Source: Arenicella sp.
Lineage (GTDB): Bacteria > Pseudomonadota > Gammaproteobacteria > Arenicellales > Arenicellaceae
DNA length: 33,185 nt
NCBI GenBank assembly: GCA_023301745.1
Contig: JALZVW010000010.1
Location: forward strand, 1-33,185
Direction: 5' to 3'
Position 1 is the first letter of the stretch, and every line of letters begins with the position of its first letter. The notes below the pieces were generated by a model that had not been told where the DNA came from, did no database searches, and was given only the letters and a program-made list of their open reading frames with translations. A program made the translations under genes and the position numbers. Of the stretch, positions 1-33,185 are shown piece after piece.

Positions 1-506
<506 letters not shown>

Positions 507-857
507 TTAGGGTAAAATTGTCAATACGTTCTCAGGTGGGCGACCGATAATGATTTCGTCGCCAACCACAACAATCGGACGTTCTATTAATTTGGGGGTA
601 TTGACCATCGCGCCAATCAATTGGTCACGGCTTAGAGAATCATCGTTTAGATTTTGTTCTTTGTACTCGGCTTCGCCTTTTCGAATAAACTCTTGTGGGG
701 ACATGTTCAGGCCTCGGAGTATGCTATCGAGTTGTTGATGGCTTGGTGGTGTCGTTAAGTAGTTGACGATGGTCGGTTCGATACCATTATCCTCAAGTAT
801 TGCCAATGTTTGGCGTGACTTCGAGCACCTTGGGTTATGATAGATGGTAATTTCCAC
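507..857 (-). CDS. arsC: ArsC/YfgD-family arsenate reductase-like protein
   Basis: Small thioredoxin-fold protein of the ArsC (glutaredoxin-linked arsenate reductase) family, closest in pattern to E. coli YfgD. The catalytic cysteine is in the motif HNPRCSKS (Cys11 counted from the GTG start), and the C-terminal signature is KLIERPIVVVGDEIIIGRPP. I chose the GTG at 857 because a GGAG Shine-Dalgarno (complement of 865-868) lies 7 nt before it and the product is then 116 aa, the usual family length. An ATG at 887 would add ten unconserved residues and overlap the divergent yihY start at 880. No arsR or arsB is nearby, so a role in arsenic resistance is not supported by context. YfgD-type proteins are often housekeeping genes of uncertain substrate. 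Confidence 0.9.
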   Translation of the reverse strand: MEITIYHNPRCSKSRQTLAILEDNGIEPTIVNYLTTPPSHQQLDSILRGLNMSPQEFIRKGEAEYKEQNLNDDSLSRDQLIGAMVNTPKLIERPIVVVGDEIIIGRPPENVLTILP

Positions 858-879
858 TTTGATTCTCCATTGACGATTT

Positions 880-1791
880 ATGAGCAATTATTCGTTAAAG
901 ACTAAATTAACACAACTGTTTGATATTCCTATCGCGGTGATTCAGCGTTTCAGGTCTGACCGTTTGCCACGTCATGCGGCATCGTTGGCGTTCAGCTCAC
1001 TGCTGGCATTAGCGCCGATGATGGCGATTGCCTTAGCGGCCCTCTCGTTGTTTGGCAATATGGCGGTGTTGGTTGAAAATTTTATTTATCAATTTTTAGT
1101 ACCTACTACCGGTGACGACGTAAAACTCTATATTGATCAATTTGCGACTGGCGCGGGTAAACTGACGGTGGTTGGTGGCGCCGCTTTTTTACTGAGCGCA
1201 TTGCTCTTGTTATCTAATATAGAGTCGTCGTTCAACGACATTTGGCGGGTTAAGAAAGGTCGAACCTTGTCGGCTAAGCTGACCGTTTATTGGTCTTTGG
1301 TTACTTTGGGGCCTTTGTTAATGGGCGCAAGTCTAACCATGTCGGCGTATGTAATGTCTCTGTCTGTGTTTACTGGGCAAGTTGCGTCGGTAGGGGCGGT
1401 GCTGGTGCCGATTTTGCTAATGGCCTTGGCTTTTTTGCTACTCTACCTAGTCATGCCTAATGTGCGAGTAAGTTTGATGCATGGCGTTACCGGTGCATTG
1501 GTGGCGTCATTGTTGTTCGAAATAACCAAGCGTGGGTTTCAGGCGTACCTGAAAAACTTTGCTGATTATGAAGTCGTCTATGGGGCACTAGCGGCCCTAC
1601 CTATTTTCTTGATATGGATTTATTTATCTTGGGTGGTCGCCTTGATTGGTGCTGAGGTGGTTGCGGTGCTGCAACAAAAGAAGCTCTTGGAGCACACCGT
1701 TCTTGATCGATTAGAAAGTAATTTTAGCAATCACAATGTGTACAGCCAAATAGATGAAAAAAAACCTAGTTCAGATTTAGACGATCACTAA
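880..1791 (+). CDS. yihY: YihY/BrkB-family inner membrane protein
   Basis: Polytopic inner membrane protein of the YihY/UPF0761 family, formerly mislabelled ribonuclease BN. The 303 residues open with a short cytosolic segment, the family motif RLPRHAASLAFSSLLALAPM (about residues 28-47) and then about six hydrophobic helices; the conserved VVYGALAALPIFLIWIYLSW stretch lies near residues 228-247. A charged tail of about 40 residues follows. Function in the family is unsettled; a transport or envelope role is usual speculation. The start is only 22 bp from the divergent arsC start, and no good Shine-Dalgarno precedes it. The 3' end overlaps the convergent transglycosylase gene by 26 bp. Confidence 0.92.
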   Translation: MSNYSLKTKLTQLFDIPIAVIQRFRSDRLPRHAASLAFSSLLALAPMMAIALAALSLFGNMAVLVENFIYQFLVPTTGDDVKLYIDQFATGAGKLTVVGGAAFLLSALLLLSNIESSFNDIWRVKKGRTLSAKLTVYWSLVTLGPLLMGASLTMSAYVMSLSVFTGQVASVGAVLVPILLMALAFLLLYLVMPNVRVSLMHGVTGALVASLLFEITKRGFQAYLKNFADYEVVYGALAALPIFLIWIYLSWVVALIGAEVVAVLQQKKLLEHTVLDRLESNFSNHNVYSQIDEKKPSSDLDDH

Positions 1792-2416
1792 TTGAACCGC
1801 TGGTGTTAACCGCTGTACGGGTACCAAAATTACGAGAATATTTGTCTTCTTTATACTGCCAGCGACTCGCTAAACGTTTGAATATTTTGTTTGGATAAGT
1901 GTCTCGACCGACCGAGCCGTTATAGGCCGCCAAGGCTTGTGTAGCGTTCGGGTACCTATCCATATAGTGTCGTAAAATCGTGCAACCGTAGCGTAAACTA
2001 ACCAGTGGGTTATAGAGGTCATCTTCGACATTGCCGTAGACTTCTTTCCAAAACGGCATGACTTGCATCAACCCCTGTGCGCCAGCGTGAGAAATTGCAT
2101 GTCGATTGAAATTGCTTTCGATATCAATCACAGCCAATACTAATTGAGGGTCTAAGCCTGCGCGCTCAGATTCGGTTGCAACCGCTTTTAACAGTCTAAT
2201 ACGGTAATATGGGTCTGGTATTCTTCTCTCGAGTTTTTCTGACATGTTGGACAGCCAAGTTAGAGAGTCTAGATCGGTTCGGCCTTCATTGATATCATGC
2301 GTCGCTTGTTTGAGGGCTTGAATAAGGTCAGGGTCGACGCTTTGTGCATGGCTAATATTCACCATGCCGAGAGCCATAGTAACGTTCAATAGAATTAAGC
2401 TGCGCAGCATGGTCAT
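1766..2416 (-). CDS. Lytic murein transglycosylase, SLT domain
   Basis: Exported peptidoglycan lytic transglycosylase that would cleave the MurNAc-GlcNAc bond with formation of 1,6-anhydro-MurNAc in the periplasm. Residues 1-24 form a signal peptide ending in SHA, with no lipobox cysteine, so it is probably soluble. The SLT domain follows from about residue 75: catalytic Glu100 in AVIDIESNFN, the HAGAQGLMQVMP motif at about 110-121 and the AAYNGS motif near 165. At 216 aa it is a small single-domain member. It begins 3 bp after the proS stop codon with no obvious own Shine-Dalgarno, so translation is probably coupled to proS. An ATG two codons downstream is an equally possible start. Confidence 0.9.
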   Translation of the reverse strand: MTMLRSLILLNVTMALGMVNISHAQSVDPDLIQALKQATHDINEGRTDLDSLTWLSNMSEKLERRIPDPYYRIRLLKAVATESERAGLDPQLVLAVIDIESNFNRHAISHAGAQGLMQVMPFWKEVYGNVEDDLYNPLVSLRYGCTILRHYMDRYPNATQALAAYNGSVGRDTYPNKIFKRLASRWQYKEDKYSRNFGTRTAVNTSGSISDRLNLN

Positions 2417-2419
2417 AAT

Positions 2420-4150
2420 TTAGGCTTTGCCTAATGCGCTTTTTAAGAAATCCATGATGTTTTCTTGTGCAATATCCTCAGCCGAGTCCGCGCGCCGATT
2501 TTTATATTCTATTTGGCCCTTGTCCAAACTCTTTTCACCGACAACGACGCGGTGAGGAATGCCCATCAAATCAGCGTCGGCAAACATGATGCCAGGTCGT
2601 TCATTACGGTCATCTAGAATTACTTCAATTCCCAGAGAACTCAGTTGCGTATAAAGATCATCGCAAACCGCTTTTACTTTTTCGGATTTTTTATAGCCAA
2701 TGGGGGTAATCACTAATTGAAATGGCGCTATTGCGTCAGGCCAAATTATTCCACGGTCGTCGTTGTTTTGCTCGATAGCGGCGGCCACAATTCGTGATAC
2801 TCCCACGCCGTAACAGCCCATCGACATAAGCGCCGCTTTGCCGTTGCTATCTAGGCAGCTTGCTTTCATCGCTTCACTGTATTTTGTGCCAAGTTGAAAA
2901 ATATGACCCACTTCGATGCCGCGTGTAATGGATAAGCGCGAATCGTCTTGTTGATCGTCTGACCGAGCGCAGAGGTCACCTTCGACTACTTTACGTAAAT
3001 CGAACTCGATAGGTTCTGGGCAGTCGCGACCCCAATTAACACCGGTGAGATGAACGTCATTTTGGTTTGCTCCGCAGATGAAATCACTCAAATTTGTGGC
3101 TGACCGGTCTGCAATGACGTTCAACTCTAGAGCGACAGTTCCAATTGAACCTGGTGCACAACCAGCTGCGGCGAGTATTTCCTCATCACTTGCCCACGTT
3201 AAAGGCGATGCGACTAAGGGGTGTTTTTCGGCTTTTAATTCATTCAATTCGTGATCGCCACGCAAAACCAAGGCGACAACGCTGCCTTGCTCTTCGCCTT
3301 TCACTAACAATGTTTTAATGGTTTTTTCGACCGGCGCGCTTAAAAAGCTACAGATAGCCTCAATAGTGTGTTGCCCCGGCGTATCAACTCGAGCCATTTC
3401 TTGGCTTGGTGCTGATCGCTCATCACCCACTTGTAATGCTTCTGCGAGCTCAACGTTGGCGGCATAATTATATTTATCACAGACAGCAATGGCGTCTTCG
3501 CCAGAGTCGGCTAGCACGTGAAATTCGTGCGAGGCGTTACCGCCAATACTGCCGGTGTCTGCCTCGACAGCGCGAAACCCTAGGCCCAAACGGTTGAAAA
3601 TATTAGTGTATGTCTGAAACATAAGATCATAGGTTTCTTGCAAGCTCGTTTGATCGAGATGAAATGAGTATGCATCTTTCATGACAAATTCACGTGCGCG
3701 CATTACACCGAAACGGGGGCGGCGCTCATCGCGAAATTTAGTTTGAATTTGGTAAAAATTGGCAGGCAGTTGTTTATAACTGCGAATTTCGTTACTCATT
3801 AGAGTCGTGATCACTTCTTCATGCGTAGGGCCATACGCAAAGTCGCGACCATGACGGTCCTTCATGCGCAACAATTCGCCACCATACATATCCCAACGGC
3901 CAGATTCTTGCCAAAGTTCGGCTGGTTGGATTGATGGCATGAGCACTTCTTGGCCACCCGATTGGTTCATTTCTTCTCGCACAATGTTTTCAACTTTGCG
4001 CATTACCCTTAAGCCTACCGGCAACCAAGTGTAGATGCCGGCCGCCACTTTACGGATCATGCCCGAGCGCAGCATCAATTGGTGGCTGATGATCTCAGCG
4101 TCGGCTGGAGTTTCTTTTAGAGTCGAAAGTAAGAAATTTGAAGTGCGCAT
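2420..4150 (-). CDS. proS: Prolyl-tRNA synthetase (bacterial type with INS editing domain)
   Basis: Class II aminoacyl-tRNA synthetase that charges tRNA(Pro) with proline in the cytosol. The 576 residues match the usual bacterial length of about 570. Class II motif 1 lies at about residues 44-75, the TXE loop at T109-E111, motif 2 at 139-155 ([17 protein letters not shown]) and motif 3 at 443-460 ([14 protein letters not shown]). Between motifs 2 and 3, residues about 225-390 form the YbaK-like INS domain that deacylates Ala-tRNA(Pro), including Lys279 in the KTIKTLLVK strand. The C-terminal anticodon-binding domain contains PIGYKKSE and [20 protein letters not shown]. It heads a two-gene unit with the transglycosylase and is divergent from fumarase. 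Confidence 0.98.
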
Positions 4151-4262
4151 TTAGTTATTTTTAGTGGCGGGCTGTAGTCAAAACGAAGCGGCCATTTTAG
4201 CCTAAAACGTGTGTCAGTTCAGTTGTTTGATAACAATAAAAACAAAGTCTAATCTTGGACAA

Positions 4263-4297
4263 AGGCGTATTCGCTGGTTTCTGACGCTAGTACGCCT
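4263..4297. repeat. Inverted repeat upstream of the fumarase promoter
   Basis: Perfect 7-bp arms AGGCGTA (4263-4269) and TACGCCT (4291-4297) are separated by 21 bp. The repeat ends 8 bp before the proposed -35 hexamer of the fumarase promoter, between the divergent proS and fumarase genes. It could be an operator or chance; no regulator is recognised. Confidence 0.4.
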
Positions 4298-4305
4298 AAA
4301 ATATC

Positions 4306-4336
4306 TTGAGTTTTGCTAGACTATAGCCTCTATAAT
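4306..4336 (+). promoter_or_regulatory. Sigma70-like promoter for fumarase
   Basis: A perfect -10 hexamer TATAAT lies at 4331-4336 with a -35-like TTGAGT at 4306-4311 (19-bp spacer, slightly long). The transcription start would be near 4343, about 33 nt before the chosen fumarase ATG. It also excludes the in-frame ATG at 4313 as the translation start. Confidence 0.55.
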
Positions 4337-4375
4337 GAAATTAATTTTTCACAGACGCCACTCCACAATAAAATT

Positions 4376-5902
4376 ATGACTACTATCAAACAAGATGATT
4401 TGATCGACAGCGTTGCTGATGCTTTGCAGTTTATCTCGTATTACCACCCTAAGGACTTCATTGATGCGATGCATAACGCTTATCAGCGAGAAGAGTCGCA
4501 GGCGGCTAAAGATGCCATGGCTCAGATTTTGATAAATTCTCGAATGTGCGCGGAAGGGCGGCGCCCCATCTGCCAAGATACCGGCATTGTCACCGTATTT
4601 GCCAAAATTGGTATGGACGTAAAGTGGGATGCTGAAATGTCGGTCAGCGATATGATTAATGAAGGCGTTCGTCGTGCGTATAGGCACCCTGATAATGTTC
4701 TTCGAGCCTCGATCTTGTCTGACCCCTTAGGTGCTCGGATTAATACCAAAGACAATACTCCCGCTGTGATTCACTACGAAGTTGTTGAAGGCGACACCGT
4801 TGATATTGATCTTGCGGCAAAAGGTGGTGGCTCAGAAAATAAATCTAAGATGGTGATGTTAAACCCTAGCGACTCATTGGTTGATTGGGTATTGAAAACT
4901 GTTCCGACGATGGGCGCAGGTTGGTGCCCTCCGGGTATGCTCGGCATTGGGGTCGGTGGTACGGCTGAGAAGTCGGCCGTATTAGCCAAGCAAGTTTTGA
5001 TGGAGGCCGTTGACATTCATGAGTTGATTGCTCGTGGGCCTAACTCTCGTGTTGAAGAGCTTCGTTTAGAAATTTTTGAAAAGGTCAATCAATTAGGCAT
5101 TGGAGCACAAGGCTTGGGCGGTTTAACCACTGTGTTGGATGTTAAAATCAAGGATTACCCGACCCATGCGGCGTCTAAGCCTGTCACCATGATTCCTAAC
5201 TGCGCCGCCACGCGCCACGCTCACTTTACCTTGAACGGCAGTGGGCCGGCTTTACAAAAAGCACCTAATTTAAGTGACTGGCCAGAAATTAGTTGGGATG
5301 TTGGCCCAAGCACTCGAAAAGTGAATTTGGATACTCTTAAAAAAGAAGACATGCTTGAGTGGCAACCAGGTGAAACTGTGTTGTTATCAGGTAAGTTATT
5401 AACCGGTCGAGACGCCGCTCATAAGCGAATTCAATCGTTGATCGATAGCGGTGAAGGTTTACCCGAAGGCGTTGATTTTACTAACCGCTTTATCTACTAC
5501 GTTGGTCCGGTAGATGCGGTTCGTGACGAGGCGGTTGGCCCAGCTGGCCCAACCACGGCAACCCGTATGGATAAGTTCACTGACATGATGCTAGAGCAAA
5601 CCGGGTTGATCGGAATGGTTGGCAAAGCCGAACGTGGCCCAGCGGCAATAGAGTCAATCGCTAAGCATAAAGCGGTTTACTTGATGGCCGTCGGTGGGGC
5701 GGCTTACTTGGTATCCAAAGCGATTATCAACGCTAAGGTTATTGCGTTTCCAGAATTGGGCATGGAAGCTATTCAAGAATTTGAGATTAAGGATATGCCA
5801 GTGACCGTGGCGGTCGACACACAAGGCGAGTCAGTTCACACCACGGGGCCAGCTAAGTGGAAGAATATTATTTCGGATAAAATTAGAGTTGAAGTGGTTT
5901 AG
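4376..5902 (+). CDS. fumA: Class I fumarate hydratase (4Fe-4S)
   Basis: Iron-sulfur class I fumarase, a cytosolic TCA-cycle enzyme that interconverts fumarate and malate. From the ATG at 4376 the protein is 508 aa, the usual length, and begins MTTIKQDDLIDSVADALQFI as in Pseudomonas homologues. The three cluster cysteines are Cys66 (RRPICQDTG), Cys184 (GAGWCPPGM) and Cys276 (PNCAATRHAHF). The N-terminal alpha domain runs to about residue 290 and the C-terminal beta domain contains GPAGPTTATRMDKFTDMML and AVGGAAYLVSKAI. An upstream in-frame ATG at 4313 is rejected because it would precede the promoter -10 and add 21 unconserved residues. The symbol fumA is used for the class; fumB or fum would be equivalent. 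A terminator follows directly. Confidence 0.96.
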   Translation: MTTIKQDDLIDSVADALQFISYYHPKDFIDAMHNAYQREESQAAKDAMAQILINSRMCAEGRRPICQDTGIVTVFAKIGMDVKWDAEMSVSDMINEGVRRAYRHPDNVLRASILSDPLGARINTKDNTPAVIHYEVVEGDTVDIDLAAKGGGSENKSKMVMLNPSDSLVDWVLKTVPTMGAGWCPPGMLGIGVGGTAEKSAVLAKQVLMEAVDIHELIARGPNSRVEELRLEIFEKVNQLGIGAQGLGGLTTVLDVKIKDYPTHAASKPVTMIPNCAATRHAHFTLNGSGPALQKAPNLSDWPEISWDVGPSTRKVNLDTLKKEDMLEWQPGETVLLSGKLLTGRDAAHKRIQSLIDSGEGLPEGVDFTNRFIYYVGPVDAVRDEAVGPAGPTTATRMDKFTDMMLEQTGLIGMVGKAERGPAAIESIAKHKAVYLMAVGGAAYLVSKAIINAKVIAFPELGMEAIQEFEIKDMPVTVAVDTQGESVHTTGPAKWKNIISDKIRVEVV

Positions 5903-5917
5903 TTGCTATTTTGATAA

Positions 5918-5951
5918 AAAACGCCTCGCTAATGTATTGCTGAGGCGTTTT
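5918..5951. terminator. Bidirectional intrinsic terminator between fumarase and the lipoprotein gene
   Basis: Arms AAAACGCCTC (5918-5927) and GAGGCGTTTT (5942-5951) form a 10-bp stem with a 14-nt loop. A-rich and T-rich flanks let it serve both the fumarase and the convergent lipoprotein transcript. Confidence 0.85.
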
Positions 5952-5971
5952 AAATATTGAACAATATTAAG

Positions 5972-6376
5972 TTAACTAAACGACTCTAGTGTATCTTTCG
6001 CTTTAATCTTCTTTTTGATTTCAGCATTTTCGTATACTGGGATGGTGTCTGAGCAATTATTACTTCCGTAGTAACCAACCAACACAGTTTCGCGAGACTC
6101 CATAGATTTAATCATGCTTGATGTATTGGAGTTATTGACGAGTAAGGCCGGCCAAAAAAACAGAGCAGCGGCCACGTTCGCACCAGAGACACCTCTATTG
6201 GCTTTAGCGTAACTGCTGGCTGCTCGGACTTCTCCTATGCGGGTCGCGATCGAGCTGCAGGTTAGCTCTGAATCATTGACTTGTTTTTCTGATACTGTTT
6301 GCGTCGAAACGCAAGCCGTGAGTGACATCGATGCCGCAATAAAGGCGACCAGCTTTAAGTTTTTGTGGGGGCTCAT
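5972..6376 (-). CDS. Small predicted outer-membrane or periplasmic lipoprotein of unknown function
   Basis: A 134-residue protein with a lipoprotein signal: basic start, hydrophobic core and the lipobox LTAC with Cys22 as the lipidated residue. The mature part has a conserved-looking segment IGEVRAASSYAKANRGVSG, then a hydrophobic stretch AALFFWPALLV (about 71-81), then NNSNTSSMIKSMESRETVL. Two further cysteines (about residues 40 and 107) could pair. This arrangement resembles small lipoproteins found widely in proteobacteria, but I cannot name a function. The start has a strong AAGGAG Shine-Dalgarno 7 nt upstream. The gene stands alone, with a terminator shared with fumarase behind it and a long gene-free region in front. 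Confidence 0.82.
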   Translation of the reverse strand: MSPHKNLKLVAFIAASMSLTACVSTQTVSEKQVNDSELTCSSIATRIGEVRAASSYAKANRGVSGANVAAALFFWPALLVNNSNTSSMIKSMESRETVLVGYYGSNNCSDTIPVYENAEIKKKIKAKDTLESFS

Positions 6377-6389
6377 GAGTAACTCCTTA

Positions 6390-6414
6390 GTTAGTTTCTA
6401 TCGGTTAGTTTCTA
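6390..6414 (-). repeat. Direct 11-bp repeat in the lipoprotein leader
   Basis: On the minus strand TAGAAACTAAC occurs twice with a 3-bp gap (complement of 6404-6414 and 6390-6400), immediately before the Shine-Dalgarno of the lipoprotein gene. It may be an operator or a leader element; the 14-bp period is short. Confidence 0.6.
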
Positions 6415-7117
6415 ATTTTTCGTGTCATTCAAATCATTAATATGCCAACAAGATAAGGGATTCCAACTAGGCACACAAGGCAGTGGTACCCAACGCTTTG
6501 AATATTCATTTTATATATATGTGCGCTGACTTCTAACTACTAAGACTTATAGGCTTGGGGAATAATTAGCTATGATTCGCTGTATAAAAGCGAGCCAATT
6601 TAGGTGTGCGCGGGAGGCTCTATTAACTTGATTCTCTAATCGCGCAAGGCTAAATGAGCACGTTTGCGTAAAAAAATCACATCTAATGAGCTTACCTGTC
6701 CTAACCCAAAGCCATCTCCATACTAAATAAGTTAGACCGCCTAGCGAATGATTGTTTCGCGAGCGTGAGGGTTTGAACTGTGTTGTACGATGCTACTTCA
6801 TTCTCTTTTGAGGCTCTGCTGAGGGCGTCGAGATCGTTAATGCGTTGAAACCAATGCCATGAATATTGTCATCTTAGGAACCTATCTAATAGCGTTGAGT
6901 TGGCCTATCGGAGTTCCCAATCATGTAATCTGATTATGGTAACTCGGTGCTATTTCGGTGTCTCATATAAACTAATTCTAAAACTATTCAGAGTGTGGCG
7001 TTATACTCTTGGCACATCGCCGTTTGTGTTTTATTTACAAACCAGTCGACTTGGTAGCCGGTGTATTTAACACTGACGATTAATTTACTATACGGCCGTG
7101 TTTGGTCTAGGGTTCAA
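6415..7117. other. Gene-free region of about 700 bp
   Basis: I found no convincing gene here on either strand. Open frames are very short (the longest noticed is a 24-codon frame starting near 6858) and lack Shine-Dalgarno sites. No tRNA-like cloverleaf or clear terminator was seen. It must hold the promoters of the lipoprotein gene (minus) and of the small membrane protein (plus); a TATACT hexamer at 7002-7007 could be a -10 for the latter but lacks a good -35. A small RNA cannot be excluded. Confidence 0.5.
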
Positions 7118-7573
7118 ATGGGACTATCAGCAGATTTCTGGATCGAATTAGCCGGCATGGCTATTGTCTTTTGTTTGGTTATTGTTGCAATTCCAAAGTA
7201 CCGTGCGCATAAAGTTAATACGGCGCTGGCCCATCGTCTTCGGGTGGAAATTTCTGACAATATAAAATTTGTACTTCCCAATATTGCTGATACGTCGGTG
7301 CAGCGCCTTGACGCTAATGGCCGGTTATCGAATGACTCTACCGCGTTAAAAATTGGTTTGCATCAACTCGATAGTGTGATGGGCCGTGCTGAGGTTTTGT
7401 ATTCAGAAGAGAGGGATCGGGTCGCTCGGTTTCGCAATGGTTTTCATGCCCTTATCGCGAGATACGATGCCGGTGAATTGTTGTCGGACATGACCGAAGA
7501 CTTAATACTTTTGGGTGAGCGAATTATTTTAGATCTAAAAGAAAATGGTCTGCTGAGCACCATTGGCCGCTAA
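7118..7573 (+). CDS. Hypothetical single-pass membrane protein
   Basis: I do not recognise this 151-residue protein. The ATG at 7118 is preferred over one at 7061 because an AGGG Shine-Dalgarno lies about 5 nt upstream and the protein then starts with a short polar segment and one transmembrane helix (about residues 8-26, LAGMAIVFCLVIVAIP). The rest is predicted helical and charged, with sequences such as ALAHRLRVEISDNIKFVLPN and VLYSEERDRVARFRNGFHAL, suggesting a cytosolic helical domain after an N-terminal anchor. Its stop overlaps the 3' end of the convergent DUF2520 gene by 4 bp. Confidence 0.7.
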   Translation: MGLSADFWIELAGMAIVFCLVIVAIPKYRAHKVNTALAHRLRVEISDNIKFVLPNIADTSVQRLDANGRLSNDSTALKIGLHQLDSVMGRAEVLYSEERDRVARFRNGFHALIARYDAGELLSDMTEDLILLGERIILDLKENGLLSTIGR

Positions 7574-8430
7574 GCCTTTTGCTTCAATGCTTTGCGCAAC
7601 GACTCGAGTTGCTGATCATTGAGTTCATTTTTCTGTACCGCGATTGCGAGCGCGCGTAAGCCGAGATCAACATAACTGTTTTTGAGCTTAGCTGAGTGTG
7701 TTTCAAGGTTTTTAATGTGTGAGGCTACGGTTGCATGATCGCCTCTAGCGATTGGCCCACTCAAGGATTCGATGGCTCCTTTGTGGCTGATGTTTTCTAA
7801 TGTTGTTTGGATCAAGGGCTGTAACGATGTCCAAAACAGGTCTCGGTCTAAACCTGCAGCGGCGGCAGATTCTAAGCTCATATCCATTAACGATGTTAGG
7901 TAGTTGCAAGCGAATACGCAGGCGGCGTGGTACAAAGGTTTGGCTTTACGATCAATGCTTAGACTGACGAACCCGGCGCTTTCAAATAATGGGTGCAATG
8001 TTTCTAAAGCACGGGCGTCTCCTTCGGCGTACAAGTAGCTGCCGTGATCTTCAGATGAGAACAGGGCAAGGGCACTCTCTAGAGTCGGGAAGGAGTTTAG
8101 TGGGTGTGTTGACGCTATCGCACAGCCATTTTCCTGTGCCGATGAAAGCACTGTGCTGTCGAGCGCCCCAGAGCAATGGCTAACGATGCAACTTGTCGGA
8201 AAAAATGGTGCTAGTTGCCGGCATAGGCTTTCAATGGAAGCGTCATCCACACATAAGAACACGATGTCAGCGCATTCGACCGCCGACACTTGGGCCTGCG
8301 TCGGTCGGCCTATATTTACAACTGAATAACCTAGCTGTTCAAACAGTTGAGTCAAACTTTGACCCACCTTACCCAAGCCGATAACGACAATTTTGTTTTG
8401 TTCGGGTTTAATGAGTTTTGGCTGGTTCAT
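7570..8430 (-). CDS. Rossmann-fold, DUF2520 dehydrogenase-like protein
   Basis: NAD(P)-binding protein of the ProC/6-phosphogluconate-dehydrogenase-like superfamily with a C-terminal DUF2520 domain. The glycine-rich loop VVIGLGKVGQSL is at residues 15-26; the second part (about 150-280) is helical and includes KAKPLYHAACVFACNYLTSL and the GPIARGD motif typical of this family, which recalls ketopantoate-reductase-like folds. Substrate is unknown. Its ATG overlaps the yheS stop by 4 bp (ATGA), so translation is coupled and the gene is the last in the valS-yheS unit. 286 aa is normal for the family. Confidence 0.85.
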   Translation of the reverse strand: MNQPKLIKPEQNKIVVIGLGKVGQSLTQLFEQLGYSVVNIGRPTQAQVSAVECADIVFLCVDDASIESLCRQLAPFFPTSCIVSHCSGALDSTVLSSAQENGCAIASTHPLNSFPTLESALALFSSEDHGSYLYAEGDARALETLHPLFESAGFVSLSIDRKAKPLYHAACVFACNYLTSLMDMSLESAAAAGLDRDLFWTSLQPLIQTTLENISHKGAIESLSGPIARGDHATVASHIKNLETHSAKLKNSYVDLGLRALAIAVQKNELNDQQLESLRKALKQKA

Positions 8431-10358
8431 TGATTCGCTTTCAGCTCTTCAGTGAGTTCTTCGTGGGCCTCGGTGGCCGATAGCCAGTCTGCTTCAGCTT
8501 GGTTAAGTTCTTTTTGTATATAAGCTTGGTCTGTAAGGAGTTTTTTGAGTTTATCTTTGTGCTCGTCGGTATAGAGGTCTGTGTCGGCCAATTGGCTCTC
8601 TATCTCAGTTTGTTCTGCACCGAGTTTTTCCATCACTCGTTCTGAGCGTTTGATTTTATTGCTCAAGGGTTGAAGCTGCTTGCGACGTTCGGCATCGATT
8701 CGCTTCTGTTCTTTTTTAGCGCTTGCGGTATTTAGCGCGGGCTTTTGATCGTGCTCGACACCAAACTCGGTGGCCGTAGCTCCCCTATTGTGTTCGGCCA
8801 GCCATTTTGGGTAGTCATCAACACTGCCTTGAAATTCGGTGGCACGACCATTGGCGACCAAAATTAGTTTATCAGAGTTAACCTTGAGTAAATGGCGGTC
8901 ATGTGACACCAGCACTACTGCACCCTCGTAGTCTTGTAACGCAACGGCCAGAGCTTGGCGCATTTCCAAGTCTAAATGGTTTGTTGGTTCGTCTAGCAAG
9001 AGTAGGTTAGGGCGTTGATAACAAATCAGAGCAAGAGCGAGCCTTGATTTTTCGCCACCGGAAAACGGACCAACCTTACTTGTCGCTTTGTTGCCACTAA
9101 AACCAAAACTGCCGATATAGCGGCGCAGTTGGTTTTCGGTTGCTTGGCCATTGTTGCATTCCTTATCCAAGATCTGCATATGTTCCATTGGCGAGTGGTC
9201 CATTTGCAATTGTTCAATCTGGTGCTGTGCAAAATAGCCGATGTTTATCTCTTTAGACGAATGGTAGTTGCCTCCATTGAGCTTTAGTTCCCCTGCAAGT
9301 AGTTTAATGACCGTCGATTTACCTGCGCCATTGGGGCCGATCAGGCCTACTCTGTCTCCCGGCGTCATCGAAAATTCAATATCTTCGACAATATTGGTGT
9401 CACCATAGCCAACTGACGCTGAATGTAAGCTAAGCAGTGGGCTGGGGTTTTTTTCGGGTTTGGGTATGCTAAAGGTAAAAGGCGAGTCAACGTGCGCTGG
9501 CGCAATCATCTCCATCTTTTCTAAGGCCTTTAAACGACTTTGAGCTTGAGTTGCTTTTGTCGCTTTGGCGCGAAATCGACGCACGAAATCTTGCATATGG
9601 GCAACTTCACGCTGCTGCTTATCGAATTGAGACTTTAAGTTAGCCAGTTGTTCCGATCGAATGCGCTCAAAAGCTGAGTAATTACCTTTGTATAACTGAG
9701 CTTTTTGATGCTCTATATGCAGCGTATGGGTTATAAGTTGATCTAAGAAGTCTCTATCATGGGCGATGAGAATCAGTGTGCCGGTATAGTGTTTTAACCA
9801 TCGCTCTAACCAAAGCACCGCGTCTAGGTCTAAGTGATTGGTCGGCTCATCGAGCAAGAGCAAGTCTGAGCGACACATTAACGCTTTTGCGACACTCAAG
9901 CGCACACGCCAGCCGCCTGAAAATTCTTTGGCGGGTTTTTCTATATCCGCGTTTTTAAAGCCTAGGCCATTCATTAGCTGGGCGGCTCTGCTGCGTGCAG
10001 AGTAGCCGTCTATTTCTTCATAGCGGGACTGATACTTTAGAAAACGTGGGTGGTCTGGGTCTTGGATCTTTTCATCAAGGTCGCGCCACTCGACATCGCC
10101 ATCGAGCACATGATCGATGGCGGGGCGTTGGTTTGCGGGGGCTTCTTGAGCAACATGTGCCATGACCCAGTCACGAGGAATTTTAACCTCACCCTTGTCG
10201 ATCACTAATTCATTGCGCAGTACCGCAAATAGGCTAGATTTACCACAGCCATTAGCACCGGTGAGGCCAACCTTTTGCCCCGGGTGAATTTGACAACTCG
10301 CATTGTCAAACAATATATTTTCGCCACGACGAATCGATAAATTTTCGAACTGAATCAT
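8427..10358 (-). CDS. yheS: ABC-F ATPase YheS
   Basis: Cytosolic ABC-F protein with two ATP-binding cassettes and no membrane domain; members act on the ribosome as translation factors. The 643 residues align through their length with E. coli YheS. The first cassette has Walker A GANGCGKSS (34-42), signature FSGGW (146-150) and Walker B LLLLDEPTNHLDL (167-179). The interdomain linker (P-site tRNA interaction motif) is about 235-300, rich in basic residues with RRFRAKATKATQAQSRLKAL. The second cassette has Walker A GPNGAGKST (341-349) and signature FSGGEK. The last 100 residues form a charged coiled coil. It starts 9 bp after valS and overlaps the DUF2520 gene. Confidence 0.96.
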   Translation of the reverse strand: MIQFENLSIRRGENILFDNASCQIHPGQKVGLTGANGCGKSSLFAVLRNELVIDKGEVKIPRDWVMAHVAQEAPANQRPAIDHVLDGDVEWRDLDEKIQDPDHPRFLKYQSRYEEIDGYSARSRAAQLMNGLGFKNADIEKPAKEFSGGWRVRLSVAKALMCRSDLLLLDEPTNHLDLDAVLWLERWLKHYTGTLILIAHDRDFLDQLITHTLHIEHQKAQLYKGNYSAFERIRSEQLANLKSQFDKQQREVAHMQDFVRRFRAKATKATQAQSRLKALEKMEMIAPAHVDSPFTFSIPKPEKNPSPLLSLHSASVGYGDTNIVEDIEFSMTPGDRVGLIGPNGAGKSTVIKLLAGELKLNGGNYHSSKEINIGYFAQHQIEQLQMDHSPMEHMQILDKECNNGQATENQLRRYIGSFGFSGNKATSKVGPFSGGEKSRLALALICYQRPNLLLLDEPTNHLDLEMRQALAVALQDYEGAVVLVSHDRHLLKVNSDKLILVANGRATEFQGSVDDYPKWLAEHNRGATATEFGVEHDQKPALNTASAKKEQKRIDAERRKQLQPLSNKIKRSERVMEKLGAEQTEIESQLADTDLYTDEHKDKLKKLLTDQAYIQKELNQAEADWLSATEAHEELTEELKANQ

Positions 10359-10367
10359 ATTGGCGTT

Positions 10368-13148
10368 TTACGATTCCAAAAATTGTTTCATTCGTTCTAT
10401 TTGCTCAAGCAATAAGGCTTTAGCTTTTTCAGCATCGGCTAATTGTTGTCTGGCTTTATTCAAAACTGCCTCTGGTGCTTTATCGACAAATGCCGAATTA
10501 CTAAGCCGACCTGTAACGCCGGCAATGCTCTTTTCAGCCTTGTCTAGCTCTTTGTTCAAGCGTTGAATCTCGGCTGACGCATCAATGAATGAACCGAGCG
10601 GAATCAATACTCTCATATCGCCGACTAAGGCGGTTGCCGATTCAGGCGCATCATCGCCCGGTTGAACAATTTCAATTGACTCAAAACGGCCAAATTTAAT
10701 CAAGTAAGCGTGGTTGCGTTGCATCCACGCAAGGGCTTCGTCGCTTGCACCTTCAATCAATATCGGCAATGCTTTAGCCGGGCTGATGTTCATCTCGCCA
10801 CGCACATTTCGAACCCCAGTGATCACCGCTTGGACCCATTGCATTTCGTTGATCGCTGCTTGATCGATTTTATCGAGATTGGCGATTGGGAAGGCACAGT
10901 TCATGATGGTGTCTTCAGTTGCATTGGCTAATGGTTTAACGTTTTGCCACAGCTCTTCACTAATGAACGGCATGCTTGGGTGCAACAATCGTAAAGTGGT
11001 TTCTAATACTCGAACCAGTGTTCGGCGAGTTCCACGAAGTTGGGCTTGAGTCGCATTTTCGTCATTGAGAACAATTTTGGTGAGTTCGACATACCAGCTG
11101 CAATATTCGTCCCAAACAAAGCTGTAGAGCGTCTGAGCCATTTGATCAAAACGATAGCTTTCTATTTGTTCAGTTACATCGGCTTCAACTTGCTGTAAGC
11201 GCGAAATAATCCACTTGTCGGCGAGGCTTAACTCAATGTCGTCATTGGCTTGACCGCAATCATGGCCATCGGTGTTCATCAACACGTAGCGCGAGGCGTT
11301 CCAAAGTTTATTACAGAAATTTCGATAGCCTTCAACACGTGCTAAATCAAAACGAATGTCGCGGCCAAGTGTCGCTTGGCTAGCAAAAGTGAATCGCAGA
11401 GCATCGGTGCCATAAGACTCGATACCATCCGGGAATTGTTTACGAGTCGATTTTTCAATTTTAGCCGCCATTTTTGGCTGCATCAGGCCTTTAGTTCTCT
11501 TCGCTACTAAATCTTCAAGCGAAATGCCATCGATCAGGTCAATTGGGTCTAACACGTTGCCCTTAGATTTTGACATCTTTTGGCCTTCTTGATCGCGCAC
11601 TAAACCATGAATATAAACTTCTTTAAACGGTACTTGATCAGTGAATTTCAAGCCGAACATAATCATTCGAGCTACCCAGAAGAAAATAATATCAAAGCCT
11701 GTAACCAATACATTAGTCGGATAGTACTTTGCTAGCTCCGGCGTTTTTTCAGGCCAGCCTAATGTTGAAAACGGCCAAAGTGCTGATGAGAACCAAGTAT
11801 CGAGAACATCTTCGTCTTGTCTGAGCACCGCCTCTGGCCCCGCTTTGGCTTGGGCTTCTTCAGCCGAATTTGCGACGAATATATTGCCTTGTTCGTCATA
11901 CCAAGCTGGTATGCGATGGCCCCACCATATTTGACGGGAAATACACCAGTCTTCAATGTTGTTCATCCATTCAAAGTAAGTGTTACTCCAATTTTCAGGG
12001 ACGAATTTTATCTCACCGTTTTCGACTACCTTAATTGCTTCTTTAGCCAATGGTTCGACCTTTACATACCATTGGTCGGTTAAGTAGGGTTCAATGACCG
12101 CGCCAGTACGATCTCCACGAGGAACCATCAGCTTGTGGTCGTCTATTTTTTCAAGTAGGCCGGCCGCTTCGAAATCATTGATGATGTTTTTACGAGCTAG
12201 GTATCGGTCTTGGCCATGATAGGGCGAGCCTTCAAGGTCTATCGCCGCATTGTTGTCGAGAATATTGATTTTTTCTAAGTCATGACGTTTGCCAACATCG
12301 TAATCGTTGAAGTCATGCGCCGGCGTAATTTTTACGCAACCTGAACCAAACTCAGGGTCTACATAGTCATCGGCAATAATTGGGATGGTTCGATCGGTTA
12401 ATGGCAGGTTAATTGTTTTGCCAACCAAATGCGCAAAGCGTTCATCGTTAGGGTGAACCGCGACGGCGCTGTCGCCGAGCATGGTTTCTGGGCGCGTGGT
12501 AGCGACCACTAAGTATTCATCTGGGTTGTCGGTTAATGGGTAGCGTAGGCTCCACATATGACCGTTCTCTTCGGCCGACTCGACTTCTAAATCCGAAACG
12601 GCTGTGTGCAAGACTGGGTCCCAGTTCACTAAACGTTTACCCCGATAGATCAAGCCTTCTTCATGTAACTGCACGAAAACGTTTTGAACCGCACTGGATA
12701 AACCGTCGTCCATCGTGAAACGCTCGCGGGACCAATCAATTGCGGCACCCATGCGGCGAAGTTGGCGTGTGATCGTGCCACCCGATTCGGCCTTCCATTC
12801 CCATATTTTTTCTATGAATTTTTCGCGGCCTAAATCATGACGGCTAACGCCGTCAACGGCTAGACGGCGTTCGACCACCATTTGCGTGGCGATGCCAGCG
12901 TGATCGGTTCCAACCTGCCAAAGTGTTTGGTCACCTTTCATTCGGTGATAACGGGTTAGCAAATCCATGATCGTGTCTTGGAATGCATGGCCCATGTGCA
13001 AGCTGCCAGTTACGTTGGGTGGCGGAATCGCAATGCAATAGGCAGTCTCAGATTCACGTGCTGCAAACGTGTTGTTGGTTTCCCAACGTTGATAGATCGC
13101 CTGTTCAATGTTTGAAGGCTGATATTGGTTGTCTAGCGCGTTGCTCAT
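10368..13148 (-). CDS. valS: Valyl-tRNA synthetase
   Basis: Class Ia synthetase that charges tRNA(Val) and edits mischarged threonine, in the cytosol. The 926 residues carry the HIGH-type motif HMGH at 51-54 within [15 protein letters not shown], the CP1 editing domain at about 195-345 ([36 protein letters not shown]), the KMSKS motif at 524-528 and the anticodon-binding domain in the last third. The final 65 residues form the C-terminal coiled coil seen in ValS ([19 protein letters not shown]). It lies 237 bp after holC with its own likely promoter and begins the valS-yheS-DUF2520 unit. The pepA-holC-valS order, divergent from lptFG, is the classical gammaproteobacterial arrangement. Confidence 0.98.
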
Positions 13149-13193
13149 GATAGGGTCTTTGCGGGCGTTAAAATATTATTCTGTAAAGCACTG

Positions 13194-13222
13194 ATTATAC
13201 GGCTTTGTCGATGGTGAATGCA
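13194..13222 (-). promoter_or_regulatory. Probable valS promoter
   Basis: On the minus strand a TATAAT hexamer (complement of 13194-13199) lies about 45 bp before the valS ATG. With a 17-bp spacer the -35 would be TGCATT (complement of 13217-13222), a weak match. This would let valS be transcribed separately from pepA-holC. Confidence 0.4.
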
Positions 13223-13385
13223 GTAGTAAATAGTATCCAGAGTTGAATTTGTTAACCTGGCCACTGAGTTTGCGGCGAAACTCTAGACCTGAGCCTGACA
13301 CAACTGGCTATCGAACGCTCTTATGCGCTTGTTAATTAACCGGCTCTCGACTAAGTCAGGAGCTTACTAAGTTGATGATTTTCCG

Positions 13386-13853
13386 TCAAAGCTCAATATT
13401 GTGCATTTTCAGTTGGAAACCTTCTCCTTGGTAACTTTTGTAGCGTTTACGAGCCGATGTTTTGGCATCATCATCGGCTTCTACGATTTCGGCAATGCGT
13501 GCAAAATGGTGGTTGAACATCGGGATGTCCGATGACAGGTTAATCAACACATCATGTTGGCGCTCTAATACTAAGGGGGTAACCGAATTATGGTCGCCTA
13601 TATGAACCAGAGATTCGGGTGCAATATTAGCAACCAAGCTCTGAGTTAGGCCAATAAGCGAGTCATGCGCCAAAAAACTACTATCGCTAAACGACCACAT
13701 TACTCTATCGAGCTCTGTGGTCGCCGCTTCGTTATCGGTGATGATTAAACAGCTTTGCTGCATGCGCTGCAATTTATTCGCGAGCCTGCTGGCTAACTTA
13801 TATCGTGCATCATTAACCCGATTAGAAATCAGATAAAAATCGACCTGTTTCAT
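13386..13853 (-). CDS. holC: DNA polymerase III chi subunit
   Basis: Clamp-loader accessory subunit chi, which links the DNA polymerase III holoenzyme to single-strand binding protein. The 155 residues start with MKQVDFYLISNRVNDARYKL, the family's N-terminal pattern, followed by a cluster of helices and the WSFSDSSFLAHDSL segment typical of chi. The C-terminal region includes VLINLSSDIPMFNHHFARI and a YKSYQGEGFQLKMHNI end. The gene begins 12 bp after pepA and is followed by a 237-bp gap before valS. Confidence 0.95.
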   Translation of the reverse strand: MKQVDFYLISNRVNDARYKLASRLANKLQRMQQSCLIITDNEAATTELDRVMWSFSDSSFLAHDSLIGLTQSLVANIAPESLVHIGDHNSVTPLVLERQHDVLINLSSDIPMFNHHFARIAEIVEADDDAKTSARKRYKSYQGEGFQLKMHNIEL

Positions 13854-13865
13854 ATGAGACCAATA

Positions 13866-15356
13866 TTACTTGCAACGATCCATTAAATATTGCGTGAGGA
13901 TCGGTACAGCTCGACCACTGGCCCGTTTGCCAGAAGCACCGCCCCATGCCGTGCCCGCGATATCTAAATGAGCCCAGCGGAAATCTTCTGTGAAGTAGGA
14001 TAAGAAGCATGCCGCTGTAATCGTGCCGGCTCCTGGTGTGCCTATGTTGGCTAAGTCGGCATAGTCGCTTTTTAGTTGTTTCTTATAGGTCTCTTTAATC
14101 GGCAGCTGCCAAGCGTGGTCTAAACTTGTGTCGCCGGCGGCGATCAAATCGTCGATAACGCCTTGGTCATTACCCATAACGCCAGCCGTCTGATGCCCTA
14201 AGGCGACGATTACGGCGCCTGTTAAGGTGGCAATATCGATAACCGTTTCAGGTTTAAAGCGTTTGGTGTACGTCAGGGCATCACATAAGATCAATCGGCC
14301 TTCAGCATCAGTGTTCAAAATTTCAATGGTTTGTCCTGACATACTGGTCACCACATCACCGGGTTTGTTGGCGATGCCATCGGGGAGGTTCTCTGAGCTT
14401 GGAATAATGGCGACGACATTAATTGGTAACTGCATTTCTGCAGCGGCAAGAATCGCTCCAAATACGCTGGCTGCGCCGCACATGTCGTATTTCATTTCGT
14501 CCATTTTGCCGGCGGGTTTTAATGAAATGCCGCCGGCGTCGAAGGTTAGCCCTTTTCCGACGAGTGCGTGAGGCGCGTCTTTTGAATTCTTGGCCCCTTT
14601 GTATTCCATGACAATCAGCTTGGCTGGTTCTCTGCTTCCTTTGCTGACCGACAACAACGATCCCATTCCTAGCTCGCTCATGTCTTTTTCGTTTAACACT
14701 TTCACTTTCAGTCCATGTGATTTACCTAGCTTCTTGGCTTGGCTAGCTAAATAAGTCGGCGTGCACACGTTGCCAGGCATATTAGCGAGGTTTTTTGCTA
14801 ATGTTTTACCATTGCTAATCGCACTGCCTATATTCGCCGCTTTCTTGGCGTCGCTAAGTGCTTTACGATCTTGGCACCAAAGTGTTACTTTAAATTCCTT
14901 ATTGGCTTTTATGCTGTGAGCTGATTTCGGCGCTTTAATATATTGATATTCTGTATCGCCGAGTGCCTCAGTGAGGTGCCGACTGACTGTTTCGATATTA
15001 CTTTTTGCGTTCAATGCACTTAGGTCAAAGGTGGCTTCGTTGACCTTCAATACTTTTAGCTTGCGAGCTACCGCGTTGAGGATGTCGCGCACCGATTCAG
15101 TGTCTAGCGACTTAGCGTCACCAACACCAAGTAAAACGATTTGTTTCGCCGCCACACCTTGTGGCACCATTAAGTTTACAAGTTCGCCACGCGCCGCACC
15201 AAATTGGCCTGAATCTTGCAATCGCGCGATAGCACCGCCTGTTGCGGCGTTAAGTTCAGCGCATTGCGAGCTGATTTTCTTTAGTGGCTTTAGGGCAACA
15301 ACCAAACAATCGGTTTTCTGTTGGAAGTTTTTTGAGGCTTTTGCTTGAATCTTCAT
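13866..15356 (-). CDS. pepA: Leucyl aminopeptidase PepA (M17)
   Basis: Two-metal M17 cytosolic aminopeptidase, normally a hexamer, that removes N-terminal residues from peptides; E. coli PepA also binds DNA in Xer recombination and carAB control. The 496-residue protein has the metal and catalytic residues at K268, D273 (GKGLTFDAGG), D291, D350 and E352, with R354, in NTDAEGRL; each is shifted by 2 from the E. coli numbering. The N-terminal domain (about 1-170) is the macro-like non-catalytic part. The start at 15356 lies in a 210-bp divergent region shared with lptF. It heads the pepA-holC unit. Confidence 0.97.
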   Translation of the reverse strand: MKIQAKASKNFQQKTDCLVVALKPLKKISSQCAELNAATGGAIARLQDSGQFGAARGELVNLMVPQGVAAKQIVLLGVGDAKSLDTESVRDILNAVARKLKVLKVNEATFDLSALNAKSNIETVSRHLTEALGDTEYQYIKAPKSAHSIKANKEFKVTLWCQDRKALSDAKKAANIGSAISNGKTLAKNLANMPGNVCTPTYLASQAKKLGKSHGLKVKVLNEKDMSELGMGSLLSVSKGSREPAKLIVMEYKGAKNSKDAPHALVGKGLTFDAGGISLKPAGKMDEMKYDMCGAASVFGAILAAAEMQLPINVVAIIPSSENLPDGIANKPGDVVTSMSGQTIEILNTDAEGRLILCDALTYTKRFKPETVIDIATLTGAVIVALGHQTAGVMGNDQGVIDDLIAAGDTSLDHAWQLPIKETYKKQLKSDYADLANIGTPGAGTITAACFLSYFTEDFRWAHLDIAGTAWGGASGKRASGRAVPILTQYLMDRCK

Positions 15357-15566
15357 CTGCGGTTCAGGTCCTATTGGTTTTAATTAGGTCTTTCTATCAA
15401 TTTATTTAGTCTTTCGCCAATTCGAGTCCATTGCTTGATACAATCATCAACAGTTACTTTTATAAGGCGCCACTAACTCGCGTAATTAAATCAGAGTATA
15501 GCTTGAAAATTAAATGACTAACACAGTCGCCTCTTTTAACCAAGACACACCGAACTGCATCACATT

Positions 15567-16682
15567 ATGATCGTAAATAAGGCCTTTATCACCGAAGTGT
15601 TGCGCACCACGTTGGCTGTCACTTTTGTGATTATTAGCATCTTCTTGGTGTCAAGGGTTATGGGTTTTTTAAGCCAAGCGGCCGAAGGCTTGATTCCTGT
15701 CGGCGGTGTCTTGAGTTTGGTGATGCTGAAAATGGTCTCATACTTGGATGTGATGGTGCCGTTGATGTTCTATATAGCGCTTATCATGGTGCTAAATCGC
15801 TGGTATTCGGATCAAGAAATGGCCGTTCTTGCCAGTGCGGGCTTAGGCATCTTTCACTTTTTACGCCCGTTATCCTTTTTGGTTATTGTATTAGGGGGGG
15901 TAGTGACATTTTTTTCTTTTTATCTAACTCCTTTGTCGCTTGCTCAAGGCTACAGTCTCGAGAAACAGTATAGGCAAAGTAATGAAGTGTCCGGCGTTAT
16001 TACTGGCCGTTTTGTTGACGCTAAAGGTGGTAATGGGGTCTATTTTGTCGAAGATTATAATCGTGCAACGGCGAACTATGAGAATGTGTTTGTCTATAGT
16101 AAATCGTTTGAACGCGAAGGCGTTGTGGTTGCGAAAACAGCGTATAGAACCGAAGATGAAAAAACTCAAGACCAGTTTTTAGTACTGGTTAACGGCTCGC
16201 GCTACGAGGGCCTTCCAGGTTCACCAGACTATCGAGTGGTCGACTTTGAAAAATACGCTGTGCGTATAGAGCCTAAAAACCAAACTAAACTCTATTTACC
16301 TGTGCGCGCGAGACCGAATAGCGAACTGCGTGATTCAACTGACCCTAAGCTAAAGGGCGAGTGGTACTGGCGTGTGGCAAAAGTATTTACCTTGCCAGTT
16401 TTAGCGCTGTTCGCATTGGCCCTGAGTCATGTTGATTCCCGTAGAGGCAAATCTACTGGCATAGTCTTGGCGTTCTTGGTCTATCTGACGTACGAGCAAA
16501 TGTTGGGCTATACGGTGGCGTTAGTTAAGCAAGGTGAGGCCTCAAACGGCACTATGATTTGGCTTGTTCATTTCTCGTACTTCGTTTTAGCATGTTACTG
16601 CTTATACCGGCGTAACTATAACTTGCCGCTCATACCTGATATGAAATCAAGCTTTAAGAACCGTAACGCGGTGGAAGGGTAA
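15567..16682 (+). CDS. lptF: LPS export permease LptF
   Basis: Inner-membrane permease of the LptB2FG transporter, which extracts lipopolysaccharide from the inner membrane and passes it to LptC. The 371 residues show six transmembrane segments, about 14-36, 58-76, 101-121, 271-289, 298-318 and 330-347, with a periplasmic beta-jellyroll domain between the third and fourth. The cytosolic coupling helix follows TM2 (SDQEMAVLASAG, 81-92). No clear Shine-Dalgarno precedes the ATG. lptG starts 6 bp after its stop, so they form one transcription unit, divergent from pepA as in other gammaproteobacteria. Confidence 0.96.
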   Translation: MIVNKAFITEVLRTTLAVTFVIISIFLVSRVMGFLSQAAEGLIPVGGVLSLVMLKMVSYLDVMVPLMFYIALIMVLNRWYSDQEMAVLASAGLGIFHFLRPLSFLVIVLGGVVTFFSFYLTPLSLAQGYSLEKQYRQSNEVSGVITGRFVDAKGGNGVYFVEDYNRATANYENVFVYSKSFEREGVVVAKTAYRTEDEKTQDQFLVLVNGSRYEGLPGSPDYRVVDFEKYAVRIEPKNQTKLYLPVRARPNSELRDSTDPKLKGEWYWRVAKVFTLPVLALFALALSHVDSRRGKSTGIVLAFLVYLTYEQMLGYTVALVKQGEASNGTMIWLVHFSYFVLACYCLYRRNYNLPLIPDMKSSFKNRNAVEG

Positions 16683-16688
16683 TCGGCG

Positions 16689-17783
16689 ATGAGAATACTC
16701 GACCTTTATATCGGTAAAATTTTATTGCGCCACATTATGGTAACCATTGTTGTGTTGCTTGGCCTTTTTACCTTTGTAAGCTTTATTGAAGAGTTGGGTG
16801 ACTTGGATCGCGGGAGCTATGGCATATTACAAGTGATTCAATATGTAATTTTAACCATTCCTAAGAATCTATATGAAGTGTTTCCAATGGCCGCATTGAT
16901 TGGATCTATTCTTGGTTTGTCGACCTTAGCTAGAGATTCGGAACTTATCGTTATGCGAGCCGCAGGGGTTTCGATTCAACGTATCGTTCTATCTGTGCTT
17001 AAAGTTGGCGTTATTCTCGCGATTTTTTCGATGTTTATGGGGGAGGTTGTGGCTCCCTTTACCGAGGGTCGTGCTATTGAAGTGAAGGCTGAATCTATTG
17101 TAAATAATAGTGGCCGAAAAGGTAATTCAGGCGTTTGGCTGCTCGAAGACAATACCTATGTAAATATTGGCGAGGTATTGCCGGGTCAACAATTGCGTTT
17201 GCTCGACATCAAAATATTTGAGTTCGATAGCCAGAATTTCTTGAGATTTCTTTCCACAGCGAAGGAAGGTGAGTATCAGCCTGCGCCTCAAGGCAGTGGT
17301 GAAGATGGTCGCTGGTTATTGAAAGGCTTGAGTCGAACCATGATCAATGAAGACAGCTCGGCGGCCGATGAGGTGCTAGCGGCATATTGGACTAGTGCGC
17401 TGAATCCAGAAATTCTCAGAATTTATCAGATTAAGCCTGAGCAATTATCTATTTGGCAATTACAGGAATACATATCTCACCTGCGTTCTAATCGACAAGA
17501 TACATCAACTTACGAGCTTGAGTTTTGGTCAAAGATTGTTACGCCGTTTGCCACGCTCGTTATGTTAATTTTGGCGGTTCCGTTCGTCTTCAAAGACGCG
17601 CGCAGCGGTAATCTCGGTCAGAGTTTGTTCTCAGGCATTATGATTGGTTTAGCGTTTTGGATTGCCAATCAAGCATTCAGCTACTTCGTAACACTATTTG
17701 GTATACCACCACTTTTGGGGGCGGCCTTGCCGACAATGATCGTAGCCTTATGTAGCTTCGTGATGATTCGGCGAATAGTATAG
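16689..17783 (+). CDS. lptG: LPS export permease LptG
   Basis: Second permease of the LptB2FG complex. The 364 residues begin MRILDLYIGKILLRH, the usual LptG start, with three N-terminal membrane helices (about 14-33, 62-80, 100-120), a periplasmic domain (about 125-280) and three C-terminal helices. The coupling helix ARDSELIVMRAAG is at 81-93. It is slightly longer than E. coli LptG (360). It is convergent with the RDD gene 36 bp away, with no obvious intrinsic terminator between them. Confidence 0.96.
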   Translation: MRILDLYIGKILLRHIMVTIVVLLGLFTFVSFIEELGDLDRGSYGILQVIQYVILTIPKNLYEVFPMAALIGSILGLSTLARDSELIVMRAAGVSIQRIVLSVLKVGVILAIFSMFMGEVVAPFTEGRAIEVKAESIVNNSGRKGNSGVWLLEDNTYVNIGEVLPGQQLRLLDIKIFEFDSQNFLRFLSTAKEGEYQPAPQGSGEDGRWLLKGLSRTMINEDSSAADEVLAAYWTSALNPEILRIYQIKPEQLSIWQLQEYISHLRSNRQDTSTYELEFWSKIVTPFATLVMLILAVPFVFKDARSGNLGQSLFSGIMIGLAFWIANQAFSYFVTLFGIPPLLGAALPTMIVALCSFVMIRRIV

Positions 17784-17819
17784 GCAAACAAACTGGGTAC
17801 GTTGGCTTTAAAGATGATG

Positions 17820-18362
17820 TTAACGTCCTTTGGAAACATTTTTTGCCCGATGCTTAGCGAGATTTTGTTTCTTGTCTTTTTCACCTTGTTGCGTTGATTT
17901 TACGATTTTAGTGTTGGTGATGATGTCGTGCCAGGCGCGTTTTTGGCGGTCCAGCAAAATCCAAGTAAAGCCTAAACCTAGACAGGCCCAGGAAATCAAG
18001 GCGGCTAAATAGCGTTTTAGCGCGGTGTTCCAGTCAATGAATTTGCCATCTGGTTTTACAAGGTATAGGTTCCAGGCTTTCATCCCAAGGGTTTGGCCGC
18101 CGTGAGTCCAGAACCAACCATAGAAGAAAAAACTAACACAAATAACATTGATACTAACAATGGTGCCACCAATGATGCGCCCAAGGTCGCTGCGCTCAAT
18201 CAGGTTCGGATTAGCGGGGTCTGGTATGGCAAAAAAAGAATCCGGGCCCAGCCAGGTAAAAAGGCCCATGAGCAGCGCAGATGTAAAGAACGCAAGGGCG
18301 ATCAGTAATAAGCCGTCGTAAATTATGACGAGTATGCGTTTGAAAAGGCCGATTGTTTGCAT
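17820..18362 (-). CDS. RDD-family inner membrane protein
   Basis: A 180-residue RDD-domain protein of unknown transport or accessory function. It has three hydrophobic helices at about 11-35, 64-84 and 118-137, the RDD signature arginine and aspartate (R9 and D16 in FKRILVIIYDG), the GQTLGMKAWNLYLV segment typical of the family, and a final LDRQKRAWHDIITNTKIV motif at about 137-154. The last 25 residues are strongly basic and cytosolic. An RDD gene next to lptG is common in related bacteria, as far as I recall, but a functional link is not established. Confidence 0.9.
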   Translation of the reverse strand: MQTIGLFKRILVIIYDGLLLIALAFFTSALLMGLFTWLGPDSFFAIPDPANPNLIERSDLGRIIGGTIVSINVICVSFFFYGWFWTHGGQTLGMKAWNLYLVKPDGKFIDWNTALKRYLAALISWACLGLGFTWILLDRQKRAWHDIITNTKIVKSTQQGEKDKKQNLAKHRAKNVSKGR

Positions 18363-18439
18363 TTTTGTATTCTTTGTTTGTTTTTATTCGCGGAAAACGA
18401 AAGTTGTACACAGTTTTTGATGTAAAAGGCATTTAGGTC

Positions 18440-18530
18440 AATTAGCCAATCTATTTATTAAACTTTATAATTAAAGCTTCTTAAGTTTTTGATTTTATTG
18501 ATTTAAATAAATTGATTAAAAAATAGACAA
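18440..18530. other. AT-rich tract beside DnaA boxes
   Basis: This 90-bp stretch is markedly richer in A and T than its surroundings (for example TTTATTAAACTTTATAATTA). It lies about 50 bp from an inverted pair of consensus DnaA boxes. It carries no convincing gene; the apparent frame on the minus strand at 18481-18753 is not supported. Confidence 0.6.
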
Positions 18531-18568
18531 TCACCCTCAGCCGTAGACTTAATCGATGTTGGCAATAC

Positions 18569-18603
18569 TTGTTCACAAAGTTATCCACAGTTTTTGTGGA
18601 TAA
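18569..18603. promoter_or_regulatory. Inverted pair of consensus DnaA boxes
   Basis: TTATCCACA (18581-18589) and its exact reverse complement TGTGGATAA (18595-18603) face each other with a 5-bp gap. A weaker relative, TTGTTCACA, sits at 18569-18577, and TTGTACACA at 18404-18412. Both strong copies match the E. coli R1-type 9-mer. It is not beside dnaA, rpmH or gidA, so it is more likely a DnaA titration, reactivation or regulatory site than oriC. The pair could also form a hairpin of 9 bp. Confidence 0.75.
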
Positions 18604-18730
18604 GCATGATAGAGTCCCAGCAGTACTGAACTTAGTTAGAATGATACTGGATACTAGGGCTGCGGAGAACGTAATGTTGCGAGGTTTTTGTGAACTTTTC
18701 TCGTTTTCTGAGTCTAATAAAAACTCGTAC

Positions 18731-18759
18731 TTGAAATAAATTACCTGCATCACTATTGT
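18731..18759 (+). promoter_or_regulatory. Possible promoter for the TelA-like operon
   Basis: TTGAAA at 18731-18736 and TATTGT at 18754-18759 are 17 bp apart, matching a moderate sigma70 promoter. A leader of about 118 nt would precede the operon's first ATG at 18884. Confidence 0.4.
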
Positions 18760-18883
18760 TGTAATGAAGGTGCCATTTTAAGGCGACTATCGATCTAGGG
18801 TTTGCGAGCCCCGTCTGGTACCTTAATTAACTAATAATTTTTCGCTTAATGCATTACCACTTAAATTCCAACTGGGGGAAACC

Positions 18884-20053
18884 ATGGCCAACACTTTTCA
18901 CTATCTCGATAAAGCATTGTCTCAAGTTCGTGATCTCGGCTTAATGCCGGAAAAAGTAGATGAGGCCCCGGTGGTATCTCTATTAGAAAAACTAAGCGAT
19001 ATTGATGAAGCTAAGATTGTTGCGATTGCCCGTACCTTGTCTCAAGCATCGGTTTTCAACGATATTGTGCGTGAGCAAGTCTCGGAGATGCGAGTTGGCT
19101 CTCGTTATGAAAAGATTACCGAGTCATTTAATTCCATTCGAGATGATGCTAAACGTATGGTTGGGCAGGTAGATGATGGCAAGGTCGATACCTTTGAGCG
19201 CCTTAGTAATGTTTGGATGAAAGTGACTCGTGGCGATATCGCTTCACGCTTTGACGCGATAAAAGAGGTCTACCTTGAGGTTGCCAATGACTCACGAGAA
19301 CAAATTGAACGTGAAAGAGTAATTTTAGAGGCTTATCAGGACTTTCGCGGTGCGATTAAGCAATCTGAGATATATGCTCTTGATGTACTTAAGCAAACTG
19401 AATCGATTTGGAACGAGTCTAAAGGTGCCTTGAAGCACGCCAATGACACGGTTGCGGCCTATGCCGGTGATGACTTAGCTGAGCGTGCGAAGTTAGAGTT
19501 GTCACGCGATGAGCAAATGCGTGAGCTGCAGTTTAGTGAAGATCGATATCAGGTGGCTAAGGATATTTCTGACAACCTGACGGTCAGCTATAACACCTCT
19601 GAGGTTATTATGGCGCGCTTGATGCAAACTAATAGCGCAAAAGAACGTGTCTATAAGCAAGCGATTACGTTCTTCGGCACGAATGAGTCAGTATTGACTG
19701 CATTGACCGCGTCGTTCACCGGATTGTTTGGCTTGCACGAAAGCACACAAACATTGGAAGCCATGAAAGAGGGCGTATCTAAGAGTTTAGAGGACTTAGC
19801 TGACATTGGTGGCAAAGTTCAAGAGGCGGCCGTTAAGGCTGGCTACGGCCCGACTATTCGTGCTGACGCGGTTAAAAAACTGGTTGATTCGGTGGTCAAT
19901 TTTCAAGAGAGGTCGCTCGAAATTATTGATGAGATGCGTGTGTTGTCGACTAAAAACGCGGAAGAAATTCGTGAGTCGGTAGAAGACGGTAAACAGCGCA
20001 TGGCGAAGATAATTGAACGAGGCGGTTCGTTGCCGTTGTCGCATAAAGTCTAG
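18884..20053 (+). CDS. TelA-like helical cytosolic protein
   Basis: A 389-residue, almost wholly helical protein without signal peptide or membrane segment. The pattern of its middle and last parts (DSREQIERERVILEAYQDF near 136-154; VQEAAVKAGYGPTIRADAVK near 315-334; EIIDEMRVLSTKNAEEIRES near 346-365) resembles the TelA/toxic-anion-resistance family, but the match is from memory and moderate. Similar proteins are sometimes labelled 'cell surface protein', which the lack of a signal does not support. A GGGGGAAACC Shine-Dalgarno precedes the ATG. It is the first gene of a tight three-gene operon (25 bp and then 2 bp gaps) with a membrane protein and a coiled-coil protein. Function is unknown; an envelope-stress or membrane-associated scaffold is a guess. 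Confidence 0.75.
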   Translation: MANTFHYLDKALSQVRDLGLMPEKVDEAPVVSLLEKLSDIDEAKIVAIARTLSQASVFNDIVREQVSEMRVGSRYEKITESFNSIRDDAKRMVGQVDDGKVDTFERLSNVWMKVTRGDIASRFDAIKEVYLEVANDSREQIERERVILEAYQDFRGAIKQSEIYALDVLKQTESIWNESKGALKHANDTVAAYAGDDLAERAKLELSRDEQMRELQFSEDRYQVAKDISDNLTVSYNTSEVIMARLMQTNSAKERVYKQAITFFGTNESVLTALTASFTGLFGLHESTQTLEAMKEGVSKSLEDLADIGGKVQEAAVKAGYGPTIRADAVKKLVDSVVNFQERSLEIIDEMRVLSTKNAEEIRESVEDGKQRMAKIIERGGSLPLSHKV

Positions 20054-20078
20054 AGTTTAGCAATTACGGAATTCCTCA

Positions 20079-20987
20079 ATGGTTGCGAAAACTGAGAAAG
20101 CCCCGCTAGAAGAACTTATGGCGGCAATGGATGTGGTCGATACGCTTCGCCACGACAAAAGCATTGCCGAGCGAGAGCTCGACGGTGAAGGGCGACGTGA
20201 ACGCTTACTGCAACGTTTGCGAGACATGTACGCAGCACAAGGGATTGAAGTGCCCGACCGTGTTATCGAACAAGGCATAGACGCGCTTGAGCAAGAGCGT
20301 TTTAAATACCAACCGGTTGAGCCAAGCTGGCGCACCAAACTGGCAAGTGTCTGGGTTAGTCGTTCTCGGTGGGGTAAGCCGGTTGGGTTCCTCATGGTGG
20401 TGGCCACCGCTTTCTATGGTTACTATTTTGTGTCAGAGGTCTTGCCTGAACGAGCTTTGCGGGCCAATTTGCCGGGTCAAGTTAATAGTACATTTTCTAG
20501 TATCGTCGCAATTGCTAAGAACCCCGAGGTGATAGATCAAGCGAAGGCCTCGTCGGCAAGCGCGTACAGCGCTATTGATCAAGAAAATTTTGAAGAAGCT
20601 CAAGCAATTGTCGCTCAGATGCAATCGGTAAGAACTCAACTTGGTTTAGAGTACAGTATTAGAGTGATCTCTAAACCAAATCAAAGCTCAGGCATTTGGC
20701 GTAATCCACCGAATAAGCCAACGATCAAAAACTATTACCTTATTGTTGAAGCGATTGATAAGAGTGACCGAGTTGTAGAACTTACTATCTTCAATCAAGA
20801 AAACAACCAAGCTACTCGTAAAAAGAGCTGGGGATTGAGAGTGAGCGAAGAAACATTTTATAGAGTAGCCGCCGATAAGAATGACGACGGCATAATCCAA
20901 GAAAATAAAGTGGGAACCAAAGCGGCGGGGTATTTAGAGCCAGTATTTAGTATACCGACAACGGGCGCAACGCTCACGGAGTGGTAA
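20079..20987 (+). CDS. Single-pass membrane protein, possibly DUF6384
   Basis: A 302-residue protein with a cytosolic helical N-terminus (residues 1-98, including MAAMDVVDTLRHDKSIAERE and QGIEVPDRVIEQGIDALEQE), one transmembrane helix at about 101-119 and an extracytoplasmic C-terminal part of about 180 residues. The outer part has a helical segment followed by a beta-rich end containing DKNDDGIIQ (266-274), reminiscent of a calcium-binding EF-hand loop but with Lys at the usual Glu12 position. The N-terminal pattern matches what I recall as DUF6384; I am not certain. It lies between the TelA-like gene and the coiled-coil gene, and probably anchors their complex to the inner membrane. Confidence 0.75.
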   Translation: MVAKTEKAPLEELMAAMDVVDTLRHDKSIAERELDGEGRRERLLQRLRDMYAAQGIEVPDRVIEQGIDALEQERFKYQPVEPSWRTKLASVWVSRSRWGKPVGFLMVVATAFYGYYFVSEVLPERALRANLPGQVNSTFSSIVAIAKNPEVIDQAKASSASAYSAIDQENFEEAQAIVAQMQSVRTQLGLEYSIRVISKPNQSSGIWRNPPNKPTIKNYYLIVEAIDKSDRVVELTIFNQENNQATRKKSWGLRVSEETFYRVAADKNDDGIIQENKVGTKAAGYLEPVFSIPTTGATLTEW

Positions 20988-20989
20988 CT

Positions 20990-22483
20990 ATGTGGACTGG
21001 GACATCAGCGCTTAAGAATATCGATCAGAGCTTACAGACACTTCGAAATGACGTTGTTCGCCTGGATGCTCAGTTGGACCAACTCACTATTCAAACCGCG
21101 AACAATCAACGCTATCGAGCTAAGCTTGTTAATGATATTGCCGGAGTGCGGCTAGCCGAGATCGAAAGCGGTGAACTCAATGCCAACTACACCGCGGCGG
21201 ACCAACAGGCCGCCGAGTTGTTGATCGAGCGCGAACAAGCGTTAGCCGACTTAAGCGCTCGTATTGATGACGTTAATGAGCAGATTCTTGAGGCTGAGAC
21301 TGAACGTGATGCGATGCTCGAAACGGTTAATGAATGCTCTGAAAAAATTGTCAAAACAGAAGGGCAGGTACAACAAAAACTTAAAGCCGATGACGCTTAC
21401 CTCGCTCAATTTAAACAGGCACAGCAAGCCGAATCGGTCGCCGATGAAGCCCAGCAAAAAATGCAGAGAGCGCAAGCAAACATGGCTGAGAAGGCCGAGC
21501 CCTACCAATCTGATGAGCTATTTAGTTATCTATGGGAGCGTGGTTATGGCACCACCAAGTATGATGCTGGATTGATCGCTCGTTTGATTGATGATTGGGT
21601 CGCAAAGGTGATTAAGTACGAGCCCTCTAGGGTTAATTATTGGAACTTAGTTGAAATTCCTAGGCGTTTAAAAGAACACGCTGAGCGTGTTGGTGATGAC
21701 GCCGATGAACAACATATGTTGCTCCAGAAGATGGAACTAGATGCCTTAGAAGCCGCGGGTGTAAAGTCACTTGAGGCTGAGCTTGAGGCGCTTCGTATTC
21801 AGTTGGACCAGCATGATGATGCCATCGAATCTATTGAGTCTGCGTTAAATCAGCATCTAACTAACAGGGCCGCTTTTGTGGCTGGTGAAGACCAATATAT
21901 TCGGGCTTGTTTGGAAAGACTCTCAAGCTCGCTAGAGCATCAGAGTTTAATATCCATTCACAGTTACGTGCGAGCAACGGTTTCACCAACGGATGACCGC
22001 CTGGTGATGGAGTTGCAAGCGCTAGAAGATGGTTTGAGTGATGTTGAAAGCGACTTAGCTGATATTCGAAATTTGTACGACCGCAAAATCGATAAACTTA
22101 AAGAGCTTGAGACAGTTAGGCGTGACTTTAAAAATTCTCGATTTGACGACGTACGTTCAGGCTTTGGAAACCAGGCCCTAATAAGTAATGTGCTGGCTCA
22201 GTTTTTACAAGGCGTTGTGTCTGGCAGTGATGTTTGGCGCGTGATAAAGCGCAATCAGCGTTATCGTAAGGTTGCCTCTGCGCCTGATTTTGGCAGTGGT
22301 GGACTTGGTGAAATTGCCGACATGATTGGTGGAGAGATTATGCGCCAAGGGCGTCGCCAGCGCCGTTCTAGTCGCGGCTCAACCTGGCATTGGCCTCAAT
22401 CGCGTGGCGGCGGCGGGGGATTTAAAATGCCTCGAGGTGGCGGAAATTCTGGCGGTGGCTTTAAAACGGGCGGTGGCTTTTAG
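20990..22483 (+). CDS. Long coiled-coil protein with glycine-rich tail
   Basis: From the ATG at 20990 (GGAG Shine-Dalgarno at 20978-20981) the protein has 497 residues; the GTG at 20981 is a less likely start. Residues about 5-165 and 230-390 are coiled coil rich in Glu, Gln, Ala and Asp. Between them lies a globular segment with SYLWERGYGTTKYDAGLIAR and KYEPSRVNYWNLVEIPRRL. After the second coil comes a small helical part (ISNVLAQFLQGVVSGSDVW), then a basic patch (RQGRRQRRSSRG) and a tail of Gly-rich repeats ending in GGGFKTGGGF. There is no signal peptide. It follows the membrane protein gene by 2 bp. Function is unknown; I do not recognise the family. Confidence 0.75.
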   Translation: MWTGTSALKNIDQSLQTLRNDVVRLDAQLDQLTIQTANNQRYRAKLVNDIAGVRLAEIESGELNANYTAADQQAAELLIEREQALADLSARIDDVNEQILEAETERDAMLETVNECSEKIVKTEGQVQQKLKADDAYLAQFKQAQQAESVADEAQQKMQRAQANMAEKAEPYQSDELFSYLWERGYGTTKYDAGLIARLIDDWVAKVIKYEPSRVNYWNLVEIPRRLKEHAERVGDDADEQHMLLQKMELDALEAAGVKSLEAELEALRIQLDQHDDAIESIESALNQHLTNRAAFVAGEDQYIRACLERLSSSLEHQSLISIHSYVRATVSPTDDRLVMELQALEDGLSDVESDLADIRNLYDRKIDKLKELETVRRDFKNSRFDDVRSGFGNQALISNVLAQFLQGVVSGSDVWRVIKRNQRYRKVASAPDFGSGGLGEIADMIGGEIMRQGRRQRRSSRGSTWHWPQSRGGGGGFKMPRGGGNSGGGFKTGGGF

Positions 22484-22533
22484 TGTAAAAATTACGCCAA
22501 TTTAGGTCTATTAAATGAGCTGGCAATCGGTAA

Positions 22534-22565
22534 AAAAAAGGCCAGCATTGATGCTGGCCTTTTTT
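22534..22565. terminator. Bidirectional intrinsic terminator between coiled-coil operon and sodB
   Basis: A stem of AAAAAAGGCCAGCA against TGCTGGCCTTTTTT with a TTGA loop ends in a T-run on each strand. It serves the three-gene operon (plus) and sodB (minus), which converge here. Confidence 0.92.
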
Positions 22566-22583
22566 GATGCTTACCTCGTGAGC

Positions 22584-23168
22584 TTACCCCGCGAAATTGG
22601 TCGCTGCGAACTCCCAGTTGGCAATTTCCCAAAAGTTTTTTAGATACTCCGGGCGGGCGTTACGGTAATCCACGTAATAGGCGTGTTCCCAGACATCAAC
22701 CGTTAGCAAAGGTGTGATGCTTTGGTCGGTAATGGGAGTGTCGGCGTTACTGGTATTCACTATAGCTAGAGAGCCATCAGCATTTTTAACTAGCCATGTC
22801 CAGCCTGAGCCAAAGTTACCTGCCGCACTGGCGGTAAACTTGGCTTTAAATTCTTCAAATGAACCGAACGCGTGGTTGATCGCATCACTTAGTGCGCCGG
22901 TTGGCTCGCCACCAGCATTTGGTGCTAAGCTGTTCCAGTAAAAAGTGTGGTTCCATATTTGAGCTGCGTTATTGAAAACGCCGCCAGCGCTAGAGCGAAT
23001 GATTTCTTCGAGCGACTTGTCGGCATCAGCGGTCCCTTCGATCATTTTATTTAGGTTTGTTACGTAAGCATTGTGATGCTTACCGTAGTGATAGTCGATC
23101 GTCTCTTCAGAGATAGTTGGCGCTAACGCGTCACGAGCATACGGTAAGGCGGGTAATTCGATGGACAT
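22584..23168 (-). CDS. sodB: Iron superoxide dismutase
   Basis: Cytosolic enzyme that converts superoxide to oxygen and hydrogen peroxide. The 194 residues contain the metal ligands H27, H74, D158 and H162 (DVWEHAYYVDYRN). Gln70 in AAQIWNHTFYW and the pattern SAAGNFGSGWTWLV mark the iron type rather than the manganese type. Start ATG at 23168 has an AGGAG Shine-Dalgarno about 8 nt upstream. It is divergent from pykA across about 258 bp and is single-gene with a shared terminator. Confidence 0.97.
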   Translation of the reverse strand: MSIELPALPYARDALAPTISEETIDYHYGKHHNAYVTNLNKMIEGTADADKSLEEIIRSSAGGVFNNAAQIWNHTFYWNSLAPNAGGEPTGALSDAINHAFGSFEEFKAKFTASAAGNFGSGWTWLVKNADGSLAIVNTSNADTPITDQSITPLLTVDVWEHAYYVDYRNARPEYLKNFWEIANWEFAATNFAG

Positions 23169-23321
23169 TAATGACTCCTGAGTTGTCTTTATTTAAGGAT
23201 TTAATCCGCCGCAGTCTATCACAGCTTAGGACGCTTTTAATTAACGCTTTATCGACTTCTTGATTAGCATCATGAGCGAGCAAGGTATTGGCGGCTAGTT
23301 AAACTAGAGTTGTCTTATAAA

Positions 23322-23336
23322 TGTAATCTAATTACA
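23322..23336. promoter_or_regulatory. HexR-like operator upstream of pykA
   Basis: A perfect palindrome TGTAAT-CTA-ATTACA lies about 90 bp before the pykA start. It matches the HexR consensus TGTAAT-N3-ATTACA known from gammaproteobacterial central carbon genes, of which pyk is a typical target. It overlaps or abuts a possible TATAAA -10 at 23316-23321 and lies upstream of a TAGAAT at 23359-23364. Confidence 0.75.
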
Positions 23337-23426
23337 ATACAATTTGATTGAATTACGCTAGAATCTCGCTTGTTAAGCACAAAAAGCGACAATTGACTCA
23401 CTGATTTCCTAATAATTGGCTCCATA

Positions 23427-24884
23427 ATGAAAGAAAATTACAAAATAAAAAATCTAAATAGAACCAAAATTGTCGCTACCGTGGGCCCCGCCTCTGGCGA
23501 TGTTGATGTGTTAGAGGAGATGATTCTCAACGGCTGCAGTGTGTTCAGAATTAATTTTTCGCATGGCTCACATCAATCACATGGCGAGTCTATTGCCAAC
23601 ATACGTAAAGCCGCTCAAAAACTTGAACAAAATGTCGCCATTTTAGGGGATCTTCAAGGCCCGAAGATTCGTATTGGCGCGATCAAGGGTGAGACAATAT
23701 CGTTAGAGGTAGGGCAAAACTTGCTACTTGACTCTGATATTTCGGATGATGACGGCAGTGCTGACGGTGTTAGCTACTTGTGTGACACGCTCGCGGCAAG
23801 TTGCGGCCCTGGTCGAATTTTAATGTTAGACGATGGCCGTGTTCAACTTGAAGTGATCTCAGTGAAGGGTAATGCTATTCATACGAAAGTTGTTGCTGGG
23901 ACTAAACTTTCTTCTCGTAAAGGCTTGAATTTGAAAGGCGGGGGCCTGGCTGAAGATGCGCTAACGCCTAAAGATATTGAAGATATGGCCTTTGCTGCAA
24001 CGCAGAACTTAGATTACATGTGCGTGTCGTTTCCCTCTAAAGCGCAAGACATGTTAGACGCCCGAGCAAAACTAGATGCGATAGGCTGCTCAACCAAGCT
24101 TATTGCTAAGCTCGAAAGGGCTGAAGTTGTCGTTTCAGAAGCGGTTATTGATGAAATGATTCATAGCTGCGATGGCGTAATGGTTGCTCGAGGTGATTTG
24201 GCCGTGGAAGTGGGTTTTGAATCGGTCACTTCTTATCAAAAACAGATTGTCGCTCGTGCCCGAGTGCTTAATAAGCCGGTTATTGTTGCTACACAGATGA
24301 TGGAAAGCATGATTGACTCGCCGGTGCCGACCCGCGCTGAAGTGTCAGATGTAGCGAATGCGGTATTCGATTACGCTGACGCGGTCATGTTATCGGCTGA
24401 GACAGCGGTTGGCGATTTTCCGATTGAAGTCATTCAAACCGTGTATGACGTAATCATTGCCACAGAAAAACACGTTGCGACACAAGTGTCTAAGCACCGC
24501 GTCGAGATTGAATTTGATTACGTCGATGAGTCGATCGCAATGGCTTCGATGTATTTGTCTAATCACTTTAAAGCGGTAAAAGCGATTGTGTGTTTAACCG
24601 AGTCAGGCAGTACCGCGCTTTGGATGTCACGAATTAAGACACATCTGCCTTTGGTGGCCATGTCGCCAAAAGAAGCTACTTTAAATTGTGTCGCCTTGTA
24701 TAAAGGTGTTCGGCCAGCCCACTTGCCACATAGTTCTGAACGTAATACACAGATGGGCGATATTATTAAATATGTGCGCACCGCCGTTGAGCTCGAGAGC
24801 GGTGATTACGTTGCGGTTACCTATGGCGACGTTGTTGGTGTTGATGGGAATACCAATACGCTTAAATTACTTAAAGTTTCTTAG
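23427..24884 (+). CDS. pykA: Pyruvate kinase, PykA type
   Basis: Glycolytic enzyme that turns phosphoenolpyruvate and ADP into pyruvate and ATP. The 485 residues carry RTKIVATVGPASG at the start, the RINFSHGS motif near residues 36-43, ILGDLQGPKIRIG near 74-86, the catalytic Lys region KLIAKLERAE (about 226) and MVARGDLAVEVGF (about 251-263). The C-terminal domain with EFDYVDESIAMASMY and TESGSTALWMSR matches E. coli PykA better than PykF, so an AMP- or sugar-phosphate-responsive type is likely by family. No clear Shine-Dalgarno is present. It is preceded by a HexR-like operator and followed by a terminator. Confidence 0.96.
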   Translation: MKENYKIKNLNRTKIVATVGPASGDVDVLEEMILNGCSVFRINFSHGSHQSHGESIANIRKAAQKLEQNVAILGDLQGPKIRIGAIKGETISLEVGQNLLLDSDISDDDGSADGVSYLCDTLAASCGPGRILMLDDGRVQLEVISVKGNAIHTKVVAGTKLSSRKGLNLKGGGLAEDALTPKDIEDMAFAATQNLDYMCVSFPSKAQDMLDARAKLDAIGCSTKLIAKLERAEVVVSEAVIDEMIHSCDGVMVARGDLAVEVGFESVTSYQKQIVARARVLNKPVIVATQMMESMIDSPVPTRAEVSDVANAVFDYADAVMLSAETAVGDFPIEVIQTVYDVIIATEKHVATQVSKHRVEIEFDYVDESIAMASMYLSNHFKAVKAIVCLTESGSTALWMSRIKTHLPLVAMSPKEATLNCVALYKGVRPAHLPHSSERNTQMGDIIKYVRTAVELESGDYVAVTYGDVVGVDGNTNTLKLLKVS

Positions 24885-24913
24885 ATTTTTATCTAGAGTC
24901 TAGAAACATATTG

Positions 24914-24941
24914 AAAAAAGGCGCCTAAGGGCGCTTTTTTT
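24914..24941. terminator. Intrinsic terminator after pykA
   Basis: GCGCC (24921-24925) and GGCGC (24930-24934) pair around the loop TAAG, extended by a G-U pair and A/T pairs (AAAAAA at 24914-24919 with TTTTTT at 24936-24941). It separates pykA from guaB. Confidence 0.85.
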
Positions 24942-24964
24942 ACGTCGGAAGCGCGTTACAACCG

Positions 24965-26456
<1,492 letters not shown>

Positions 26457-26496
26457 TTCCAGTAACTAATACTCTAAATCATACAAAGTAAGCCTA

Positions 26497-28041
26497 ATGA
26501 CTGATATCCATAGCGATAAAATTTTAATTCTTGATTTTGGTTCTCAATATACTCAATTGATTGCGCGCCGAGTTCGTGAGCTTGGTGTTTACTGTGAAAT
26601 TTGGGCTTATGATAATGATTTAACAACGATCCAAGAATTTTCGCCTAAAGGAATTATCCTCTCTGGCGGCCCCTCGACCGTCACCGAAGAACATACGCCG
26701 CGCGCGCCCGAAGGCATCTTCGAGATGGGTGTTCCGGTGTTAGGTATTTGCTATGGCTTGCAATGCATGGCGGAGATGTTAGGCGGTGAAGTTTCAACCT
26801 CGGATAAGCGTGAATTTGGGCATGCTGACGTTGAGCTGTGTTCTGAGAATTCGTTAATTACTGAAGTCTCGCAGAGCGTTTGGATGAGTCATGGTGATAA
26901 GGTCACCGCGATTCCGGCTGGTTTTAAAATTATTGCCAAGTCCGGTAATGCGCCGTTGTGCGCGATTGCTGACGAACAACGAAAATTTTACGGAGTTCAA
27001 TTTCACCCTGAAGTAACCCATAGCGAATTCGGCGAGCAATTACTGAGTCGGTTTGTCCATGACATATGCGGGTGTGGTAATAATTGGTCAGCCAGTAATA
27101 TCATTCAAGATGCGATTGACACGGCTCGTTCAAAGGTTGGCGATGACCATGTTATTTTAGGCTTGTCAGGTGGTGTTGATTCATCGGTCGTCGCTGCATT
27201 GTTGCATAGGGCGATCGGCGATCAGTTGACCTGTATTTTTGTCGATAACGGCCTATTGCGTAAAGACGAAGGCGACCAAGTGATGGCTACCTTTGCAAAC
27301 AACATGGGTGTGCGCGTTATTCGAGTCGATGCTGAGCAACGGTTTTTGAATGAGTTGGCTGGTGAGAATGAACCTGAAGCTAAACGTAAGATAATTGGTC
27401 GTGTATTTGTCGAGATTTTTGAAGAAGAGTCTAACAAAATAGACAACGCTAAGTGGTTAGCGCAAGGCACTATCTATCCAGACGTAATTGAGTCTGCTGC
27501 ATCGAAGACCGGTAAAGCACAAGTTATTAAATCGCATCATAATGTCGGCGGCTTGCCGGATGATATGGAGCTCGAGCTGCTTGAGCCGTTGCGTGAATTA
27601 TTTAAAGATGAAGTACGCAAGATCGGGGTTGAGTTAGGCTTGCCCGCGAAAATGGTTCACCGCCATCCATTCCCTGGGCCAGGCCTGGGCGTTAGAATAT
27701 TGGGTGAAGTGAAGAAAGAATACGCTGATGTGCTTCGCGAAGCCGACGCTATTTTTATGCAAGAGTTAGAGAGCACCGGTTGGTATGAGAAAACCAGTCA
27801 AGCATTTGCTGTATTTTTACCGGTAAAATCGGTCGGCGTTGTTGGCGATAATCGTGCTTATGACTGGGTGATTGCCTTGCGTGCTGTTGAAACCATTGAT
27901 TTCATGACAGCAACGTGGGCACATATTCCTTACGATATTTTAGGCCATATTTCTAACCGCATTATCAACGAAGTACGTGGTATCAGTCGCGTAACCTATG
28001 ATATTTCGGGTAAGCCTCCTGCCACTATCGAGTGGGAATAG
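26497..28041 (+). CDS. guaA: GMP synthase (glutamine-hydrolysing)
   Basis: Converts XMP to GMP with ATP and glutamine. The 514 residues comprise a class I glutamine amidotransferase domain (nucleophile C85 in [10 protein letters not shown]170 and E172 in QFHPEV), the ATP-pyrophosphatase domain with the PP-loop SGGVDSS at 224-230, and the dimerisation domain ending in KPPATIEWE. It is second in guaBA. The stop at 28041 is followed by 16-bp tandem repeats and no strong terminator. Confidence 0.98.
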
Positions 28042-28064
28042 CGCCATTACTGAGTTTCTTTTTG

Positions 28065-28144
28065 ATTGCAGCAACTCTTGATTGCAGCAACAACTAATTG
28101 CGACAACAACTAATTGCGACAACAACTAATTGCGACAACAACTA
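28065..28144. repeat. 16-bp tandem repeat downstream of guaA
   Basis: Five units of 16 bp run head to tail. Units three to five (28097-28112, 28113-28128, 28129-28144) are identical: ATTGCGACAACAACTA. Unit two (28081-28096) differs only by a swapped GA/AG, and unit one (28065-28080) diverges in its last six bases. The array begins 24 bp after the guaA stop. The 16-bp period excludes an in-frame coding repeat. Confidence 0.95.
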
Positions 28145-28146
28145 TG

Positions 28147-28169
28147 AGGCGCGGTGGTTCGCTTTTTTA
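28147..28169 (+). terminator. Weak possible terminator after guaA
   Basis: A short stem of AGGCG with CGCTT around an 8-nt loop is followed by TTTTAT. It has only about five pairs including a wobble, so support is weak. It is the only candidate seen after guaBA. Confidence 0.3.
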
Positions 28170-28239
28170 TCTGCCAAAAGCGCTTATTAAAATAGGCTTC
28201 GTATAACCAGGTTTACCTCGAAGGCGGGTAGATCTAGTT

Positions 28240-30360
28240 TTATGGTTTAGCCGCACTTTTTGCTAGTTCGACCAGTTGAATGAACTCTTGACGGTAACCA
28301 TCAGGGTCGTCTCCCTTATTTAAGCGCGCCATGTTTGCAATATCGTCCAAACTCATGCCGCTGATGTATTTGTCTCCTTTTAAATATTCAGCAAAACTTG
28401 CGGCCGCGATTGAAAATTCCACATCTTTATTGCCTTTAGTTTGCTCAGCACTGATTGTTTTTTCAATCAGTTTTGAGCTGTCTTTGTTGGGTAGTTTGTA
28501 ATGTATTTTCAAAAGACCATATTCATTTGAATTGTTGACCTTGGATCGTGTCTCTTCAGCTTCCTGGTAAGTTAGCGAGTCTGTCGTGTTTTGTTGGCTA
28601 GTAGGGGTAATCTCATAAATAGCGGTGATCGTATGGCCTGAGCCGACACTGACTGCATCGGTTTTGTCCTTACTAAAACCTTCACGGCTTGCTCGGCCGG
28701 CTTGATAACCAACTAAGCGATAGTCGCGCACGGTTTGAGGGTTAAATGCTAGCTCAAGGTTCACATCTTTTGCACGAGTGAGCGGCGCCGACTTAGCGTG
28801 ATCGAGTAACACTTTGTTCGCTTCGTTGAAACTATTGATGTACGCCACGGAGCCGTTGTCGTTTTGCATCAAGTGTTGAGCTACATCATCGTGGTAACGA
28901 TTGCGACCAAAGGCGAGTATTGACAAGAGTGCTCCGTCGAGTGGTTTGCGCTTCACTATGGTTCTAAGTGAAACGATGTGTTGCTGGTCGAGCTTATGGG
29001 TGCCATCGGTCGCTAGGATTATTTTGTTCCGCGCATCATGTTTGAATCGTTCTTCGGCCAACTGATATGCGCGCGAAATTGCCGCATCGTCGGTCATGGT
29101 CCCTCCGGCGTTTATCTTCTCAAACGCGCTTAGAATGTTAGCGTTGTTAATTACTTGTGTCGGTTCGAGGGCCACTTCGGCCGTGCTCGAATAAACGATG
29201 ATACTAATCGTGTCAGTGGGCTCTAATGCACTAAGCAGTGTGCTAATTGAGTGTTTGAGCATCGGCAATTTGTTTTCAACATTCATGGAATCAGATATGT
29301 CGACTAAGAAAACCAAATTGCTGTTGGTGGCCTCATCTTGTTTGGTGCTATAAGCCTTGATGCCAATATGAATCAGTTTTTTTGATTCGTTCCATGGCGA
29401 GTCAAGCACTGACACACTGGCTTTAAGTGGTGATGATTTTGACTCAGGATATGGGTAGTTGTAGCTGAAATAGTTAATAACCTCTTCCGTTCGAATCGCC
29501 GCCGCTGCTGGCAAAAAACCTCCTTGCAATTGATTACGCAATAAGCGGTAAGAGTTGGTATCAATATCAGCCAAGACGGTAGGTGCGGGCGCTTGTTCGA
29601 CGAGGTTTGATTCGTTCTCCTTATCGGGCGTGTATTGGTCGCCAAGGCTCTTTTGCCGAGCCATTGGAACCAGTGCTGCTCCGGCCTGACTAAACGTATC
29701 TAGCCTAGGCTTAAGAGCCGATGAGTCGGACTGTGGTTTAGTTGATGTTTTCGATAAGCTCTTGGGTGTTGGTTCTACTTTCTTTGTTTCGATTTGTTGG
29801 GCATTGGTTGGCGCTTGTGCTGCCCGAGCGCCACTAACGGCTATTTCTTCTAGAGTAGTCGTTGCTTGCGAATCGACTATTACTGATTCAGGCAAAGACT
29901 GAGATTCAATTTCCATCGTCATTGATAAATCGGAGTCAGAGTTAGGGTTCGATGGCTCGATGAGGCCTTCCATATCAGGATTGAAGGCCGGTGACTCAAT
30001 CGTTTGAAGGTGATCACTGGCGTCTGATGCCAACTCTGGGTTGGCTGTGCTTAACGCAGGGTTTTGCGCTGTATGCTTAGGCATCTGATCGACCACGGCG
30101 AAAGAAATAAACCCTATCGCGATAGTTGCAAACACGCGGCCAGTATTCGGGCCTCTAATAACGGCCATTAGCCGCGTCCATATTGAATTTTTTGAGCTTG
30201 GTGTATCTTGTCTATCAATATGCTGAGTTGAAACTAATGTTGCATGGTTTTTTTCTTCAGAAAATTTTGCAAGCGCTGAATTAATGGCAATTTTCTTGGC
30301 GTTTGAATCGGCTTCAGGAATAGTTGCGTCTAATAGGCTATCGATGTGGTTTTGCTTCAT
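28240..30360 (-). CDS. Membrane-anchored VWA-domain protein, YfbK-like
   Basis: A 706-residue protein with a cytosolic N-terminus (about 1-72, starting HIDSLLDATIPEADSNAK), one transmembrane helix at about 74-92, a long low-complexity linker (about 95-255), then a YfbK-type region. That region has an N-terminal piece (DTNSYRLLRNQLQGG, EEVINYFSYNYP), a von Willebrand factor A domain with the metal site D354-I-S356-D-S358, T421/T423 and D452, and a C-terminal DUF3520-like end (YISGMSLDDIANMARL, DPDGYRQEFIQLVELA). Function in the family is unknown; the VWA domain suggests metal-dependent protein binding in the periplasm. Its ATG overlaps the stop of the ECF sigma gene by 4 bp, so they are coupled. 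The N-terminus may act as an anti-sigma segment, which is inference. Confidence 0.88.
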   Translation of the reverse strand: MKQNHIDSLLDATIPEADSNAKKIAINSALAKFSEEKNHATLVSTQHIDRQDTPSSKNSIWTRLMAVIRGPNTGRVFATIAIGFISFAVVDQMPKHTAQNPALSTANPELASDASDHLQTIESPAFNPDMEGLIEPSNPNSDSDLSMTMEIESQSLPESVIVDSQATTTLEEIAVSGARAAQAPTNAQQIETKKVEPTPKSLSKTSTKPQSDSSALKPRLDTFSQAGAALVPMARQKSLGDQYTPDKENESNLVEQAPAPTVLADIDTNSYRLLRNQLQGGFLPAAAAIRTEEVINYFSYNYPYPESKSSPLKASVSVLDSPWNESKKLIHIGIKAYSTKQDEATNSNLVFLVDISDSMNVENKLPMLKHSISTLLSALEPTDTISIIVYSSTAEVALEPTQVINNANILSAFEKINAGGTMTDDAAISRAYQLAEERFKHDARNKIILATDGTHKLDQQHIVSLRTIVKRKPLDGALLSILAFGRNRYHDDVAQHLMQNDNGSVAYINSFNEANKVLLDHAKSAPLTRAKDVNLELAFNPQTVRDYRLVGYQAGRASREGFSKDKTDAVSVGSGHTITAIYEITPTSQQNTTDSLTYQEAEETRSKVNNSNEYGLLKIHYKLPNKDSSKLIEKTISAEQTKGNKDVEFSIAAASFAEYLKGDKYISGMSLDDIANMARLNKGDDPDGYRQEFIQLVELAKSAAKP

Positions 30361-30932
30361 ACGGAACCTCGAGCTCTTTCGAGCTTATTTGCGTCTAAGC
30401 TCGAAGTTGTAAATGTTTTCTTCAACAGTTTGCGCGCTTCGTGAATACGCCAAGAGATTGTGCTTTCCTTAACTCCGAGCCTGCCGGCGGCGTCGGAGTG
30501 AGAAAGGCCTGTGCCATAAACTAACACTATGGTGTCTTTGAGTTCTTCTTGTAGGCTATCAATATGTTCGAGAATTTGGTGGGCATATAGCCTCTGTTCG
30601 TTCATGTTTGATACATTTGCACTTAACGTTTCGCAATGATTTTCATCAGATTCTTCTCGCCTATTGTACTGTGTTGGGCTTTTATAGAAGTCTTTAGCGC
30701 AGTTAATTACTAAACGGTATAGCCATGAGGTAAAGCTCGACTGATGCTTAAACTGAGCGATCGAGCTTGCCAGTTTAATACAGGCTAGCTGTGTAATATC
30801 TTGCGCATTGTGTTGATCGGCGCACCAACGGTAGGCAAATCGATAGATAGTGTCATAGTGCAGTTCTAGCAATTGCTCGAAAGCCGATGCGTCGCCGGCT
30901 TGGCATCGATCTATGAGCGCTTTTTCAGGCAT
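30357..30932 (-). CDS. ECF-type RNA polymerase sigma factor
   Basis: Group 4 (ECF) sigma factor of 191 residues. Region 2 lies at about 14-85 (FEQLLELHYDTIYRFAYRWC, DITQLACIKLASSI, SFTSWLYRLVINCAKDFYK) and region 4 at about 119-172, with a helix-turn-helix at about 143-170 (LSHSDAAGRLGVKESTISWR). Between them is an acidic, charged linker. No zinc-binding anti-sigma gene is adjacent; the partner is the coupled VWA membrane protein. A TGAAAC hexamer upstream (complement of 31000-31005) is ECF-like but weak evidence of autoregulation. It is divergent from the gspHIJK operon. Confidence 0.92.
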   Translation of the reverse strand: MPEKALIDRCQAGDASAFEQLLELHYDTIYRFAYRWCADQHNAQDITQLACIKLASSIAQFKHQSSFTSWLYRLVINCAKDFYKSPTQYNRREESDENHCETLSANVSNMNEQRLYAHQILEHIDSLQEELKDTIVLVYGTGLSHSDAAGRLGVKESTISWRIHEARKLLKKTFTTSSLDANKLERARGSV

Positions 30933-31272
30933 TTTCTATATCCGATTAGGCTGTATGCTTTAAGTCTAATATCGATCAGCTTAATACTACCAAAAAGCGT
31001 TTCATTAGTTAAAATCATAGGCTAGATTCAATTGTTGTAGCATAGTCTATTTGACAAACTCATCGATGATATAGGGTTATTGTGTTTATATGACGATATC
31101 ACGAAGTAAATCCTTTGAAAGGTTTAACAAAAAAATGAAAGTTTATTAAGAAGACATTATAAACAGTGTGTATCGAGCATCGGTGGTGCTAACATTCACT
31201 CTGATTATGTTTAGCCACTCAACGAGTAGTTCTTTCTAGTAGTTCTTTATTTATAACCAAGGTCCCGAAAAC
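30933..31272. other. Divergent intergenic region between the ECF sigma gene and gspH
   Basis: No gene is seen in these 340 bp. A consensus -35 TTGACA is at 31051-31056 on the plus strand, with GGTTAT (31075-31080, 18-bp spacer) as a poor -10 candidate; a TATAAA at 31158-31163 is another. An 11-bp direct repeat AGTAGTTCTTT occurs at 31225-31235 and 31238-31248, just before the gspH start. Both transcription units must be controlled from here. Confidence 0.5.
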
Positions 31273-31776
31273 GTGCTTACTCCAACTTTGAATCACCGTC
31301 AGTCTGGATTCACCTTAATCGAAATTATGGTGGTGGTTATCATTATTGGGATAATGTCGGTGGCCGTCGTATCGTCACTGACGGGCAATAATGACCGTGA
31401 GGCTCGTTTGCAAGCGAGTCGTTTTATGGCCGTGGTTAATGAAGTTCGCGATGAAGCCATTATTGTTGGTGATAACTTTAGGCTAATAGTTGATGATAAT
31501 GCGGGAAGCTACCGCTTTGAGTCAGTGCGCTCACAAGCGTCGTCCGCGGGTGATGCATTATTTAAGAATCGTTTTGTTGGTGAGAAGGTTGAACTTGATT
31601 GGCAGGTCTTTGAAGTGCTTGATGATGGTGACATTGAGCAAAACGTGCTGATTTCGTCCTTGGGTGAGATCACGCCATTTGAGGCTCGCTTTGAAGGCAC
31701 CGAATTGAGCTACGTTGTGGTCGTAAACGAAGAAGGTCAACTTGAACGATTGGACAAAAAAGGAGTGAGTATCTAG
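31273..31776 (+). CDS. gspH: Type II secretion minor pseudopilin GspH
   Basis: Minor pseudopilin of the type II secretion system, inserted in the inner membrane and assembled into the periplasmic pseudopilus. The GTG-started 167-residue protein has the prepilin signal RQSG|FTLIEIMVVVIIIGI, with Gly at the cleavage site and Glu5 of the mature helix. An N-terminal hydrophobic helix is followed by a soluble beta-rich domain. A GTG start is used because the only ATG in the region would cut into the helix; a TTG six codons later is possible. It overlaps gspI by 1 bp. The assignment as H is by position before I, J and K; a FimT/GspH label would be equal. Confidence 0.85.
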   Translation: MLTPTLNHRQSGFTLIEIMVVVIIIGIMSVAVVSSLTGNNDREARLQASRFMAVVNEVRDEAIIVGDNFRLIVDDNAGSYRFESVRSQASSAGDALFKNRFVGEKVELDWQVFEVLDDGDIEQNVLISSLGEITPFEARFEGTELSYVVVVNEEGQLERLDKKGVSI

Positions 31777-32180
31777 TGCGTGTTAAATCTATAGAATTGG
31801 CCGCTAAGAAACAGTCTGGTTTTACCTTAATCGAAGTATTAGTGGCTTTATTGATTGTCTCTTTAGGGATTATTTCGGTAATACAAGTTACTTCTCAGCA
31901 CGTAAGCAATATCAGCGAGCTTGAGAAGAGGATGCTCGCGTCTTGGGTGGCGAGTAACCATATCGCCGAAATTCGATACGACGCTAAAGTTAATAAAATT
32001 CGAGGTAACGGTAAAACTGAACGGTACACCATGGGGGGGCGTGATTGGCGCTCCAAGGCGAGAATTGAAGAGACCGAGGTTGAGCGAGTATTTCTACTTA
32101 CCGTTGAAGTGTCTGAGGACAGTAATCTCGAGAAAACGATATATGCAAGCATGACTAGTGCGGTTACGGATCGCTTGTGA
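31776..32180 (+). CDS. gspI: Type II secretion minor pseudopilin GspI
   Basis: Minor pseudopilin, 134 residues, GTG start overlapping the gspH stop by one base. The prepilin site is KKQSG|FTLIEVLVALLIVSLG, with Glu5. The short soluble part contains ASWVASNHIAEIR, typical of GspI, which nucleates the pseudopilus tip with GspJ and GspK. An AGGAG at 31761-31765 is the Shine-Dalgarno. It overlaps gspJ by 4 bp (GTGA). Confidence 0.93.
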   Translation: MRVKSIELAAKKQSGFTLIEVLVALLIVSLGIISVIQVTSQHVSNISELEKRMLASWVASNHIAEIRYDAKVNKIRGNGKTERYTMGGRDWRSKARIEETEVERVFLLTVEVSEDSNLEKTIYASMTSAVTDRL

Positions 32181-32881
32181 GTCGCATGACATCGGTTCAA
32201 AATATAAGGCGAGCTATTGGCTTTACCCTAATTGAAGTTATGGTGGCAGTGGCGATATTTGCGGTTATCGCAAGTATTGTCGGCCCGGCACTGTTTCAAT
32301 TCTTAGAGGTACGGGAGAAGGCGACCGCTAAACAAGATCAACTCGAGGGTTTACAGAAAACCTTTCTTTTTTTGTCCAATGATTTGCGCTATGCCAGCAA
32401 CCGGCTGGGAAAAAATGAATTTGGTGAGCCTGCTGACGCGACGATGACTGTCGGCGATGATAGCTTGATCGAGTTGACCGCGGCTTACCCTGATTTAAAT
32501 TTAGGCGGGCTTGGTGTGCCTAGAAAAGTTAGTTGGCAGTTGGAAGATGGTGTGCTCCAGCGCATACAATCGCCGGTAATGGACCCTGATGGTGACACTA
32601 GAGTGTTAAAGCAGTCTGTCTTGAGCGATGTTAAGGGTGTTGAGTTTGAACTTAGTATTGTGGAAGAAGGCCGAGACAATACGTCTAAAAAATGGGATGA
32701 ACAAACACGGCTGCCCGATAAGATAACCGTCACCATCACGCTGGAAAGTAAAACTGAATACCGGCGGGTCTTTACTATGCTCGGCGGTGATACGTTGGAT
32801 GCTGTCGCCGCAACGTTGAATGCCGATCCATCGGCCACTCCAAATTCGGCCCCTGATGCAGAGGTAGATCCCGATGGTTAA
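32177..32881 (+). CDS. gspJ: Type II secretion minor pseudopilin GspJ
   Basis: Minor pseudopilin, 234 residues from a GTG (an ATG at 32186 is an alternative). The prepilin site is RAIG|FTLIEVMVAVAIFAVIA, with Glu5. The soluble domain includes FLFLSNDLRYASNRLGKNEF and LPDKITVTITLES, the usual GspJ pattern. The C-terminal tail is rich in Ala, Pro, Asp and Ser and is longer than in many homologues. It overlaps gspK by 8 bp from the first gspK ATG. Confidence 0.93.
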   Translation: MSRMTSVQNIRRAIGFTLIEVMVAVAIFAVIASIVGPALFQFLEVREKATAKQDQLEGLQKTFLFLSNDLRYASNRLGKNEFGEPADATMTVGDDSLIELTAAYPDLNLGGLGVPRKVSWQLEDGVLQRIQSPVMDPDGDTRVLKQSVLSDVKGVEFELSIVEEGRDNTSKKWDEQTRLPDKITVTITLESKTEYRRVFTMLGGDTLDAVAATLNADPSATPNSAPDAEVDPDG

Positions 32882-33185
32882 AAGGAAAGCAAGGCCTATG
32901 AGATTTGCTCAAAAACAAGCGGGAGTGGTGCTCATTATTGTTATTTTAGCAATTGTATTAATGGTCACGTTGTTAGCAATTATGATCGAAGATCAACATA
33001 TCTTTATTCGTCGACTTGCAAACCAAAAAGTGTCTGAGCAAGGCTATCAATATACCCAAGGTTTGAATGCGTGGGCTGAGCGGGTTTTGAATGATGACCA
33101 AAACCGTGCGGTCGACCACTTAGAAGAAAAATGGGCTAAATTTGGTCGGCCAGAGGAAGAGTTGGAAGAGGGTGAGTCTGATTCT
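32874..33185 (+). CDS. gspK: Type II secretion minor pseudopilin GspK (N-terminal part)
   Basis: Cut by the window edge after 104 residues of an expected 300 or more. The leader ends in KQAG|VVLIIVILAIVLMV, a prepilin site without Glu5, which is the known feature of GspK. The following IRRLANQKVSEQGYQYTQGL and NAWAERVLNDDQ match the family. The ATG at 32874 has a GAGG Shine-Dalgarno 9 nt upstream; an ATG at 32898 would give a shorter, also typical leader. GspK caps the pseudopilus with GspI and GspJ. Confidence 0.9.
   Translation, partial: MVKRKARPMRFAQKQAGVVLIIVILAIVLMVTLLAIMIEDQHIFIRRLANQKVSEQGYQYTQGLNAWAERVLNDDQNRAVDHLEEKWAKFGRPEEELEEGESDS

What the first reader, a model, noticed from the sequence alone, without database searches (positions are those of the whole stretch)
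18884..22483. Three-gene operon of uncharacterised helical proteins that may form one membrane-linked complex
Seen: three plus-strand genes with 25 bp and 2 bp gaps encode a TelA-like helical soluble protein, a single-pass membrane protein with a large helical cytosolic part and an outer domain, and a long coiled coil with a basic, glycine-rich tail. None has an enzymatic motif I recognise. Known: TelA-family proteins are linked to resistance to toxic anions, lantibiotics and membrane stress, with unclear mechanism. Inference: the three proteins form a cytoskeletal or stress scaffold tied to the inner membrane. This is the best candidate for an undescribed system here.
Basis: partly seen in the sequence, partly recalled or inferred. 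Interest (0 to 1): 0.7.

Follow-up and report, generated by a model that had tools for sequence, protein, structure and literature searches.

The report
Mobile three-gene membrane complex, function unknown
Three neighbouring genes of unknown function are found together, in the same order, in very different bacteria, large plasmids and a giant phage, and probably make one protein assembly tied to the inner membrane whose job is not known.

Summary
The three genes (A 18884-20053, B 20079-20987, C 20990-22483) are real, with 25 and 2 bp gaps. B is Pfam DUF6384 (E 2.4e-104); A and C match no curated family. A-B-C is a linked module: of 80 genome loci retrieved by A alone, 75 carry all three in order on one strand and 5 end at a contig edge. 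Ten of 11 A-bearing plasmids (the 11th by annotation) and Yersinia phage phiR1-37 (g190-g192) agree. By record titles hosts span Pseudomonadota, Campylobacterota, Nitrospirota and Planctomycetota, yet the module is rare (2 of 398 sampled genomes). TelA fails by sequence; structure searches give only weak TelA-like and alpha-pore-former-like resemblances. A is soluble, helical and highly conserved; B is a single-pass anchor with an outer beta domain, usually ending in Trp; C is a coiled coil whose Gly/Ser-rich tail usually ends in Phe. Best reading: a membrane-tethered assembly, most likely for envelope protection, working like TelA/XpaC or Psp without shown kinship. Function and direct contacts are inferred, not tested. 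My searches of an open-licence library found no paper on it. A palindrome of two DnaA boxes lies upstream in this genus only.

The parts
18884..20053 (+). Gene A: 389-aa soluble all-helical protein, highly conserved; residues about 241-330 are the most conserved part and hold the most hydrophobic stretch
20079..20987 (+). Gene B: 302-aa DUF6384 protein (PF19911): helical part, one membrane helix (residues 104-122), beta domain (192-300), C-terminal L-T-E-W (I-T-x-W in most relatives)
20990..22483 (+). Gene C: 497 aa from ATG (500 aa from GTG at 20981), coiled coil with conserved core (residues about 180-240) and an Arg/Gly-rich tail ending FKTGGGF
18581..18603 (.). Palindrome of two perfect DnaA boxes (TTATCCACA-N5-TGTGGATAA) in the 521-bp gap upstream of A; a feature of this locus in the genus, not of the module elsewhere
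22540..22566 (.). Hairpin with an A run before and a T run after, between C and the convergent superoxide dismutase gene; likely shared terminator, read by eye
   Evidence: not listed by the scan

Best explanation
A-B-C is an autonomous three-gene module encoding one assembly at the inner membrane. B is the single-pass anchor: helical part inside, 110-residue beta domain outside as sensor or envelope contact. A is the cytosolic core, probably self-assembling (inferred from its very high conservation), with a conserved hydrophobic patch that could touch the membrane. C is the coiled-coil adaptor whose Gly/Ser-rich tail with terminal Phe is a flexible docking or assembly element. The most likely job is protecting or remodelling the envelope under stress, working like TelA/XpaC or Psp systems. 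Shown: the genes, their linkage, membership of B in DUF6384, carriage by several phyla, plasmids and a phage, conserved ends of B and C. Inferred: transfer between phyla (from the A tree), that the proteins bind each other, the topology, and the stress role.
For: Linkage: 75 of 80 genome loci have all three in order on one strand, 5 are cut by contig ends; of 11 plasmid records with A, 10 were tested by HMM and have B and C, the 11th by annotation and size; phage phiR1-37 g190-g192. In a 398-genome sample A and B occur in the same 2 genomes. Distance matrices of A-B, A-C, B-C correlate 0.88, 0.84, 0.90 over 87 loci; null maxima of 500 are 0.31, 0.33, 0.19. Within 1.2 kb no fourth family recurs in 3 or more loci beyond close relatives, except two clusters of three loci. 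Anatomy: B has a segment of hydropathy 1.6 or more in 80 of 91 and more K+R before it than after in 72 of 92; complete B end in W in 86 of 89, complete C in F in 76 of 84. Median pairwise identity A 66%, B 42%, C 32%. TelA-type names stand at ranks 3, 9, 13, 45 of the viral structure search.
Against: No expression, phenotype or interaction data. Neighbours show no envelope-stress theme. The window's own B segment scores 1.53, under 1.6; 12 of 92 B have the opposite charge bias and 8 tie; 2 of 92 A and 10 of 88 C also reach 1.6 somewhere (ORF starts there may be too early). Structure matches for A are weak: no PDB hit at E 0.001 or better, and the top Foldseek rows are chemoreceptor helices. 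Matrix correlation also reflects shared host history. Phage Dfl-JY45 has B and C without a detectable A, and a Rhodanobacter plasmid has B without A (that search had no positive control), so the module is not always complete.
Confidence: 0.42

Rival explanations
1. A is an alpha-pore-former-fold effector: a soluble helical protein with a hidden hydrophobic head that inserts into the membrane on a trigger sensed by B and relayed by C, as a cell-suicide or inter-element conflict device.
For: The first 22 VIA rows are all ClyA-superfamily alpha pore formers (XaxA Z 14.0, rmsd 4.8, 274 aligned; AhlB Z 13.6; AhlC, SmhB, ClyA and others, down to Z 10.0; the grouping under one superfamily is recalled). 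The most conserved part of A (241-330) holds its most hydrophobic stretch and much of its least confident modelling. Carriage on plasmids and a phage.
Against: The tool's own note says helical models without a clear match typically reach Z 14; in Foldseek the best of this group has E 0.078 and chemoreceptor helices rank above it. Window A has no Pfam pore-former hit to E 1. High conservation and stable position in the genus (RDD and lptG upstream in 10 of 10 loci with upstream DNA, sod downstream in 8 of 11) are unlike typical defence effectors. PADLOC gives only partial low-scoring matches.
Confidence: 0.15
2. The module organises large DNA or cell space: a segregation or nucleoid scaffold useful to big replicons and giant phage.
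For: Carried by plasmids of 323 kb to 1.39 Mb and a 262-kb phage; B beside PRTRC genes on a Rhodanobacter plasmid; SMC-type coiled-coil similarity of C; paired DnaA boxes upstream in Arenicella.
Against: SMC scores are far below cut-off (19 against 567 bits) and cover coiled coil only. The 80 kept loci come from genome assemblies, mostly of unstated replicon type. DnaA boxes were found upstream of A only in loci of this genus.
Confidence: 0.12
3. A is a very diverged TelA and the module is a diverged TelA/XpaC toxic-anion system.
For: Four of the 50 listed viral structure matches are named TelA, tellurite or toxic anion resistance. A forced whole-length profile alignment is collinear, at probability 2.0.
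Against: hhalign probability 0.4 with 3 TelA, 2.0 and 0.6 with 24 TelA, against 0.1 for two reversed controls but 2.9 for C against TelA, so A is no nearer than C; hmmsearch best E 0.19. The TelA-named structure matches have E 0.0044 to 0.28 and TM at most 0.36.
Confidence: 0.13
4. The three proteins act separately; they stay adjacent only because they move as one DNA segment.
For: No interaction evidence; B and C occur without A in phage Dfl-JY45 and B without A in Rhodanobacter.
Against: No other gene regularly travels with them, strand never varies in 82 of 82 loci that hold all three, and spacing is operon-like (median gaps 11 and 8 bp in 81 loci).
Confidence: 0.08

Closest known systems
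DUF6384 (PF19911)
   Same: B matches over its whole length, 349 bits against a cut-off of 25
   Different: A family of unknown function by its own description; here it is shown as one of three linked genes
TelA (PF05816) and its usual partner XpaC
   Same: About 390-aa helical soluble protein beside a membrane protein (XpaC partnership recalled; a putative XpaC-TelA operon is named in PMC12791056, passages read); TelA names occur among phage proteins; weak fold resemblance
   Different: No sequence relation detected; partner B is DUF6384; C has no counterpart that I know of
ClyA-type alpha pore formers (XaxA, AhlB, AhlC)
   Same: Overall helical arrangement of the low-confidence A model
   Different: Weak by the tool's own yardstick; no Pfam match; strictly linked to a membrane anchor and a coiled-coil partner
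Phage-shock PspABC
   Same: Plan of a cytosolic helical protein plus a small membrane sensor (recalled)
   Different: No PspA, PspB or PspC match for the window proteins; outer beta domain and Gly-tailed coiled coil absent from Psp (recalled)

Membership tests
DUF6384 (PF19911) | Pfam profile match over cut-off | tested here: met
   B, E 2.4e-104, 349 bits, cut-off 25, profile 2-308 of 308
TelA (PF05816) | Pfam profile match by A | tested here: not met
   No TelA among matches to E 1 of window A or of ten more A proteins, eight from plasmids, one phage, one genus. For 45 A members only 25 of 37 matched families are shown, none TelA. The window's genome has no TelA match at E 0.001
TelA (PF05816) | Profile-profile similarity | tested here: not met
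   hhalign probability 0.4; 2.0 and 0.6 with TelA proteins from 24 ORFs out of 33 loci
TelA (PF05816) | Same fold | tested here: inconclusive
   TelA-type names at ranks 3, 9, 13, 45, E 0.0044 to 0.28, TM at most 0.36; the A model has mean pLDDT 67
ClyA-superfamily alpha pore former | Fold | tested here: inconclusive
   22 of the first 22 rows, Z 10.0 to 14.0, but helical models reach Z 14 without kinship; Foldseek best E for this group 0.078
ClyA-superfamily alpha pore former | Pore formation | not testable with these tools
   Needs an experiment
SMC or MukB-type protein | Match over cut-off with ATPase head | tested here: not met
   C: 19.1 bits against 567, coiled-coil part only; JetC 17.5 bits
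Known anti-phage defence system | PADLOC model match over most of a model | tested here: not met
   Only partial matches of 17.5 bits or less, E 1.8e-4 and above, for A and C; none for B

The most novel reading that the evidence does not exclude
A new kind of mobile three-protein system in which a nearly invariant cytosolic protein with a pore-former-like or TelA-like helical fold is held ready at the inner membrane by an anchor with an outer sensing domain and a coiled-coil adaptor with a Phe-ending Gly/Ser tail, and switches between soluble and membrane-inserted states to seal or breach the membrane; shared by bacterial genomes, megaplasmids and a giant phage.
Probability: 0.15. Interest if true: 0.88.

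Novelty: categorically new. Interest (0 to 1): 0.6.

Why it matters
A module that keeps its three genes together in 75 of 75 untruncated genome loci while appearing in several phyla, on megaplasmids and in a giant phage probably needs all three proteins for one useful job, yet two of the proteins have no family name and the third is a domain of unknown function. Database labels such as 'cell surface protein' and 'merozoite surface protein 3b' hide it. Culturable carriers (Methylorubrum extorquens AM1, Neptunomonas japonica) make it directly testable.

Tried and rejected
TelA by sequence: rejected. An apparent relation of A to C (hhalign probability 15%) proved to be a coiled-coil alignment: rejected. 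Solved-structure sequence searches: none for A, only weak helical or coiled-coil matches for B and C. Fold of B: VIA rows cover mainly residues 114-190, many of them designed or generic helical bundles, and no Foldseek match at E 0.001; the beta domain was not predicted alone, so I make no claim of a new fold. Fourth component: none; of ten neighbours from ten loci, nine have Pfam families, all different (diguanylate cyclase, DEAD helicase, MurB, shikimate dehydrogenase, BON-LysM and others), one has none at E 1e-5. In the 3-locus clusters two hold mixed genera. Shared upstream motif: boxes found only within the genus. Chromosome origin at the DnaA palindrome: GC skew is positive in all 62 blocks of a 366-kb contig, so no turning point there. 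Viral contigs: A gave 1 locus, which is phiR1-37 itself (same length and place); B and TelA gave 0. Papers: DUF6384 0; phiR1-37 with g190 1, about another phage's g190; 'merozoite surface protein 3b' with Pseudomonas 0, and 0 occurrences in the 10 listed of 60 papers. The phiR1-37 transcriptome paper PMC4848604 has 0 occurrences of g190, g191, g192 in its main text (term search; its supplement was not seen). Term searches in two megaplasmid papers (PMC8544880, PMC7070040) showed no mention of these genes in the passages returned. The Listeria TelA paper itself was not held.
Full report
What is there. The window holds three plus-strand genes, A (18884-20053), B (20079-20987) and C (20990-22483 by its ATG; the ORF tool's GTG start is 20981), with gaps of 25 and 2 bp. 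They lie between a minus-strand RDD gene (17820-18362) and a minus-strand superoxide dismutase gene (22584-23168, named by me from its translation). The window is contig C10 of a 3.05-Mb, 191-contig genome. The nearest named relatives of A are from uncultured Arenicella (Gammaproteobacteria, Arenicellales).

Families. B is DUF6384 (PF19911, E 2.4e-104). Window A and C reach no curated cut-off in Pfam or NCBIfam and give no informative PADLOC or PHROGs match (for 52 C proteins none in PHROGs at 1e-5). Among 45 A proteins the commonest weak Pfam matches are ApoLp-III (23 of 45, best E 1.6e-5) and a TetR C-terminal model (19 of 45, best 4.2e-5); I read these as amphipathic-helix likeness, not kinship. 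The A profile finds no solved structure; B and C find only weak helical or coiled-coil ones.

Distribution. In 398 genomes drawn over the phylum, A occurs in 2 and B in 2, the same two genomes, the window's own being one. In the order B occurs in 21 of 109 genomes; in the genus in 16 of 18 counting the window's own, the two without it being 81% and 78% complete. By record titles they come from Gamma- and Alphaproteobacteria, Campylobacterota, Nitrospirota and Planctomycetota, with single metagenome bins of Deinococcota, Myxococcota and Thermodesulfobacteriota. In the A tree the 8 Campylobacterota rows form one clade inside a fork (100/98) whose other rows are Pseudomonadota and the window; if the root lies outside that fork, this fits transfer, but the root is a midpoint and titles of bins can be wrong. 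Eleven plasmid records carry A and eight carry B by BLAST. Yersinia phage phiR1-37 carries A as g190, with B and C as g191 and g192 by HMM; BLAST with B missed this phage and found only cyanophage Dfl-JY45. g190-g192 bear no 'phage structural protein' note in the record, while several neighbours do.

Linkage. The 80 loci were retrieved with A alone, so the presence of B and C is an independent result. Of 80, 75 have A, B and C in order on one strand; in the other five the contig ends 69 to 755 bases after A, two of them still showing the start of B. Over all 88 loci examined in those calls, 82 have all three, always on one strand; the sixth exception is phage Dfl-JY45, with B and C and no detectable A in its record (the record search had no positive control). 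Of the eleven plasmids with A, ten were tested with the B and C profiles and all ten have both; the eleventh has an annotated DUF6384 gene and a C-sized gene in the same order. A Rhodanobacter plasmid has B without A beside PRTRC genes. Within 1.2 kb of the module, families shared by three or more loci are those of Arenicella or Pleomorphomonas, except two clusters of three loci with mixed genera, one of them holding the diguanylate cyclase beside the Neptunomonas module. Ten neighbours from ten lineages gave nine different Pfam make-ups and one blank. Median gaps are 11 and 8 bp in 81 plus-strand loci (starts there are the first start codon after a stop, so gaps are approximate).

Conservation and anatomy. 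Median pairwise identity is 66% for A, 42% for B and 32% for C over 87 loci. A is all-helical with two long helices (118-191, 198-296); mean pLDDT 67, pTM 0.55. Its most conserved part, 241-330 (column agreement 0.83 to 0.88), holds its most hydrophobic stretch (from 260), and 280-329 has pLDDT under 50. B (mean pLDDT 86) has a helical part, one hydrophobic segment, two helices and a beta domain. Hydropathy is 1.6 or more in 80 of 91 B proteins, though 1.53 in the window's own; 2 of 92 A and 10 of 88 C also reach 1.6. The charge bias puts the N-terminus of B inside in 72 of 92, opposite in 12, tie in 8. Leaving out proteins cut at contig ends, B ends in Trp in 86 of 89, usually I-T-x-W (L-T-E-W in the window). 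C ends in Phe in 76 of 84, with GGGF in 64; its last 60 residues are 45% Gly plus Ser at the median against 10% in the rest. Pseudomonas plasmids and phiR1-37 keep the plan with Ser-rich ends such as SSDSF, though one of the three plasmids printed ends in Leu.

Is A a TelA? By sequence no: hhalign probability 0.4 with three TelA proteins, and 2.0 and 0.6 with 24 (from 33 loci), against 0.1 for reversed controls but 2.9 for C against TelA; best hmmsearch E 0.19. By fold the answer is open: in the viral structure library, TelA-type names stand at ranks 3, 9, 13 and 45 (E 0.0044 to 0.28, TM at most 0.36). Against PDB chains, the first 22 VIA rows are all ClyA-type alpha pore formers (best XaxA, Z 14.0, rmsd 4.8, 274 aligned). 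But the tool warns that helical models reach Z 14 without kinship, and Foldseek finds nothing at E 0.001 and ranks chemoreceptor helices first. I treat both as leads.

What it most likely does. Shown: three linked genes with conserved ends, carried by several phyla, plasmids and a phage. Inferred: one assembly, with B as anchor and outer sensor, C as adaptor, A as the core. The high conservation of A, far above B and C, suggests that most of its surface is in contact with something invariant, most simply other copies of A. I place envelope protection first because the plan (soluble helical protein, small anchor) resembles TelA/XpaC and Psp (both recalled). A Listeria mutant in a TelA homologue showed 4-fold higher nisin and 2-fold higher tellurite susceptibility (Collins 2010 as cited in PMC12791056, passages read). 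This step is analogy only. A pore-former-like effector and a large-replicon organiser are the main rivals.

Upstream element. In the 521-bp gap before A lies TTATCCACA-N5-TGTGGATAA, two perfect DnaA boxes head to head. The pattern occurs in 15 of 18 genus genomes, once each except twice in one. In the genus loci where it was found with A on the same stretch it lies upstream of A; in G401 it lies near a contig end next to RDD and lptG. No such box was found within 400 bp upstream of A in the loci of other taxa, so it belongs to this locus, perhaps to the RDD gene, and not to the module. GC skew over a 366-kb contig of a relative shows no switch there.

Novelty. DUF6384 is catalogued, but no paper on a three-gene system was found: searches for DUF6384, for phiR1-37 with g190 and for the label 'merozoite surface protein 3b' gave nothing on these genes. 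The library holds open-licence papers only. I rate it categorically new in the sense that no known system was found to share its parts; if A proves to be TelA-like by structure, it would drop to a new variant of a known kind.

Noticed in passing
window 18581-18603: Palindromic pair of perfect DnaA boxes, present in 15 of 18 genomes of the genus, once per genome except in one; not an origin by GC skew of a relative's contig.
   Followed up: partly
window 18400-18580: AT-rich stretch with further DnaA-box-like words (TTGTACACA, TTGTTCACA) and ATTGATTAAAAA, with similar words at the same place in some relatives; it looks like a DnaA-binding region away from the origin.
   Followed up: partly
L031 (Dolichospermum phage Dfl-JY45) 7008-9739: A cyanophage carries B and C side by side but no detectable A.
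   Followed up: partly
L029 (Rhodanobacter denitrificans plasmid) 6960-8393: A DUF6384 gene stands beside PRTRC plasmid genes without a detectable A.
   Followed up: partly
window 28240-30932: A YfbK-type von Willebrand factor protein with a sigma-70-family (ECF) gene just upstream, likely one operon.
   Followed up: no
L120, L122, L179 (Pseudomonas plasmids): Gene A is annotated 'merozoite surface protein 3b', a misleading transferred name.
   Followed up: no
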